This document shows, piece by piece, positions 1 to 64,000 of a stretch of 64,000 nt of DNA. Numbering within the stretch: the first letter of the stretch is position 1; the number at the start of each line of letters is the position of its first letter. Both the position numbers and the translations under genes were made by a program. This stretch comes from Deltaproteobacteria bacterium ADurb.Bin207 (GTDB taxonomy: Bacteria; Myxococcota_A; Polyangia; Polyangiales; Polyangiaceae). The notes beneath the pieces were generated by a model, which saw only the letters and a program-made list of their open reading frames with translations, made no database searches and was not told the origin of the DNA. The DNA lies in NCBI GenBank assembly GCA_002070115.1, contig MWCO01000019.1:1-64000 (forward strand). The letters run 5' to 3'.

Positions 1-57
1 CCGACCACACGGTCCCCTTGCCTTTGGATTGAGGGGTCCGTTGGGGGGTGGATCTGA

Positions 58-249
58 AGCGCGATCGCTGCGCACGCGCCCGGCGTCGAACGCGACGCCG
101 CGGAGATTGCCTCGGCGGCCTTCGCCGACGTGGCGCGCCAGCTTCGTCTTGAAGCTACCGCGAGCGACGCGCCGTCGGTAGGTGTCGTGGTTCCCGGGCG
201 TGCGACCGTGAATCCTCTTTGGTGCGCGATGGCCCTGCTTCCTCGTTGA
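58..249 (+). pseudogene. Possible 3' remnant of an unidentified gene
   Basis: An open frame with strong third-position GC bias follows an in-frame stop at 55-57 and ends in TGA at 247-249, five bases before the next start codon. It has no ATG; the only usable start is a GTG at 130, which leaves about 39 codons. The composition (Ala, Val, Arg, Asp) looks coding, so this may be the tail of a gene broken by a frameshift, or a small gene starting at the GTG. No family is recognised. Confidence 0.3.
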
Positions 250-253
250 CCGC

Positions 254-739
254 ATGGCGTCGGCCAGGGGACAGCGCGGGCACAACTTCGCCTTCACGCC
301 GAAGGGCTACCAGGAGAGTGTGCGAGGCTTGCAGCGGCGGTTCGCGGCGTTGCGGCTGGACGACGAAGACCGGCCCGTGCATCGCCAGAGCACGCGCTGG
401 TGCACGCCTCCCGTGTCGGCTCGTTGGTCCCTGGAGCTGACCGAAGGCGCGGACGTTTGCCTGCGGCTCTGCGACGGCCGGGTGCTCGTGGGTCGGTGCC
501 TGCTCGCCACGGCCGCGCTGGCCGACGACGGCATCCGATGGCTGTCCGGCTTCGTGGTCCTCCGGCTGTGGGGTCGCACGGTACCAACGCGCATCGCGCG
601 CACGCGCATCGTGGGCGCGATGCCGGTCGGGCCGCACAGTTGGCAGGAGCGGCGGGCCATCATCGAGCGGCAGCGCAGGGGCGAACCGGCGGTTCTCGTG
701 GCACGTTCGGGCAGTAGAAACTCGTTTTTCAACTCATAG
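254..739 (+). CDS. Hypothetical protein of the integrated element
   Basis: This is a 161-residue basic protein that I do not recognise. Codons almost always end in G or C in this frame, unlike the opposite-strand frames over the same DNA, which argues that this one is translated. The start ATG lies five bases after the stop of the preceding frame, compatible with translational coupling. The N-terminal third is Arg- and Gln-rich, the middle contains a short hydrophobic beta-rich stretch with two Cys, and the end is Arg-rich. There is no signal peptide or clear membrane helix. It faces the convergent XRE gene, and its role in the element is unknown. Confidence 0.5.
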   Translation: MASARGQRGHNFAFTPKGYQESVRGLQRRFAALRLDDEDRPVHRQSTRWCTPPVSARWSLELTEGADVCLRLCDGRVLVGRCLLATAALADDGIRWLSGFVVLRLWGRTVPTRIARTRIVGAMPVGPHSWQERRAIIERQRRGEPAVLVARSGSRNSFFNS

Positions 740-768
740 GTGTTCACGGTGTTCAAGCCGACACCCGC

Positions 769-1002
769 CTACCGCTTTCGCTCACCCACGAGGTGCCACA
801 GGTCAGTCCCCAGCGCGTCCGCAACCCGAACGAGCGTCTGGACCGTCGGGTTCACGGTGCCTTCCTCGAGCCGCTGCCAGCGCTTGTAGTCGATGTTGGC
901 TCGTGATGCGGCGGCTTCTTGCGTGAGCCCTGCCGCCCGGCGGGCATCGCGGATGCGACGCGCCAGTTCAAGCAGGACGTCGCGAACCGCCTTGGGGCGC
1001 AC
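769..1002 (-). CDS. XRE-family helix-turn-helix transcriptional regulator
   Basis: This is a short Cro/CI-type repressor. The pattern ARRIRDARRAAGLTQEAAA followed by LEEGTVNPTVQTLVRVADAL is the classic XRE helix-turn-helix and covers nearly the whole protein, so it is a stand-alone DNA-binding domain of about 77 residues. I place the start at a GTG (1002); an in-frame ATG at 1047 would add 15 residues, but it lies in the centre of a perfect palindrome that probably is the operator. The gene is divergent from the membrane coiled-coil gene, and the palindrome sits between them, so autoregulation and control of the neighbour are likely. The target is inferred. Confidence 0.8.
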   Translation of the reverse strand: MRPKAVRDVLLELARRIRDARRAAGLTQEAAASRANIDYKRWQRLEEGTVNPTVQTLVRVADALGTDLWHLVGERKR

Positions 1003-1032
1003 CGCATCGCAGGTACTCCACGCCCCTTTTGC

Positions 1033-1060
1033 TGCACACCGTACCATAGTACGGTGTGCA
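1033..1060. promoter_or_regulatory. Perfect 12-bp inverted repeat, probable XRE operator
   Basis: The half-site TGCACACCGTAC is followed by a CATA spacer and the exact reverse complement GTACGGTGTGCA. It lies in the gap between the divergent XRE gene and the membrane coiled-coil gene. Size, symmetry and position fit a repressor dimer site that controls both promoters. Binding by the adjacent XRE protein is inferred. Confidence 0.65.
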
Positions 1061-1104
1061 TCGCGCCCTGGGCGCGGTGCCCTGATCTGAGGGAGGCGGC
1101 GAAG

Positions 1105-1818
1105 ATGACCGATCCGTTCAAGCCCCGTGATGAGAATCGACGGTTGAAGATCCTCGCGCTGGTCTGTGGGGGCCTGTTCCTTGTGGCGCTCCCGATCCTC
1201 TTCGGAGACACGATGTGTTCCCGGCAGCCGAGCACGGTCGATCGAATGCTCGCGGAGGACCAGCAGCAACGCGAACAAGCCGCGCGGGAAGAAGCCGCGC
1301 GTCGCAAGCGCGAAGCTGCCGAACAGGCCGAACGGGAAGCCGCCGACCGCGCGGCCCGAGAGCGCGAGCAGCGCGTGGCCGCCGTGGCCGAGCAGTACCG
1401 TTCCGCATCACCTGCGAAGCGAATGGCAGCTGTCCGCGACGAATGCTCGGACCGCGGGGGCTGTGACCCGCTCGTGCTGACCGGCATCGCTGAAGCAGCG
1501 GCGAACGACGGGGAGCGCAAGGCGTTGGAGGCGTACTCAGCGAAGGTTCGCAAGGAGCACGCCTTGAAGGCCGGGGTGCCCGAGCGAGAGTTGTTCGCCC
1601 GCATGTACGAGAAGGCCTTGCTGGACCAAGGCCTGAACCCGGAAAAAGTGACTGCGACGGGGAAGTACAAGACGACGCTCACCGTGCGCATCTGGCTTTG
1701 CAGCAGGCAGTTCTTGTACGACTTCGAGAAGGGAACGATCGGCCAGCAAGCCCGAGCGGCAGGCTTCACCCAGGTCGAATGCGCGGGCGGCCTGGAGGGG
1801 TGGAAGCAGGAGCTTTGA
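1105..1818 (+). CDS. Membrane-anchored coiled-coil protein of the element
   Basis: This is a 237-residue protein with one N-terminal transmembrane helix (about residues 14-33, ILALVCGGLFLVALPILF). A long Arg/Glu/Ala-rich helix (about 45-100) follows, with the charge pattern of a coiled coil, and then an alpha-helical C-terminal domain with four Cys. The start is supported by GGGAGG eight bases upstream of the ATG. A longer in-frame extension upstream overlaps the divergent XRE gene and is rejected. The topology predicts a short cytoplasmic tail and a periplasmic coiled coil. No family is recognised. Being under the same palindrome as the XRE gene suggests that expression is switched with the element's state. 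Confidence 0.7.
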   Translation: MTDPFKPRDENRRLKILALVCGGLFLVALPILFGDTMCSRQPSTVDRMLAEDQQQREQAAREEAARRKREAAEQAEREAADRAAREREQRVAAVAEQYRSASPAKRMAAVRDECSDRGGCDPLVLTGIAEAAANDGERKALEAYSAKVRKEHALKAGVPERELFARMYEKALLDQGLNPEKVTATGKYKTTLTVRIWLCSRQFLYDFEKGTIGQQARAAGFTQVECAGGLEGWKQEL

Positions 1819-1933
1819 GCCGGTTGGTTCGCAGGTAGCGCGTCATAGAGCAGCACGTGAGGCTCACGCACGGGCGGCGGCAGGCCCGGTGCGGCGCGCA
1901 GTCGCTCACCGACATACACTATGACCATTGTGC

Positions 1934-1961
1934 TTGACACAATCATCGGTGCTGGTATCGT
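1934..1961 (+). promoter_or_regulatory. Candidate sigma70-type promoter
   Basis: TTGACA at 1934-1939 is separated by 16 bases from TATCGT at 1956-1961. Transcription would begin near 1968, directly at the ATG of the next gene, so the message would be almost leaderless. The -10 match is poor. Confidence 0.35.
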
Positions 1962-1968
1962 TGGAACG

Positions 1969-2262
1969 ATGAGCAGGCAGAAGAACCCCGACCGAAGCAG
2001 CGTCACCTCGCGGGAAGGCCCATCCGTTGCCATCCGGCTCACCGATGCGGAGTACGCTACGCTGCAAGCGATTGTTGAAGAACAGCAAGCGACGGCGGAC
2101 GCGGCAGGTATCGTGACCCGCGTCACGCCATCGAGCGTGCTCCGCTCATTGATCCGAGCGGCAGCACAAGCGCGTGGGCTTCCGGCCTTCTCGTTGCAGG
2201 AAGGTGCATCGGGGGCGGCGAAGCCGAAGGCTCGCAAGACGACCAGAAAGGCGGGAGCATGA
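1969..2262 (+). CDS. Small ribbon-helix-helix-like protein, integrase partner
   Basis: This is a 97-residue protein. The segment from about residue 20 (VAIRLTDAEYATLQAIVEEQ) followed by a helix and VTPSSVLRSLIRAAAQAR resembles a ribbon-helix-helix fold: a beta strand, then two helices ending in an SxVLRxLI-type pattern. The tail is Lys/Arg-rich. The gene overlaps the integrase start by four bases (ATGA), so the two are translationally coupled. That position suggests a recombination directionality factor or an integrase regulator; an antitoxin-type repressor is the alternative. The upstream promoter-like sequence favours ATG 1969 over ATG 1921. Confidence 0.55.
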   Translation: MSRQKNPDRSSVTSREGPSVAIRLTDAEYATLQAIVEEQQATADAAGIVTRVTPSSVLRSLIRAAAQARGLPAFSLQEGASGAAKPKARKTTRKAGA

Positions 2263-3824
2263 AACCGAAGGCGTTGCGGCTAGTCGAAGGCGGAACCGCG
2301 GCACCAAAGCCGGCAGGCGGTTCACTCCCGCGGGGTGACGGATGGTGGGTGTTCGAGCGGCCCGACCGAAGCGGCCGGGCGCTGGTGCTCCGCTACCGGG
2401 ACGGCAAGCGATGGCGGGACCATCGCCTTCCTTCGGACGTCAGAACCGAAACGGCGGCGCTCGAACAGTACGCGCGGAGCTTCGTTGCCGAAGTCGCGAA
2501 GGAACGGGAGCGCATGGCGGCGGAAGCGAAGGAAGCCGCCGGCCCGACGTTCAAGACCTTCGCGCAACGCTGGACGTCGGGAAAGCTCGCAAAGGACCAT
2601 CCCGATCAAGTGCGGGAGAAGCGGAGCGCCGACGACGACGAAGCCCGGCTTGAACGCTACGTCTACCCGGTGTGCGGCGACACGCCGATCCGGGCGTTCA
2701 CGCTGGCGGACGCGGAGCGCGTCATGTCGGAGCTACCGGGCGATTTGTCGTCCGCTTCACGGCGGCATGTGGCCCAAGCTCTCAACCGCGTTCTCAACCT
2801 TGCGGTGTACCCGGCGAAGCTCCGCGACGCGAACCCGTTGCCCAAGGGGTTCTTGCCGAAGGTGACGCACCGAAAGGCGGAATCGTGGCTGTATGCGGAC
2901 GAGGAAGCCCGGCTTGCGGGCGCGGAGCGCGTGCCCCTGTTCAGCCGGGTTCTGTACGGCTTCCTTGCACGGGAAGGCATGCGGATCTCGGAAGCAACCG
3001 GCTTGGACTGGTCCAACCTGGACTTGAAGCGAGGCGCGGTGACGCTGGACCGCAACAAGACCGACGATCCGCGCGCGTGGGCGCTGGACCCGTCGGTCGC
3101 TAGGGCGTTGAAGCGGTACAAGGAGCGATACCGCGCCGACGCGGAGCCGTCCGATCCGGTGTTCTGCGACGCGGACGGGCATCGCATCGAGAACGGCACG
3201 ACGGTCGAAGCCGACATATTCCGCGAGCACCTTCGGATGGCGGGCGTCACGCGCCCCGAGCTGTTCCCGGTCGAAGGCCAGCGGCTTCGCGCGGGGTGCC
3301 GACGGCGCAAGGACTTCACGCCGGGCGAGAAAGCCCCGGCGGCGGACAACGTACGGTTGCCGATCCGGTTGCACGACCTTCGCGCGACGTTCGTGACCGT
3401 CTCGCTGGCGACGGGCAAGAGCGAGCGATGGGTGAAGGACCGCACCGGGCATCGTTCGAGCCAGATGGTGGACCGCTACGCGCGAGCCGCGCGCACCGTT
3501 GCCGAAGTCGGATGCTCGGGGTTCACCCCGATGGATCTCGCGATCCCGGAGCTTCGCCCTGACGAAGCGGAACGGGCATCGCAGGAGCCCGCTTGCGCGA
3601 CAGCGCCGACACCGCAACCGGAGCGCGTTGACGCGACGGTGCCGAACGCCCTGCCGCGGACACCCCTACCCGACCGACCTACGGATTGTCATGTGGCGCA
3701 GCATGTGGCGCACTTCGATGACGCGGCCCGGCAATTGATCGAAAGTGCCTTGATTTATAGGGTGGGCCAAGAGGGACTCGAACCCTCGACCGACGGATTA
3801 AAAGTCCGCAGCTCTACCGCCTGA
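2259..3824 (+). CDS. Tyrosine recombinase (site-specific integrase)
   Basis: This 521-residue phage-type integrase catalyses site-specific integration and excision of the element at the adjacent tRNA-Lys. Catalytic residues can be read in order: Arg242 in GMRISEATGL, a hairpin Lys in DRNKTDDP, His372 and Arg375 in HDLRATF, His398 in TGHRSSQM, and the nucleophile Tyr407 in DRYARAAR. A basic N-terminal arm-binding-type region precedes a SAM-like core-binding domain (about 90-190). About 110 residues follow the catalytic Tyr, which is long. The last 20 or so codons are antisense tRNA-Lys sequence, and the stop lies inside the tRNA gene. The start overlaps the preceding gene (ATGA). Confidence 0.93.
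   Translation: MKPKALRLVEGGTAAPKPAGGSLPRGDGWWVFERPDRSGRALVLRYRDGKRWRDHRLPSDVRTETAALEQYARSFVAEVAKERERMAAEAKEAAGPTFKTFAQRWTSGKLAKDHPDQVREKRSADDDEARLERYVYPVCGDTPIRAFTLADAERVMSELPGDLSSASRRHVAQALNRVLNLAVYPAKLRDANPLPKGFLPKVTHRKAESWLYADEEARLAGAERVPLFSRVLYGFLAREGMRISEATGLDWSNLDLKRGAVTLDRNKTDDPRAWALDPSVARALKRYKERYRADAEPSDPVFCDADGHRIENGTTVEADIFREHLRMAGVTRPELFPVEGQRLRAGCRRRKDFTPGEKAPAADNVRLPIRLHDLRATFVTVSLATGKSERWVKDRTGHRSSQMVDRYARAARTVAEVGCSGFTPMDLAIPELRPDEAERASQEPACATAPTPQPERVDATVPNALPRTPLPDRPTDCHVAQHVAHFDDAARQLIESALIYRVGQEGLEPSTDGLKVRSSTA
3763..3800. other. Putative att core at the tRNA-Lys 3' half
   Basis: The 3' half of the tRNA (T arm and 3' acceptor strand) lies next to, and inside, the integrase 3' end, which is the usual crossover position for tRNA-targeting tyrosine recombinases. 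The exact right limit cannot be set without the other att copy; the interval is an estimate. Confidence 0.45.
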
Positions 3825-3835
3825 GCTATTGGCCC
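3763..3835 (-). tRNA. tRNA-Lys(UUU), integration target
   Basis: A 73-nt cloverleaf: acceptor GGGCCAA/TTGGCCC, D stem GCTC/GAGC, anticodon stem GCGGA/TCCGT around loop CTTTTAA (anticodon TTT), and T arm GAGGG-TTCGAGT-CCCTC. The discriminator is A, and the 3' CCA is not encoded. The tRNA is transcribed toward the integrase, so its 3' half lies at the element boundary. The element should carry a copy of this 3' half that keeps the gene functional after insertion. Confidence 0.95.
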
Positions 3836-4017
3836 TATCGGAAAAAAATTTCGTGTCTTTTACCAGCAGTCATCCGCTTGTCAATCGTCTTGCGCGAAGA
3901 TCGACGCGCTTTTCTCACTGACTTCGTATTGTCAACGGCGAGCGGCGTTCTGCCACAGTTCATGTCATTCGTCGAGGGGGGAAAAGATCAAAATTATGTT
4001 TCCTGAAAGCGAAGGTT

Positions 4018-4935
4018 TCAAGGGGGATGTGTCATCGACGCGCGATGGTCCGCCATGAGTTTTTCGAGTCCGGTTCGTAAGCTCACCTGGGCGCGCCAGG
4101 AAAGCAGGGTGGCCGCCCGGCGCGGATCGCCTTGAAATCGAGCTACATCATACGAACGCGCAGGAGCGTGGATGAGCGGAAGCGTCTGGCCGCCCAGCTC
4201 CATCACGAGCTGCGCAAGCTCGCGCAATGTCGTGGAAATGCCGGTGACCAGATGAACCGCGGCAAGCCGTGATTCCCCCTGTTCCACAAGCTTGACCAGG
4301 GCTGAAACCCCTCGCACCACATCATCGACATGGGTGAAGTCGAACGCATGCTCGGCTCCGTCGAGACGCAATGCCGTGCCTTGTAGCGCCGCGCGGACAA
4401 AGGCCGGAATGACTCGATCCGGGTGATCTCGCACGCTGCCGTATACGTTCGAAAATCGTACGATCGAGGTACGAATCCCCGCGTTTCGCGCGTGGCCCAT
4501 CAGCCGTTCCGCCGCGACTTTCGACTGTGCGTAGATATTCATGGGACGTAGCGGAGCGTCTTCGGTAACGGGCAAATGTTCCGGTTGACCGTAGACCTCA
4601 CGGCTGCTTGCCAACACGACCCATGGTTGCGTGGCGGATTCGATGGCCGCGCGAAGGATGTTTTTCGTGCCGCCCACATTGGTGTAAATGCACCGTTTCG
4701 GATCCTGTTGTCCCCACAACACGCGGGAGACCGCAGCGAGATGAATGACCCCACAACAGCCCCGAAGCGCTCGTTTCACGACTGGCAGATCCGTTGTATC
4801 GCCTTGAAATAAAAAGGATTTATGACGAATATCCAAGGGCCGAATCGCATAGCCTTCCGTCGCGAGCCTCGATGCCAGTGCCGTGCCGATCAATCCTTCC
4901 GACCCGGTGATGAGAATCGTTTTTCGTTCCATCAT
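4018..4935 (-). CDS. NAD-dependent epimerase/dehydratase (extended SDR)
   Basis: This 305-residue extended short-chain dehydrogenase resembles UDP-sugar 4-epimerases and dehydratases. The N-terminal Rossmann motif GSEGLIG (about residues 11-17) binds NAD. ASSREVYG supplies the Ser, and YAQSK supplies the Tyr and Lys of the YxxxK site. The central RFSNVYG and the later DFTHVDDVVRG are typical of sugar-nucleotide epimerases. A role in polysaccharide or glycan precursor synthesis is likely; the substrate cannot be read. It is the first chromosomal gene right of the island and is divergent from recC. No pathway neighbours identify the sugar. Confidence 0.85.
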   Translation of the reverse strand: MMERKTILITGSEGLIGTALASRLATEGYAIRPLDIRHKSFLFQGDTTDLPVVKRALRGCCGVIHLAAVSRVLWGQQDPKRCIYTNVGGTKNILRAAIESATQPWVVLASSREVYGQPEHLPVTEDAPLRPMNIYAQSKVAAERLMGHARNAGIRTSIVRFSNVYGSVRDHPDRVIPAFVRAALQGTALRLDGAEHAFDFTHVDDVVRGVSALVKLVEQGESRLAAVHLVTGISTTLRELAQLVMELGGQTLPLIHAPARSYDVARFQGDPRRAATLLSWRAQVSLRTGLEKLMADHRASMTHPP

Positions 4936-5016
4936 TTTCCTACGACGAAAGATCGACTTTTCTGCTGGCCACGCATACCCGATTTTGGGCTGCCCGCCGT
5001 TTTCTTTGAGGAGATC

Positions 5017-5106
5017 ATGAAAGAGGCGAGCGCATTTGTGCTTGTCTCAGGGGCCAGGTTCTACGGTATTCTCTTCGGGATTAACACGGTGCTTGGGGAT
5101 GGCTGA
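5017..5106 (+). CDS. Possible 29-codon leader ORF upstream of recC
   Basis: A short frame starts with ATG preceded by GAGGAG at close spacing and ends in TGA 47 bases before recC. It encodes a mildly hydrophobic 29-residue peptide with no recognised motif. The ribosome binding site is better than that of recC, so it could be a leader or coupling ORF, or chance. Confidence 0.25.
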   Translation: MKEASAFVLVSGARFYGILFGINTVLGDG

Positions 5107-5153
5107 TCACCCGCTTGCGCGATGGGTGTGATTGACGTTGGGAAGGCTCGTTC

Positions 5154-8100
5154 ATGGCGAAGTTGAACGTGATTCGAAGCAATCGATTGGAGACGTTGGT
5201 AGACCTGATGGGGGAGCGACTTCGAACACAGCTTCCCGCGAATCCGATCGCACCGATCGATGTGGTGGTGGGAAGCCGCGGCATGGAGCGTTGGCTTCGT
5301 CACCGGCTCGCCATGCACTTCGGGATTTGCTGCAACATGCACTTTCCGTTTCCTGCCATGAAATTCGACGCTTTGGTGACGAATATTCTCGGGGAATCCA
5401 TGGTGGAAAGGGAGGCCTGGGGTGGGGCAAGTCTGGCCTTTGCGATTCTCGACGTTCTTCCCTTGCTCGTGGAACGCCAGGAGTTCGAAGCCGTCCACGG
5501 CTATCTTGCCTCCTGGGATGCTCCAGTCAGCGCCAAAGCGTTCGGGCTGGCCGGGCAATTGGCTGCCATGTTCGAACGGTATATTGATTATCGTCCCGAG
5601 CTTGCCTGCGCGTGGAGTCGAGGTGCGCAAAAAGCGGCAGAGGACGACTCGATGCACGAGTGGCAGAGGATTCTGTGGGTCGAAGTGCAACAACGACTGG
5701 AGCGACCTCATCGAGCTGCACGGGTTGCTGCCGCCATCGAGCGCCTGAAAGCCGAGCAAAACTCTCACCGGGAGCCGTTGCACCTATTTGGTCTGACGAG
5801 CCTACCACCCGTATGGCTTGCGTTGATCGAGGCGTATGCGCACCACGGAGACGTCGATATCTATCTGCCTTGTGCATCGGATTCCGCCTGGCAGTTTCTT
5901 CGCGATTGCATTCGCAAGGATCGAGCGCGATGGCGTGAGATGAGCCGCGATACGATGGCCGAAGCGTTACGGGAAGAATACCGACGCTCGGCTCGTCCGG
6001 CCTTGCATCCTTTGTTGCTTTCGATGGGGCGGGCGTCTCGGCATTTCCAGATCCAACTCGAGACATTCGTGGATGAAGAGAACATGACGGATCAAGGTCG
6101 ATTCGAGGGCTTCGGTAGGTCGGCGTTGCGGCGTTTGCAGTCGGATGTGCTTGGGGCAACCGCGCCCACGGAGCGGGAGACATTGGCGAACACGGATGAC
6201 TCCCTGCAGTTTCACGCGTGCTATGGCGAGATTCGTCAGGTCGAAGTGCTTCGCGACGTATTGCTTGGGTTGTTGGAGGATCATCGAGATCTCGAGCCAC
6301 GCGATATCGTGGTGTTATGCCCGGATATCGAGACACTCGGTCCGCTGATCACCGCGGTATTTTCCCAAGGACCTTCGGCGCGCCATCGGAAAGACGGCGA
6401 ACCAGTGCAAGGGGCGGATGGTTGGGGTCCGGTCGGGGCTCCGCGCATTCCTTTCGAAGTCATGGACGCGAGCATTCGCAGGCTCAACCCCGTGGCAGAT
6501 GCGCTGTTGCGTCTGCTCGAACTGGCGGAAGGACGGTTTGAAGCCTCTGCCGTGCTCGACCTTCTCTCCCTTGAACCGGTGCATCGGCGTTTTTCCCTGG
6601 ATGACAAGGATCTGGTGATGCTTCGAGAGTGGGTTCGAAGCAGTGGTATTCGTTGGGGCCGAGACGCTGCCGATAGAAAACGGCATGGGCAACCTTTGGA
6701 TTCGCAAAATACGTGGCGATTTGGCTTGCGCCGCTTGTTGCTCGGGGTTGTGCTCGCCGACGATGGCCGGATGGTGGCAGGCCGGGAGGCGAATGGCGAA
6801 CCCACGAACGTGTTGCCCTTCGATGATATGGAAGGGGCGTCGACGGCGGGGCTTGGAAAGCTCGTGGACTTTCTGAACACGCTGATTGAAGTTACGGAAT
6901 CACTGCGCAGAGCTCGACCGATGACGGAGTGGGTGAGCGCGTTGGAAGAGGCTTTGGATCGGCTCACGGCGACTTCGAAGGCCGCTTCGTGGCTAACGCT
7001 TCGGACCCGGCAGGCGATTCGAGAGTTGGGGATGGATGCGGGCGGAAGCGAAAGGCTCGTGACGCGCGAAGCGGTGACGAGTGCGTTGTCGAGGTCGATG
7101 GAAGTTCTGAGCCGCGCCACGAAAGAGCAATGTGGCGCGATGGTCTTTGGCTGTTTACGGCCCATGAGGAGTGTTCCCTATCGAGTCGTCTGTTTGCTCG
7201 GGATGGATGACGGAAAATTCCCACGTAAAAACGAGATGTTAGCTTTCGATCGCACCGCGATGGCCCCGCGCGCGGCCGACCCATCCCCCTGCGATGAGGA
7301 CCGTCTTTTGTTGTTGGAGGCGCTGCTTGCGGCCGAAGACCATTTCATCGTGTTTTATACGGGCCGCGATCCGAATACCAACGAACCTCGACCCGCCTGT
7401 GTGCCCATCGGCGAATTGCGCGATGTCATCGATCGGACGTTTCTTCCCCCCGAGGGAGCAGCAACACCGAGCCAATGGCTGACGAAACAGCATCCACTGC
7501 AATCATTTGCCGAGTCTTGTTTTCTTTCGATTCACCGAAATCCGATGCAACCGGAGCATCCACGCCCGTGGAGCTTCGATCGTCGGTTGTTGGCGAGTGC
7601 GACCATCGCGCGCGGCTCGCGCGTATCGCCTCCCTTTTATCCGGTTCCTTCAGAGAAAAAGAGCGTGCCGGAAGAAACGATCCGCCTCGAGGACCTGATT
7701 TCGTTTTTCAAGAATCCAACGGCGTATTTGTTGCGTCGTCGGTGGAAGCTCTGGCTCGAGGAGCGGCCGGAAGCGGTGGAGGATCGAGAGCCGATCGAGT
7801 TGGCGGGGTTGGAAAGGTGGCAGTTGCGTCAAGCGTTATTGGATAAGCGTTTGGCGGGGACATTGGAAAACGAGGTTCTGGAACGAATGCGGGCGGAAGG
7901 CAGGCTTCCTCTTGGGTTTGCGGGGGAAGCTCTGGTGCAAGGGGAGGCAAGCTCCATCGACGCGCTATTGGAAAAAACGGGTATATGGCGGAAAAATGCC
8001 AAGGTCCCGCAACAGCCCGCCGCGCCGCTATCTGTCGATATCTCGCTGCCCAGCGCCCGACTCATCGGCACCGTACACCCTATCTATGGATCCTTGCTTT

Positions 8101-8684
8101 TCGATTTTCGCTTTGGGGGCGAAAGTACCAGGACTATCCTTGGGCTTTGGCTGCGCCTGTTGGCCTGGCATGCCTCGGAAAAAAAGGCGGGCAAGGCTGT
8201 TTTGGCGCTATCGGATGGGGGAAATACCTCCAAAAGCGTCAAACTGATTGGCTACCAGGCGCCTGATGATTGTGCGCAAGTTCTCGAGCCATTGGTTCAA
8301 ATCTACCGAAGGGGTTGTGTGGAACCCATCAAGCTATTCGCGGGGGCGTCGTGGAGTTTCGCCTGGGCTGCCCGGGACCTGGCTTCGAAGCCGAAAGTAT
8401 TTGATAAGGCGCTGCCGGATGACGCCGAGCTGCTCCACAAAGTGAATGCCGCGTATGAGAAAGCGTTGGAAGCGTGGTTTCCAGCCTACAATTCCCCCGG
8501 AGACGTGGGTGATCCTTACGTGAGCCGTCTCTTCGATGGCTTACCACCGATGACGGATCGGAAGTCGAAACCTGTGCCTCTGGATCTAGAATTTGCACGT
8601 CTTTCCATGACGTTATGGGGTCCCCTGTTGCACCATCGGGTGACGGAGAGATACGTCAAGAATTGGATCGGAGACAAGCCATGA
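5154..8684 (+). CDS. recC: Exodeoxyribonuclease V subunit gamma
   Basis: At 1176 residues it is close to the usual RecC length. The N terminus matches the family: a short strand, then VVGSRGMERWLRHRLA, then a Cys/His-rich FPFPAMKFDAL. RecC is the scaffold of the RecBCD complex; it splits the strands, reads Chi during degradation and channels ends from double-strand breaks toward RecA. Helicase-like motifs are degenerate, as expected for this inactivated helicase fold. It is the first gene of a recC-recB-recD operon and overlaps recB by four bases. E. coli has ptrA between recC and recB; here they are directly coupled. Confidence 0.93.
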   Translation: MAKLNVIRSNRLETLVDLMGERLRTQLPANPIAPIDVVVGSRGMERWLRHRLAMHFGICCNMHFPFPAMKFDALVTNILGESMVEREAWGGASLAFAILDVLPLLVERQEFEAVHGYLASWDAPVSAKAFGLAGQLAAMFERYIDYRPELACAWSRGAQKAAEDDSMHEWQRILWVEVQQRLERPHRAARVAAAIERLKAEQNSHREPLHLFGLTSLPPVWLALIEAYAHHGDVDIYLPCASDSAWQFLRDCIRKDRARWREMSRDTMAEALREEYRRSARPALHPLLLSMGRASRHFQIQLETFVDEENMTDQGRFEGFGRSALRRLQSDVLGATAPTERETLANTDDSLQFHACYGEIRQVEVLRDVLLGLLEDHRDLEPRDIVVLCPDIETLGPLITAVFSQGPSARHRKDGEPVQGADGWGPVGAPRIPFEVMDASIRRLNPVADALLRLLELAEGRFEASAVLDLLSLEPVHRRFSLDDKDLVMLREWVRSSGIRWGRDAADRKRHGQPLDSQNTWRFGLRRLLLGVVLADDGRMVAGREANGEPTNVLPFDDMEGASTAGLGKLVDFLNTLIEVTESLRRARPMTEWVSALEEALDRLTATSKAASWLTLRTRQAIRELGMDAGGSERLVTREAVTSALSRSMEVLSRATKEQCGAMVFGCLRPMRSVPYRVVCLLGMDDGKFPRKNEMLAFDRTAMAPRAADPSPCDEDRLLLLEALLAAEDHFIVFYTGRDPNTNEPRPACVPIGELRDVIDRTFLPPEGAATPSQWLTKQHPLQSFAESCFLSIHRNPMQPEHPRPWSFDRRLLASATIARGSRVSPPFYPVPSEKKSVPEETIRLEDLISFFKNPTAYLLRRRWKLWLEERPEAVEDREPIELAGLERWQLRQALLDKRLAGTLENEVLERMRAEGRLPLGFAGEALVQGEASSIDALLEKTGIWRKNAKVPQQPAAPLSVDISLPSARLIGTVHPIYGSLLFDFRFGGESTRTILGLWLRLLAWHASEKKAGKAVLALSDGGNTSKSVKLIGYQAPDDCAQVLEPLVQIYRRGCVEPIKLFAGASWSFAWAARDLASKPKVFDKALPDDAELLHKVNAAYEKALEAWFPAYNSPGDVGDPYVSRLFDGLPPMTDRKSKPVPLDLEFARLSMTLWGPLLHHRVTERYVKNWIGDKP

Positions 8685-11600
8685 ATACGCAGGTCCACAA
8701 TCCGGTGACTACGTGGGATCCGATGGCTCCCCTCGATCCAGGGGTGATGCTGCTCGAAGCGAGCGCTGGAACCGGTAAAACCTATAACCTCGTCAATTGG
8801 GTGCTGCGGCTCATCGTGCAATACCATATTCCGATCGAGCAGCAGGTCGTGGTTACGTTCACGCGCGCCGCCACGGCGGAACTCAAAGACCGTATTCGCA
8901 GTCGCTTGCAGCAGGCGATGACTGCATTGGGGAACCCTTCCAGCATCGATCCGTCCGATATCGTGATGGAACGACTCGTGGCCGCTGCCCAGACGTCCAG
9001 GGAGCATCAGGAAGATGTTGTTCAGCGTATCGCGGCGGCGCAGGAGTCGTTCGATGCCTGTTTGATTTCCACGATTCATGGCTTTTGCCAGCGCATGCTC
9101 CAACATTATGCCTTTGAAGCGCAGACGGACTTCGATCTTACGTTGATGGGCGACGAGCCGGAGCTGGCAGAGCGGTTGGTGGATGATTGGCTTTCTTCGG
9201 AGCTGTATGGCGTGGACGCGAGCCGCTACGAATTCCTCGTGAATCAATGTGGTTTTACGCGCGATACTCTCCTTGCTATTGCCACGGTAGCGCTTCGTGA
9301 GCCCGATATGACCGTGGTGCCTACGGACCCTCTGCTCGCGGAGGGCAGTCCGGCATGGCATCGTGTGCGTTTCGTAAAGTGGTTGCGATCGGAATATGAC
9401 GAGGTCCATCGGAAGCGGCGAACGCAGTCGTATATCGATCTCATGCGCAACCTGGTTCGGGTGCTCGACAAGAAAAAGTCGGATCCGTCTCGGTGTTCTT
9501 TGCTGCAAGCCGTGCAGCATCGGTACAAGGTGGCTTTGATCGATGAATTCCAAGATACGGATGCGATGCAATGGAAGATTTTTCGGACCTTGTTCAGCGG
9601 CGAGGATCAGCGTCTATACTTGATTGGGGATCCGAAACAGGCCATTTACGGATTTCGCGGCGCGAATGTTCATGTCTATCTGAAAGCGAAAAAAGAAGCC
9701 CGGGGACGGGTATCCACGATTGTGACGAACCACCGGTCGGACCAGCGTTTTGTGGAGGCAATCAATCATTTGATGAATCGGCGAGGGCTGTTTGGGCAGG
9801 AGGGGATCGAGTACCAGGCGGTGCAGGCGGCAATAAGACCCCAGTCCCCCGTGGATCGGCTCATTCCCCCGGACGACTGGTTTTCCGCGTCGAACGCGCC
9901 TTTTCAGCTTCGTTTCCTGGATCGGCGTCTGGAAGGAGTCGCAGAGGCCACGGATGCGGACCGCCGCATGCCCGCGGATTTGCTTTATAAGAACGTGCCC
10001 AAACGTGTTGCCGAGGATATCGTGCTCCTGCTCGAATCCGGTACACGTATTTTTGTCGAACGACAAGCTCTGACGGGAGAGGACAAGACGCGCTGTGTCG
10101 AGCCCAGCGACATCGCTGTCCTCACGCGCACGGGCAAGGAGGCGAATGCCATCCAACAGGCTCTTGGCACGGCGGGCGTCCCCGCGGTGCTCATGGGTGC
10201 CGATAGCGTTTTTGCTTCCGTGGAAGCTTTCGAACTACTGCTTTGGCTCGAGGCTCTGGACAAGGCGGGCCATGAGCGCGCGGCGCGAGCGGCTGCCACC
10301 ACCCATCTTTTTGGGCGCAATGCCGGATTGCTGGCCGGTATCGAGGCCGAACGACCCGAGGCCCTCGAAGCCTGGGAAGCCTGGATGGAACGTCTCCACC
10401 GTTGGAGAAAACGCTTTGAAAACCATGGGTTACTATCCACCCTGCGATATGCCCTGCAAGACGATCTCGTCGCTGTCGATGGGGAAATCCTGCAGGATGC
10501 CACCGCACGATTGCTGATGCGTCCCGATGGCCAACGACGGCTCACCAACGTATGGCATGTAGCGGAGTTGATGCATGGGGTGGAGGTGACAGAGCGACGG
10601 AGCCTTACGGGGCTGATTGATTGGTTGAAACGAGAGCGTATGAATCCGAGCAAGGAAACCGATGCCGCGGAGTTGCGTCTCGACCGAGACGACAAAGCCG
10701 TGCGGATTTCTACGATGCACAAGGCCAAAGGCCTTCAATTCCCGATTGTTTTCGTTCCCTATCTTTGGACCGGACGTCTTCCCAAGGACACGGAGCCCGC
10801 TGTTATCGTGCCGGAAACAGGCGATCATGCCAAACGCGTTTGTGATCTTCGGGATGCGGCGGATAGACAGGATAGTTACGAGTTGGCGGTGATGGAATCG
10901 CGAAAAGAGGCCATTCGATTGCTGTATGTGGCCTTGACGCGGGCGCGTCATCGTTGTGTCGTCTACCTGGGGCATATCAATCACTTGGAAAATAGTGCCC
11001 TGGCGCCGGTTTTTCACGGGCATCACGCGGAAGGCGCGAGCATCGAGCGGGGGGTAGAAAGGGCTGCACGCGAGAATCATTCTGTCCTTTGGAAGGACCT
11101 TCAGAAATTGGCCAGCAAGTCGGGCTCGGCACTCGAAGGAAACGCGCCGACGATCTCGCTGACGTTCTGTACGCCTCCGGAAGCAAGGATCTGGAAGGGG
11201 CAACCTGGGGAGTCGGGGGATCTTACGGCCCGAGATTTTCTGCGTCATGGTCTGGATGGAAGTTTCCGACGACTGAGCTATTCCGCGTTAACGTATGGAA
11301 AATCCGTTACTTACGTAGATACCGACAAGGACCGGGAAGGTGTGGATGCCGATGAGCAGACCGACGATGGCGACGAGGCCATGGTCGAAAGGCAAGAGCA
11401 GGAGAATTCCGAGGCGACGGATGATCAAGAGAATGATCGTTCCGTTTCGGATCCGTCGTCACGCTGGGTGCCGACCATCGAGGTGAGCGAAGATTCGCCC
11501 AATGTGCCGTTGGCGGTGATGTGGGGGGGAGCCGATGTGGGAACGTTCTTTCACGAGGTCTTCGAAAAGGCGGATTTTCGTTGGGCGCATCCGAGCCAGG

Positions 11601-12403
11601 GGGCGGATGGGGGGCGGACCCGGCTGTGGGAACTTGTCCGGGCGTTGTTAGGCGTTCATGGATTCGATACGCAGGAACTCACGGAACCGATTACCGCGGG
11701 GTTGATGGATGTATTGCAGACGCCTTTGCGCTCCGTGCTGGGCGATACGCGCCTTTGTGATATTGCGAAAGAGGATCGCCTCGATGAGCTGAGTTTCGAT
11801 TTCCCGATGGCGGGAGGCGATCGTTTTCGCCGGGGAGGTCCCACGAAACGCGTATTGTCGGAAGCCTTCGTCTCCGCTCTTTCGCTTCGCTTGCACGAAG
11901 ACAATCCGCCCCTTGACGACGATGCTCCGATTCGTCCCGCCTATTTACGAGGGCTCGGCCCGTTTTCCAAGATGGTGGGCTATATGACGGGCAGCATCGA
12001 TATGGTGTTTCGGTATCCGACGGAGCAAGGGGTTCGGTGGTTTATCGTGGATTACAAGTCGAACCGTCTGGATCCGCAGCGGCAAAAGCGTTGGCCGATC
12101 GAGCATTTCGGACCCGAGGGGATGCGTTACGAGATGGAACAGCATCACTATTATATCCAATATCATCTTTATATGCTGGCCCTGCATCGTTATCTGCGAT
12201 TTCGTCTGGGCGAGGCGTATGCGTACGAGCGGGACGTGGGAGGCGTATATTACTTATTTTTCCGAGGGATGCTGGGGCCTGCCACACCAGTGGGGCGCGA
12301 TACGAGCCATGGGTGTTTTTTCGACAAACCCCCTTTCCGTGTCATCGATGCCCTGGATAGGCTATTTCACGATCCTTGCACGTTCGATGGGGGTCAATCA
12401 TGA
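8681..12403 (+). CDS. recB: Exodeoxyribonuclease V subunit beta
   Basis: This 1240-residue protein combines a UvrD-type 3'-5' helicase with a C-terminal nuclease. Walker A is LEASAGTGKTYN near residue 25. Walker B is LIDEFQDTD, followed by LIGDPKQAIYGFRGA. The late helicase motif is ISTMHKAKGLQFPIVF, and LLYVALTRARHR follows. The C-terminal nuclease domain has GTFFHEVFE and FIVDYKSNRL (the Asp and Lys of the RecB nuclease site). An acidic spacer (about 905-940) separates the parts. ATG 8681 overlaps the recC stop as ATGA and is preferred to an upstream start inside recC. It works with RecC and RecD in double-strand-break repair. Confidence 0.95.
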   Translation: MNTQVHNPVTTWDPMAPLDPGVMLLEASAGTGKTYNLVNWVLRLIVQYHIPIEQQVVVTFTRAATAELKDRIRSRLQQAMTALGNPSSIDPSDIVMERLVAAAQTSREHQEDVVQRIAAAQESFDACLISTIHGFCQRMLQHYAFEAQTDFDLTLMGDEPELAERLVDDWLSSELYGVDASRYEFLVNQCGFTRDTLLAIATVALREPDMTVVPTDPLLAEGSPAWHRVRFVKWLRSEYDEVHRKRRTQSYIDLMRNLVRVLDKKKSDPSRCSLLQAVQHRYKVALIDEFQDTDAMQWKIFRTLFSGEDQRLYLIGDPKQAIYGFRGANVHVYLKAKKEARGRVSTIVTNHRSDQRFVEAINHLMNRRGLFGQEGIEYQAVQAAIRPQSPVDRLIPPDDWFSASNAPFQLRFLDRRLEGVAEATDADRRMPADLLYKNVPKRVAEDIVLLLESGTRIFVERQALTGEDKTRCVEPSDIAVLTRTGKEANAIQQALGTAGVPAVLMGADSVFASVEAFELLLWLEALDKAGHERAARAAATTHLFGRNAGLLAGIEAERPEALEAWEAWMERLHRWRKRFENHGLLSTLRYALQDDLVAVDGEILQDATARLLMRPDGQRRLTNVWHVAELMHGVEVTERRSLTGLIDWLKRERMNPSKETDAAELRLDRDDKAVRISTMHKAKGLQFPIVFVPYLWTGRLPKDTEPAVIVPETGDHAKRVCDLRDAADRQDSYELAVMESRKEAIRLLYVALTRARHRCVVYLGHINHLENSALAPVFHGHHAEGASIERGVERAARENHSVLWKDLQKLASKSGSALEGNAPTISLTFCTPPEARIWKGQPGESGDLTARDFLRHGLDGSFRRLSYSALTYGKSVTYVDTDKDREGVDADEQTDDGDEAMVERQEQENSEATDDQENDRSVSDPSSRWVPTIEVSEDSPNVPLAVMWGGADVGTFFHEVFEKADFRWAHPSQGADGGRTRLWELVRALLGVHGFDTQELTEPITAGLMDVLQTPLRSVLGDTRLCDIAKEDRLDELSFDFPMAGGDRFRRGGPTKRVLSEAFVSALSLRLHEDNPPLDDDAPIRPAYLRGLGPFSKMVGYMTGSIDMVFRYPTEQGVRWFIVDYKSNRLDPQRQKRWPIEHFGPEGMRYEMEQHHYYIQYHLYMLALHRYLRFRLGEAYAYERDVGGVYYLFFRGMLGPATPVGRDTSHGCFFDKPPFRVIDALDRLFHDPCTFDGGQS

Positions 12404-14448
12404 GTCTTTCCCTTGCTCCCTTGCTTGTGGGTGGTTCCGAGGGTCCGTTCGAGCAGCGACTGCGCCCTTTCTGGCAGCGGGGTGTTTTTGCCAGTGTGGA
12501 CGTTCATGTGGTGGATCATCTGGGGGCGCTCGTGGGCGAATCGGATCCGGACGTGCTCCTTGCGCTTGCTTTGGCCGTCCGTGCGCCTCGTCATGGGCAT
12601 ATTTGCATCGATCTTGCCCAAATGGATACGTTTGCGTGGCAGCCGGAGAGCCCACGAGAAGAATCGGCGCTCGAACCGTTGCCGTGGCCCGACAAAAACG
12701 CGTGGATTGCCAAGGTTGCCGCAAGTCCGCTCGTGCGCGGCGCAGGGCAAGACCGCGTAACGCCCTTCGTCCTCGATGGCACCATCCTGTATTCCGACCG
12801 ATATTTTACGTATCAATCGAGATTGGCGCAGGCGCTTCGGGCGAGGGCTATGCAAACGCAACCCATTCGGGATTCGGTGGGGCTGCGTCGTGGGCTGGAG
12901 GCGCTTTTCCGTTCCGGGGCTGGCGAGGCTTTCGACCGACAGCGATTGGGGGCCGCCATGGCGTTGTTGGGTGGATTGACGGTCATTTCCGGAGGTCCCG
13001 GCACGGGGAAGACCCATACGATCCGCGCGGTATTGGCGCTGGCCTGGGCGCAATGGGCGGTGGATCATGATCCGCAGCGCGATGGGCCGGGGCCTTTGGT
13101 GGCGCTGGCGGCACCCACGGGAAAGGCTGCGGCAAGGATGCGGGAGGCGCTTGGGGCGGGACTCGAGGCTTTCGTGCAACAGACCGGGAGCCTGTTGCCG
13201 AAAAGAAGAAATCCGGAACAACTTCAAGTATTTATGGAGTCGCTACAGCCTTGCACGATCCATCGATTGCTGGGGTATAACCCTGAACGGCCCACGCGTT
13301 TTCGCCATGATGCGCAGTGGCCGCTTGCCCATGAGATGGTGATCATCGACGAGTCTTCGATGGTGGATCTGGCGCTAATGACCAAACTCGTGGATGCGGT
13401 ATCGCCGCAGGCGCGGTTGGTCCTGCTCGGTGACCGGTATCAACTGGCTTCCGTGGAAGCCGGGACCGTTCTGGCTGATATTTGTGGGCCTTCGACGGTG
13501 AAACGGATGGGGATATCCGAGGACAGGGTAGGGGAGCTGGCCACGTATTCGGGTATCGACGTGGCCGAGCAGCCGTTCCTCGAGCGAAAGGGGGAAAGGG
13601 GGATCCAGGATGCCATTGTGCTATTCGAAAAAAACTGGCGTTTCGACCCATCGAGCGGCATGGGTTCGTTTGCGAAAGCATGTCTCGACGAACTGGTGGA
13701 GCCGAGTCAAGTAGCTGATATACTGATGAAATTTTGTGATTCGGAGGTGGCTGAGCAAGCGTCCTCCGCGTCCAAAGCGATTCCGGAAACGATCCGCAAA
13801 GTCATTGTCGAAGGATATCGTCCTTATCTCGAAAGATTGCTGGCGGGTCCGAAAGGCAACGAATCCCTGGCAGCGTTTCACGCCGCGGTACTCGAATTAT
13901 TTGGGTCTTTTCGCATCCTATGCGCCCACCGCGACGGACGCTGGGGGGTGACGGGGATGAACCGAGAGGTGATCCGTCTTCTCGAAGAATCGTCGGAGCA
14001 AACACCGCTGCAACGATTCGATCCCTCGCGTGTCTATTGGGTGGGTCGTCCTGTGATGATTCTTCGTAACGATGCGATCGTGCAGCGGTTCAACGGGGAT
14101 GTAGGCATCGTGGTGAAAGATGAAAAAGGCAAAACCACGGTGGTGTTTCCGGAAGTAGGGGGTGTTAGCTATATCGCCCCCTCCCGTTTGCCGGAGCATC
14201 AAACTGTTTTCGCGATGACGATTCACAAGAGCCAGGGGTCAGAATTCGATCATTGTCTTGTTGTCCTTCCGGATCGGGACTCGCGCATCCTCACGAAAGA
14301 ATTGGTGTATACCGCGGTCACGAGAGCCAAGCATACGATCACGATGATGGCGCAACGACAGGTGTTGGTCGAGGCCCTGGGACGCACGATCCGGCGGGCT
14401 TCAGGATTGGAAGCGAAGCTTTGGGAAACGGGTAAGGGATCCGCCTAG
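12400..14448 (+). CDS. recD: Exodeoxyribonuclease V subunit alpha
   Basis: This 682-residue 5'-3' helicase is the fast motor of RecBCD. Walker A is VISGGPGTGKTHT (about residues 200-212). LVALAAPTGKAAARM, then HRLLGY, then MVIIDESSMVD (Walker B) and LVLLGDRYQLASV follow as in the RecD family. The C-terminal motif AMTIHKSQGSEFDH with YTAVTRAK completes the helicase. The start overlaps the recB stop (ATGA), so all three subunits are translationally coupled, which favours equal synthesis. An extra segment of about 100 residues between the Walker B region and the C-terminal helicase motifs seems longer than in short RecD proteins. Confidence 0.94.
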   Translation: MSLSLAPLLVGGSEGPFEQRLRPFWQRGVFASVDVHVVDHLGALVGESDPDVLLALALAVRAPRHGHICIDLAQMDTFAWQPESPREESALEPLPWPDKNAWIAKVAASPLVRGAGQDRVTPFVLDGTILYSDRYFTYQSRLAQALRARAMQTQPIRDSVGLRRGLEALFRSGAGEAFDRQRLGAAMALLGGLTVISGGPGTGKTHTIRAVLALAWAQWAVDHDPQRDGPGPLVALAAPTGKAAARMREALGAGLEAFVQQTGSLLPKRRNPEQLQVFMESLQPCTIHRLLGYNPERPTRFRHDAQWPLAHEMVIIDESSMVDLALMTKLVDAVSPQARLVLLGDRYQLASVEAGTVLADICGPSTVKRMGISEDRVGELATYSGIDVAEQPFLERKGERGIQDAIVLFEKNWRFDPSSGMGSFAKACLDELVEPSQVADILMKFCDSEVAEQASSASKAIPETIRKVIVEGYRPYLERLLAGPKGNESLAAFHAAVLELFGSFRILCAHRDGRWGVTGMNREVIRLLEESSEQTPLQRFDPSRVYWVGRPVMILRNDAIVQRFNGDVGIVVKDEKGKTTVVFPEVGGVSYIAPSRLPEHQTVFAMTIHKSQGSEFDHCLVVLPDRDSRILTKELVYTAVTRAKHTITMMAQRQVLVEALGRTIRRASGLEAKLWETGKGSA

Positions 14449-14943
14449 GTCAAGCATGGGCAGGAATGAGCAGGTTGCAATTGACGCAACGTATGATGAA
14501 ATAGTCTATGGTAGAGCATGATAGTATGGCACAACGTTATGTGATAACTCCTCATGGGCTTGCGATGGCGTTTGTGTCAACGTAACTGCTTGCGTTTGAC
14601 CTGTCTGCTATCAATTCTATGACGCAACGTATGGCGATGCTTCCGCCTGTCGAAGTCGGCCTGTCGACGGGGAAGATTCGGTAACGACGTGTCGAGGTGA
14701 GATACGCGCGAAGGCGGCGGGAGCCGTCGGCCTGGTCGGTCGGAGAGGTTTCCCTTCCCCGCTTCAGTCCCTTCCGCCCCTACGATGCCGAAGCAACACC
14801 TTTTGTCTCGATCTGTGTCTATCTGTGCCAAGCCCGGCGCGTCATGGCATGGTTTGGATGATATTTCCCAGGTCTTTGCGTGATACGGCTTGGCCCGTTC
14901 GTTGCTAGCCAGCTTATCATTCTCACGAAAAGCGAGGTTGGAT
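14449..14943. other. Intergenic region between recD and serpin
   Basis: About 495 bases hold no convincing gene. The left 190 bases are AT-richer and include a repeated TGACGCAACGTATG motif and TTGACG-type promoter-like sequences. The rest is an ordinary leader. Frames on either strand here have erratic composition and no motifs. A 19-codon frame at 14526 is too short to support. Confidence 0.6.
14482..14633 (+). repeat. Two direct copies of TGACGCAACGTATG 138 bp apart
   Basis: Copies lie at 14482-14495 and 14620-14633, identical over 14 bases and each followed by a partly matching G/ATG context. They sit in the gap upstream of the serpin gene, in the same orientation as that gene. They could be binding sites for a regulator or a short duplication. 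No inverted symmetry is visible. Confidence 0.5.
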
Positions 14944-16308
14944 ATGCTACGCCGCACCCTTTTTGCGTTGAGCCTTTTGACCTTGTTCTCAAGCCAAGCC
15001 TGCTCGCAGGGGGACGAGGATTCTTCCTCGCAGGGGACGGTGACCCCCGATCATGCCCCCAAAACTGCTCGCTCCGAACTGCAGCGGGATCCGGCGCCCC
15101 AAGTAAGCGACGAAGCGAAATCCGCGCTCGTGCAAGGCCATAACGCATTCGCCTTCGACATGTACGACCTCATCCGCCAAGAAGAAGGGGCGAACGAAAA
15201 TATGTTCTTTTCCCCTACGAGCATGACGTTGGCCCTGTCGATGGTGTACGCCGGAGCACGAGGGACGAGCGCCACCGAGATGGCGACGGCCCTTCATTTC
15301 ACGCTGCCGGCGGAGCAGCTTTTCCCCGCTTTCAACTGGCTCGACCAGGCCCTTGGGCAGCGGGCGGACAAGGCCTATCAAGACGCTCAATCGGATTGGG
15401 AAAACGGTAAGCGAGGCGACCCTCCCTCCGCCGATAGTTTCCGGCTTCATATCGTCAATTCGATCTGGGGGGAACAAACGATGACCTTCGAATCGCCTTT
15501 TCTCGATACTCTGGCGGTGCATTATGGCGCCGGCGTTTATCTTTCCGACTTCATCCACAAGCCCAACGACGAACGACTTCGTATCAACGACTGGGTAGCC
15601 TCCGAAACCCGCGACCTTATCAAGGACTTGCTGCCCGAGGCTACCATCACCGATGAAACCCGCACCGTGCTCGTCAATGCCATTCACTTGAAATTCCCCT
15701 GGCAAGAAAAGTTCTCCCCGTCGGAAGACGTGAACTTCTCGCTGCTCGACGGCTCTTTGGCGGCGGTGCCGGCCATCGAGCATTCCGATACCTGGCCGTA
15801 TTACGAAAAAGACGGCCTGCAGGCCGTGCGTGTGGCGTTGGAAGGCTCCGAGATCGAATTGGTGGTCATGGCTCCGCCTAAAGGGCAGTTGGGAAGCTTC
15901 GAAACAGGGCTCACCCAAGAAAGCCTCGCAACGTTGTTTGAAGGCATGGAAAGCCAGGCCGTCACCCTGCAAATCCCGATCCTCCGATTCACAACCCCCT
16001 CGATCAGTCTGCGTTCCAAGCTCGAAACCCTGGGAATGCCCTCTCCCTTCGACCCGAGCCGTGCCGATTTTTCGGCCATCACCAAAGACGAATCGCTCTA
16101 TCTCAGCGATGTCATCCACAAAGCGATGATCGGAATCGATAAAAACGGCATCGAGGCGGCGGCCGCCACCGCGGCGATTGCCAATGAGCTATCGTCCGTG
16201 GCTGACCCCGTACCCTTTACCGTGGATAGACCCTTTTTCCTCGCTTTGGTGGACGCTCCCACGAAAACGATCTTGTTCACCGGCCATATCGTCGACCCAC
16301 GCCCCTAA
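14944..16308 (+). CDS. Serpin-family protease inhibitor, lipoprotein
   Basis: This 454-residue serpin starts with a lipoprotein signal (lipobox LFSSQAC), so it is probably lipid-anchored outside the cytoplasm. FSPTSMTLALSMVYAGARG and the C-terminal FTVDRPFFLALV are serpin signatures. The reactive-loop hinge reads GIEAAAATAAIA (from Gly402), with the run of small residues needed for loop insertion, so it looks inhibitory. By hinge counting P1-P1' would be Leu416-Ser417, suggesting a chymotrypsin- or elastase-like target. P14 is Ile instead of the common Thr, which could slow insertion. It appears monocistronic. Serpins are uncommon in bacteria; defence against prey, host or self proteases is inferred. 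Confidence 0.93.
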   Translation: MLRRTLFALSLLTLFSSQACSQGDEDSSSQGTVTPDHAPKTARSELQRDPAPQVSDEAKSALVQGHNAFAFDMYDLIRQEEGANENMFFSPTSMTLALSMVYAGARGTSATEMATALHFTLPAEQLFPAFNWLDQALGQRADKAYQDAQSDWENGKRGDPPSADSFRLHIVNSIWGEQTMTFESPFLDTLAVHYGAGVYLSDFIHKPNDERLRINDWVASETRDLIKDLLPEATITDETRTVLVNAIHLKFPWQEKFSPSEDVNFSLLDGSLAAVPAIEHSDTWPYYEKDGLQAVRVALEGSEIELVVMAPPKGQLGSFETGLTQESLATLFEGMESQAVTLQIPILRFTTPSISLRSKLETLGMPSPFDPSRADFSAITKDESLYLSDVIHKAMIGIDKNGIEAAAATAAIANELSSVADPVPFTVDRPFFLALVDAPTKTILFTGHIVDPRP

Positions 16309-16560
16309 AAGCAGTTCTCGACGATGCCTGAGACGCCGCTCGAACCATCTCCCCCAATGACCATCACTCAACACTATAACAGTTGTTAAACTTCCAAAGG
16401 ATGGACGGAACCGATGGATCGATCCATTTTACCGCAAAGGTCATGAAATATCGTGTGTTAATTCAATAGCTTACATAGTTGTTGCCAGCGTCGATCCGAG
16501 GGCCGACAAAAAATATTTGGGTTCAGTTGATTGTTGCCTCCCCCCAATTGTATATACGGT

Positions 16561-18798
16561 ATGAATCCTATTTCCGAACATCCCCACCCAGAATCAATTC
16601 CCCTGGCTCCTTGGACGGCCCCGCCCCTGCGCCCCTTCCGCTCCGCGCTCGAACATCTCGAAGCGTTGATTGCGCGGATGGCAAATCTTGCGGCGGCTCA
16701 CCTGGCAAGGATTCCCGCCGAGCGATACTATCGCGAGAAAACCCGCGGCGAAGAGATTTTGGAAGCGGTCTCGTTTGCCACGGGAACGCCACCGCCCTTT
16801 ACCGAACAACGTTGGGCGATCGCCGATGCCCAGCTCGAGTGGATCCGCGCGGCCGAAGCCGTCACCACGATCGATCTTCCGTTTCGCAGGCTGGCGGCCG
16901 CTTTCGACTTATCGGACATCGAGCAGGACATTTTGCTGCTCGTCGCCGCCCCCAAAATCGATCCCCGCTATGAAGAGTATTTCCAGCGCATCGACCGGGA
17001 AATCGTCGATCCCACCATTCGTACCGCCATTGCCGTGCTCGGACGCTCCTTCGATGCCTGCGTGACCATGCGAAAACTGTTTTCCCGGGACAATAAATTA
17101 ATAAAGAATTCCCTGCTCTTAGCCGAAGTCCGCGGAAACGGGGAAGGCGACTTCTTGCATGTCGCCCTCGAGGTGCCACGGCGTATCGTAGGCGAAGTGC
17201 TTGGCGAATCCCATGTCGCGGAGGAACTCGTGGCGCTGTCGCGTCTGCGCACGTCGAACGTTCAGCTCGACCAGGTCGTTTTGCCCAGGGAGGTCAAAGA
17301 AACGGTGGTGTCGTTGGTGCGCAATCACGAGGAATTCGTGCAGCGACGGCAGGCATGGGGATTGGATGACGTCATACCTTACGGCAGGGCGCTTATCATG
17401 CTTTTTTCCGGTCCGCCGGGAACGGGCAAGACGATGTTGGCCCATGCGGTGGCTTCTACCGTGAACAAACGGCTGTTCTGTATCGACCTGCCGAAACTTG
17501 TGGAGGAGCGGGCCAGTGTGGAATCGAACCTGGACGCGATTTTTCGCGAGGCTCGCCTGCTCGACGCGGTGTTGTTTTTCGACGAATGTGAGCAGATCTT
17601 CTTGTCTCGCTCTTTGGGCAACGACGCGATTCCCGTGCTTCTCACCCGTCTGGAACAATACGATGGCGTGGCGATTTTGGCGACGAATCGTGAGGAAACT
17701 CTCGATGAGGCGTTGGCTCGCCGGGTTGTCGCCAAGATCGACTTTGGGAAACCTACGGCATCGGCGCGGGAGCAAATCTGGCGCAAGCACCTGCCCGAGG
17801 CGCTTCCTTTGGCGGACGATGTGGACTTGCCGAAGCTTGCGGAGCGTTTCGATTTGACGGGGGGGTATATCAAAAATGCCGTGTTGACGGCGGTGCTGCG
17901 ATGCGTTTCCCAGGGCTCGGAGCAGGTTCGCATGGAGGATCTCGAATCGGGGGCTCGTTTGCAAGTGCGTGTAACTCCTGATATTTTTCAGAAGCTGCAG
18001 CGGCCGGATGTCAGTCTCGACGACGTGGTGCTTCCGGCTCCGATGCAGGATAGAATCGCTCGTTTCGTGCAGTCGGCTCGGGCCCGAACTACCGTGCTGC
18101 AAGACTGGGGACTTGGAAGAAACCTTGGCAATATCGGCGGAATGACCGCCCTTTTCAGCGGGCCTTCGGGCACGGGAAAAAGCATGGCTGCCGAAGCGAT
18201 CGCGGCGGCGCTCGATCGTCTGCTCATCCGTTGTCCCCTTTCCTCTGTCATTTCGAAATATGTTGGGGAAACCTCCCGCAATATCGCTTCGCTTTTCCAG
18301 GTCGCACGGGAAAACCAAGCGGTACTCGTTTTCGACGAGGCGGACGCGCTATTGGCTCGTCGCACCAGGGTGCAAACCTCCAACGATAGATTCGCCAACG
18401 CGGAAACAGGGGCGCTTTTGTCTGAGATCGAGCGCTATGAGGGAGTTGTGGTATTGACGACGAATCTGCGGGAAGCGTTGGATTCGGCGTTGGAACGTCG
18501 GTTGCAGCTTCGGTTGACCTTTCCCTTTCCGACAGCACCGATGAGGACGAAAATATGGCGTCGGCTGCTCGGAACGGAAACGCCGCTCGGGGCCGATGTC
18601 GATGTGCGGAAGTTGGGGCGGGCGTATGAATTGTCCGGGGGAAGCATCCGCAATGCGGTATTGGCGGCGGCGTTGGAAGCGGCGACCGCGCCTTTGGGCA
18701 GCAGGATCATCACCCAGGGCATGCTCGAACGAGCGGCCGCGGAACAGATCGACCAAACCGTGCTTACCGTCCATGTGGGCGAAACGGGAGAAGCGTAA
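16561..18798 (+). CDS. Tandem AAA+ ATPase, double P-loop
   Basis: This 745-residue protein has two AAA+ modules after an N-terminal helical domain of about 230 residues. The first Walker A is GPPGTGKT (284-291) with Walker B VLFFDECE. The second is GPSGTGKS (534-541) with VLVFDEADALLARR and a downstream LERRLQLRLTFPFP region that supplies arginine-finger-type residues. The first module has ARRVVAKIDF at that place. This architecture occurs in stand-alone bacterial ATPases, some near contractile injection systems, but no such genes are nearby. Probably cytosolic remodelling or unfolding; the substrate is unknown. No partner gene is cotranscribed: the serpin ends 252 bases upstream. Confidence 0.85.
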   Translation: MNPISEHPHPESIPLAPWTAPPLRPFRSALEHLEALIARMANLAAAHLARIPAERYYREKTRGEEILEAVSFATGTPPPFTEQRWAIADAQLEWIRAAEAVTTIDLPFRRLAAAFDLSDIEQDILLLVAAPKIDPRYEEYFQRIDREIVDPTIRTAIAVLGRSFDACVTMRKLFSRDNKLIKNSLLLAEVRGNGEGDFLHVALEVPRRIVGEVLGESHVAEELVALSRLRTSNVQLDQVVLPREVKETVVSLVRNHEEFVQRRQAWGLDDVIPYGRALIMLFSGPPGTGKTMLAHAVASTVNKRLFCIDLPKLVEERASVESNLDAIFREARLLDAVLFFDECEQIFLSRSLGNDAIPVLLTRLEQYDGVAILATNREETLDEALARRVVAKIDFGKPTASAREQIWRKHLPEALPLADDVDLPKLAERFDLTGGYIKNAVLTAVLRCVSQGSEQVRMEDLESGARLQVRVTPDIFQKLQRPDVSLDDVVLPAPMQDRIARFVQSARARTTVLQDWGLGRNLGNIGGMTALFSGPSGTGKSMAAEAIAAALDRLLIRCPLSSVISKYVGETSRNIASLFQVARENQAVLVFDEADALLARRTRVQTSNDRFANAETGALLSEIERYEGVVVLTTNLREALDSALERRLQLRLTFPFPTAPMRTKIWRRLLGTETPLGADVDVRKLGRAYELSGGSIRNAVLAAALEAATAPLGSRIITQGMLERAAAEQIDQTVLTVHVGETGEA

Positions 18799-18823
18799 AA
18801 GTCGTTGATTTACACGGTCTTGG

Positions 18824-18841
18824 AAACCGTCCGGGCGGTTT
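18824..18841 (+). terminator. Hairpin after the AAA+ ATPase gene
   Basis: A six-base-pair stem AAACCG/CGGTTT around a TCCGGG loop lies 25 bases after the stop and is followed by a T-rich but interrupted stretch. It could act as a weak intrinsic terminator. Confidence 0.4.
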
Positions 18842-18963
18842 GTTCGTTTGCGTGAAATAAGCGGCTGTATCGAACGATTGGGCTTGCGGTGGAGTACCTT
18901 ATGACTTGCAGAACGCCGAAGGTTCTGGCAGGTCATCAGCATGTCCCCCATATGGGAAGTGTC

Positions 18964-20532
18964 ATGAACCATAGATCCCGTTTTCGTCTGGTCGCGCTTG
19001 GGGTTTTAACATGGGCGTGGATTGGTGCGGTGAGCAGCAACGCCAACGCCGAAACATATCAGGTGGGCCCGGACAAACCCCACGCAAGCCTCAACGACTT
19101 GCAAGATTCCTTACAACCCGGCGATGTCGTGGAGGTGGAAGGGGACGCCACCTACCCGGGCAATATTCATTTTCGCAAGCATGGTACCTCCGAAGCACCG
19201 ATCATCATTCGCGGAATCCCGCGTCAAGGCCGTCCTCCGGTCCTTTCGGGAGGCGATGAATGGACCATCGTACTGCACGGTGATCACTACGTGCTCGAGA
19301 ACTTCGAGATTACGGGAGGACAGCAATATTGCGTCGTTCACAAGGCCCACGACATCACGCTGCGCAACGTGGTCGTCCACGATTGTCCCAACCACGGAAT
19401 CCTCGGCACGGACGAGGAATCCGGGTCGCTTACCATCGAGCATTCGGAAGTGTATGCCTGCGGCTCGGGAGAGAAAAGGCACCAACTCTATATTGCTACC
19501 GACGAAAGCATGCATCCGGGCTCGGTATTTCGATTGCAATTCACCTATGTTCATGACGCCAACGGGGGAAACAACGTCAAAAGCCGCGCGGAACGCAATG
19601 AAATCTACTACAATTGGATCGAAGGAGCGCTTTATCACGGATTGGATCTGATAGGACCGGATGGTCAATCTCCGGGCTTGGCCCGGGAGGATTCGGATGT
19701 GGTGGGAAATGTGATCGTGACGACTTCGTCCTGGCAAGCTGCGCGCTTTGGAGGAGATGCCACGGGGGCGACGGCGGGGCGGTATCGATTCGTGAATAAC
19801 ACGTTCATCATGGGGCCAGAGTCCAAGGTTGCGTTGCGAATGCAAGAAAATGTCGAGAGTGTGGAATTGCACAATAACGTTTTCTTCAAGCTTGGCGACA
19901 ATGAGATGCAGTTGATTCGGCATACGGATCCGATGGGTGCCTCTCCCGTGGTGCGGGGGAGTCACAACTGGATCCAAGAAGGATTTACGGATATTCCGTC
20001 GGGGCTTTCGGCCACCGTGCCAGGAACGAATCCGGGGTTTGCGAATCCGGACACCTTCGACCTGCGTCCCGGTAAGGGGGCCGCGCTCATCGATGCGGGG
20101 ACTTCGGAAACCGCGCTGCAGGATTCCCACGCGATGCCGTCGGCGCTCGAAATACCGGCCTTCGTTCCACCGTATCGGATGAGGTTGGCGGCAGGCACGC
20201 AAGTGCAGCGTCCGAAGACCGGTGAGCTTGATATTGGCGCGTATGAGCAGGGGTCACCGGATGCGCCCAAGCCTGATTGGAGCACGGGGGGAGCCGCTGG
20301 CAGTGGCGGCATGGGGGGCTTGGGTGGAAGCGGAGGAGGAACGGGAGGTGGAATCGGGCCAGGAACCAAACCAGGCGGGAGCAACACGGGGGATGAGGAG
20401 AGCAGTGGGTGTGCGTGCGGCGTGGTGGTTAAACGCGATAACGCCATGCAAGCGTTGCTCGTCGCCATGGGGATCATTGCGCTTCGATGGCGAAAAAATC
20501 GAAGAAATGAATGGAGCGTACCTCATTTTTGA
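18964..20532 (+). CDS. Secreted parallel beta-helix protein, MYXO-CTERM-like tail
   Basis: This 522-residue protein has a signal peptide cut near SSNANA-ET. About 370 residues with the short repeated strands, Asn ladders and turn patterns of right-handed parallel beta-helix proteins follow (for example FEITGG, LRNVVVHDC, GNVIVTT, FVNNTFI), as in polysaccharide lyases and surface adhesins. A Gly/Ser-rich linker (about 440-480) leads to CACG, a hydrophobic helix and an RWRKNRR cluster, the layout of a MYXO-CTERM surface-anchoring tail. The enzyme activity cannot be decided; no lyase catalytic set is obvious. ATG 18964 is chosen because the signal peptide follows it directly. Confidence 0.8.
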   Translation: MNHRSRFRLVALGVLTWAWIGAVSSNANAETYQVGPDKPHASLNDLQDSLQPGDVVEVEGDATYPGNIHFRKHGTSEAPIIIRGIPRQGRPPVLSGGDEWTIVLHGDHYVLENFEITGGQQYCVVHKAHDITLRNVVVHDCPNHGILGTDEESGSLTIEHSEVYACGSGEKRHQLYIATDESMHPGSVFRLQFTYVHDANGGNNVKSRAERNEIYYNWIEGALYHGLDLIGPDGQSPGLAREDSDVVGNVIVTTSSWQAARFGGDATGATAGRYRFVNNTFIMGPESKVALRMQENVESVELHNNVFFKLGDNEMQLIRHTDPMGASPVVRGSHNWIQEGFTDIPSGLSATVPGTNPGFANPDTFDLRPGKGAALIDAGTSETALQDSHAMPSALEIPAFVPPYRMRLAAGTQVQRPKTGELDIGAYEQGSPDAPKPDWSTGGAAGSGGMGGLGGSGGGTGGGIGPGTKPGGSNTGDEESSGCACGVVVKRDNAMQALLVAMGIIALRWRKNRRNEWSVPHF

Positions 20533-20537
20533 GGTGC
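20518..20537. terminator. Hairpin spanning both convergent stop codons
   Basis: GTACCTCA, a TTTT loop and TGAGGTGC form an eight-pair stem (one G-U) that contains the stop codons of both converging genes, which overlap by 10 bases. There is no U tract, so intrinsic termination is uncertain; it may be a bidirectional 3' end. Confidence 0.35.
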
Positions 20538-22520
20538 GGTAATGAATTCGGTATCGCTTTCCGCATCCAATTGGCGGCCTTCGAGAATAGCGCCATCGGC
20601 CGTGACGGCGATGACGAGGCCTACGTCCGCGAATAGCGAAACGAAAGGCACAAGCCACTGGTCGTTCGCCCACAGGCATGTCCATACGGCGTTGGCTTCC
20701 GGACCTTCACGATGCCAGATGCGGCCGGCTCCCGCTGCCCATCCCTGCCCGGCGGGGTCCACGGCAACCGTGGAAACGTCGTAGCCACCGGGGACGCTTT
20801 CCACCCTGGTCGTGGCGCCATGGAGCCAAAGGATTGCGCCATCAGCGCCGGAAGCGAGGCCAATTTCCAGGGTTTCTCGTCCGGCGCAAGCCACAAAGGC
20901 TCGGACAGGGGGTGTGGGAAGCAATTGGATATCGAAGTCGAGAGGGCGGTAGATGCCCACAAGCCCTGCATCGTTATCTCCTCGTCCGGTCATGAGCCAT
21001 TGGGCATCACCTACCCGGGCGACGGAAGCGATTCCGGTCACCCCATCGAGAGGGATGGGTCGCACCCAGCGCCAGGCTGACATGGCTCGGAGCAGGGGGA
21101 CTCCGGACTCTGTTTGGTCCACAATGATGGCCAAATCCCCCAATTCGCCGTCGAAAGCGTCGAGTTGCCGGACCGTGCCGGAAAGGTCGACGGCATCGAG
21201 CATGCCTTCCGCGGAGAAGCGTGCGAGCGAGGCTTGACCATAGCCGACGAGCCAACGGCTTGGGCCGACCCGGTGAACGAGCCGGAAATCATCTTCCAAC
21301 GTCGCCGAGGGGGGAACGTATCGCCAAGCCGTTCCCGTCCAGAATGCCAATCCACGGTTGGTTACGGCAAGGCATCGGCCATCGGCATCCCAGGATGCCC
21401 TTCGCACGACGAGGGTATCGCTGGGGCGATGGCGAAGGATCCACGTCCACGGGGGGGCATCGTCTGGACGCTCTTGTGTTGGCACGAGGCCGGAGCGGGA
21501 AACCGGGGAAGGTCGATGACTTCCCGCTTCGGGTTGCAGCCAAGGTTGAATCATGGCGGCAAAGGCTTCGACGCTGGCGGGGCGGTCGTTGGGGTCGAGG
21601 GCGGTGGATTGGGCGAGCACTCTGTCGATGGCGCGACAAGCGTACTCCCTGCGCCGTAGTTCCGGGCTGAGCATCGGAGATTCGAGAATGCTTTGGCGTT
21701 CGGGAGAGCCCATGACGGTCAGCATGTCCGCTGGGGTCTTGATACGCAGGTACTTATGCCTTGTGAGCAGGAAAAAAACGATGCCGGCCAGGCCGAATAC
21801 ATCGGTCCAGGGGCCGCATTCGGAGCCTCGGCTGCCGAAAGCCTCTGGCGCCACATAGCCAAGAGTGCCGATGACATCATGAAAAAAAGTGCCTGCAAGC
21901 CCTTGGGGGCGAGCGACCCCAAAGTCCGCTACTTTCAGGATTTCGTCATCGCCGGTGCCACAACATAGTACATTGCTGGGTTTCATATCGCGGTGGATGA
22001 CACCGACTTCGTGGACGGCCGCAAGCCCGGCGCATAGGCAATCGATGGCGTTTGCCGCTCGTTTCATGTCAAAAGCAAACGATGTATCTTGTACGCTCTT
22101 CATGACGCGTTGCGTCAATGTGGTTCCTTCTGGTCCTCCGTGAACGTATTCGACGGCGAGCCACGGCAATTGAAGGGGGCCGAATCGGTCGGAAATCCCC
22201 AATTGTCCCGTATCGATGAGGCGTACGACGAAAGGGGTGCTTGGGGTTCGTTCGTTCAAGCGTCCCAAGGCCACCGTTTCTTTTTGTACGGTGAGTGAGG
22301 CGGCTTGTCCGAATTGTCTGACGAACGAGGGGCGCAGCATTTTGATGACGACCGGGCAGTAGCCTTCGGGAGCGGTGCGCAGGGCATAGAAGGCCACTGC
22401 CATGGCGCCTTGCCCTACCTGGGGGCCAAGGCGGTAGTCCACATTGGGGACGTACTGCGACGAAAAGGAATGCCCCGCCAGAGTGGTGAGGCGGTCATCG
22501 GGATGGTCGTTCGGCGGCAT
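20523..22520 (-). CDS. Ser/Thr protein kinase with C-terminal propeller-like domain
   Basis: This Hanks-type kinase has about 665 residues. The kinase domain (about 30-300) has the Gly loop VGQGAMAVAF, Lys in VVIKM, catalytic HRDMKPSN, the DFG motif in VADFGVARP, and VAPEAF, so it should be active. The remaining 350 residues form repeated short beta motifs with Trp-Asp/Gly turns (LAFWTGTAWRYV, GAILWLHGA, GRIWHREG) that look like a beta-propeller. No membrane helix is visible, so it is probably cytosolic. The start is ambiguous between ATG 22520 and ATG 22526. It is divergent from the SH3 protein gene, with about 200 bases of shared upstream DNA. Confidence 0.85.
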   Translation of the reverse strand: MPPNDHPDDRLTTLAGHSFSSQYVPNVDYRLGPQVGQGAMAVAFYALRTAPEGYCPVVIKMLRPSFVRQFGQAASLTVQKETVALGRLNERTPSTPFVVRLIDTGQLGISDRFGPLQLPWLAVEYVHGGPEGTTLTQRVMKSVQDTSFAFDMKRAANAIDCLCAGLAAVHEVGVIHRDMKPSNVLCCGTGDDEILKVADFGVARPQGLAGTFFHDVIGTLGYVAPEAFGSRGSECGPWTDVFGLAGIVFFLLTRHKYLRIKTPADMLTVMGSPERQSILESPMLSPELRRREYACRAIDRVLAQSTALDPNDRPASVEAFAAMIQPWLQPEAGSHRPSPVSRSGLVPTQERPDDAPPWTWILRHRPSDTLVVRRASWDADGRCLAVTNRGLAFWTGTAWRYVPPSATLEDDFRLVHRVGPSRWLVGYGQASLARFSAEGMLDAVDLSGTVRQLDAFDGELGDLAIIVDQTESGVPLLRAMSAWRWVRPIPLDGVTGIASVARVGDAQWLMTGRGDNDAGLVGIYRPLDFDIQLLPTPPVRAFVACAGRETLEIGLASGADGAILWLHGATTRVESVPGGYDVSTVAVDPAGQGWAAGAGRIWHREGPEANAVWTCLWANDQWLVPFVSLFADVGLVIAVTADGAILEGRQLDAESDTEFITAPQK

Positions 22521-22718
22521 TGTCATGCATGGTAATCGGGACGGCGCACAAAGGGTAGGGAGATGCTCGACCGGGGTGCGGCGGCATCGTCCGAAATTTG
22601 CCCCATCGAGGCGAGCGAGGGCATGGGTAACGGTCATGGCAGCAGGCGCGGACGGACGCGGAGCCCATGGGTTGCCGGGAATGTCCCTCGGGTATCATTC
22701 AACAAGGAGAATCATGTC

Positions 22719-23201
22719 GTGAAGCCGTTATTCCTATCCATTTTCGATCGGACACGACCTCGTCTATGGATTGCTTTATCGGTGGCAGGGACGTTGCTGT
22801 CGGGGACGGCCTGGGCGGAAATCCTTGCGGTTGTGGTGGACAAGGCCAATTTTCGGGAAGGGCCTTCCACGCAATCCGCGGTGCTGTACACGGCCGACAA
22901 GTATTTCGCGGTCGAGGTGGTGGAGAAAAAGGATGATTGGATAAAAACCAGGGACTTTGAAGGCGATGTAGCCTGGATTGCGGCTCACCTGGTGGAAAAG
23001 AAAAGCTGTGTCGTCGTGCGTGTGCCAAGCGCCCTCGTTCGTGAAAACCCTACGAAAGATAGTCCCGTGGTGTTCAAGTCCGACCGTGGAGAAGGGATGA
23101 TGGTGATGCGTCGGCAGGGGTCGTGGCTCCATGTCGTCAACCCCGATGGTGCGAAAGGCTGGGTTCATCGCGACGTGGTATGGAGCGGTGCGGACGAGTG
23201 A
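22719..23201 (+). CDS. Secreted bacterial SH3-domain protein
   Basis: This 160-residue protein has an N-terminal signal peptide (cut near GTAWA-EI) and two SH3b-like repeats. The first has VVVDKANFREGPSTQSAVL and WIKTRDFEGDVAWI; the second has VRVPSALVRENPTKDSPVV and WLHVVNPDGAKGWVHRD. Such domains usually bind peptidoglycan or peptides in the periplasm. I choose GTG 22719 because AAGGAG lies nine bases upstream and the signal peptide follows; an ATG eight bases earlier is out of frame and hits a stop at once. It is translationally coupled to the next gene (GTGA overlap), so the two may act together. Confidence 0.8.
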   Translation: MKPLFLSIFDRTRPRLWIALSVAGTLLSGTAWAEILAVVVDKANFREGPSTQSAVLYTADKYFAVEVVEKKDDWIKTRDFEGDVAWIAAHLVEKKSCVVVRVPSALVRENPTKDSPVVFKSDRGEGMMVMRRQGSWLHVVNPDGAKGWVHRDVVWSGADE

Positions 23202-24088
23202 GAACCGCGGTAATCAAGGCCTGGGGCCGCGTTTTGTCGTTGCTAGGGCTAGTTTCGATGATCCTTATGGGGTGTGGAGCCGACCCGTGTGGCAGCGCGG
23301 ATGAGTGCAAAAAGTGGGGACAATGCACGTTGTCCCACGGCGTTTGTGTGGCGGCGCAGGATTCGGATTGTGAGTCATCTCAAGTATGCAAGCAGCATGG
23401 CGCGTGTGTGTCGATCGACGGCGTATGTGAAGCGCGCAAAGACTATGATTGCAAGCTGACGGACGCGTGCCGTTTGCATGGCAAGTGCGAGGCGCGCGAT
23501 GGTGTTTGTGTCGCGACGTCCAATCGTGTTTGTCGGGAAAAACTTGCGTGTGCGGAGCAAGGCTTGTGCATTGCGGGGGAAGGGGGAGTATGTGTGGCGG
23601 CCTCGGACATGGATTGCGCGCGCGCGAATATCTGCAAAAACGAGGGAAAATGCTCCGCGAAGGAGGGAAAGTGCGTGGCGGTTTTCGACGATGATTGTCG
23701 ACGATCTCCGTTATGTCGTGAAAGTGGTAAGTGTGCGGCTGGTGATTATGGTCGCTGCGTGGCGAGTTCCACGATGGATTGTCGGGCTTCCGAAATCTGC
23801 CGAAAACGAGGCTTGTGTACGGAAAGCCATGGCACGTGTGAAGCCCAGGACAATGACTGCAAAGACACGGCGATTTGCAAGCAGCGGGGGATGTGTACCG
23901 CCGTACATGGTAGTTGTCGAATCAACTCGGACGAGGATTGTGCGGAAGCGGTTTCCTGTCGTTCGAAAGGTCTTTGTTCGGAGCGGGGAGGCCGATGCAT
24001 GGCCGGTTCGGACGGTGATTGTCGCAAGTCGTTGTTATGTGAAAAAAACGGTTGGTGCCGAGCGGAAAAGGGACGTTGCGTTCGCTGA
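23198..24088 (+). CDS. Lipoprotein with ten Cys-rich 27-residue repeats
   Basis: This 296-residue lipoprotein has lipobox LMGC and then almost nothing but repeats. I count ten units of about 27 residues, each with four Cys in the pattern DxDCx5-6Cx2xGxCx6-8C, giving about 40 Cys. Each unit probably forms two disulfides. This resembles Cys-rich repeat families of Myxococcota surface proteins, but I do not assign a named domain. It is coupled to the SH3 protein by a GTGA overlap, which fixes the GTG start over an upstream in-frame ATG. Location is probably the outer membrane, with repeats facing outward or into the periplasm. Function is unknown. Confidence 0.8.
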   Translation: MRTAVIKAWGRVLSLLGLVSMILMGCGADPCGSADECKKWGQCTLSHGVCVAAQDSDCESSQVCKQHGACVSIDGVCEARKDYDCKLTDACRLHGKCEARDGVCVATSNRVCREKLACAEQGLCIAGEGGVCVAASDMDCARANICKNEGKCSAKEGKCVAVFDDDCRRSPLCRESGKCAAGDYGRCVASSTMDCRASEICRKRGLCTESHGTCEAQDNDCKDTAICKQRGMCTAVHGSCRINSDEDCAEAVSCRSKGLCSERGGRCMAGSDGDCRKSLLCEKNGWCRAEKGRCVR

Positions 24089-24180
24089 TAAGCGTGGAAG
24101 GCGGCCCCCGGTATAACGACTCCGCGGGCCGCACTTGCCCCATGGGTGGCTTCGCGTTACGTCAGCGGTTCAGCGCCACC

Positions 24181-24471
24181 ATGACGACTTCTGACGACAT
24201 CGTTGTTCTTCCCATCGATGGTGTGTTGGATTTGCATACATTCCAGCCGCGTGATGTGAAGAATCTGGTTCCGGATTACCTTGAAGAATGTCGCCTGCGG
24301 GGAATTCTCGAGGTTCGAATCATCCACGGAAAAGGCACGGGAACCCTACGAAAGACGGTCCATTCCATCCTCGATCGCCTGACGGAAGTCGTGGATTATC
24401 GGCTGGGCGGTATCGACAGCGGAAGCTGGGGCGCAACCCTGGTGACACTGCGTCCTTTGGAAAAAAAATGA
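24181..24471 (+). CDS. Smr-domain protein
   Basis: This 96-residue stand-alone Smr (MutS2 C-terminal-type) domain has LDLHTFQPRD near the N terminus (the LDxH motif) and IIHGKGTGTLR (the HGxGxG motif), ending in a short Lys tail. Smr domains are DNA or RNA endonucleases or binders. The gene sits between the Cys-rich lipoprotein and an aldo/keto reductase that starts nine bases later, suggesting cotranscription with the latter. The ribosome site is weak, and a start at ATG 24142 is possible. Confidence 0.85.
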   Translation: MTTSDDIVVLPIDGVLDLHTFQPRDVKNLVPDYLEECRLRGILEVRIIHGKGTGTLRKTVHSILDRLTEVVDYRLGGIDSGSWGATLVTLRPLEKK

Positions 24472-24480
24472 GCAGACGTG

Positions 24481-25476
24481 ATGGAAATACTACGTATTGA
24501 AGGCACCGACATCGACGTATCGCGTGTGGCGCTTGGAACCTGGGCCATCGGTGGTTGGCTTTGGGGTGGAAGCGACGAACAACTTTCCATTCGTACGATT
24601 CACAAGGCATTGGATCATGGGATTACGCTGATCGACACGGCGCCGGTGTATGGCTTTGGACAAGCCGAGACGATCGTGGGAAAAGCGCTTGCCTCCTCGT
24701 CGCACCGTGCTCGGGCGCGCATTGCCACCAAACTCGGACTGGCGTGGAAAGACGACAAGGTGCGAAGGGATGCGAGCCGAGAACGAGTCGAGCGGGAGGT
24801 TGACGATTCTTTGAGACGTTTGGGGGTCGACCATCTCGATATCGAACAAGTGCATTGGCCGGATCCAGCGGTGCCGGCGCAAGAAACCGCCCAGGCGCTC
24901 CTTCGTCTTCAGCAGCAAGGCAAAATCCGGGCAATTGGCGTGAGCAATTACTCGCCGGAACAGATGTCCGCTTTTTTGGACTATGCGCCTCTGCATACCT
25001 CTCAACCGCCGTACAACCTGTTCGAGCGAGAGATTGAGCGCGATGTGCTTCCTTTTTGCCGAAACCACCGCATCACCACCTTGATGTATGGCGCGTTATG
25101 TCGTGGGCTACTCAGTGGTCGAATCCGTGTCGACACTCGTTTTGGTGAAGGGGACATACGCAACGTGGATCCGAAGTTCAAACCATCGAGACGCCAGCAC
25201 TATCTTGCCGCTGTCGATGAACTCGACCGTTTTGCGCAGGACCGAGGAAAAACTCTCATTCAACTTGCCGTACGCTGGGTGTTGGACCAGCCCGGCAGCC
25301 CTATCGCCTTGTGGGGAGCCAGAAAACCCGAGCAGCTCGATCCGCTCGATGGTGTCTGGGGATGGCGTCTATCCGCACAAGAATTGGCCGATATCGATCA
25401 AATCGTGGTCCGACATATCTCCGAACCCGTGGGACCAGGGTTCATGGCCCCGCCCCTTCACGAGACAAGATCATGA
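24481..25476 (+). CDS. Aldo/keto reductase
   Basis: This 331-residue NADPH-dependent oxidoreductase has a TIM-barrel fold. GITLIDTAPVYGFGQAE gives the catalytic Asp and Tyr, IATKLG the Lys, and DIEQVHWPD replaces the usual LQLHxPD with a His retained. IRAIGVSNYSPEQM is the family signature, and the late segment IALWGARKPEQL matches the cofactor-binding end. The substrate is unknown. GTG 24478 directly before the ATG is a second possible start. It overlaps the exonuclease III gene by four bases and follows the Smr gene closely, so these three may form an operon. Confidence 0.9.
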   Translation: MEILRIEGTDIDVSRVALGTWAIGGWLWGGSDEQLSIRTIHKALDHGITLIDTAPVYGFGQAETIVGKALASSSHRARARIATKLGLAWKDDKVRRDASRERVEREVDDSLRRLGVDHLDIEQVHWPDPAVPAQETAQALLRLQQQGKIRAIGVSNYSPEQMSAFLDYAPLHTSQPPYNLFEREIERDVLPFCRNHRITTLMYGALCRGLLSGRIRVDTRFGEGDIRNVDPKFKPSRRQHYLAAVDELDRFAQDRGKTLIQLAVRWVLDQPGSPIALWGARKPEQLDPLDGVWGWRLSAQELADIDQIVVRHISEPVGPGFMAPPLHETRS

Positions 25477-26252
25477 CGTCGCCACTGACCCTTGCCACCT
25501 GGAATGTCAACGGCGTGCGGGCGCGTCTGGAGCGCGTGGTCGATTGGCTCTCGCAGCATCCGGTCGATGTGCTTTGCATGCAAGAATCCAAGGCGCCTGA
25601 CGATCAATTTCCCGCGAGCGCCTTCGAGTCTCTGGGGTATCGTGTGGCGTTGCATGGGCAAAAGTCATTCAATGGCGTGGCGCTCATCAGTCGGTTCGAG
25701 ATGCAGGATATCTACCGGGGTCTGCAGGGCGATGCGCAGGCGCGATTGATCGGGGCAACAATTGAGCAAGTTCGTGTATTTTCAGCGTATTTCCCGAATG
25801 GGCAAAGTCTGGATTCGGATAAGTACGTATACAAACTCGAATGGATGAGAAAGCTTCAAGCTCTGTTGCGTGAAGAGATTGGCAAGTATCCAAATATTGC
25901 GCTTTGCGGCGACTTCAACGTGGCTCCGGAGCCTCGAGATACCTACGATCCCACGGTTTGGGAAGGTAATATCTTGTGCTCGGAACGGGAACGAAACGCA
26001 TTGGCGGACCTTCGTTCCCTGGGTCTATTCGATGCATTCCGAGCGCTCCATCCCGATGAAATCGCGTTCACGTGGTGGGATTATCGCGCTCTTGGTTTTC
26101 CGAAAAATCACGGGCTTCGTATCGATCATGCGTATGTGACCCATCCGTTGCTCGCCCGCGTGGAGTCCGTGAGGATCGACCGCGAAGCGCGCAAAGGAAA
26201 GCAACCGAGCGACCATGCGCCGTTGGTGATGACGTTGGGTGTTTCTTCTTGA
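25473..26252 (+). CDS. xthA: Exodeoxyribonuclease III / AP endonuclease
   Basis: This 259-residue EEP-fold nuclease acts in base-excision repair, cutting at abasic sites and trimming 3' ends. Family motifs appear in order: TWNVNGVRARL, DVLCMQESKAPD (the metal-binding Glu), the Asp/Asn pair in CGDFNVAPEPRDTYDP, TWWDYR, IDHAYV and the catalytic PSDHAPLV. Length is standard. The start ATG overlaps the aldo/keto reductase stop, which excludes the longer upstream frame. Confidence 0.94.
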   Translation: MTSPLTLATWNVNGVRARLERVVDWLSQHPVDVLCMQESKAPDDQFPASAFESLGYRVALHGQKSFNGVALISRFEMQDIYRGLQGDAQARLIGATIEQVRVFSAYFPNGQSLDSDKYVYKLEWMRKLQALLREEIGKYPNIALCGDFNVAPEPRDTYDPTVWEGNILCSERERNALADLRSLGLFDAFRALHPDEIAFTWWDYRALGFPKNHGLRIDHAYVTHPLLARVESVRIDREARKGKQPSDHAPLVMTLGVSS

Positions 26253-26416
26253 GCGTGGCAAGCCGCCACTGGCATTGGGCAATGAGCCATGAAGCGAGTC
26301 TCTCTCATCGTGATATCGCATTCAGCGGAAATGAGGCTACGCGAGGTATCGGTCGAGGGCTTGTCTGACGCGGGGAAATGGGGAGTTCGAGAAGCAAAAC
26401 GGAAGGACTGACCGTG

Positions 26417-27478
26417 ATGGCATCGGGTTTTCCAAAGGCATTTTCAACGGTTGTCATCGCCATGGGATTCGTCGGAACTGGATTGTTCGGGCAGATGACG
26501 TCGAGCCGAGCGGCCACCGTCGAGCCTGTTCGCCTCGCCTGGGCCCGTGGACAGGGAGCTGATTTTTGCGCTTCTCCCGCGGAAATCGAAGACCTCGTTG
26601 CGAAACGCTTGTCGACCGCGCCATTTTCCAATTTGGCACGCCGTAGCATTGAAGCGATCGTGGAGCACACGGAGCACGGCTGGCGCGTTCGCATCCAGGT
26701 GCGAGAAGGGTCGAATCTCGTGGGCACCCGGGAGTTGACCAGCGACACGCCCGACTGTGAAGCCGTGCAATCCGCGGCCGTTCTTGCCATCGCGTTGGTC
26801 ATTGATCCAAACGCGAAACTCTCTGCCGATCCGGTGCAACCACCCATCGTGGTATCCTCTGAGGCTCCGCCTCCCGCGCCACCACCACCGCCTCCGCCGA
26901 CCACCGTCACTTCGGCCGTGCCTGCGCAACCCATCACGCCCAAACCGCCTCCCCCATCCCAGCCCTGCGAGGTTGTCCCCCAAGGACAAGCGTCGTTGAG
27001 CATGCGTGGCGCGGTGGCAGCCGGACTCGTTCCCGATGCCTCACCAGCCGTCGAGTTGGTCGGGAAGATGCCCCTTGGTTCGTCGTGGTCCTGGCTCGCT
27101 CAGTCTCTGGTGGTTGCGGAATCTCAACCGGACGATGAACGATTTTCTTTTGGTCTTGCCGCGTTTGGGTTGGGGGCTTGCTATCACGAGGGGGAGTCGA
27201 TAACGGTAGGTGTATGTGCGTCTGGATGGTTGGGGTCAACTTGGGCGGTGGTGCATGCGTTGACGCCAACCCATCCAGGGGGACGAGCGTATATGGCGAT
27301 ATCCGTGGGGCCGATGTTGCGAATGAACCTTGCAGGACCTGTTGATGTGGAACTGGGAGCCGACTTATTCGTGCCGCTGAAGCGTAGAGCGTTCACGGTG
27401 ACAGGATGGGATGAACCTGTGTGGCGACAGCCGACCGTGGGAGGGTTGGGGTGGGGGGGCCTTGGGCTTCATTTTTAA
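26417..27478 (+). CDS. Outer-membrane-type protein linked to an ECF sigma factor
   Basis: This 353-residue protein has a signal peptide ending near SSRAA. A small alpha/beta domain (about 35-150) follows, with WARGQGADFC and a conserved-looking SDTPDCEAVQSAAVLAIALVID. A Pro-rich spacer of about 40 residues rich in PPPP runs leads to a C-terminal half of amphipathic beta strands ending in aromatic His-Phe, as in outer-membrane barrels. The gene overlaps the ECF sigma start by one base (TAATG). The layout suggests an envelope sensor or structural protein coregulated with the sigma factor. GGAAGG precedes ATG 26417 by ten bases. Confidence 0.65.
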   Translation: MASGFPKAFSTVVIAMGFVGTGLFGQMTSSRAATVEPVRLAWARGQGADFCASPAEIEDLVAKRLSTAPFSNLARRSIEAIVEHTEHGWRVRIQVREGSNLVGTRELTSDTPDCEAVQSAAVLAIALVIDPNAKLSADPVQPPIVVSSEAPPPAPPPPPPPTTVTSAVPAQPITPKPPPPSQPCEVVPQGQASLSMRGAVAAGLVPDASPAVELVGKMPLGSSWSWLAQSLVVAESQPDDERFSFGLAAFGLGACYHEGESITVGVCASGWLGSTWAVVHALTPTHPGGRAYMAISVGPMLRMNLAGPVDVELGADLFVPLKRRAFTVTGWDEPVWRQPTVGGLGWGGLGLHF

Positions 27479-28089
27479 TGAAGGGGCGAGAGGCATGGGG
27501 ACATTCACCTTCTGACGTGGACGAAGTTCTGAAAACCGAAGTCGGATTGTTCGGCGTGGGGGATCGGCCCGATGTGGTGACGGTGTATCGGCAACACGCG
27601 GACTTCGTATGGCGCACGCTGCAGCGGATGGGAGTGGAAGAAGCGAACTTGGACGACGTATCCCAGGAGGTATTCGTGGTCGTTCATCGAAAGCTGCTCA
27701 CGTTCGATGGGACTTCGCGGATGACGACATGGCTTTATGGGATTTGCCTGCGAGTCGCGTCATCCTGGCGCAAACGGGCATGGCGAAAGCGAGAACAGAT
27801 GATGGCGGCTCCTCCTGAGCCCTGCTCTCACGAAGCCTGTTTCGGGGAAGAGTACATGCAACGTCAAGAGGCGCAACGATTGTTGCGGGATGTGCTCGAC
27901 CGCATGGATATCGACAAACGAGCGGTATTCGTGATGTATGAGGTCGAAGAGCTGTCGACGATGGAGATTGCGAGCGTGCTTGGCGTACCGATGGGGACGG
28001 TGCATTCCAGGCTTCACGCGGCGCGAAAACAATTTGAATTGGTGTTGTCGAGGTTGCAGAAAGATAAGAAACGTGGAGGTGGCGCATGA
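27478..28089 (+). CDS. ECF-type RNA polymerase sigma factor
   Basis: This 203-residue sigma-70 family protein has only regions 2 and 4. Region 2 is VYRQHADFVWRTLQRMG with LDDVSQEVFVVVHRKL and MTTWLYGICLRVASSW (promoter melting and -10 binding). Region 4 is DIDKRAVFVMYEVEELS followed by EIASVLGVPMGTVHSRLHAARK (the -35 helix-turn-helix). It directs transcription of an unknown regulon. It overlaps both neighbours, the outer-membrane protein upstream and a membrane protein downstream, so the latter is a candidate anti-sigma factor. ATG 27478 is chosen over an ATG inside the upstream gene. Confidence 0.93.
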   Translation: MKGREAWGHSPSDVDEVLKTEVGLFGVGDRPDVVTVYRQHADFVWRTLQRMGVEEANLDDVSQEVFVVVHRKLLTFDGTSRMTTWLYGICLRVASSWRKRAWRKREQMMAAPPEPCSHEACFGEEYMQRQEAQRLLRDVLDRMDIDKRAVFVMYEVEELSTMEIASVLGVPMGTVHSRLHAARKQFELVLSRLQKDKKRGGGA

Positions 28090-28775
28090 ACGGACCCTCT
28101 CGTCTGCGAGATACGGGTTCTGACGAGGTGCGGGCGTTGTTACGGCACGCTTCGCCTCCCAGACCCATCGACGCGAAAGCGTTTTCTCGCGGTGAGCGCC
28201 ACATTGCCCGGCTTGCCGCGATTCCTGTCGGTCTTGGGTTGGTGTTCTGGCTCAAAGGCATCGCGCTTGGCGCGGGATTGGGCGTAGTCGTGGTTGCCGG
28301 TGTGGTCGCTGTAGAAACTACGCAGACGACGACTCGGGTTCCTGCGGCTTCTGTCGAGCCAAGCCCGGAGCCTTCCGTCACGAAAGCTCCGGCCGCTCCT
28401 GTTTTGCCTTCGAGCCAGGCGCCCACCGAACCACCCCCTGATGATTCCGCGGTCTTGCCCAAGGCAAGTCCGGTCGTGTCCACCAAACAGCCACAGGACG
28501 CGGGGGTGGACTCGCTTGCGCAAGAAGCACTGCTCATCGAACAAGCGCGCGGCTTTGTGGGAAGTGATCCGGCGCGTGCGCTTTCGCTCACGCAAGAATA
28601 CCGACGCAGGTTTCCTCGGGGGCAGCTTGGGCTCGAGAGCGAAATCGTCGCGATGGAGTCGTTGGTACAACTCGGTCGTCGTGCGGAAGCCTGCGCCCGA
28701 GCCGCCGCCGTGTTGCAACGGGCCCCCGGTATCTATGCGGATCGTATACGAAATCTCTGCCCCCCGGAGCCTTGA
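28086..28775 (+). CDS. Single-pass membrane protein, candidate anti-sigma
   Basis: This 229-residue protein overlaps the sigma-factor stop by four bases. A cytoplasmic N-terminal segment of about 45 residues (basic, DEVRALLRHA) precedes a Gly/Val-rich transmembrane helix (about 55-78). A Pro/Ala/Ser-rich spacer and a C-terminal helical segment follow, with LAQEALLIEQARGFV and ALSLTQEYRRRFPRGQLG, reminiscent of TPR-like helices. Position and topology fit an anti-sigma factor or signalling partner, but no zinc-binding HxxxCxxC motif is present, so this role is inferred. Confidence 0.65.
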   Translation: MNGPSRLRDTGSDEVRALLRHASPPRPIDAKAFSRGERHIARLAAIPVGLGLVFWLKGIALGAGLGVVVVAGVVAVETTQTTTRVPAASVEPSPEPSVTKAPAAPVLPSSQAPTEPPPDDSAVLPKASPVVSTKQPQDAGVDSLAQEALLIEQARGFVGSDPARALSLTQEYRRRFPRGQLGLESEIVAMESLVQLGRRAEACARAAAVLQRAPGIYADRIRNLCPPEP

Positions 28776-28848
28776 ACAGAAAAGCAATTTTTTTTTTGAA
28801 GCCATCGACGACGTCTAGCCATTCATGGACCATAAGGAGGTCGAAATC

Positions 28849-30057
28849 ATGAAACTTGGATTATCCTATCGATTGTGTTTGTGGGTGGGTGTGGGGTTGT
28901 TGATCGCGGCTTGTAGTAACGAAGACAATATTGCGGATTCCCCGGATGCCGGGACGGGTGGAGCGGCAGGAACGGGGGGTGTCGCAGGTTCCGGCGGCGG
29001 GGTGGCAGGAACGGGTGGAGAAGCCGTTGGCGGATCGTCGGGATCGGGAGGACAACAACCCGATGGTGGAGGATGTGAGAACGCATGTCCCGGTGAGGGA
29101 TCCACGCTATGCATGGGCAATCGGAATATTGCATGCAAGACATCAGTATCCGGGTGTCTTGCGTGGCAAGCGGGGGACTACTGCGCGCAGGGGCAAACGT
29201 GCAACGCGGATGCTACCTCGTGCATCGTGCCTTCTTCCTCTTGCTCGGCTGATTCGGAATGTGGATGCGGCTGCGCCTGTGTTTCCGGGGAATGCAGATG
29301 CACGGGCGCGATCCCGCCAAGTTGCGATACGGATGCCGATTGCGGACCGGCTTGTTATGGGCTTGCCTGTGTTTCCGGCGCGTGTGTGCAACGAACCGAT
29401 GTGACGTGCATCGACCCATGCCCTTATCCGGGTGCCACCCGTTGCATGGGCAATGCTGAACAAACTTGTGAACTCAAAACGCCGGGCTGCCTGCAGTGGG
29501 GTGCGCCGAGCGCCTGCCCCCAAGACCATGTTTGTAATTCCTCGGGAACCCAATGCATTGCCCACACCGACCAATGCTCTGCGAACGATGATTGCGGTTG
29601 TGGCTGCGGTTGTGTGGCCGGTGAATGCAAATGCACGGGAGCGATTCCTCCGAGTTGCAATTCCGATGCGGATTGCGGCCCTGCTTGCAGTGGACTGGTT
29701 TGCGTGGGCAACGAATGCGTGCAAGCAGGCGGGTGTGTCGATACTTGCGAAAAAGAAGGTGCGACCCGCTGCGTGGGAACCGAGATCCTGACTTGCATCC
29801 AAGGAGCATCGGGCTGCCTGCTGTGGGGCAACGGCACCTCTTGCCCAGCCGGCCAGGTTTGTAACAGCAGCGCCAACCAATGTGTCCCGGACTCCAACTC
29901 CTGCTCGTCGGATGGCGACTGCGGATGCATGTGCTTTTGTCATTCCGGCCAGTGCTATTGCACGGGTGCCATTCCACCGACTTGCGATTCCGACGCGGAT
30001 TGCGGTCCTGCCTGTGCTGGATTCGTTTGCATGGCTGGAAAATGCGTGCAGCTCTGA
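28849..30057 (+). CDS. Cys-rich repeat lipoprotein with Gly-rich linker
   Basis: This 402-residue lipoprotein (lipobox LIAAC) is preceded by AAGGAGG eight bases before the start. Residues of about 30-75 are a Gly/Ala/Ser/Thr linker. Three repeats of about 105 residues follow, each with a CxxxCPxPGATRCxGNxxxTC-like unit, a CxADCGCGCxCxxGECxCTG unit and a CGPACxGLxC unit; each unit is rich in Cys and likely disulfide-bonded. The gene ends shortly after the third repeat. It probably extends from the outer membrane. No enzymatic motif is seen, so adhesion or a structural role is inferred. Confidence 0.8.
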   Translation: MKLGLSYRLCLWVGVGLLIAACSNEDNIADSPDAGTGGAAGTGGVAGSGGGVAGTGGEAVGGSSGSGGQQPDGGGCENACPGEGSTLCMGNRNIACKTSVSGCLAWQAGDYCAQGQTCNADATSCIVPSSSCSADSECGCGCACVSGECRCTGAIPPSCDTDADCGPACYGLACVSGACVQRTDVTCIDPCPYPGATRCMGNAEQTCELKTPGCLQWGAPSACPQDHVCNSSGTQCIAHTDQCSANDDCGCGCGCVAGECKCTGAIPPSCNSDADCGPACSGLVCVGNECVQAGGCVDTCEKEGATRCVGTEILTCIQGASGCLLWGNGTSCPAGQVCNSSANQCVPDSNSCSSDGDCGCMCFCHSGQCYCTGAIPPTCDSDADCGPACAGFVCMAGKCVQL

Positions 30058-30127
30058 AAGGCTCGTCCTGTCAACGCTGGACTCGCCGATCGGTGAGTCT
30101 GGCGTAACATAGCGAAATATAATCGTT

Positions 30128-30991
30128 TTATGGATGAGGCCACGGAAAGGTGGCGGCAGCGGCTCGCTGCGAGGTCCTCTGGTATCGAGCGTATTCCTCG
30201 ATCATTCGATGACGGATGCCTCGCGGCGAGTAGTTGTCCGCCATGGCACGCGCGGCCGCGAGAATCGTATACCCTTCCGGAGCAACCGTTCCGTGGACGG
30301 TAACGAGGGGGAAAGATCCGGCTTGACGAAGCGCCGGGCCAAAGGTGCGTTCCGAGGCGCGGGCGATGACGAAGGATGGAATGGCTTGTCCACCGGAAGC
30401 AGTCGGCAGGTTATGACCATCGAGCAAACGGTTCAGTCCCACATAGCCAACAGCGTGAATGGGTACATTGCGCCCTTGCACGGTGACCTGTCCTCCCCCC
30501 GACGCGATACTGAAAAACCGATCGATGGCTTCATCCGTATGGGTTCCATTCCAGGCTTCGAGCGAGACCATCACGGTGCCGAACGCTTCACTGGGTCGTT
30601 GATAAATCAGGTGTTCGAGCACTTGTCCGCTGGCAGGATTGGCGGAGATCCGTGTCCACGGGCTATAAGAACTGTCGAAAAGGCGTCGGGCCCCGAAGGT
30701 TGCGCCCCAATACAGATTGCCGTCGAGGTCGGTGGGGTCACCTTTGGCCTTGCTTCCGCAATAGGTGTATTCGTTGGAGCAAAGAGCCACGATGACGTGG
30801 ATGAGTACGGGTTGGCCGACAGTGGCCTGGGAACTGGCACTCCAGGGCTGGGCTGCTGCACTGCTGCTCGTTTCGATTGGCGTGGGTTGCGCAAGGGCCG
30901 CGGGTGCCACGAAAGCGAGTGCCGCGGCGAAAACGTGGAAAGGCCAACGCTTGGAAAGGCAGGTCGAGCGAATCACGTCGTTCATTTTCAC
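30128..30991 (-). CDS. Secreted hypothetical protein
   Basis: This 287-residue protein has an N-terminal signal peptide (cut near PAALAQP). The mature part begins with a Ser/Ala-rich stretch, then HVIVALCSNEYTYCG with two Cys, LYWGATFGARRLF, and a helical C-terminal half with LEAWNGTHTDEAIDRFF, GYVGLNRLLDG and RGIRHRMIEEYARYQR. The NLYWGA pattern recalls a family of secreted proteins of unknown function, but I do not assign a domain. It is transcribed on its own toward the Cys-rich lipoprotein gene. Confidence 0.6.
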   Translation of the reverse strand: MKMNDVIRSTCLSKRWPFHVFAAALAFVAPAALAQPTPIETSSSAAAQPWSASSQATVGQPVLIHVIVALCSNEYTYCGSKAKGDPTDLDGNLYWGATFGARRLFDSSYSPWTRISANPASGQVLEHLIYQRPSEAFGTVMVSLEAWNGTHTDEAIDRFFSIASGGGQVTVQGRNVPIHAVGYVGLNRLLDGHNLPTASGGQAIPSFVIARASERTFGPALRQAGSFPLVTVHGTVAPEGYTILAAARAMADNYSPRGIRHRMIEEYARYQRTSQRAAAATFPWPHP

Positions 30992-31052
30992 TTACTTCGG
31001 GCAACAAGGCAACTACGTGGCTCATTCGACGGGGGATCGCTCGGGCAGTCGT

Positions 31053-32084
31053 CTAGGATGATGGTCGGTATTCGGTTTCGAAGAACTCCAAAAAATCTCG
31101 AACCAACTCCTCGAGCCATACGCGAATCTCGGGTGCTTTCATGCACTCCACGAGCACAGGCCAGGTCAAGGAAGCCCAGGCTTGATGGTCCGGTTCGCTG
31201 TCGTACCCCACCGCTCGCAGCGCTTCGGCCAGCGTCATATCCCCATACACTCGGTCTATCTCCTCGATGGCGTGGATTGCCAACCGATGGGTTTCTTCTC
31301 GAGTCGCCATGTGTTTCGTGATCATCGTGACGATCGGTTCGAGGTCCGCGAGCATGTCCTCCGAGACGCCTTGCACGTGGAAGGAAGGGGACTTGGACAG
31401 AACGAATTGCACGATGTTGCGACGAAACGCTTTGGCGGCTTCATCATCTTTGTGTTCCACGGCGAAGTCAGCCGCTCGGGATAGAGCTTTTTTGGTTCCT
31501 CCTTCGAGAAACGTTTTGATTTCGGGTTCGAGTTTTTTCTCCAATTCCTCGACGATTCGTTTGCCGATGATCGTGGCACCCCCCAATCTCGAAAACCGTT
31601 GGGTCGGCATGAGGCTGAGCATCAGTCGCGGCATGATGGTCGAGAAATCCCGAATGCCGCGGTACAGGGCATCCGCCATGACGGCTTCTGCCACGCGTTG
31701 GCGGAACAGCGCGCGAATCCAGTCTTCATGGATGAGTCCGGGCCGGGAAGCCAAGCGCTCGAGGGCGCCGCGTGCCGTGTCGGGAACCCATCGGCCCAAA
31801 GGGGCATCATCGTTTCGATGCAGTTCGAGCAATCTGGGTAAAAGACTTCGCGTGATGGGACGCAAAAAATCCGGCAACCGATCGGGGCGAAGCTGAGCGA
31901 GCACTACATCGCGAAGGGTCTCTGTCGGCATCAGGGTTCGCAAGGGGATGGTCGAGGTATGCCGCCAAGCCGCTTCGACCAAACGGTTCCAATCCTGTCG
32001 GCCTCGAGGACCGGTCAGACGGCGCACGAGCCATTCAGTCAAAGGATGCAAACCGGTGTCGTCTGTATTTAAGCGGCTCACCAT
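31053..32084 (-). CDS. Conserved-type hypothetical, all-alpha protein
   Basis: This 343-residue protein is predicted to be almost entirely helical and charged, with no signal peptide or membrane helix. It has regular amphipathic segments such as DVVLAQLRPDRLPDFLRPI, LEKKLEPEIKTFLEGGTKKALSR and HRLAIHAIEEIDRVYG. The start is placed at ATG 32084; an upstream in-frame ATG adds 45 residues of unlikely composition. The gene is downstream of a 405-base gap and 61 bases from its minus-strand neighbour. Family not recognised. Confidence 0.6.
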   Translation of the reverse strand: MVSRLNTDDTGLHPLTEWLVRRLTGPRGRQDWNRLVEAAWRHTSTIPLRTLMPTETLRDVVLAQLRPDRLPDFLRPITRSLLPRLLELHRNDDAPLGRWVPDTARGALERLASRPGLIHEDWIRALFRQRVAEAVMADALYRGIRDFSTIMPRLMLSLMPTQRFSRLGGATIIGKRIVEELEKKLEPEIKTFLEGGTKKALSRAADFAVEHKDDEAAKAFRRNIVQFVLSKSPSFHVQGVSEDMLADLEPIVTMITKHMATREETHRLAIHAIEEIDRVYGDMTLAEALRAVGYDSEPDHQAWASLTWPVLVECMKAPEIRVWLEELVRDFLEFFETEYRPSS

Positions 32085-32489
32085 ATCTTCATTCTTGGTT
32101 GGCGGTTGGCTTCGAGGGTTGGAGAGGAGATGTGGGTTCCCATGGGACGCACAGCTTATAACATAGTGAAATAATAATATTATTTTCGATTGAGGGCACG
32201 GTGGTTTGGCTTGCCGCAAGCGTGTTGGCTTGCCCTCTTGATATACGATTTTCTTTGATCGCGATGGCGCTGTCCATGGTGATGAGTAATTGCACCGTGC
32301 GGCTGGCTTGGATGCGTTTTCCGTGACATCGTTATCCCTGCGTGAGGTGCGAGGCTTTTTCAGGGATGACTGTCATGGCTTTGGGTATGCGAATACTCTG
32401 GGACGGGACCGAATCAAAACGTCGACGCTCGAGCCATGACATGATGGTGTGTCCGATGGATTCCATGGTTCCGTTCAAGGAGAATCAAG
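32085..32489. other. Intergenic region between divergent genes
   Basis: About 405 bases without a gene. The part near 32160-32190 is AT-rich and holds the palindrome AATAATATTATT (32173-32184), a plausible promoter or operator region for the minus-strand gene. The downstream lipoprotein has AAGGAG near 32477. Nothing else stands out. Confidence 0.5.
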
Positions 32490-33323
32490 ATGGGTAAGGC
32501 GCTGCGTTGGGCCACGTTGGCCGTGTTGGTGATGGGTTGTAGCGGAACGGTAGAGTCAGCCAACGGAGGATCGGCTGGCGCGAGTGGTGTTGGAGGCTCG
32601 GCGGCCATGGGAGGGGCTGGCGGATCGCACACCGGTGGGACGGGGGCAAGTGCAGGGCAAGCGGGGAATACAGGAGGAAACGCCGCGGATGCAGGTGGGG
32701 GTGCTGGCGGAAGCGGGGCGGTAGCGGGTGGGGGTGCTGGCGGAAGCGGGGCGGATGCGGGTGCCTCTGGGCAAGGCGCAACGGGAGGTTCTGCAGGATA
32801 CCCTCCAGCTCCCCAATGCAAGGATGACTCCCAATGCATCCTTTACTCGGACTGTTGCACCTGTGTCGCGATGCGACCGGGAGACCCTGTCGAAGATTGT
32901 CCCATCACGTGCGTCGTCGATAAGTGTACCGAACTTGGCATCAGCCAGGCGAAAGGTCCCCGTTGTCTCGCAGGCCACTGCGCCGTGGGCTTTGATTGCG
33001 ATGCCCCCAAGGTGTTGTGCAACGCCCTTCCTCCCCAATGTGAGGCTGGCGAGGTGCCAAGCGTAAACAATCTTTGTTGGGGCCCTTGCGTTCCCGCATC
33101 TCAATGCGCCTTCGTTCCGAATTGCTCCAACTGCGATCCGAAGATGTACACGTGCGTGACGGATGTCGGATGGGTTTTCGAACATCATTGCGTGCCCACC
33201 CCGCAGGCCTGCAAAAACGATCTGTCCTGTGAGTGCATGCAAAATGCCGTCTGCCTACCGCCCTTCGACCACTGCTCTGCGTCGCCCACGGACGGCGTTT
33301 TTTGCGAATGCACGAATTGTTGA
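32490..33323 (+). CDS. Lipoprotein with Gly-rich linker and Cys-rich C-terminus
   Basis: This 277-residue lipoprotein (lipobox VMGC) has an AAGGAG ribosome site. Residues of about 25-105 are a repetitive Gly/Ala/Ser linker including two near-identical AGGGAGGSG units. The rest is Cys-rich: ILYSDCCTCVAM, CPITCVVDKC, CNALPPQCEAGEVPS, CSNCDPKMYTCV and a closing CECTNC. Overall it follows the same plan as the earlier Cys-rich lipoprotein at 28849 (lipobox, Gly linker, Cys domain), but the domain is not the same repeat. The function is unknown; it is probably an outer surface protein. Confidence 0.75.
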   Translation: MGKALRWATLAVLVMGCSGTVESANGGSAGASGVGGSAAMGGAGGSHTGGTGASAGQAGNTGGNAADAGGGAGGSGAVAGGGAGGSGADAGASGQGATGGSAGYPPAPQCKDDSQCILYSDCCTCVAMRPGDPVEDCPITCVVDKCTELGISQAKGPRCLAGHCAVGFDCDAPKVLCNALPPQCEAGEVPSVNNLCWGPCVPASQCAFVPNCSNCDPKMYTCVTDVGWVFEHHCVPTPQACKNDLSCECMQNAVCLPPFDHCSASPTDGVFCECTNC

Positions 33324-33456
33324 AGGCGTAACTTATTGAATTTCAACGATATTATTAAGATTCGAAGCGCTCTCCGCATTGCTATGGTACTTAGCGCGTG
33401 TTTTCCGTAAACTCGGGGCCCTTCGAACCTTGTCATCCCACGGAGGAGACCGTCTC

Positions 33457-33870
33457 ATGAACAAGCATGTCGCTCTTACGATTCTCGCTGCAGCCATTGC
33501 GTTCACATCATCCGCATGCACGCAAAAATATTTGGAGTTCAGTGTTTGGGAAGGGCCTTCTCAGGTCAGCCAAGCCAAGAAAAAGTTTGTGGGTGGTATC
33601 GGCGGATACCACGACGAGGCGTGGGCTCTTCTCGAGAAGAATGACGTAGATGGAACCATCGCTCTTATCGACGGCTCTTCGAGCAAGAACTACTTCGATT
33701 GGTACAACCTTGCCGTGTTGTATACCGTCAAGCACGACTGGGCGAAGGCTGAGGAATGCATTCAGAAGGCGATCGAAGATCACGAGAAGTCCTTCAACAA
33801 GCCGTATGATATGTTGCAGGAAGAACTCGCCTACATCCAAGATCATCGCGCTCGCTACGTGAGCCAATAA
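33457..33870 (+). CDS. Small lipoprotein with TPR-like helices
   Basis: This 137-residue lipoprotein has lipobox SSAC and GGAGGA upstream of the start. Its centre (YDEAWALLEKNDVDGTIA-type helix and WYNLAVLYTVKHDWAKAEEC) resembles a tetratricopeptide helix pair, usually a protein-interaction surface. Length is short, so only one or two TPR units fit. It converges on the kinase gene across a hairpin. The partner is not evident. Confidence 0.7.
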   Translation: MNKHVALTILAAAIAFTSSACTQKYLEFSVWEGPSQVSQAKKKFVGGIGGYHDEAWALLEKNDVDGTIALIDGSSSKNYFDWYNLAVLYTVKHDWAKAEECIQKAIEDHEKSFNKPYDMLQEELAYIQDHRARYVSQ

Positions 33871-33881
33871 TCATCTCGAAC

Positions 33882-33901
33882 CACGAGTTTTTCGACTCGT
33901 G
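33882..33901. terminator. Hairpin between convergent lipoprotein and kinase genes
   Basis: CACGAGT, a TTTTCG loop and ACTCGTG form a perfect seven-pair stem about 12 bases after the lipoprotein stop. There is no strong T tract, so its termination strength is uncertain. Confidence 0.35.
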
Positions 33902-33961
33902 CGGTCCCATCCCCCATTTGCATCCTATCGTCCTGCCGGCGTGCCCTTTGCGTTGATCGCA

Positions 33962-35467
33962 TCATGGGTTCGTTGGGTCCGGCTCTTGGGAGCAAGGTCT
34001 CGGAAGACCGCTTTCCTCTTCATGAAGAACCGGTTGGTTCGGGCGCGCTGCTTGCGGAGCCGACAATGAAGGCGGTGGTGGTACGACGGAGGGAACGGGG
34101 CGTGAGGGGCGTGGTGCGGGCCCGTGAAATGCCAAAGGAGCCATCGACGACGATGAACGATGGGGCGGAGGTGGAGGTGGGTGCTGCGATGGTGGTTGCC
34201 TCGCGGGTGACGCAGAAGATAGTTTGGGCCGCGAAGGAGGTGGGGGAGGCGGAGCAACACGTTTGTCCTTCGAATGCGCCGAGATTGGCAGAGGCATTGA
34301 GCGCGAAAAGGGATGATGATCGACCGGCGGAGAGTCGCTTTCCGTGCTTGGCCAGGGCTCGATGAATGGCGTTGGTTCGCGTCGGGTTGCTTGTTCCCAA
34401 TCCTCTTCAAACAGACTGCTCAATGGATGGAACGAAGGCTCGATAGACGCATCGAATTGCGTCTTGTCTTCCCACGAGCAACGATTCGTTCCGGGGTACA
34501 CTTCCGTTTTTTGTTCGGTCATCGAACTCGAGTCATCCTCGAAAAGACTGACTTGAGCAGGCATCGGACCGTCGTTGGATTCGGTCGCCTGTTCCGGAAG
34601 TGAATCCGCCTTCCTAGCGCGCCAATACGGAGCAATGCTCTGACGAAGCGACTGCATGCTGGCAATACGTTGCGATCGTTCCGGAGCCATCGCTCCCGCA
34701 ATGAGCTGGGCCAGCCCCTCAGGCACCTCCGGACGAATCTCACGGACGCTTTTGGGACTTTCCAGAAGCAAGCTCAGCAGCCCAGGGAAGTCCTGAGCCG
34801 AGGCAAACGGCGACACGCCCGTCAGCATTTCGTACATCACCACGCCAAGCGAATACACGTCCGCACGACCATCGATGTCCCTACACCCATCGATTTGCTC
34901 CGGAGCCATATAGGTGGGCGTTCCCACCAGCTCACTCGTGCCCGTAAGCTGAGTCGTTTCATGAGTCCCCACGAGCTTCGAGATCCCGAAGTCGACGACT
35001 TTGACGAAAGGGGTGTGTTCGTAACCGCTGACGATCACGTTCTCGGGCTTCAAATCTCGATGGATGATGCCAACGTCGTGGGCATCCTGCAACGCGGATG
35101 CGATTTGATCCGCAACCCACATCGCTCGTTCGATGGGAAGTGATTCGTGTCGTTGGATGATTTGGTCGAGGGTCGATCCTTCGAGAAGTTCCATGACCAA
35201 AAATGGAATGCCACGAGACAATTGCCCGACTTCGAGAACCTTGACCACGTGAGGATTGTTCAAGGCTTGAACGGCCCGGGCTTCCCGAAGAAAGCGACGA
35301 TGCATGGTGCGGTCATTGCGAAACCGCTGATGGATGACTTTCACCGCCACTCGCTGTCCGTTGGTGGTATCGGTGGCTTCGAAGATGATAGCCGAGGAGC
35401 CGGTCCCGAGCCGCTGTTCGATACGATAACGGTTGGCCAGATAGTCGCCTGGGCGTTGCTTCGTCAT
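33962..35467 (-). CDS. Ser/Thr protein kinase with Pro-rich tail
   Basis: This Hanks-type kinase has about 501 residues. Kinase motifs appear in order: LGTGSSAIIFEATD (Gly loop), VAVKVI (Lys), HRDLKPENV (catalytic loop), VVDFGISKL (DFG), GTPTYMAPEQ and ADVYSLGVVMYEM. The catalytic core ends near residue 290. The remaining 200 residues are low-complexity, acidic then Ser/Pro-rich with poly-Pro runs, and lack a membrane helix. It is probably a soluble signalling kinase; the tail may bind SH3 or WW-type partners (inferred). It is divergent from the DUF523 gene with about 59 bases between. The start at ATG 35467 is likely; two upstream in-frame ATGs are possible. Confidence 0.88.
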   Translation of the reverse strand: MTKQRPGDYLANRYRIEQRLGTGSSAIIFEATDTTNGQRVAVKVIHQRFRNDRTMHRRFLREARAVQALNNPHVVKVLEVGQLSRGIPFLVMELLEGSTLDQIIQRHESLPIERAMWVADQIASALQDAHDVGIIHRDLKPENVIVSGYEHTPFVKVVDFGISKLVGTHETTQLTGTSELVGTPTYMAPEQIDGCRDIDGRADVYSLGVVMYEMLTGVSPFASAQDFPGLLSLLLESPKSVREIRPEVPEGLAQLIAGAMAPERSQRIASMQSLRQSIAPYWRARKADSLPEQATESNDGPMPAQVSLFEDDSSSMTEQKTEVYPGTNRCSWEDKTQFDASIEPSFHPLSSLFEEDWEQATRREPTPFIEPWPSTESDSPPVDHHPFSRSMPLPISAHSKDKRVAPPPPPPSRPKLSSASPARQPPSQHPPPPPPHRSSSSMAPLAFHGPAPRPSRPVPSVVPPPPSLSAPQAARPNQPVLHEEESGLPRPCSQEPDPTNP

Positions 35468-35526
35468 CGGGTCATTCCGTGCCTTGTGGCGCGATGGAGC
35501 GACAGTCATGCTAGCACTGCATCGCC

Positions 35527-35982
35527 ATGAACGTTCATGACTCAATCATCTCGAATGAAAAAATCATCGTCGTTAGCGCCTGCCTCCTTGGCGCCTGCTG
35601 TCGTTACGATGGTCGAAGTCAGGCCAATGACAATGTCCTTTCCATCATCGCACACTGCGGATTTCTCCCCGTCTGCCCCGAACAACTCGGCGGCCTATCC
35701 ACCCCTCGTGCTCGTCACGAAATCATCGGTGAGCGCGTGGTCTCGGAATACGGAGATGATGCCACGGATGCTTTCGAACGTGGCGCCCAACAAGCTTTTC
35801 TACTCGTCACGTTGTCAGCCGCACGTCTCGCCATTCTCAAAGCGCGATCTCCTTCGTGTGGCAAAGGTCAAGTGTATGACGGAACCTTTACCGGACGCTT
35901 ATGCGCCGGCCATGGCTTATTTGCGAAACGGCTGATCGAATATGGAATTCGGGTTCTGACGGAAGACGAAATAACTCAATAA
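35527..35982 (+). CDS. DUF523 family protein
   Basis: This 151-residue protein carries the DUF523 (YbbK) pattern: VSACLLGACCRYDG near the N terminus, CPEQLGGL, ILKARSPSCGKG and TGRLCAGHGLFA. The conserved Cys residues suggest metal or redox chemistry, but the family's biochemical role is not established. It is followed by 93 bases and the converging DNA methyltransferase. Confidence 0.85.
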   Translation: MNVHDSIISNEKIIVVSACLLGACCRYDGRSQANDNVLSIIAHCGFLPVCPEQLGGLSTPRARHEIIGERVVSEYGDDATDAFERGAQQAFLLVTLSAARLAILKARSPSCGKGQVYDGTFTGRLCAGHGLFAKRLIEYGIRVLTEDEITQ

Positions 35983-36075
35983 ACTCATGTTGTTGGAATC
36001 GATCGGCGGTCGAAGGGAGCCTCGGTGTTTACGTTTTTTTTCAGCCTCTTTCCGCAGACACGAACGTCCCACCCC

Positions 36076-37008
36076 CTACAGCGTCGTGGCTTGATGATTT
36101 CGCCAAGACTCGAACTCGATGCCTTCGCTCCGAAGACGATTCGCCGTCATTTCAATCGCGATGGGACTCTTGTCCGACCCAACGAATCGTCGCCCGAGCC
36201 GCGCGGCTACAACCAGAGTCGTGCCTGAACCGCACATGGGATCGCATACCAGCGCACCGGGGATCGTCACCCAGCGGATGATGCGTTCGAGAAGCCGCTC
36301 GGGCTTTTGGGTTGGATATCCAGTGCCCTGTCTGTGAATGGGCGTGTTGGCGACCATGGCAGGAATATCTGTCCATACGCTGCCCAGTTTGCGCCCTTCA
36401 TCGGCGTAGTATCGATATCGCTTACCAGCAATGACTCGTTCGCGGTACCGACGTCCGTTTTCATCCACCGCGCGAAAGTGCATCTCGAGACTCGTTCGTG
36501 CGAAGGCTTCGCGCAGCGTGGGGTGGTCGTCATTCCAAACGAAAGGCCGATGACGATCGCGTTTTCCGAAAATGAGCAGGGTTTGATGAGTCACACTGAA
36601 ACCTCGCCCTCGAGCCCCGTTACCCGGTACCCAGATGACTTCTCCCAACCAGGCGTCTTTCCCAAATAGCGAATCGCACAACGATTTGGTTTCATGAACC
36701 GCGCGGTGGTCGAGATGAATCCACACCATGCCACCGCGCGCGATTACTTTCCAGATCGCTCCGAGCCTCGGCTCGAGAAATCGAAGAAATCCTTCGATAC
36801 CTCCCCATCGATCATCGTAGGCAAGCTCGCCAGATGACCACCGTGCTTTGCCTCGGTATTCGCCTTTTTGCTTTCGTGCGCAAAATGCCGATCCGACGTT
36901 GAAGGGCGGATCCACATAGCAAAGATCGATTCCCGCGGGTTCGATGTCGCATAACGCGCGCAAAAATTCTTCCGCATCCGCGTGAGCCAGGAGATGCGAC
37001 GACGTCAT
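36076..37008 (-). CDS. DNA methyltransferase, beta-class N4/N6 type
   Basis: This 310-residue SAM-dependent DNA methyltransferase has the catalytic motif IV DLCYVDPPFN near the N terminus and motif I DPMCGSGTTLV near the C terminus. This permuted order is typical of the beta class (N6-adenine or N4-cytosine). The target-recognition part lies between them. No restriction endonuclease gene is next to it, so it looks like an orphan methyltransferase. The start ATG overlaps the stop of mepA by four bases, placing it at the end of a plsB-mepA-methyltransferase operon. The target sequence cannot be read from the protein. Confidence 0.88.
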   Translation of the reverse strand: MTSSHLLAHADAEEFLRALCDIEPAGIDLCYVDPPFNVGSAFCARKQKGEYRGKARWSSGELAYDDRWGGIEGFLRFLEPRLGAIWKVIARGGMVWIHLDHRAVHETKSLCDSLFGKDAWLGEVIWVPGNGARGRGFSVTHQTLLIFGKRDRHRPFVWNDDHPTLREAFARTSLEMHFRAVDENGRRYRERVIAGKRYRYYADEGRKLGSVWTDIPAMVANTPIHRQGTGYPTQKPERLLERIIRWVTIPGALVCDPMCGSGTTLVVAARLGRRFVGSDKSPIAIEMTANRLRSEGIEFESWRNHQATTL

Positions 37009-37838
37009 GGCGAAGGGATGGTTGCGGCCTCGATGAAGGTTGCGATCTCGGAGGAGCTTTCGGGCCAATCGAGCGTGACGGGTGTCAACCAAGGCCAGAC
37101 CGGCCCTCCCTGCTCGCACGCCAGCCCCTCACTTCCCTCCGGACACATGATTCGAAGATGGAAGTGATCGTCATGGGGTAAGGAATTGCGTGGCTGATGC
37201 AAAACATTCTCGGCTTGCCAAACGATCAAAGGGTCCTCTCCGCGAGCAAATGCGTATTCCGTAAGCAAAGCCCTGAGTGGGTTGCTGACGAAAAGCCACA
37301 TGACATTGGCTGTGGGAGCTTGCAGCAGCGCTTTCACCAAGAGCCAGTTGCGCTCCAAATCCATGCGCAAATAGATGCGGCCATGTTTACCTTCATGGGC
37401 GATGCCCAGGCCATCGGCACCGTAATGGGTCCAGCCTTGGGCAGGAACCATGGCACCACCAAGATCGGTGGCATAAAAAATGAAATCCACATCCCGTCCC
37501 GTGCGATGGGAGCTGTGGTTGGGGATACGTCCGCCGTACGGTCCCGACAAATCCCCAATCTGCAGCGGTGGTCCAGGGCGTTGACGTTGCACCTCGGCGG
37601 CCGCGTATTCGATCGTCTGCACCAGTGCTCGCGTACCATAATGCTTGCCCGCGGGTTTGATACGTACGTAGCCGGTTCCTTGCTGGGGAAGCGCGACAGG
37701 TTCGGTCAACACACCGCGATAGGGAAGACCAACAGAGCCTCGGGCTTCGGGTACGAGCGGCGAAGGCGAACCGACACACGCCATGGCACCCGAAACCACG
37801 GCAGCAATCCCAAGGAAAAGAGAAAAACGATACGTCAT
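37005..37838 (-). CDS. mepA: Penicillin-insensitive murein endopeptidase-like lipoprotein
   Basis: This 277-residue protein belongs to the MepA/LAS zinc peptidase type, which cuts DD-crosslinks in peptidoglycan. It has a lipoprotein-like signal peptide (SGAMAC) and the metal and active-site motifs SSHRTGRDVDFIFY and LPHDDHFHLRI. It overlaps the plsB stop upstream and the methyltransferase start downstream, both by four bases. It would act in the periplasm on cell-wall remodelling. Confidence 0.87.
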   Translation of the reverse strand: MTYRFSLFLGIAAVVSGAMACVGSPSPLVPEARGSVGLPYRGVLTEPVALPQQGTGYVRIKPAGKHYGTRALVQTIEYAAAEVQRQRPGPPLQIGDLSGPYGGRIPNHSSHRTGRDVDFIFYATDLGGAMVPAQGWTHYGADGLGIAHEGKHGRIYLRMDLERNWLLVKALLQAPTANVMWLFVSNPLRALLTEYAFARGEDPLIVWQAENVLHQPRNSLPHDDHFHLRIMCPEGSEGLACEQGGPVWPWLTPVTLDWPESSSEIATFIEAATIPSP

Positions 37839-40480
37839 AGTCGGTCTTCGGAACGTCGTGTCAACGTCGCCATGATTCGATTCTCGATGGTGCGTACCGC
37901 GGCGGGATCGGCAAAAGACGAAACCAGAGCGAGCTTGTTGGCTTCCGTTTGCTCGATATAGCCTTGATCGACGAAAGATAGGAACGCGTTTTCGATGATT
38001 CGGCTGCTCAACGCTTCACGACGTTCGATTTCACCGGACAAGAACATCTTGTCTCCGATGGCGAGCGCGCGACGTATTAGGTCCTTTTTCGCCATGGGAC
38101 CTTTGAGCAACAGCGTCAGAGAACGTGCGCTTACCACGTAGGCTTCCAAGAAGTTGCGGAGCATGGATCCATACCAAACGAGCCACGCTCGCCCCGTTGC
38201 GCCATCGTGCCCCTCACCGAACGATAATTGATTGTCTTCCACGCGGATCTCGTGGGCAAGCGCCATCGACCGCAGCGTGTCGTCGAAGATCTCATCGAAC
38301 CCCTTATCCCTCGAGAACATGAATTCATGTTTGAACAGCTTGGAAAGGCGTTCGACCCGTTCTCGAACCGAAGCAAGGTCACAAGGAGGACCAGGAGGAG
38401 CAAGCATCGCGATGGCGATGAGCGCAAACGGAACGAAAAAGTGGATGATGATGTTTTTGGAAATATCCAAAGCGATGCGTTTGTCGTCGGGAACGGTGTA
38501 GACGATGTCTTGATCGGTTTTTGCAGACGTTTTGACGCGTTTTCCCACGAGAGAATCGGCGGCGATGTGGACTTGGACAAGCTTGGCTTTTTGAAACATT
38601 TTCGCCGCTTCGCGGATGGAGGCGGGGCGCAATGCGCCCGACGGTGTGACGAGCGAAGAGATGCAACGTGCTCCCTGTCGCTGAAGAGTGACAAGTAGCT
38701 GGCGAGAGCGCTCCAGCAGTTCCGAATGCGTGAGTCCCCGCTTACCATGGGTGAGCAACGCTAGCGCCACGATGGCACCTGGGGTCGCGGCCGTGACCGC
38801 GTTGATGCGTCCCAAGGCTTGATACGCAATTTTTTTGGTTAGCTCGCGTCGTCGTGCTGGGGTGACGCGATCACCTTCACGGAGTCCCGTTTCTTGCATC
38901 AATTGCCGTAAGCTCAAGGCCTCGCCAAACTGAATGTTGAGCCGACCATAACGCTCCGCGAAGATCGCAGAGGCTCGAATCAGCGCCGTCGTGTCTTCCG
39001 TTCGCTTCTCTCCCCCCAACAACTCGCGCACATAAGAGCCTTCCTCTACCAAACGTTCGTAGCCGATGCTCACGGGAATGAATAAAATATCTCGATTCGA
39101 GATGCTCAAGCCCGAGTCTACGAGCATGTTGAGCAGCCCCAATTTCGGAGGAAGAAGCTTTCCCGTTCGTGAACGCGTTCCTTCGATGAATACTTCGATC
39201 GGCCAACCATCACGAAGAACGCGACGAAGGTATGCATCGACCACCGCGGCGTAGAGACGGTCTCCGTGGAAACTGCGACGGATGAAAAACGCGCCCCCTC
39301 GACGAAAAATCGGGCCAGCGGGAAAGAACGATAAGTTGTCGCCGGCAGCGATGAGGGGAAGCTGCAGCGAGTGCTTCTGCAATACATGCGACAGAAGAAG
39401 ATAATCGATGTGACTTTTGTGACTCGGCAAGAAAACGAGAGTACCGCGCTGCGCCGCTTGCCTGACTCGTTCGATTCCCTCCTTGTCGATCTCCAACCCC
39501 GCGTAGAGCACGTTGAGAATCCCTTGAATCGCAGTGCTCATCGCCACGATCGTCTCTGGATCGGGAGCGGCCTCGAGTTCGCGAAGCATGCGATAAGCAC
39601 GAGCCGTCAGCAGCATTCGTTCCGCACGCCCTTCGCCCGCAAGTTGCCGAATGGCATGGGTGAGCTTGGGACTGCGGACGATCTCTTCGCGAACACGATC
39701 CGCGGGCTTACGCATCGGCCCCAAGACCGCTCGACGTTCCCGCTCGATCTTACGCAGGAGCGCGTAGGTTCCCCGACGGACGAGCGTTTCCTGGGTTTCT
39801 CCCGCGTTGGCTTGCAGGAACTGAGTCAGCGCAATGGGCTCACCCGCACGCAATAGAACATTGCGGTAGTTGAGCAAAAACTCAGCCGCCAACCGAATGC
39901 GTCCAGGCCAATCCCGTGGGCCGAGAACGAAATCGATGAGCGAAGGCTCCAATCGTTCGGGGCGCTTGGACCAAACGAATACTTGAGGCACCAACATGAT
40001 GGGTCGGTCCATGCGTCCTTGCAAATCGAAGAGCGTCTTCACCAACGCATCACCTTCCGAAGACACGGCCCTGCGACGACTATGAGCTGCTTTTTCGAGT
40101 AAGGTGGGAGGGCGCTTGAGAAAAAGCACCGCGGAGCCACCACTCGAGATTACGTCGCTCATTCGTTCCGTGGGAGGCGTACGGCGTGATTGAAGGACGG
40201 CTTGTGTCCACGTTTCGGCAAATGGCTCGAGTACCCACAACCCCAAGTCATTGGCGAATCGAACGCCCGGCAACCCGTAACGTTCGGTCAAGTGATCGAG
40301 CGCCATGAAGTCGAGGAACGACAAATTCCTCATCACGTATACGACCGGCCCGCGCCCAGCCGCATCGCGAACGATGGAAAGCCATGCCTCGTCGATCTGA
40401 ATGTGATCAAAAAAGCGACGGAATGCTGTTTGTAAAACAGCACTCGGGTCATAACTTCGAACCATGTCTCTTCCAGACAT
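37835..40480 (-). CDS. plsB: Glycerol-3-phosphate acyltransferase (PlsB-type)
   Basis: This 881-residue enzyme makes lysophosphatidic acid from glycerol-3-phosphate and an acyl donor, the first step of phospholipid synthesis. The catalytic block I reads LPSHKSHIDYLLLS (HX4D). Block II is RRGGAFFIRRSF, block III is VFIEGTRSRTGKLLPPKLG and block IV is LFIPVSIGYERL. A degenerate N-terminal half (VVYVMRNLSFLDF region) is normal for this family. Length is close to E. coli PlsB plus about 75 residues. It heads the operon with mepA and the methyltransferase. ATG 40465 is another possible start. Confidence 0.92.
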   Translation of the reverse strand: MSGRDMVRSYDPSAVLQTAFRRFFDHIQIDEAWLSIVRDAAGRGPVVYVMRNLSFLDFMALDHLTERYGLPGVRFANDLGLWVLEPFAETWTQAVLQSRRTPPTERMSDVISSGGSAVLFLKRPPTLLEKAAHSRRRAVSSEGDALVKTLFDLQGRMDRPIMLVPQVFVWSKRPERLEPSLIDFVLGPRDWPGRIRLAAEFLLNYRNVLLRAGEPIALTQFLQANAGETQETLVRRGTYALLRKIERERRAVLGPMRKPADRVREEIVRSPKLTHAIRQLAGEGRAERMLLTARAYRMLRELEAAPDPETIVAMSTAIQGILNVLYAGLEIDKEGIERVRQAAQRGTLVFLPSHKSHIDYLLLSHVLQKHSLQLPLIAAGDNLSFFPAGPIFRRGGAFFIRRSFHGDRLYAAVVDAYLRRVLRDGWPIEVFIEGTRSRTGKLLPPKLGLLNMLVDSGLSISNRDILFIPVSIGYERLVEEGSYVRELLGGEKRTEDTTALIRASAIFAERYGRLNIQFGEALSLRQLMQETGLREGDRVTPARRRELTKKIAYQALGRINAVTAATPGAIVALALLTHGKRGLTHSELLERSRQLLVTLQRQGARCISSLVTPSGALRPASIREAAKMFQKAKLVQVHIAADSLVGKRVKTSAKTDQDIVYTVPDDKRIALDISKNIIIHFFVPFALIAIAMLAPPGPPCDLASVRERVERLSKLFKHEFMFSRDKGFDEIFDDTLRSMALAHEIRVEDNQLSFGEGHDGATGRAWLVWYGSMLRNFLEAYVVSARSLTLLLKGPMAKKDLIRRALAIGDKMFLSGEIERREALSSRIIENAFLSFVDQGYIEQTEANKLALVSSFADPAAVRTIENRIMATLTRRSEDRL

Positions 40481-40573
40481 AAAGCGAGGTTTTGGCAGGG
40501 GGAATGCCGCCGGTCAACGCTTGGTTTGCAGAACCTTTGCCTCCGGCCCCGCGAAGGACTAACCCATCCTTCG

Positions 40574-41881
40574 ATGATTCGCCGCATCCACGTGTTGTTG
40601 CTCACATGCATCCGGGCACTCGTCGGATGCTGTAACAGCGATCCGCCCGCCAAAGACCCTCAAATCGAGCAGCCGGTTGCGTCAGCTCCCACGGCTCGTC
40701 CCTCTCGCTGCCAACCCATCGGCCAAGACTACTGGGTTGGTTCACGCTCTCCAAGCTCAGACGATCTCGACAAAATCCTGCCTTTCGCCACGGAACTCGG
40801 AGATGGAGTCGCCTTCGATGGCGGATTTGCAGTCGGAGCCCTCAGCCAACAAGGGCAGGGAACGGCATTCGAAATCATCACCACAAACCGCGATGGCACG
40901 GCGTGGAGAAAAATATCTGCCGGCGCCTCTCACGGCGATGCGGATGCGCCACGAGTCTTTTCCCGCGGAAAAACCCTGGGTATGGCGATTTTAGAACCCT
41001 CCGGATCTTCCCGAACCTTGCGGCTCGCACGCATCGACCGTGACCAGATCCTGTGGGCAAGCGAGATCCTGCAAGATCAGGATGAGTCCCTCGCTTATGA
41101 CGTCGTCATCGGAAAAGAGGTGGCCGTGGCCGTTTGGGATGGCGTTCCGAAAGGGCGTGACGTGGGAGCCGTTTTTCTTGCCACCTTCGACCCCACTACG
41201 TTCCAAAAACCCTCGAAACCCAAAGTGATGACACTGCCCGGAACCGATGCGGAAATGCCACGGCTGCTCGAACGCTCCGGTGGATTCTGGCTTTTTTGGC
41301 TCGCTAGACGTCCCGGTTCCCCTTCCGATGACTCCCAATACCGCGCGGAAGATATCGATTACCGATGGATAGAAGCCCTACCCCTGGACAACCGCGGCGC
41401 AATGACCGGAACGGCGGTTCGCCTCGGTCCCACAGACGGTCATGTGCTCGGCTTCGACGTTGTATCGTTGCAAGACGATTCCGCCATGGTCGTCTGGCGC
41501 GATGACGATACCCCGAGCGGCTCACCAGGTGGTCAGCTATTCATGAGCCGAGTCCGGTTGGGAGGCGTGGAAGGCCCGGAACGAATCGATGAAGAGCATA
41601 CGGGTGTCGGCGCTCCTAACGTCATGCCCGGATGGTTTGCCATTGCCGATGCCCTTGGATCCACGCGCCTGGCTCCCCTCTCCCCAGATGGGAAACTCAC
41701 CGACAAACTCCTGCGCGAATCGCTCCTCGGATCCGGTGAACCCATCGCAAACCACGGCAACGACCTTTTCGTCTCTCGACCGGAGGGAACCGCCATGCGC
41801 CTGTTCGTCGCCCGATGCCTTAGCACCGCGATCGATGGTGGATCTCAAGACGAGGAAGAGTCCCGCGACGCTGAGCCGTGA
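40574..41881 (+). CDS. Secreted lipoprotein, beta-rich, hypothetical
   Basis: This 435-residue protein has a lipobox ALVGC after a short hydrophobic signal starting at ATG 40574. The mature part is mostly short beta segments with repeated Asp/Trp/Gly turns (VAVWDGVPKGRDV, MVVWRDDDTPSG), suggesting a propeller-like fold, though no repeat can be aligned with certainty. No catalytic motif is recognised. It starts about 93 bases from the divergent plsB gene, so the two share a control region. The stop lies just before the thioesterase. Confidence 0.6.
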   Translation: MIRRIHVLLLTCIRALVGCCNSDPPAKDPQIEQPVASAPTARPSRCQPIGQDYWVGSRSPSSDDLDKILPFATELGDGVAFDGGFAVGALSQQGQGTAFEIITTNRDGTAWRKISAGASHGDADAPRVFSRGKTLGMAILEPSGSSRTLRLARIDRDQILWASEILQDQDESLAYDVVIGKEVAVAVWDGVPKGRDVGAVFLATFDPTTFQKPSKPKVMTLPGTDAEMPRLLERSGGFWLFWLARRPGSPSDDSQYRAEDIDYRWIEALPLDNRGAMTGTAVRLGPTDGHVLGFDVVSLQDDSAMVVWRDDDTPSGSPGGQLFMSRVRLGGVEGPERIDEEHTGVGAPNVMPGWFAIADALGSTRLAPLSPDGKLTDKLLRESLLGSGEPIANHGNDLFVSRPEGTAMRLFVARCLSTAIDGGSQDEEESRDAEP

Positions 41882-41899
41882 AAGGCGTATGCTCCCGCC

Positions 41900-42292
41900 A
41901 TGGAGCAGCAGTTGGACGTCAAAGTATACTACGAAGACACGGATTGCATGGGCGTGGTGTATCACGCCAATTATTTGAGATTCCTCGAACGAGCACGTAC
42001 GGAACTGCTCAACAGCCTGGGACCATCGATTCGCGAATGGACCGACCGTGGGGTGATTTTCCCAATCTATAGCGTCCAGATCACGTTCAAGGCTCCCGCA
42101 CGGCTCGGCGATACGTTGCGAGTATATACCCGTGCAAAAAAAACATCCCCCTTTCGCGTGACCTTCGATCAACGCATCGAACGGCCAGAAGACGGAAAAC
42201 TTCTCATCGAAGCGAAAGTCGAAGCGGTATGTACGGACTTACAGGGGCGCCTTCGAGAATACCCGGATATTGGTTTGCAGCATGGCTCCTGA
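41900..42292 (+). CDS. Acyl-CoA thioesterase, hotdog fold (YbgC type)
   Basis: This 130-residue single-hotdog thioesterase has the signature YYEDTDCMGVVYHANYLRF with the catalytic Asp and a conserved VVYHANY turn. It hydrolyses short- or medium-chain acyl-CoA or acyl-ACP. In E. coli the related gene heads the tol-pal operon; here no tol-pal genes follow, and it overlaps a methyltransferase gene by 11 bases. Confidence 0.88.
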   Translation: MEQQLDVKVYYEDTDCMGVVYHANYLRFLERARTELLNSLGPSIREWTDRGVIFPIYSVQITFKAPARLGDTLRVYTRAKKTSPFRVTFDQRIERPEDGKLLIEAKVEAVCTDLQGRLREYPDIGLQHGS

Positions 42293-43112
42293 TAGCCCGT
42301 CTGAACAAATCCAAATCTTCAGCGAATTGCCAGCGGATCATGCCAGCTTCGATATCTCCGATCCTCGCGTCATGGCAGCGTTGAGCCGTGCGGAAGAACT
42401 GCATTTTTGGCATCGATCACGCAACGAGTTCATCGCTTCGCGGTTGCGAATGCTCGGAATTGGCGCAGGACAAAGGTTTCTCGATCTTGGGTGCGGAGCA
42501 GGTTGTGTGAGCGCGCATCTTTCGATACTTGGCCTTTCGGTGGTGGGTGTCGACGGTCATCGGCACTTGCTGTTGCGCGCTGCGCAACGAGCGCCCAAAG
42601 CCAAGTTTTGGCTTCACGATCTGACGCGAGGCGTGGATGAGTTGCCACCCGATCGTTTCGATGCCGTGGGGTTGTTCGACGTGCTCGAACATCTCGATCA
42701 TCCCTCGCAAACCCTACGACAGGCTGCCGATCTGGTGCGATCGAATGGATTCGTCGTGGGGACGGTGCCCGCCATGATGTCTCTTTGGTCAAGGGCAGAC
42801 GAGCAAGCGGGTCATGTCAGACGCTATGAAACGGCTGAATTACATCGGTTGTTGCGCTCGAATCAGGACTGCCACGTGGTGGAAATCGTGCCTTTTCACC
42901 GTGTGCTGATACCGCTGTGGTGGATGCGAAAGCTCATGTTGGCACGGCGTCGTGATGGGGCTTCGGTGTCCACCACGAACTTGCGTGTGCCTCCGTGGCC
43001 CATCAACGAATGGATGCTTCGCTTGCTCCGTGTGGAACGGGCTTTGAGTCGAGGCCCCTCCGCTTGGAGCCAGCACGGCACTTCCCTCTGGTTCGCATTA
43101 CGAAAAGCGTAA
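42282..43112 (+). CDS. Class I SAM-dependent methyltransferase
   Basis: This 276-residue protein has the SAM-binding motif I FLDLGCGAGCVS (about 67-78), motif II VVGVDGHRHLL, and FDAVGLFDVLEHLDHP (motif IV-V). It is of the UbiE/COQ5-like small-molecule or lipid methyltransferase type. The substrate is unknown. The start at ATG 42282 lies inside the thioesterase end, indicating coupling. The C-terminal part (from about 190) is basic and may hold the substrate region. The next feature downstream is a tRNA on the opposite strand. Confidence 0.87.
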   Translation: MAPDSPSEQIQIFSELPADHASFDISDPRVMAALSRAEELHFWHRSRNEFIASRLRMLGIGAGQRFLDLGCGAGCVSAHLSILGLSVVGVDGHRHLLLRAAQRAPKAKFWLHDLTRGVDELPPDRFDAVGLFDVLEHLDHPSQTLRQAADLVRSNGFVVGTVPAMMSLWSRADEQAGHVRRYETAELHRLLRSNQDCHVVEIVPFHRVLIPLWWMRKLMLARRRDGASVSTTNLRVPPWPINEWMLRLLRVERALSRGPSAWSQHGTSLWFALRKA

Positions 43113-43126
43113 GCCGATTTCCCGGG

Positions 43127-43200
43127 TGCCAAGGGGCGGAGTCGAACCGCCGACCTAGCGCGTATGAAACGCCCGCTCTGACCAACTGAGCTACCTTGGC
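43127..43200 (-). tRNA. tRNA-Met(CAU)
   Basis: A 74-nt cloverleaf with acceptor GCCAAGG/CCTTGGC, D stem GCTC/GAGC, anticodon loop TTCATAC (CAT) and T arm GGCGG-TTCGACT-CCGCC. The CCA end is not encoded. CAT can be elongator Met or Ile2 (lysidine); the initiator is excluded because a normal acceptor pair 1-72 is present. Elongator Met is more likely. Confidence 0.9.
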
Positions 43201-43452
43201 GAAAGGCGACGCATTGTACGGTGGAACTAGGCCGTGTCAAGGGAACTTGCCGACGGAATGATCGATTCCACTCCCGTGGGGCCGTCTTTCAGGAGATCCG
43301 AGATCCGAACCGAGATCCCGGAGATCGCACTCGCTTGCGGTGGGGGTGGTGGCTTGCGCGCATTTTCCACTCGAATGACGAAAAGCTTGGTTGGTCCGAT
43401 TTGTGCTTACAGTGTCCAATGTCGTGAATTCAGCCCGTTTTTGGAGCAGCGA

Positions 43453-45843
43453 ATGAAAAAGATCCAAGGGGAAGACGACCGTGGAGCACCGGACTTTCGA
43501 GGCCAACGAAAACTGTCAATATGGCCTTTTCTGGGCGTGCTTACCGTCACCTTGGCGGCGGCGATTGCGCCCGGATGCGCCGTGGGTGCTCCGGAGGAAG
43601 AGGAGCCAATCGCATCGGTGGAGGCGTACCTGACACTCGCCGAACGCATGGCGAGATACGAAAAAATCCGCGATGCCGCCGCTGCGCGAGGTATCACCTC
43701 TACAGCGTACTTGCTTGCAGGAATCGCTCATGCGGAGACCGGACTCGCGCATTGCTGGTCGGAAGCCACATGGGCTTGTCAGGGACCCTACTCGCCAGAT
43801 TGCAACGGACCGGTGATCGCTGGTGCAGGGGACGGACCTTGCTCCTTGCAGCAAGGGGGCCTCGGCATGTTTCAATTCGATGCCGGAACCTTCACCGATA
43901 CCCTCAACAAATATGGAAACGATGTTCTGACCATCGCTGGAAACACCAGCCACGCGATCAATTATGTCATCAATATGGTGAAAGTCTCTGCCTACACCAC
44001 CAACGCGGAGACCGATGCCAAAGCATTGCAGTGGATCAACAACTTCGACTTCGGAAACGGAACTCTGCGCGATCAATGGATCAAAACGGTCACCCGCTAC
44101 TACAACGGATGCCAACCAGGATGGTTCTGTTGGTCCGACCGATACAACCACTACAACAACAGCCTTCAAACCGTCGTCAACGAAACCGGTCTGGACTTCT
44201 GGATCGCCAACACGTGCAAACCCGAACCGGAAGTCTGCAACGGAAAAGACGATGACTGTGACAACGAGGTGGACGAAGACGATGTGTGTGAGAAAGAAGC
44301 GTTGCTGCTTGGCCAGTCTTGGGTAGCACCGGCGCGCACGACCGATATCGATGGCGATGGTCTCATGGACGTCTGCGGTCGCGGTATGGCGGGCGTATGG
44401 TGTCACCTGTCGCAGGCAACATCCTGGGGCGAAAATGGACCTGTCCTCGAACTCAGCGACAAAAGCGGATGGGATGACCCCACCAATTGGGGAACCATGC
44501 GCTGGGGAGATATCGATGGGGATGGGCGCGCCGACTTATGCGCAAGAGCCAATGCCAACGTGGATTGTTGGAAATCCGACGGAACGAAGCTGGCTACACA
44601 TGTCGTCGGCCCCGGCTGGTCCGACGATAGCGGATGGAATGACTTCAAATATCACTCTACCATTCGTCTTCTCGACATCGATGGTGACGGAAAAGACGAT
44701 CTATGCGCCAGAGCTGCAAAAGGTGTCGTCTGCTACCGATCGACCGGAAATGGGTTCGATACGGCGGTGGATGGACCCGCGTGGTCGAACGAGGCGGGCT
44801 ACGGTGAGCCGAAGTTTTACGGTACGTTGCGGACGGGAGATGTCAACGGCGACGGTCGGGAGGATCTATGTATTCGTTCGAAAGACGGCATGGAGTGTTG
44901 GCTTTCGAATGGATCGGGATTCCCTACGCGTGTGCAAGGGCCGAACTGGAGCGACGAATGGGGATGGTCAGCGTATCGATATTGGAGCACCATCCGATTG
45001 GTTGATGTCAACGGCGACCGGAAAGCGGATTTATGCGCTCGGGCTGCCGCTGGGCTCCGTTGTCACCTATCCCAAGGGGATTCCTTCGGTGAAGCCATCG
45101 AGGTCGCATCGTTGTCCGACGACAGCGGTTGGAATGACCCATCGAACTTCCTGACGTTGCGAACAGGAGATATCGACGGCAACGGGACACAAGACCTATG
45201 CGTGCGAGCCAATGCCAAAATTCACTGCTACCTGTGGAATGGCAACGGTTTCGACGCCATCGAGGGGCCCGATTGGTCCGATGCGGACGGGTGGAACGAA
45301 AAAAAATACTATCACTCGATTCAACTCGCGGACATGAATGGTGACGGACGAGCGGACCTTTGCGGTCGTCATGTCACCGGCTGGCGCTGCCACCCATCGA
45401 CTGGCAACGGATTTGGCGATGCCATCGAACTCGATGAGTTCACGGACGCGGGGGGTTGGGGTGTGAGCAAGTACTTCGCCACCGTATTGATTGGAGGAAC
45501 CGGATGCGTTCCATCCGACGAAGTGTGCAATGGGAAAGATGACGATTGTGACGGGCTGGTGGATGAAGATGGCGTATGTGACGAGACGGGGGGAACGGGC
45601 GGAGCGACTGGAAGTACGGGAGGGGCTGGTGGGAGTCAAAACTTGGGGGCAGGTGGGACGATGGCGGGAGGTTCCGCGGGAAAAGGCAATGACGTGGACA
45701 CGGTATCCCACGGGGATTGGTATTCCTCCAATTCTGACGAAGGCTGTACATGCCGATTGGCACCGAAGACACAAGGGAACCATGCCATGGTAGGATGGTT
45801 CTTACTTGCTCTTACCCTGTGGTATCGCTCACGCCGCCGCTAA
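43453..45843 (+). CDS. Lysozyme-like/FG-GAP repeat surface protein, MYXO-CTERM
   Basis: This 796-residue exported protein has a lipoprotein-like or signal segment (about 25-45, lipobox-like APGC) and then an SLT/lysozyme-like domain with IAHAETGL, the catalytic-type Glu, in the first 150 residues. Seven FG-GAP-like repeats of about 55 residues follow, each with a D-[IVM]-[DN]-G-[DN]-G/R loop and a paired Cys (DLCARA ... C). They are flanked by two CNGKDDDCD-type acidic motifs. A Gly/Ser linker leads to GCTCR, a hydrophobic helix and RSRRR, a MYXO-CTERM-type tail. It probably acts at the cell surface on peptidoglycan or glycans. ATG 43453 has GGAG six bases upstream. Confidence 0.8.
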   Translation: MKKIQGEDDRGAPDFRGQRKLSIWPFLGVLTVTLAAAIAPGCAVGAPEEEEPIASVEAYLTLAERMARYEKIRDAAAARGITSTAYLLAGIAHAETGLAHCWSEATWACQGPYSPDCNGPVIAGAGDGPCSLQQGGLGMFQFDAGTFTDTLNKYGNDVLTIAGNTSHAINYVINMVKVSAYTTNAETDAKALQWINNFDFGNGTLRDQWIKTVTRYYNGCQPGWFCWSDRYNHYNNSLQTVVNETGLDFWIANTCKPEPEVCNGKDDDCDNEVDEDDVCEKEALLLGQSWVAPARTTDIDGDGLMDVCGRGMAGVWCHLSQATSWGENGPVLELSDKSGWDDPTNWGTMRWGDIDGDGRADLCARANANVDCWKSDGTKLATHVVGPGWSDDSGWNDFKYHSTIRLLDIDGDGKDDLCARAAKGVVCYRSTGNGFDTAVDGPAWSNEAGYGEPKFYGTLRTGDVNGDGREDLCIRSKDGMECWLSNGSGFPTRVQGPNWSDEWGWSAYRYWSTIRLVDVNGDRKADLCARAAAGLRCHLSQGDSFGEAIEVASLSDDSGWNDPSNFLTLRTGDIDGNGTQDLCVRANAKIHCYLWNGNGFDAIEGPDWSDADGWNEKKYYHSIQLADMNGDGRADLCGRHVTGWRCHPSTGNGFGDAIELDEFTDAGGWGVSKYFATVLIGGTGCVPSDEVCNGKDDDCDGLVDEDGVCDETGGTGGATGSTGGAGGSQNLGAGGTMAGGSAGKGNDVDTVSHGDWYSSNSDEGCTCRLAPKTQGNHAMVGWFLLALTLWYRSRRR

Positions 45844-46350
45844 GACCAGTTCCCCGCATCTGCAACCCTTCTTTCACGACAAATTTGAGAAATATTCGTA
45901 GCTATCGACAACGAATCGGTCTATCTAACACGCCCCGCCACGGACCCATTGTTCTCAAGGTATGGTAAGTGAGGAATTTCGGGATATTCCTATCAGCAAG
46001 CTTGTGCCCTTCAGGCTCGTCGTTCTGGGACCGTGGCGACAAGGGCCGGGACTCCCATGCCGCTTTCCTACCATCCACATGGATTCTTCCATGGACCTGA
46101 CGTCGCGATTCGTATATGGGCGCGAAGTGCGTGAACCCAGCCCATCGTTTCCGAGCCTTGATCCTTGCTGTCGACGAAACAGGGATAAGCTCGGCTCAGC
46201 CAGGCCCACGCAAGCCAGTCCGAGGAATTCTTTCTGTTTTGCTTCAATCATGACTCGCTCTGGCACCTTGTACCCCTTGACCATGACCGCCTTTGAGCGC
46301 GCGTTTTTCGCGCTTGCGGGCTCATCGACATTCCGTTGACGGAGGCGCAC
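45844..46350. other. Intergenic region upstream of the Cmr-like operon
   Basis: About 507 bases without a supported gene. A 125-codon plus-strand frame (45962-46339) and a minus-strand frame opposite it are open, but neither has recognisable motifs or consistent codon bias. No CRISPR-type direct repeats are seen. GAGCGCGCG-TTTTT-CGCGC near 46295 can form a short hairpin just before the operon start, and TTGACC-type promoter-like sequence occurs nearby. The region should contain the operon promoter. Confidence 0.5.
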
Positions 46351-48687
46351 TTGTCGATCGACTGGAACCAGAAGCTCGCCTGGGCATTGCGCGACCTTCC
46401 TGACCCGAACCTCGATATCCTTCAACTCTCGGCCCACCGGGCGACGCTGCTCGGTTCCGAAGACCTTTCTGCAGATGTCGGCAATCGAGCCGATTGGCTC
46501 TTGTGTTCTGCGGACCGTGTCCCATTTCCTTCCGGCTCTTCTGCCGCGCGTGTTCAGGTGGATTGGGCTGCATTGCCTGAGGTTACCCACCCGCTGGCCA
46601 AGGAGCGTTTCGTCGCACAGCCGTTCGATCTCACGGCCGCTCAAAACGTCGTCGCGGAATTGCTAGCTGAATGTGCCTCTCGCTTCGATCGAGATGCGCG
46701 ACGAATGCTCCTGTGGATTTGGCGATACTTGCCCGAAAGACTCGCCGTCGCCGAAAAGGGTCCTGGCCCCATCGCTTCCCAATTCCCCGCGGACCCTCGT
46801 CTGCCCAACCTATCGTTGTGGCAACGATTCTCTTTCGATACGGCGTTGGCGACGGCTTCTCCTTCGCCGTGTTTCCTTGTGCTCAACATCTCTTCCCTCG
46901 AGGCCGCTTGCGCCGAATCGGCTACGCCAGAAGACCTGTGGACGGTGGGCTCGATGGCTTTCGAACTCATCTGGCACGCTCTATTGCCCATTATCGAAAC
47001 CTATGGTCCAACGGCCATCCTCTCTCCTTGTCTCCGTGGCAACCCGAAACTGGATGCTTGGCTTGCGGAACAAGGGATTTCGGCAGCTCAAGATGTGTCG
47101 GCACCAGCGCTGACCCCCTCGACGATGATCGGTTTGCCCAACGTCGTCGTGGCGCTCGTCGAGGCGGATCAGGCCCAAAGTCTCGGCGAAGCCTGTAAAC
47201 AACGCTTCGACGACCATTGGGCGAGTGTGGTGTCTGCTATCCGCGACAAGTTGACGAAAGCCAAGTGGGCAAAACAAAGCAACGAATCGTGGAAGGGCTC
47301 CTGGTCTCGACAGACGCCTCGTGCGTGGGAATTGCACTGGACGGCGGTGCGCTGGGCCGATGATTCGACAGGAGCCGGCAATCTGCTGTCCAAGCAAGAA
47401 GTATCTGCTTTGGAGAAATGGGCTCGTGTGCAAGAAAGCGCGGCGGGACTCGAAGACCCGTGGCCTGGTATTTACTACGGGCTTTGGTACTCTGCCGCGC
47501 TCGCCGCCTCTGGGGCTCGGCAGCGTCTCGGCTCGATTTCGGTGCTTTCCGAACCCTCCCCGACTTGTTCCTCTTGTGGGCATCGCGAGGCGTTGCACGA
47601 CGGTTCCGGTGATGTGCAAGCTTTTTGGGCTCCGCTGGTCGGTCCCAAAGGCAAGACCTCCGGCGCCGTGCATGGGGACGAGCGCTTGTGCGCCGTATGC
47701 ACCATGCGGCGTCTGGCTGGGCAGCTTGGCTCAACGACCGTCCCCGAAGGATTGCGGGCCCTGGCGAATGAGCCATCGTACGCCGTGATGGTGCTGTCGC
47801 TCGACCAGCCTTTCGCGCTGCTTCGGGGAGGCAAAGAACTCAAACAAATGGCTTCGTTGGCCGATTGCGTGCATAGCGAGTTGGACAAAGGATTCACCAA
47901 ACGCGCTCGCGCTCATGTCAAAGAAGTTCTCGATACACCGGCTTTGCTAGGTCCGGCTCGGCAGCTCGCGGTGCAGGAGGCTCTCGATGAGTCGATGGCC
48001 GCTCTGGCCGAAATCATCCACCAAGCCGGCGCTTTCGCTCTCCAAATCTCCGACCGAGAAATCATTCTGTTGGCTCCGACCCATCGCGTCTATGACTTGG
48101 CTCGGGCCACGCACGCGTTGCTACAGACGAGCTTTGCGCAGGTCCCGACGCATGGCGGAACGAAACTCGCCCTGCGCGTGGGTTCCGTCGCTTCGCACAG
48201 TGCCGTCATCACCATCGTCCCAGGGGCTGAGGCTCCCGGTCCGGTACTCAAAGACTGTTTGGAAAAGCTGCAAGACCTGGCTCGCGCACAACTTGGTGGG
48301 GACGCACTCGTCATCACACGACGATCCGTTCACGAGGAAGAACGCCTATTCGCCGCCCATTGGAACGATCTGGCCGCTTCCATGGATATCTTGATGGCCT
48401 CGATGCCATCTGTTTCCAGCTTGCAGCGTTTGGCCCAATCCCTTTCGCACGTAGCCCCGGCTCTCTCGAATGCCGACTTGGATAAATCCTCGGTCATGGC
48501 GCGTGCTTCGCTCGTCGTCACCACCCTTGAAGAGCTGAGTCTTGAAGAAAATTTGGACCACGAGGCGATCGCACGCGCCGTGTGTACCCTCGTAGACCAT
48601 TGTGTTCGTTGTCCTGGAGGCATGGAGGAGAATCACGCGCTCGATGCCCTTCACATTGCCGCGAGCTTGCGTGGAGCTGGTCAATGA
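46351..48687 (+). CDS. cmr2: Divergent Cas10/Cmr2, type III CRISPR effector large subunit
   Basis: This 778-residue protein matches the Cmr2 plan. The N-terminal WALRDLPDPNLDI corresponds to the Cmr2 LHDPPDK region, but the His-Asp pair is Arg14-Asp15, so the HD nuclease motif looks lost. ADWLLCSADRVPFP and the first palm (LSPCLRGNPKLDAWLAEQG) follow. A zinc ribbon is intact (C406xxC409 and C447xxC450). In the second palm Asp485 remains (YAVMVLSLD), but the GGDD site appears to be LAPTH (574-578), so cyclic oligoadenylate synthesis is unlikely. The start is TTG 46351, with GGAGG five bases upstream; TTG 46336 is an alternative. It is the first of five overlapping genes. Confidence 0.85.
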   Translation: MSIDWNQKLAWALRDLPDPNLDILQLSAHRATLLGSEDLSADVGNRADWLLCSADRVPFPSGSSAARVQVDWAALPEVTHPLAKERFVAQPFDLTAAQNVVAELLAECASRFDRDARRMLLWIWRYLPERLAVAEKGPGPIASQFPADPRLPNLSLWQRFSFDTALATASPSPCFLVLNISSLEAACAESATPEDLWTVGSMAFELIWHALLPIIETYGPTAILSPCLRGNPKLDAWLAEQGISAAQDVSAPALTPSTMIGLPNVVVALVEADQAQSLGEACKQRFDDHWASVVSAIRDKLTKAKWAKQSNESWKGSWSRQTPRAWELHWTAVRWADDSTGAGNLLSKQEVSALEKWARVQESAAGLEDPWPGIYYGLWYSAALAASGARQRLGSISVLSEPSPTCSSCGHREALHDGSGDVQAFWAPLVGPKGKTSGAVHGDERLCAVCTMRRLAGQLGSTTVPEGLRALANEPSYAVMVLSLDQPFALLRGGKELKQMASLADCVHSELDKGFTKRARAHVKEVLDTPALLGPARQLAVQEALDESMAALAEIIHQAGAFALQISDREIILLAPTHRVYDLARATHALLQTSFAQVPTHGGTKLALRVGSVASHSAVITIVPGAEAPGPVLKDCLEKLQDLARAQLGGDALVITRRSVHEEERLFAAHWNDLAASMDILMASMPSVSSLQRLAQSLSHVAPALSNADLDKSSVMARASLVVTTLEELSLEENLDHEAIARAVCTLVDHCVRCPGGMEENHALDALHIAASLRGAGQ

Positions 48688-49655
48688 AGACGGATGTCCT
48701 GATCGTTCCCAACGATACTTTGGTGCTTGCACTGGGGCACGGCCCCCGCGGCCGATATATGCGGTCCTTCGACGGTCGTTTGCCGCCTGATCTGTTTCTG
48801 CAGATGCTGCATGCGGCCTATGCCTCATGCGGGCTGCAAACCCCTCGAACCATGCGTATTACAGCACAGCTCGTGGCCATGGGAGTGGGAGGACGATTGG
48901 AACCGCTCTATCCGGTTCCGGATGATCTCGTGGTTGAACCCGGTGCGAAAGACGCTGTCTGGGCACAACCCGCCTACTTCGAAATGGTCAGTGAAGACGT
49001 GGTCCAGCACGATATGGGCAACTTGCACCTACTCGTAGCATTGAGCCGTAATCCGGATACTCATCCTTTCGATGCTTTCCTGACTCGAAAAGGAGTGCGG
49101 GTCTGGGCCGAACGAAAACCTCAACGGCTGACCGAGGGGGAACACTATCTGCCCTTGTCTCGGCTATTCGAAATCGAATTGCGAGGTAGCGGAGAGCAAA
49201 CCGCTGCCCACTTGTTCGTCAAACCGGGAGTCGGTTTTCTTGTCTCCTTCGAAACCCCCGACGATTCCCCAACGCTTCCGCTTCCCATGACGGTGCGCGC
49301 TTCCCTCGAAAATCGATCGGTACAAATCGAAGAAGCACAATACCCCTTGCCCACAATCGAAACCAAATCGCGTAAACGCTGGCGCTTGTGCTTGCTATCT
49401 CATCTCCATGTCGAAAATGGTGGGTGGCCCCCGTGGGTCGATGGTGCGACGCTCACCACAAGGGCTCCTCTGCCAGAGGGCGGTAAGGTGGTCGCCGTGG
49501 CTCGACGACGTGGAGAAAATGTTGTTGGGGCGCCATTCAATACGACCCCGGGCCCAGCCCAAACCATCATTCCCATCGGGACCACCTTGTTCATTGAATT
49601 CGAAGAGCCGGTGCAAGTTGAGCAGTCGGCCGAGATCCTTGCGGGAGGAAGCTAA
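48684..49655 (+). CDS. cmr3: Cmr3-like Cas5-type subunit
   Basis: This 323-residue RAMP protein overlaps cas10 by four bases (ATGA). The N terminus, with MRSFDGRLPPDLFLQML, corresponds to the Cmr3 FRDGRPF...PPSTL region. A middle segment, RVWAERKPQRLTEGEHYLPL, matches the Cmr3 pattern that precedes the LF-type strand. The C-terminal half has RWRLCLLSHLHVENGGWPPWV and IPIGTTLFIEF, as Cmr3. It would bind the crRNA 5' handle region and Cas10 at the base of the complex. Similarity is moderate and the glycine-rich features are weaker than usual. Confidence 0.75.
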   Translation: MKTDVLIVPNDTLVLALGHGPRGRYMRSFDGRLPPDLFLQMLHAAYASCGLQTPRTMRITAQLVAMGVGGRLEPLYPVPDDLVVEPGAKDAVWAQPAYFEMVSEDVVQHDMGNLHLLVALSRNPDTHPFDAFLTRKGVRVWAERKPQRLTEGEHYLPLSRLFEIELRGSGEQTAAHLFVKPGVGFLVSFETPDDSPTLPLPMTVRASLENRSVQIEEAQYPLPTIETKSRKRWRLCLLSHLHVENGGWPPWVDGATLTTRAPLPEGGKVVAVARRRGENVVGAPFNTTPGPAQTIIPIGTTLFIEFEEPVQVEQSAEILAGGS

Positions 49656-50497
49656 TGATGTCCACGGATTCCGTCGTTTTGAGCCTCTACTTCGAGACAC
49701 CTCTCCACGCGCCTTCCGGCAGCGTGGTCGGTACCATCGAGCAACCGGTGCAACGTGAGCGTACCACCCAGTGGCCCGTCATCTACGCTTCCACCCTCGA
49801 AAGCTCACTACGAACCTCGTTCATGCAAACCGCCGGAGAACAAGCAGCGAAAGCCCTGTTCGGCGATGACAATGGCGGCGGTTTGAGCATCAGCGATGCA
49901 CGATTGCTCCTGTTTCCAGTTCGCTCTTCCGCCGCTCCTTTCCTCTGGCTCACATGCCCCGCTGTCGTCTCCAGACTACGAAGAGACCTCGGAAGAACCG
50001 TCGGTATCCAAATCCCTCCCGCCCCTTCCGTCAAAACCGACGAGATCGTGACGAGCCAGGCTTGGTCCCATGGTGATTCTCCTCTCGCCGCCGACGACAT
50101 CGTTCTCAAACCTCGCGCGGGCTATGATGCCTCCAAACTCATGGCGCTGCTGCCTTCCGATAGCTCCGCTTATGATGTGTTCGCCAAAGAAGTCGAAGCG
50201 TCTTTCGGCCTGGTTTCCGATGAAGTCTTCGGCTTCCTCGTGCGAACGGGAACCGAAGTGCGTGTGATTGACGGTGTGCTCGGAGATGAAGGCAACCCTT
50301 GCTACGACGAAGCCATTCCCGCAGACTCACTGTTTTACGTACCCATTATCGGCATCGGCACCAAAGAGGCGAAAGCCACCGCGTTGACGCGCTTCGCGGA
50401 AGGCTGCGGTACCCATGTCCGCGTCGGAAACGGCGAGCCCATCGGACGAGGTTGGGCGCGAACACGATTGCTCAAAGCGGAGGGAAGCGCGCAATGA
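49655..50497 (+). CDS. cmr4: Cmr4-like Cas7 backbone subunit, catalytic Asp replaced
   Basis: This 280-residue protein clearly belongs to Cmr4. [20 protein letters not shown] corresponds to the loop TPLHxGSGxxVGxVDxPIQRE. His18 is kept, but the Asp that cuts target RNA in Cmr4 (Asp26 in P. furiosus) is Glu29 here. The [20 protein letters not shown] segment matches Cmr4 closely, and the C-terminal [15 protein letters not shown] loop remains. It would form the helical backbone along the crRNA. Reduced or lost RNA cleavage is inferred. Overlap with cmr3 is one base (TAATG). Confidence 0.85.
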
Positions 50498-50859
50498 AAA
50501 CGAGAGAACAACTCCGAGCCGAACGCGCGAGTTCCATGGTTGCGGCACTCAAAGCCGATGCCATCCGAGACTATTCCATCGAGGTTCGTGCCTTCCCGTC
50601 CTTGGTTCACCAAGCCGGACTCGCGCCCGCTCTCGCCATCCTCAAAGCGAAAGGCGGCCAGGCAAAAAGCTTCCTGTACGACCACGTCTCCGCTTGGGTG
50701 AGCGAAACCACCTTCGCCGACCCCAAAGGCGACGCCCTGTCGCTGATCATCAAAAATCCCGCCATCCATCTGCTGCGCGCACAAGAAGAAGCTCTCGCGT
50801 TCTGCTCTTGGTTGCGACGCTTCGCGGAGGCCAGGGAGCCGAAAGCGAGGAAAGCATGA
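50494..50859 (+). CDS. cmr5: Cmr5-like small subunit
   Basis: This 121-residue all-helical protein carries the Cmr5 core [12 protein letters not shown] at the N terminus and [20 protein letters not shown], which fits the family pattern of a conserved Gly-Leu between two helices. It would stack along the Cmr4 backbone as the small subunit (Cas11-like). It overlaps both neighbours by four bases. Confidence 0.82.
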
Positions 50860-51995
50860 CCCGCGCCCTCCCCGTCGACCTCGGCAACCTTCCCGACTCC
50901 GAGGGCGCCGCGGCGGCAAACCCAAGCCTGCAGCTCGTCCGATGGCATCAATGGGGCAACAATTGGTCGTTGGACGACGACCAAGAACAAAGTCGTGACC
51001 TCGATGCCATGGTCGTCTTCGACACCGATAGCTCGGTTCGAAACGTGCTCCAAAAAGGTCTCGAACAACTCCGCGCTCGCGCCGCAGGACGTGCCCGCGC
51101 CCTCAAAGCGCGTGGCCTGCAAGTCCTCAAGCTTCGCCTACCATGCTCGGGCCGTGTGTTGCGAATGACCGGCGACGCTCCCCCAGGGGAAATCGGTTTC
51201 ACTCTGCATCGATCCCTCGGTGTCCCTTATATGACCGCTCCCATGGTGCGCTTCATCATGCGGGTCGCGACTTCCCAATCCGCGGAACTCGTCTGGCCCG
51301 AACACCTGAGGGAAGAGTCGGAACAACAACAAATCTTACAACAACTCCATCCCTCCTCCCTCTCTGACCCCCCTTGCCCTTCCGCCATCATCGTGTTCGA
51401 TGCGTTTCCCGTCAAACTGCCTGTCGTCGAACGAAGAAAATCAGATCTGCGATGGACCATCGCCAACGGCCTCACCCCGGAAGAGCCCCTTATGACCGCC
51501 TCCGAGTTGCGGCGACGACAAGCCCTTTGCGTCGACATGGATACCGAACTCGAATTCTGGTTCGCGGCCCCCGATGCACAACTATTGGAACTCGCCCAAC
51601 GACACCTCGAACTCGGACTCGTTCTGCTCGGACTACAACTGCCGCCCGTGGTCGAAGAGCCCGAACCTGAACCCGAAACCCAAGAAAGTGAAGCTAACGA
51701 CGACGAGGAAGAGATTTCCCCCGAAAATATGCCTCCGACCGAAATCTCCCCCGATGTCGCTACCATCACCGTCGCCGTCCCCACCGTCCAGTACTTGCCC
51801 AACAACGGGCGCGTGGTCGTCATGTTCCTGCCCCCCGGTGGAAGAGACCACATGAAAGCCGAGGAACATATCAACGGTATCGTGATGCCCGACGATCTTC
51901 GAAAACGCCTCAAGAAAAAGAAGGTGATCACCCAGGTGCGCGTCGAAGTCGAAGCTGTCGGAAACTCATGGAAAATCCGTGGGTTACAGCAGTAG
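50856..51995 (+). CDS. cmr6: Cmr6-like Cas7-type subunit with C-terminal extension
   Basis: This 379-residue protein has Cmr6 features: [20 protein letters not shown] corresponds to GLTLHxxYGVPYIPGSSLKG, and IIVFDAFPV matches VxFFDAxP. The PGSSLKG and the glycine-rich loop near the usual C-terminal end are altered or missing. After an acidic linker ([10 protein letters not shown]...DDEEE, about 260-290) there is an extra 90-residue beta-rich domain with [12 protein letters not shown] and [17 protein letters not shown], basic enough for RNA binding. In Cmr complexes Cmr6 caps the backbone near the crRNA 3' end. It is the last gene; the SDR gene converges with a 9-base gap. Confidence 0.75.
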
Positions 51996-52003
51996 CGCCC
52001 CGC

Positions 52004-52759
52004 TCAATACCGCATCCTTCTCGCGATGACCCCCCACGCCAAGTCTGGTATCGAACGCGCCAAATACATCGTGCTCGCCACCGGCCACGGATACGACACC
52101 ACCGGCATGCCACGATGAATCCCCTGTAAGGTCATCTCCGCTGCCCGCTCTACATCGAGCAAAAACGGCATCTTGAATCGATTGCCCTTCGTCATCGCCG
52201 TGTCGATGAACCCAGGACGAACATCCACCACGCGAATGCCCTGGCTCGCGAGATCCGCTCGAAGAGTCTCCAAAAATGTACCCAACGCAGCCTTGCTCGC
52301 ACTATACGCCCCCGTCTTCGGCAAACCCCGCATCCCCGCCAAGCTCGAGATCCCCACCAACGTCCCCCTCTTTCTCTTCAACATGCACTCCATACCCGCA
52401 AACAACGTCGCAAACGCACCCATCACGTTGACCTGCAACACTGCGGAGACATCCTTCCAATCGAGCCTATACGCTGCCTTCGTCCGACCAACTCCCGCGT
52501 TGGCGATCACCAAATCAAACCCGCCAGTCTGCTGATCCCACCAACGAATCGATTCAAATACCGCTTCCGGCTGGCTCACGTCCAGAACGCATACTTGCGC
52601 TTGCCCACCGTCGGCGCGAATCGATTCCGCCGCGCTCCGAAGCTCCGATTCGCGACGTGCCGCCAGGATCACTCGCGTGCCTTGACGCGATAACCGCTTG
52701 GAAAGCGCCAGCCCAAGACCGCTGGAAGCCCCAGTGATAAACGCATTATTGTACATCAT
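52004..52759 (-). CDS. Short-chain dehydrogenase/reductase
   Basis: This 251-residue classical SDR has the coenzyme motif TGASSGLG, the NAG motif VIANAG, the catalytic Ser in GISSLAGM and YSASK (Tyr and Lys). After the Lys, VRPGFIDTAMTKG is typical. The substrate is not known. It lies opposite the Cmr-like operon's 3' end and is divergent from the glycosyltransferase. Confidence 0.9.
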   Translation of the reverse strand: MMYNNAFITGASSGLGLALSKRLSRQGTRVILAARRESELRSAAESIRADGGQAQVCVLDVSQPEAVFESIRWWDQQTGGFDLVIANAGVGRTKAAYRLDWKDVSAVLQVNVMGAFATLFAGMECMLKRKRGTLVGISSLAGMRGLPKTGAYSASKAALGTFLETLRADLASQGIRVVDVRPGFIDTAMTKGNRFKMPFLLDVERAAEMTLQGIHRGMPVVSYPWPVASTMYLARSIPDLAWGVIARRMRY

Positions 52760-52916
52760 TCTTACTCATCCGGCGTCGGCAATTCCCATCCGCGATGGCC
52801 GGTCATACCTCACCGCCCATGGGACGCAAATCGCCATCATCAGCCGTGACTCGGCTGCTGGTCATCTAACTCGACTTTCTCCCCGTGACGCTTCTGCTCT
52901 TTGCTTTCCCTCTTCG

Positions 52917-53975
52917 ATGAACCATGCTCGCACCGCCGTGCGCATCGCCATCGTCGCCACTTCCTATCCATCTCATCCTCTCGACCCCACGGGACATTTC
53001 GTTCGCGCCGAATCCCTCGCCTTGGTCGAACAAGGCCATGACGTTCACATCATCGCCCCAGCCGGTCCAGAGGGTTTGTTATCGAATGACGAAGGCTTGA
53101 CTTCTTGGCCCATCACGCATGCGGGGGCGTTTGGATGGCCTGGAGCCATGTCTCGATTGCGCGAGAAACCTTGGCGACTTTTCGGCGCCGCTGCCTTCGC
53201 TGCCTTGGCTTCCGACCGACTTCGACGCCTGCGTCCCACGCGCATCATCGCCCATTGGATGATTCCCTGCGCCATTCCCATCGCTTCTTTCAGCCGAATC
53301 ACCGAACGAGTCGATGTCGTCTCCCACGGTGCCGACGTTCGGTTTCTGCTTTCGCTCCCGGCTCCCGTGCGGGAACGCATCGTGGGAAACGTGCTGTCGC
53401 TCGCCTCGTCCATTCGCTTCGCCGCCCACGCGACATACGCCGCGCTCGCCCACTCGCTGCCCGCTGAACTGCAAACACGCCTGCACGCCAAAGCCGTCGT
53501 TGCGTTGCCCACCCTGAACGTCCCTGATGTTTCCCTTGAAGCAAAACGACTTCGTCAACAACTCGGTTCCTCTCCTTTGGCCGTTACCGTCTCTCGACTC
53601 GTAGCTTCCAAACGTGTCGACTTGGCCATCGCCGCCGCTCGTCACGTTCGCCCCCCCTTTCGTCTCGGAGTGCTTGGTGATGGCCCCGAACGCGAAAAAC
53701 TCTCCAGGCTGCCAGGGGCCGAACACGCGATCTTCCAAGGCTTTCTGCCAAGAAATCAAGCCCTCGCTTGGATTGCGGCCGCGGACGTGCTGATACATGC
53801 TTCCACTACCGAAGCCGCTCCCACGGCCATCCGAGAAGCGCGTCAATGCCGAATCCCGGTCGTCGCTTGCGACGCGGGAGACGTGGCGCTGTGGGCACAA
53901 CGCGACCATGGTATCGTCGTCGTTCCCCCTTCCCCCAGCGCCATCGCATCTGCCGTAAACCAATTGATCGCCTAA
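52917..53975 (+). CDS. GT4-type glycosyltransferase
   Basis: This 352-residue glycosyltransferase of the GT-B fold has an N-terminal acceptor half with FVRAESLALVEQGHDVHII. The donor half has VSRLVASKRVDLAI, LGVLGDGPEREKL and the STTEAAPTAIREA region (the EX7E-type motif) followed by PVVACDAG. It would act on polysaccharide or lipid acceptors at the cytoplasmic face. ATG 52917 is chosen because it starts the first strand; a longer upstream frame has unlikely composition. Confidence 0.85.
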   Translation: MNHARTAVRIAIVATSYPSHPLDPTGHFVRAESLALVEQGHDVHIIAPAGPEGLLSNDEGLTSWPITHAGAFGWPGAMSRLREKPWRLFGAAAFAALASDRLRRLRPTRIIAHWMIPCAIPIASFSRITERVDVVSHGADVRFLLSLPAPVRERIVGNVLSLASSIRFAAHATYAALAHSLPAELQTRLHAKAVVALPTLNVPDVSLEAKRLRQQLGSSPLAVTVSRLVASKRVDLAIAAARHVRPPFRLGVLGDGPEREKLSRLPGAEHAIFQGFLPRNQALAWIAAADVLIHASTTEAAPTAIREARQCRIPVVACDAGDVALWAQRDHGIVVVPPSPSAIASAVNQLIA

Positions 53976-53985
53976 GCTCTTGCCC

Positions 53986-54735
53986 ATGTGTACGTTGCTC
54001 ATCGCTCAGCAATTCGTGGACGCCATCCCTGTCGTCGTCCTCGCCAATCGCGACGAGTTCCTCGACCGACCTTCGCTGCCTCCAGCGCTACGCGATCGAG
54101 TTCCTCCCGTGTTTTGCGGTCTCGATGCCCGAGAAGGAGGAACATGGTTTGGGATCAATGCCAAAGGCCTTGTGGTGGCTTTGACGAATCTATCGGTTCG
54201 CCCTCCTGACCGTAGCCTCCGATCCCGAGGGCTGCTGTGCATGGATTTGCTTGCGCTCGAGGACGCGATGTCCGCCGAACGCGCGCTTCGTCATCTCGAA
54301 GCCAATAGCTACAACCCGTTCAACATCGTCGCTATCGATACGACCACCGCCGTTCGCGCGGTCTACGACAGTCGCCCAGATGTTCAACGCATGCCTCCAG
54401 GCATCTATGCCATCACCAACTGGCCTTTGGATTCCCCTCATGATTCCAAACGTGAGGGGCTTGAAACTCGCGTGCGTAGTCGACTCTCCCCCCAAGCCAC
54501 CGCAGCCGAGGTCATTGATCTCCTCCAAAATGAAGCCCGCATGCACCTGGAAGATGCTGACCCCCGGACGAGCGTATGCTGCCACTCCCCGCTGTATGGT
54601 ACGAGAGCATCGTCAATTGTCCTGCTTTCTGACACACATGTGCGTATGCAACACGCCGATGGCCCTCCTTGCTCCACACCGTATGAAAACCTATCCGCCT
54701 CCCTTGCTCGGATGATGAGTTTCAAAATATTCTGA
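53986..54735 (+). CDS. NRDE/TANGO2-family protein
   Basis: This 249-residue protein starts with MCTLLIAQ, where Cys2 could be an Ntn-type nucleophile, and has the signature VVLANRDEFLDRPS at about 16-29. GGTWFGINAKGLVVALTNL completes the family core. The biochemical role is not settled; TANGO2-type proteins are linked to lipid or heme handling. The start ATG lies ten bases after the glycosyltransferase stop, so the two are probably cotranscribed. Confidence 0.88.
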   Translation: MCTLLIAQQFVDAIPVVVLANRDEFLDRPSLPPALRDRVPPVFCGLDAREGGTWFGINAKGLVVALTNLSVRPPDRSLRSRGLLCMDLLALEDAMSAERALRHLEANSYNPFNIVAIDTTTAVRAVYDSRPDVQRMPPGIYAITNWPLDSPHDSKREGLETRVRSRLSPQATAAEVIDLLQNEARMHLEDADPRTSVCCHSPLYGTRASSIVLLSDTHVRMQHADGPPCSTPYENLSASLARMMSFKIF

Positions 54736-54783
54736 TACAATTGACGCTTTCAGGGAGCCTGTCCTAGGCATGCCCGCGAGGTA

Positions 54784-55899
54784 ATGAACGTGGCCGCCAT
54801 CGATTGTCCCAAGCGCTCGTTAATTCTCCTACTCACCGCGCTAGCCTGTTCTGACGCGACTTCCGATGATGCCTCCAAACCTTCGAGCCCTCCCGAGGCG
54901 GATGCTGCGGGGGTGTCGTTGCCTTGTACCGACACCGCCGATCCTCTCGACCTCGACGGCTTGTTTGCCCTTTCGGCTCGCCTGAATTTTTCGTTCGCAA
55001 GTCAACCGGGGGGAGCCGTGACGGTTTGTCCGACGGATCAAACCAGCGATGGTCATTTCCTTGGTTTCGTTCGGGTGCAGCATGTGGCCGGACAAACCGA
55101 GGTACCGTCGGTTTCGGCAGTGATTTGTTCCATCGACCTTCCGGTCATCTCGGCGATTGTGGGAGAGTGTGTTCCTCAAGCTTCGAATGTCGTGTACGCC
55201 GGCCTCGAGTTCCCCAAACCTCTGATCGAAAGCCTTCCCGTCGCTTCTTCGGCGCTTACCACGGCCCAGCTCTCTTCGCCGAATCCTGGCGCCACCCTTT
55301 CTGCGGGCTCGATGAACTTTTCTATCGGTACCAATGAGCGTATCGCCTCGGCCCCCGGCTGGCTCATGACGCATTCGGGCTGTGGCATGAACGACGTCGC
55401 CCCTGGCCGTTCCATGGAATGTGAGCAGACTTGCGTGACCGATTGCTCGAAACTCGTCGATGATGACCATGATGGCTGGCCCGGGGTTTCCGTTTTCGTA
55501 TGCGGGTATACGGATGATGACAAAAAGCGGTCGGTTCCTTGTCATGCCGAAGAGCCCAATCAAGCCGGGGCGACGATCCAAGGGCGCGCGTTGATGAACT
55601 TGCTCGTGGAGCCTTTGACACTCAAAGGTTCCGCTCTGTCTTCTTGCGAAGTAGCTGGCAGTCTCGATGCAGCCGTCGCTTACAACGTCATTGGCGCTGA
55701 CTTGTACCTCGCAAACACGCCCATCAGCGTCACCAGCGCGATCAAATCCCTGCCCCAATACTCCGTCAACACCCCACAGAGTCGCTTCCGCCTTGTGCGC
55801 ATCGATGGCAAACACGGCGCATGGAACTGGAAGCCTTCCTGGGATGATCCCGTCTCTTCCTGCCGCCAAATCATTGCCAATCAAAATGACTTGCGTTGA
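54784..55899 (+). CDS. Lipoprotein, hypothetical, with Ca-binding-like motif
   Basis: This 371-residue lipoprotein has lipobox LTALAC. The central region has a Cys cluster CEQTCVTDC followed by VDDDHDGWPG, an EF-hand-like or thrombospondin-3-like acidic loop that may bind calcium. It also has ten or more further Cys, suggesting disulfides. The C-terminal part is beta-rich. Family not recognised. Confidence 0.6.
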   Translation: MNVAAIDCPKRSLILLLTALACSDATSDDASKPSSPPEADAAGVSLPCTDTADPLDLDGLFALSARLNFSFASQPGGAVTVCPTDQTSDGHFLGFVRVQHVAGQTEVPSVSAVICSIDLPVISAIVGECVPQASNVVYAGLEFPKPLIESLPVASSALTTAQLSSPNPGATLSAGSMNFSIGTNERIASAPGWLMTHSGCGMNDVAPGRSMECEQTCVTDCSKLVDDDHDGWPGVSVFVCGYTDDDKKRSVPCHAEEPNQAGATIQGRALMNLLVEPLTLKGSALSSCEVAGSLDAAVAYNVIGADLYLANTPISVTSAIKSLPQYSVNTPQSRFRLVRIDGKHGAWNWKPSWDDPVSSCRQIIANQNDLR

Positions 55900-56074
55900 A
55901 CGAATCGGTTCGACGACCGTCGGCTGCCACGCCTTCCGTGACTCAGCGCATCGTGTCTACGGACATTTTTCTTTGACGAATCGACAGTTTCCTGATTGAT
56001 TCCTGAACGTACGTACCCGGAACGAGGTTCGTGCGTCGTTTTTTGTTACTGTCCCTGACGAGGGGGAGCATGCC

Positions 56075-56419
56075 ATGACAAAACCTATAAAATCCAAGGA
56101 GACTCCGGCTTCGAAGGCCGTCCGTCCCAAGCCTGACACGCCCGTAAAAACCAAAACGAGCAAAACGGCCAGCCAAAGCACCTCGATGCCCAAGCCCAAA
56201 AGCGCCGTTCGCACCGCGGACAAACCCATTACCCAGGCTCCATCTACCGCGCGAACAAGACGCTCCCCTGTGCGAACCAAAAAGGTTGTGACCGTGCCCA
56301 CCCGAGACCAAATCGCGGAACTGGCCTACCATCTATTTTTAGCGCGTGGCGGACGCCACGGGCAGGACCTCGACGATTGGTTCGAAGCCGAGCGTCGCCT
56401 GCTCGGCGGCCAAAGCTGA
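56075..56419 (+). CDS. DUF2934 protein with basic tail
   Basis: This 114-residue protein has a long basic N-terminal tail rich in Lys, Thr and Pro (about 1-75), typical of DNA-binding or disordered tails. It ends in the DUF2934 core IAELAYHLFLARGGRHGQDL with DWFEAERRL. GGGGGAG lies just upstream of the start. The function of the domain is unknown; it often occurs as short stand-alone proteins. Confidence 0.85.
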   Translation: MTKPIKSKETPASKAVRPKPDTPVKTKTSKTASQSTSMPKPKSAVRTADKPITQAPSTARTRRSPVRTKKVVTVPTRDQIAELAYHLFLARGGRHGQDLDDWFEAERRLLGGQS

Positions 56420-56466
56420 GCGCTATCGGCTTTCACTCTTCCTGCCCCCGGTCGTATCATCCCTGC

Positions 56467-57333
56467 ATGAAAATCGACCGCTTCAAGGTTCCTCCCGGGG
56501 GTAAAGGGTTTTCGCTCAAGGCCTGTTCCACCAGCGACTCGTCGGGAGTCCGCGACAAGGCCGAAGGCGCTAAACTCTTGGAAAAAAGCATTCGAAAACT
56601 CGCCGAAATCCAAGACGTGCTCTACGCGCACGACCGTTACGGCATCCTCATCATCTTTCAAGCCATGGATGCCGCGGGAAAAGACGGCACCATCAAACAC
56701 GTCATGTCCGGCATCAATCCGCAGGGCTGCCAAGTCTTTTCCTTCAAATCCCCGTCGGCCGAGGAACTCGACCACGACTATATGTGGCGAACCATGCGCT
56801 GTTTGCCAGAGCGCGGCCGCATCGGCATCTTCAACCGCTCCTACTACGAAGAAGTCCTCGTCGTTCGCGTACACCCCGAATGGCTGGACAACGCCAAACT
56901 CCCCCCCTCCTGCCTCAAAGACATCTGGAAAAACCGCTTCGAGGACATCAACAACATCGAACAATACCTCGTGCGCAATGGCATCATTCCCATCAAGTTT
57001 TTCCTTCACCTTTCCTATGAGGAACAACTCAAGCGTTTCCTCAAACGTTGTGATGACCCAACCAAAAATTGGAAATTTTCTTCCGCCGATGCCCGCGAAC
57101 GAAAACTCTGGGACAAGTACATGCATGCGTATGAGGATATGCTCCGCCATACAAGCACCCATGCCGCCCCTTGGTACGTCGTTCCCGCCGACAAAAAATG
57201 GTTCACCAGAGTCGCCGTCAGCGAAATCATCGTGGACCGACTCTCCAAACTCGATCTGCACTATCCCAAGCTGACCGACCAACAGATCGAAGACCTCAAA
57301 CTCATTCGCGAACAGCTCCTGTCGAACGACTGA
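56467..57333 (+). CDS. ppk2: Polyphosphate kinase 2 family protein
   Basis: This 288-residue PPK2 transfers phosphate between polyphosphate and nucleotides. The Walker A is MDAAGKDGTIKHV (about 70-82). The Walker B/lid region contains IFNRSYYEEVLVVRVHP, and the later RFLKRCDDPTKNWKF matches the family's lid and substrate region. This is a one-domain type with standard length. Which nucleotide is favoured (ADP, AMP or GDP) cannot be read with certainty. The start is the ATG just before MKIDRFKV. Confidence 0.92.
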   Translation: MKIDRFKVPPGGKGFSLKACSTSDSSGVRDKAEGAKLLEKSIRKLAEIQDVLYAHDRYGILIIFQAMDAAGKDGTIKHVMSGINPQGCQVFSFKSPSAEELDHDYMWRTMRCLPERGRIGIFNRSYYEEVLVVRVHPEWLDNAKLPPSCLKDIWKNRFEDINNIEQYLVRNGIIPIKFFLHLSYEEQLKRFLKRCDDPTKNWKFSSADARERKLWDKYMHAYEDMLRHTSTHAAPWYVVPADKKWFTRVAVSEIIVDRLSKLDLHYPKLTDQQIEDLKLIREQLLSND

Positions 57334-57483
57334 ACCTTGGACGGTTTAGCTGGCGCCCAAACCAATAACGAAACAATCGCGACCATCCCGCGTCCATGAC
57401 CCTTTCCTTTCTCATGACCCACGAGCGATAACTCCCTCCGTATCGGATGGTCCCGGGCGATCAACCATGAGGATAGCGTTTGC

Positions 57484-58983
57484 CTACATGGTGCCTCTCG
57501 CCAGCGAGTGCTCCTGCATGTCGACGCGCATTAATTCTGTAAGCCATGGAAATATATTACAAATTTCTCGATATAGGGCCTGGGCCACGCGACGATAACT
57601 CGTGTGTCCTTGTCGCGCGCTACGCAACTCGACCACATGAAAGACCTCGCGCAGGTTGAGCGTCCACAACACGCGAGTTCGATAAGCGAGGGGAACGACA
57701 TATTGTGCTTGGAAGGGATCGTGCTGTGCAAGACGTTGCCAGGGGATCTGAACGGCATCGAGGGCGCGAGCGTAATCATCGCCTATGGCCAACGCCGATA
57801 GTTCTTCCGGAGGGGTGTATCCGAGGGAGCAACCCAGCAATTGCGTGCTCGGGGTTAGCATCCGATGTCGTTGCAAGTCGCGATAAGCGCCGTAATCCAA
57901 TTCCAATTCGACAGTGATGCTTGTCGACTCCATGGCTCGAGGGGCGGGATCGTGGGGGCCGCGATGGGCCAAGGCTCGTTTCACCATCGACTCCAAGGCC
58001 GACACTTCCTTGGCCTGAAGCATCTCCCATCGTCTGCCCGCATGAGGTTGCGCCCCTTGGTCGTAATCGAGAGCCAGGACGATCCGCTGCAAAGCATCGG
58101 CATCGTGACGAAGGATGCGTACGGCCACCGGTGAATCGGCAATCTGTGTCGATGGAGCCGTGAGTGGGGTCAGTGTGGGCTGCAACGATTGACGATAAGG
58201 ATTGGGAGCGACATGGCGGAGCAAGGTGGGGGTGACCGTCAACGCCTCTTGTCGCATTTGCTCCGCCACGGAACGTACTTCCGCAAGGGGTGACGAGAGC
58301 ATTTTGCTCAGCAGATTGGACAGCGCTCGTGCGTTGGCGGTGATGCCGAGATTGGTCAGCGTGCTGGCGGGGAGCAAGCCCCGCAATAGATCGCAAGTAT
58401 GCGCGCGCAAGGCTGCCTGTCGATGCGTTCGGCTTGCTTGTGCTTCCGCGGGGAAGAGCCTTTCGAGCTTCGCTTCGACCTTCGGAAACAGTGATAAGTA
58501 CGTGGAAAACAGGTTTTTGCAGGCTGTCCGATAGGGTTCGGCCAGTGGCGATGGCAGAGAGGGTAAGTCGGCAAACGAACCCGTATCGAACACCACGTAC
58601 CGCGTGCTTTTTTCGGTAAACGAACCGAGGCGCAAATCCTCGATGACCTTGGAAGCGATGATGGATACTTGTTCGACGGCTAGATGAACGACGGCATGTT
58701 CAGCGACGGAGGCATGTCCGTAGCCGACCACCCATTTTTCGTGAAAGGCTCGCGCTTTTTCCTGCGCATGGCAGGATACGGGGCTTTGGGATGAGGCAAT
58801 TCCGAGCGTATCGTCGGAGATCAAACGCGCAAGGTTGGTGCGCAAGTCGTCGCGGCTTCGGGAATAGTACGCGAACAGAACGGCAATCACCTCTTCGGGC
58901 AGGCCCGTGATGGCAAAAACGGGTCGTTCGAGGTTGGAAACGAAGGGTTTGATGCGTTGGAAGGAGTCTTCGGAGGTCGTCAT
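57484..58983 (-). CDS. thyX: Double-domain ThyX-like protein, split motif
   Basis: This 499-residue protein is twice the usual ThyX length. Both halves resemble the FAD-dependent thymidylate synthase, but the signature is divided. The N-terminal half has GHASVAEHAVVHL and FTEKSTRY (the SxRY part) without RHR. The C-terminal half has LQRHRMLTPSTQLLG (RHR) without SxRY. ThyX active sites form between subunits, so the two halves could make one composite site. This is either a functional pseudo-dimer or a diverged paralogue. The gene is followed by 42 bases and the methionine aminopeptidase gene on the same strand. Confidence 0.75.
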   Translation of the reverse strand: MTTSEDSFQRIKPFVSNLERPVFAITGLPEEVIAVLFAYYSRSRDDLRTNLARLISDDTLGIASSQSPVSCHAQEKARAFHEKWVVGYGHASVAEHAVVHLAVEQVSIIASKVIEDLRLGSFTEKSTRYVVFDTGSFADLPSLPSPLAEPYRTACKNLFSTYLSLFPKVEAKLERLFPAEAQASRTHRQAALRAHTCDLLRGLLPASTLTNLGITANARALSNLLSKMLSSPLAEVRSVAEQMRQEALTVTPTLLRHVAPNPYRQSLQPTLTPLTAPSTQIADSPVAVRILRHDADALQRIVLALDYDQGAQPHAGRRWEMLQAKEVSALESMVKRALAHRGPHDPAPRAMESTSITVELELDYGAYRDLQRHRMLTPSTQLLGCSLGYTPPEELSALAIGDDYARALDAVQIPWQRLAQHDPFQAQYVVPLAYRTRVLWTLNLREVFHVVELRSARQGHTSYRRVAQALYREICNIFPWLTELMRVDMQEHSLARGTM

Positions 58984-59025
58984 GGTTTGGGGACGGAGCG
59001 TAGGGTAGCGACGGGTTTTCGAGAA

Positions 59026-59823
59026 TCAGGAAGCGAAAAAATCCGGAAAAATCTCGCTGTGGGTCAACGTTCTGTTTCGTTGCGTCAGGATTTCGCAGCC
59101 GGTTTTGGTGACCGCGATGGTGTGTTCGAATTGGGCGGAAAGGGAGCGGTCGCGGGTTACGGCAGTCCAGTCATCGTCGAGTATCTCTACTTCCCAACCA
59201 CCGAGATTGATCATCGGTTCGATGGTGAACACCATCCCGGCGCGAAGACGTTCTCCTTTTCCCCGCGTACCGAAGTGGTTGACCTGGGGGGGCTCGTGGA
59301 ATTTTCGACCGATACCGTGGCCTACGAACTGACGGACTACCGAGCAGCCTTGGGATTCCGCAAACTCCTGGATGGCGGCTCCCACATCACCAAGCCGAGC
59401 GCCATCGCGAACTTCCGCGATGCCAAGAGCCAAACACCGTCGCGCCACTTCGGTGACGTGTTTGCTTTCCGGAGAAGGCTCACCGATATAAAACGTAGCG
59501 GAGGTGTCTCCGTGAAACCCATTGAAAAACGTGGTGATATCGATGTTGAGGATGTCCCCGGGCTGGAGTTTTTGCGGGCCGGGAATCCCATGGCACACCA
59601 CTTCATTGATGGACGTGCAAACGCTTTTGGGAAAGCCGTGGTAGTTGAGGGGTGAGGGAATCGCGCCTCGACGAATCGTATCCTCATGAACGAACGTGTT
59701 GATTTGTTCGGTGGTCATGCCAGGGCGGAGCAATTCCCCGACTTTGAGCAGCGTATCGGCTGCCATTTGGCAGCTTGTACGGATGGCCTCGATCTCACGA
59801 GGGCTTTTAATATCAATTGCCAT
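59026..59823 (-). CDS. map: Methionine aminopeptidase
   Basis: This 265-residue type I enzyme removes the initiator Met from new proteins. Metal ligands are readable: the Asp pair in LNIDITTFFNGFHGDTS, His in FVGHGIGRKFHE, Glu in FTIEPMI and Glu in QFEHTIAV. Length is standard. It lies on the minus strand between the lipoprotein upstream and the ThyX-like gene downstream. Confidence 0.95.
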   Translation of the reverse strand: MAIDIKSPREIEAIRTSCQMAADTLLKVGELLRPGMTTEQINTFVHEDTIRRGAIPSPLNYHGFPKSVCTSINEVVCHGIPGPQKLQPGDILNIDITTFFNGFHGDTSATFYIGEPSPESKHVTEVARRCLALGIAEVRDGARLGDVGAAIQEFAESQGCSVVRQFVGHGIGRKFHEPPQVNHFGTRGKGERLRAGMVFTIEPMINLGGWEVEILDDDWTAVTRDRSLSAQFEHTIAVTKTGCEILTQRNRTLTHSEIFPDFFAS

Positions 59824-59868
59824 GGGATAGGGGGGGAATAGGGGACAATACTTGATTCCGTCAAGCCA

Positions 59869-60435
59869 TCAGTCGGAACGGGGGCCGAGAAGTGCGCCCC
59901 GGCTTGCTGCATCTGCGGTTTGCTGGGTGTCGCGAGCCAGATGCCAGTGGGTGACTCTTCCCTCCGGACTATCGAACTCGCGTAGAAAAACGATGACTTG
60001 AGCGCCGGAAAGCCGCATCGGATTGGAGCGGATGAGGTTGAACGCGCGATTTTGAGGGCTTACGGTGATGGTCACAGTGTCATACGAGGGAGGTTGGCCA
60101 ACGATGGGAGGGCCCATCAGGCGCAGGACCATGGTGATCTGGGGGGCTTGTTTACTGCCTTCGACGGTGACGGTCGTGACGCGGGCTCGACTGGCGAGCT
60201 GGGCGGTTTGTCCTCGGGTGAAGTAAGTGGGCTGGGTATCGCTGGCCGTCGGATTGAGGCCGACAATGGCAGGATCGATGCTATCGTCGAACAGGGTTTG
60301 GAAGTCTCCTTCCCAAAAAGCGACCGAACGTGGGGTATCGGTGGGAAGTTGCTTCGAACAGGCGGTGGTCATCGTTATCGTGGTGAACAGAAGCAATAAG
60401 GGTGGTAGCCGTAAGCGGAAGGAGCGTTTTTTCAT
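59869..60435 (-). CDS. Lipoprotein, hypothetical
   Basis: This 188-residue lipoprotein has lipobox MTTAC and a short mature part made of short beta strands (ARVTTVTVEGSK, PPSYDTVTITVSPQ). ATG 60435 is preferred to an upstream in-frame ATG because the signal peptide starts there. The gene converges on nothing close and precedes map by 45 bases, so they could be cotranscribed. Family not recognised. Confidence 0.65.
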   Translation of the reverse strand: MKKRSFRLRLPPLLLLFTTITMTTACSKQLPTDTPRSVAFWEGDFQTLFDDSIDPAIVGLNPTASDTQPTYFTRGQTAQLASRARVTTVTVEGSKQAPQITMVLRLMGPPIVGQPPSYDTVTITVSPQNRAFNLIRSNPMRLSGAQVIVFLREFDSPEGRVTHWHLARDTQQTADAASRGALLGPRSD

Positions 60436-60646
60436 GGCAGGCCCGAGAAAAGAAAACACTCTGGACGGATACCACTTGGTTTGGACAGGATCGAAAGAAA
60501 AGTGACATGGGCTTTCCATCAGGTTTGTGCAATGGGCGTCTAATGGATCGTTGCTTGAGCACTTCCCGGCTGCAGTGCTAGCCTGCCACTGTGGTCAGCA
60601 AACCGTTGTGATGGTTGCGTCACGGCCTTGTCATGAGGAGATCACG

Positions 60647-61513
60647 ATGAATCGCATTTCGAAATGGGGACTGTGTGTTGTCCTGGGATTTGGTGTGGTA
60701 GCGGGGAGCATGGTCGCGGCTGACGACGCGTTTGCCCAAAAAAAGAAGGGGGGGGCCGCGGCGGCGGTCGCTCCGGCCGCACCGGTGGATCCACCGACAG
60801 TGAAAAACCGAGAAGGGATTGAGATACGTCCAGCGGGGTTGCACTGGGGGATGTCGTCCGCGCAGCTCATCCAGTTTTACGAGCGGGTCATCGATCGCGA
60901 CTATATTCCTCTGTATCGAAAAGCCCAAGCGGGGCCTCAAACGGCTCGTCTCGACGCTGCGGTAGCCAATACGAAAGCGGCGTTTCGTCGCAGCAAAGTC
61001 GAATTCGGTAATCTTCCGACCGGTGTGGATTCCACGCCTTTGAAAGGCGAGTACACCTATCAGAATGGCGAATCGATGATGCATCTGAATCGACGAGGTG
61101 CTGGCTCGCGGTACTTTTTCTTCATTCAGGATAAGCTTTGGAAAATCTATGATGAGGTTCCGCTTGGGGAGAAACGTCCGTTGGGACCGAGCTATGAGGA
61201 AGCGGTCAAACGGCTTGCTACTCGTTATGGGGTGGTTGGGCGGGTAACCCAGCCCGATTACGCGATTGGACGGAACTTCATGGAAGTCGATTGGCAGGAT
61301 ACCCGCACCCATCTTCGGGTCTTGGATCGTTCGGGCCTTCAGATAGTGGGGGTCGTGTATGAAGATCGCACGACGTTGGCCAATCTCGCCTCGTTGCGTT
61401 CTAACAAACCGGCGGAGGTGGGAGGTGTGGATCCGGATGTCGAGGCGTTGATTCGCCCGCCTTCGGCGGCACCGGGGCCTGTGGAAGAAAAAGACCCGAA
61501 GAAGAAGAAGTAA
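60647..61513 (+). CDS. Secreted hypothetical protein
   Basis: This 288-residue protein has a signal peptide (cut near DDAFAQ), a short Lys/Ala/Pro spacer and a mature domain starting with GLHWGMSSAQLIQFYERVID. It continues with a beta-rich body including YTYQNGESMMHLNRRGAGSR and LRVLDRSGLQIVGVVYEDR. It ends in a Lys-rich tail. GAGGAG precedes the start ATG. Family not recognised. Confidence 0.65.
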   Translation: MNRISKWGLCVVLGFGVVAGSMVAADDAFAQKKKGGAAAAVAPAAPVDPPTVKNREGIEIRPAGLHWGMSSAQLIQFYERVIDRDYIPLYRKAQAGPQTARLDAAVANTKAAFRRSKVEFGNLPTGVDSTPLKGEYTYQNGESMMHLNRRGAGSRYFFFIQDKLWKIYDEVPLGEKRPLGPSYEEAVKRLATRYGVVGRVTQPDYAIGRNFMEVDWQDTRTHLRVLDRSGLQIVGVVYEDRTTLANLASLRSNKPAEVGGVDPDVEALIRPPSAAPGPVEEKDPKKKK

Positions 61514-61568
61514 CCTGATTGATCTTATCGACCGAAGACAACTTCGTTGTGGTAGCCTGAGCGCCTTC

Positions 61569-61850
61569 ATGGATGCTGCTCGCCAGCGCTTCATCGACTT
61601 ATGTCGCGATGTGCTTCGTCCGTTGATCGAGGCGGACGAGGGAAAGCTGTACTATGTGTCGATAACGGACCGGCAAGTGGTCTTGCATTTGGGAGGAGGT
61701 TGCTGCGGATGTCCTGGTGCTCCTCTGACGATCCGCACTCTCATCGAACCCGCCATCCATGCCATCGACCCCAAGGTTCAGGTCATCGTTACGGTAGGCG
61801 CCAAGCGTCCCGACGAGGCCATCCTCATTGACGCGGCTTTTTCGTCTTAG
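61569..61850 (+). CDS. NifU-like C-terminal Fe-S scaffold protein
   Basis: This 93-residue protein has the NifU C-terminal pattern: LRPLIEADEG, then VVLHLGGGCCGCPGAPLTIR with the CxxC cluster motif. The domain carries or delivers Fe-S clusters. It is located 132 bases before rpsP; the shared function is not evident. Confidence 0.85.
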   Translation: MDAARQRFIDLCRDVLRPLIEADEGKLYYVSITDRQVVLHLGGGCCGCPGAPLTIRTLIEPAIHAIDPKVQVIVTVGAKRPDEAILIDAAFSS

Positions 61851-61982
61851 GTTTGGGATAGCGAACCAGGGGTTGACCAAAGCGCTTTTCCATGACTACC
61901 GTTGGCCCTCATTTTTGACGGGCTATTTGCCCCGCTTGTGCTACAAGCCTGCTCCCCCTTTTGGGATGACATAGGACGACAG

Positions 61983-62237
61983 ATGGCTGTTCACATTCGA
62001 CTCACTCGTCAAGGCACCAAGAAAAAGCCTTTTTACCGCATTATCGTTGCCGATCAGCGTTCGCGCCGCGATGGCCGCTTCATCGAGAAACTCGGTACCT
62101 TCAACCCTCTCGATGCTTCTGGCATGCTCCAACTCAATAAGGATCGCTTGGCGTATTGGCTCGGCCAAGGCGCACAGCTATCGCACACGGTGGATCGTCT
62201 CATCAAAACCGCGCCTGTGGTCGCGAGTGAAAGCTGA
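61983..62237 (+). CDS. rpsP: 30S ribosomal protein S16
   Basis: This 84-residue protein begins [20 protein letters not shown], the S16 signature, and continues with [20 protein letters not shown]. It is a 30S assembly protein and first gene of the rpsP-khpA-rimM-trmD operon. Confidence 0.97.
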
Positions 62238-62261
62238 CCCTCCACTTATTTCGAGTCCCTG

Positions 62262-62498
62262 ATGGCTCTACGGACCCTAATCGATACCATCGTCCGATCT
62301 CTGGTCGAATATCCGGACGAAGTCGAAGTCGCTGAGATCGAAGGTGAGCACAACACCATCATCGAATTGCGGGTTGCACGAGAAGATATCGGCAAAGTCA
62401 TTGGTCGCGACGGGCGAACGGCGCAGGCAATGCGTACGCTCCTAACAGCGGCTTCCAGCAAGATGGGGCGTCGCGCTCATCTCGACATCATCGACTGA
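62262..62498 (+). CDS. khpA: KH-domain RNA-binding protein
   Basis: This 78-residue protein has a single KH domain with the GxxG loop GKVIGRDGRTAQAMRTLL. KhpA-type proteins bind RNA and often pair with KhpB. It lies between rpsP and rimM, the usual place of this family. Confidence 0.95.
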   Translation: MALRTLIDTIVRSLVEYPDEVEVAEIEGEHNTIIELRVAREDIGKVIGRDGRTAQAMRTLLTAASSKMGRRAHLDIID

Positions 62499-62522
62499 CG
62501 TACAACTCCCACGGAGGCTTGC

Positions 62523-63044
62523 GTGCTGAAAGCTGAGCCGAACGATTGGGTTGAGGTAGGGCGCGTGTCTCGTCCTCACGGCATTCGTGGCGAGCTTCGT
62601 GTCAAGCTCCACAATCCAGATAGTGAAATCCTGCTGCGCATCGATAAGGTGCGCCTTCACAACGATCAAGGTAGTCGCCTCGTTGACGTGCGTGGAGCAC
62701 GCCGGGCGGCCGATGGGATCGTGCTGATGGCCCTCGAAGGGATCGGCTCTCGTTCCGAGGCCGAAGCCCATCGCGGCATGGCGATTCTCGTTCCGCGAGA
62801 TGTCTTGCCCAAAGCGCAAGACAACGAGTTTTATGTACACGACATCCTTGGCGCCAAGGTTGTTGACTCGAGGGGTCACGAACTGGGCAAGGTTGTCGAT
62901 TATATTTCTTATCCTTCGACGGATGTGCTCGTGGTGCAGGGCGACAAGCGATTCGAAATCCCGCTCATCGATGACTTCGTTCGGAGTATTGATTCTGTCG
63001 GACGGATCGTGACGGTCGAGGGGGTGGACGACTTCGAGGCTTGA
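62523..63044 (+). CDS. rimM: 16S rRNA processing protein RimM
   Basis: This 173-residue protein starts at GTG with GGAGG five bases upstream. The N-terminal [16 protein letters not shown] and the C-terminal PRC barrel with [16 protein letters not shown] and [10 protein letters not shown] are the RimM layout. It assists 30S maturation with S19. Confidence 0.95.
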
Positions 63045-63049
63045 TCGCC

Positions 63050-63775
63050 ATGCGTGTGGATATCGTTACGCTTTTCCCTGAACTGTTCGAACCATTTCTG
63101 CGCGTGAGCTTCGTGGGAAAGGCGTGCGCGCAAGGTGTGCTCAGCACACGCTTTTTGTCTCCTCGTGAATTTGGCCTCGGTGTGCATCGCAGTGTGGATG
63201 ACACTCCCTATGGTGGGGGTTCCGGTATGGTCCTTCGGGTCGATTGCGTGGTGCAGGCCATGGAGGCCCTTGATGCCGATGCGCCATCGGGAGTCCGCGC
63301 GCGAAGGATTCTACTATCCCCACAAGGACAGCCGTTGCGTCAGCCCGTGGCACAGCGTCTTGCTCAACTGGAAGCGTTTATGCTTGTCTGTGGTCGTTAC
63401 GAAGGTTTTGATGAGCGTGTGCGATCGTATGTCGACGAGGAATTGTCTCTTGGCGATTTCGTATTGAGCGGAGGAGAGGTGGCCGCCATGGCCGTCATCG
63501 AAGCGGTGATTCGGCTCGTTCCTGGCGTGTTGGGAAATATCGAATCCGTCTCGGAAGAATCCCACAGTCCTGGTAACGCCGGATTGCTGGAGTATCCACA
63601 GTACACGAGGCCCGCGGAGTTCAGAGGCCAAGGTGTGGATCCCATATTGATGAGCGGAGATCATGCACGCATAGCAGCCTGGCGAAAAGAGCGTGCGTGG
63701 GAGCGGACAAAAAACAAGCGGCCTGATCTTCTTGCTCTCGATGATGCTGCAACGACAAAGAAAGAGCCAACGTGA
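63050..63775 (+). CDS. trmD: tRNA (guanine-N1)-methyltransferase
   Basis: This 241-residue SPOUT-fold enzyme methylates G37 of tRNAs. Key motifs are [42 protein letters not shown] and [15 protein letters not shown], with [11 protein letters not shown]. It starts at ATG 63050, six bases after rimM. Confidence 0.96.
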
Positions 63776-64000
63776 CGATGAGAAGACTCAGTTTGGCTCT
63801 CGTGCATCATCCCGTGTTGGATCGTCAAGGGGACGTGATTACCACCGCGATCACGAACATGGACCTGCATGACATGGCGCGCAGTGGGCGGACCTATGGA
63901 GCCAGCGATCTGTTCGTGGTTCATCCCGTGGCCGCGCAACGACAGCTCGCCGAACGGATCCAACATCACTGGCTATACGGATCCGGACAGCGTCGCATTC
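63772..64000 (+). CDS. TrmD-associated RNA methyltransferase (partial)
   Basis: The gene is cut by the window edge. The visible 76 codons read [18 protein letters not shown] and [17 protein letters not shown], the pattern of the trmD-neighbour SPOUT-type RNA methyltransferase that is usually followed by rplS. GTG 63772 overlaps the trmD stop; ATG 63778 is another possible start. Confidence 0.85.

Follow-up and report, generated by a model that had tools for sequence, protein, structure and literature searches.

A two-domain ThyX protein with a signature split between its halves as the probable thymidylate synthase of a Polyangiaceae bacterium

Can a protein that holds two ThyX domains, neither of them with a complete ThyX signature, supply a cell with thymidylate, and if so, how would its sites be built? 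The question is raised by a gene in the window, the whole 64,000-nucleotide stretch analyzed here (contig MWCO01000019.1 of Deltaproteobacteria bacterium ADurb.Bin207). Thymidylate synthase is an essential enzyme, and its ThyX form is a drug target. The ThyX signature, which we take to be RHRxxSxNxxSxR(Y/F), is carried in one domain. In the reading favored here, to which a probability of about 0.8 is given, the two-domain protein (the double) would be the cell's thymidylate synthase, of the ThyX kind, and would act as a homodimer in the form of a pseudo-tetramer that has two sites where ThyX has four. The features referred to below are as follows (Mtb, M. tuberculosis; Tm, T. maritima).

57484..58983, minus strand: two-domain ThyX-like gene, an open reading frame (ORF) with an ATG start, 499 aa
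58168..58983, minus strand: N half, residues 1-272, Thy1 domain keeping the SxRY, EH histidine, GHxS and NAR residues
57484..58167, minus strand: C half, residues 273-499, Thy1 domain keeping RHR and the late arginine
58696..58719, minus strand: GHASVAEH of the N half, residues 89-96; the serine is the Mtb S71 equivalent and the histidine the Mtb H75/Tm H53 equivalent
58597..58638, minus strand: DLRLGSFTEKSTRY of the N half, residues 116-129; RHR reduced to xxR, SxRY retained
58327..58329, minus strand: R219 of the N half, Mtb R190 equivalent; R in 81/81 aligned doubles
58300..58302, minus strand: M228 of the N half, at the position of the late dUMP arginine (Mtb R199/Tm R174); arginine lost
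57862..57870, minus strand: RHR of the C half, residues 372-374; 81/81 aligned doubles
57649..57651, minus strand: R445 of the C half, Mtb R190 equivalent; 80/81 rows, with a gap in the remaining row
57622..57624, minus strand: R454 of the C half, late dUMP arginine (Mtb R199/Tm R174); 80/81, with a gap in one row
59026..59823, minus strand: upstream neighbor gene, given as context; 42 bases from the double gene, same strand

The neighbor is presumably methionine aminopeptidase-like, and at many Polyangiales loci a similar gene adjoins the double gene.

Two Thy1 domains and a divided signature

When the whole protein was scanned, PF02511 (Thy1) was the sole Pfam match above the cut-off (E 1.2e-43), and the ThyA family, PF00303, was not matched. 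Each half also matched Thy1 alone, the N half (residues 1-272) with E 2.3e-24 and 86.7 bits and the C half (residues 273-484) with E 7e-19 and 68.8 bits (cut-off 24.8). The NCBIfam model TIGR02170 thyX was passed by a margin of just 0.2 bits (88.1 against a cut-off of 87.9 bits). Neither domain of the protein carries the canonical signature, with SxRY only in the N half and RHR only in the C half; because neither half has the whole signature, the double was filed as a ThyX variant and not as a canonical ThyX. As a control, the whole RHR-7-SxR(Y/F) pattern was found in one domain in 30 of 30 single-domain ThyX proteins from the same phylum.

Conservation was followed in an alignment of 81 rows, consisting of the window protein and 80 of 298 confirmed loci (L027 and L033 partial), in which identities go down to 35%. 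In every row, SxRY or SxRF in the N half lacks an RHR immediately before it, and in the C half RHR is present but the next 25 residues contain no SxR(Y/F). The first-pass annotation, made from the sequence of this stretch, had described a ThyX-like protein with its signature split over two halves; both the two Thy1 domains and the split (81/81) bear this out. Since the split is shared by 81/81 relatives, chance or decay in one sequence is excluded. Because the rows were gathered for their similarity to the window protein, what they show is conservation within one family; a second family of doubles and the doubles of phages and plasmids were chosen independently of the split motif.

The lack of a full signature in either half alone would also fit an assembly artefact or a decaying pseudogene in which two thyX copies had run together. 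This explanation carries next to no probability: the frame is single and free of stops in the window, in closed chromosomes and in finished phage and plasmid records, and the residues concerned are invariant across the 81 diverged rows. The conserved frame in independent records refuted it.

Site residues, predicted fold and the proposed working unit

The site of M. tuberculosis ThyX spans three subunits (PMC6514825). In Mtb numbering, the subunit A role is held by RHR 95-97 and R199, the subunit B role by S71 and R190, and the subunit C role by R87, S105, R107 and the lid residue Y108, and the subunit A and C sets both contact the same dUMP and FAD (PMC6514825). For T. maritima ThyX, PMC11940539 describes a histidine, H53, that comes from monomer 3 and is held by Y91 and N85. 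Residue equivalences were assigned by sequence alignment, with the halves just ~15-20% identical to solved ThyX, and the equivalence of Mtb H75 was made via alignment to Tm H53.

In the N half, S92 (Mtb S71), E95, H96 (the EH histidine), S126 (S105) and R128 (R107) were each found in 81/81 rows and Y129 (Y108) in 78/81, with F in the other 3. Arginine was found in 0/81 rows at the R199 position (M in 46, L in 25, W in 7 and F in 3). At the RHR positions of this half, the R95 equivalent is R in 0/81, the H96 equivalent is H in 0/81, and the R97 equivalent (R118) is R in 81/81; the R87 position is R in 42/81 rows and I in the window. In the C half, the EH position is H in 32/81 rows and S in the window, and GY or GF is mostly retained near the would-be SxRY end, so that, as judged from the alignment, the loss of residues from this half is not total. 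The earlier claim that each half lacks the other's motif holds for SxRY and for RHR and has to be amended for R118, the third RHR arginine, which the N half keeps.

Across both halves together, the full site set (RHR, R199, S105, R107, Y108 and H75) is present, and the residues of the subunit B role, S71 and R190, are both in the N half too. Because the map places these residue sets on different subunits and the halves keep these same sets, the halves appear complementary; by alignment, role A is assigned to the C half and the other two roles to the N half. Complementary degeneration, as the first-pass annotation had proposed from the two motifs, extends in this way to further residues, with R199, S105, R107 and Y108 also sorting by half on the published map (PMC6514825).

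A thymidylate synthase could also have one half that alone holds a full site of another make-up, with its partner serving as a scaffold; the third RHR arginine retained in the N half, and the GY or GF and occasional histidine of the C half, could be read in this way. However, the published map has both residue sets touching the same dUMP and FAD, and across the 81 rows both sets vary little or not at all, which a scaffold would not need. We consider this arrangement improbable.

Using the 81-row alignment, the full chain was predicted by AlphaFold2 with a pLDDT of 89.5 and a pTM of 0.88, and the C half of the model (residues 284-491) matched T. maritima ThyX 8reo (Z 15.5, rmsd 2.7, 191 residues). 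The N half was also modeled alone (alignment A2, 39 of the 80 loci; pLDDT 83.2) and matched M. tuberculosis ThyX 2af6 (Z 13.1, rmsd 5.5, 202 residues), with the first non-ThyX row of its fold search lying below this match at Z 5.2. By predicted fold, each half is a ThyX. The mean pLDDT of the SxRY loop block (residues 121-130) was 86 in the full chain (81 rows) and 65 in the N half alone (40 rows); the difference would agree with packing of the loop against the C half but, given the unequal alignment depths, is not taken as evidence.

The favored reading has two ThyX domains fused head to tail in one chain; two chains would pair, and their four domains would stand in for the subunits of a ThyX tetramer. 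Within this reading the catalysis, the binding of FAD, the dimer and the site number are inferred. Since three subunits contribute to a ThyX site, symmetry would make a homodimer the working unit. A symmetric tetramer has neighbors of three kinds, A-B, A-C and A-D, and the site of A would use B and C; with a C half at A and N halves at both other positions of that site, D is the other C half, and the rule holds for D too. By this rule a pair of chains would have a complete site at each C half, two in all, and the two sites centered on the N halves, where RHR and the late arginine have been lost, would be dead. In each working site a C half would supply the FAD- and dUMP-binding RHR and late arginine. 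An N half in the subunit C role would add the conserved histidine and the SxRY loop that carries the lid tyrosine, and an N half in the subunit B role the FAD-phosphate serine and arginine. As in ThyX, FAD would carry the methyl from methylene-tetrahydrofolate to dUMP, and tetrahydrofolate would remain. The fused dimer with one type of active site that had been suggested earlier gains support from the complementary sets, with the correction that the working unit would be a homodimer of the fused protein and not one chain.

Canonical ThyX/FDTS (PF02511; T. maritima TM0449, M. tuberculosis ThyX) resembles the double in the fold of both halves, all of its site residues are found between the double's two halves, and the genome here is likewise without ThyA. 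The double differs in having two domains per chain and RHRxxSxNxxSxRY broken in two, and whereas canonical ThyX is a homotetramer with four three-subunit interface sites, two sites per four domains would be expected in the double.

Thymidylate supply in the genome and its relatives

The genome (6.55 Mb, 97% complete) contains one Thy1 locus by genome profile search, and matches to ThyA (PF00303) and to DHFR were both absent from it; it does encode a thymidine kinase. A normal thyX or thyA elsewhere in the genome, which the first-pass annotation had held would mark the protein as a paralogue with another role, was looked for and none was found. At 97% completeness a missed thyA is possible, and with a thymidine kinase dTMP could in principle come from salvage. 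Many ThyX organisms can dispense with DHFR.

For a wider survey, 377 genomes of the same phylum, called Myxococcota after the titles of the nearest named relatives, were searched for Thy1 and ThyA. Strong ThyA matches were found in 3/41 genomes with a window-type double and 0/66 with two second-type Thy1 matches (3/107 for a double of either type), against 151/189 genomes without any Thy1; among genomes with other Thy1 the count was 4/81. Across the 377 genomes, the double replaces ThyA. The 66 second-family genomes are those with two Thy1 matches, of which 28 read as one ORF, and five two-match genomes were scored as single Thy1 owing to an intein (G071, G102), an insert (G310) or matches on separate contigs (G008, G096). 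Weak PF00303 matches (E 1e-7 to 1e-12) in five second-family genomes (G005, G079, G275, G280 and G350) were left out of the ThyA counts; they are perhaps other members of the ThyA superfamily.

Several unusual Thy1 loci were seen along the way. Inteins lie inside canonical single-domain ThyX in L155 (G102; Intein_splicing PF14890 within Thy1, 1.3e-10) and L156 (G071; PF14890 within Thy1, 6.3e-11, plus an HNH domain), both belonging to the window's own family group. L173 (G310) is a Thy1 ORF of 684 aa with its domain split by a ~330-aa insert that has no Pfam intein match, and L175 (G242), from a ThyA-bearing genome, is a 220 aa Thy1 ORF that lacks the RHR..SxRY motif.

A check of named genomes covered 50 of the 80 named loci. 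In 46/50 there was no ThyA match; the remaining 4/50 had one strong (Polyangium sp. 6x1, L011), two partial and one weak match, and their doubles are intact. No Thy1 beyond the double's own was found in 45/50, and extra Thy1 matches, some of them weak or fragments, were found in G389, G394, G409, G412 and G425, with three further Thy1 genes in G389 (L015). The closed chromosomes of Sorangium cellulosum So ceGT47 and So0157-2 and of Minicystis rosea contain neither ThyA nor any Thy1 besides the double.

Motifs were counted in window-type doubles fetched from 30 of the 41 genomes (L113-L142, own genome included), with the N-half SxRY found in 28/30 and the C-half RHR in 29/30. Three of the 30 genomes have ThyA. 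The double of one of them (L141, G373) has lost SxRY and has RTR in place of RHR and C at R199; in another SxRY reads SGRP (L127, G003), and in the third the double is intact (L128, G251). Broken signatures in 2/3 ThyA genomes and 0/27 others give a Fisher p of 0.007, in a post hoc test on small numbers.

These counts bear on a further explanation, that the protein is a paralogue of the Thy1 family with a different task (e.g., nucleotide methylation, like that of PolB on UMP) and that dTMP comes from thymidine kinase salvage. It would account for the thymidine kinase of this genome, for the PolB structures among the fold matches of both halves and for the genomes that carry ThyA and the double together. 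Against it, no other thymidylate synthase was found in this genome or in the chromosomes of the three closed relatives, ThyA is replaced across the 377 genomes, the signature is broken in two of the three ThyA genomes whose doubles were read and in none of the 27 others, and DHFR is missing here. The paralogue explanation is for these reasons held to be quite unlikely. PolB, a UMP/dUMP methylase (PDB 4p5a, 4p5b; PMC5003785), shares the ThyX fold with the double, but is a single chain of ordinary length that reportedly serves polyoxin synthesis, unlike the double. The atypical ThyX of Corynebacterium glutamicum (PDB 3fnn, 3ge9) shares this fold as well; it is a single chain of ordinary length and, per the entry title, is not required for thymidylate synthesis.

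Spread, origin and meaning of the fused form

The titles of the 80 listed loci (of 298 confirmed) include Myxococcota, Methylomirabilota, Acidobacteria, Chloroflexota, Patescibacteria and others; those such as Dependentiae or Armatimonadetes come from MAGs and may be misbinned. A second, divergent family of doubles in the phylum has the identical split, in the same order, in 28/28 ORFs, with H, S, R and Y in the N half and RHR and R199 in the C half each 28/28. Its N half has Thr at the position of the Mtb S71 serine, and the R190 equivalent is absent from both halves (L, A or Q at the C-half position); as far as aligned residues tell, the subunit B role is less clean in this family.

Doubles were also found in phages (Tunturi_5, Vibrio Yong MS32 and Microcystis MaMV-DC) and on plasmids (Miltoncostaea, Euzebya, Parabacteroides, Bacillus and Paenibacillus). 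Their N halves have STRY or SQRY without RHR and their C halves have RHR, so the split is in essence present in 8/8; in the two Bacillota plasmid doubles the C half has RHN in place of RHR. Public annotation of such plasmid doubles is already FAD-dependent thymidylate synthase. In the jumbo phage Tunturi_5 (L184, 426-3018) the gene for the double comes directly after one for dCMP deaminase, and on the Euzebya plasmid dcd is near the double gene.

Whether the two families go back to one fusion or two was addressed with a domain tree (23/81 window-type, 14/28 second-type and 17/31 single-domain rows) and with profile-profile comparison. In the tree, five long-branched groups (the N and C halves of both families, and the singles) form a star, in which N2 groups with C2 without support. 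Constrained trees with the N halves together, or the C halves together, were not rejected and were slightly more likely, and a tree placing N1 with C1 was not rejected either. Profile-profile scores were 85.6 for N1-N2 and 103.2 for C1-C2, against 25-44 for the other eight pairs. That like halves pair across the two families suggests a single fusion, and the domain tree leaves both options.

In the literature searched, which covers few subscription papers, no account of a split ThyX signature was found, and duplicated ThyX was found in one statement (PMC3224940). In the available text of that paper, a domain-duplicated ThyX is the only thymidylate synthase in the Chloroflexi concerned, and the duplicated form is uncharacterized (Valas and Bourne 2009, PMC3224940). 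As in the double, there are two ThyX domains and no ThyA, and Chloroflexota members are present in the 81-row alignment. The same text is silent on a split signature, on Myxococcota and on site formation. The monomeric herpesvirus dUTPase (PMC8961515) is likewise a multi-subunit nucleotide enzyme that gene duplication turned into a longer chain, with a single motif set left. Its fold is unrelated, and it went from homotrimer to monomer, whereas the expected end state of the double is a dimer.

A broader interpretation is put forward as a doubtful but possible one, namely that an obligately asymmetric pseudo-tetramer, derived from an ancient fusion, is a third thymidylate synthase architecture with two catalytic and two dead sites. 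Much of Myxococcota, Chloroflexota and other phyla would rely on it as their only thymidylate synthase; it would also travel in jumbo phages and plasmids, and its vacated pockets would be free for regulation.

If the favored reading is true, a widespread and so far uncharacterized form of ThyX has broken the symmetry of the tetramer, and the family would be a clean example of gene fusion followed by complementary loss. With symmetry broken, each catalytic residue would occur once per site, and a change could be confined to one side. This would open the three-subunit site model and any half-of-sites behavior to direct tests, which is impossible in a homotetramer, and the two lineages that also have ThyA, with the signature broken, would serve as natural controls.
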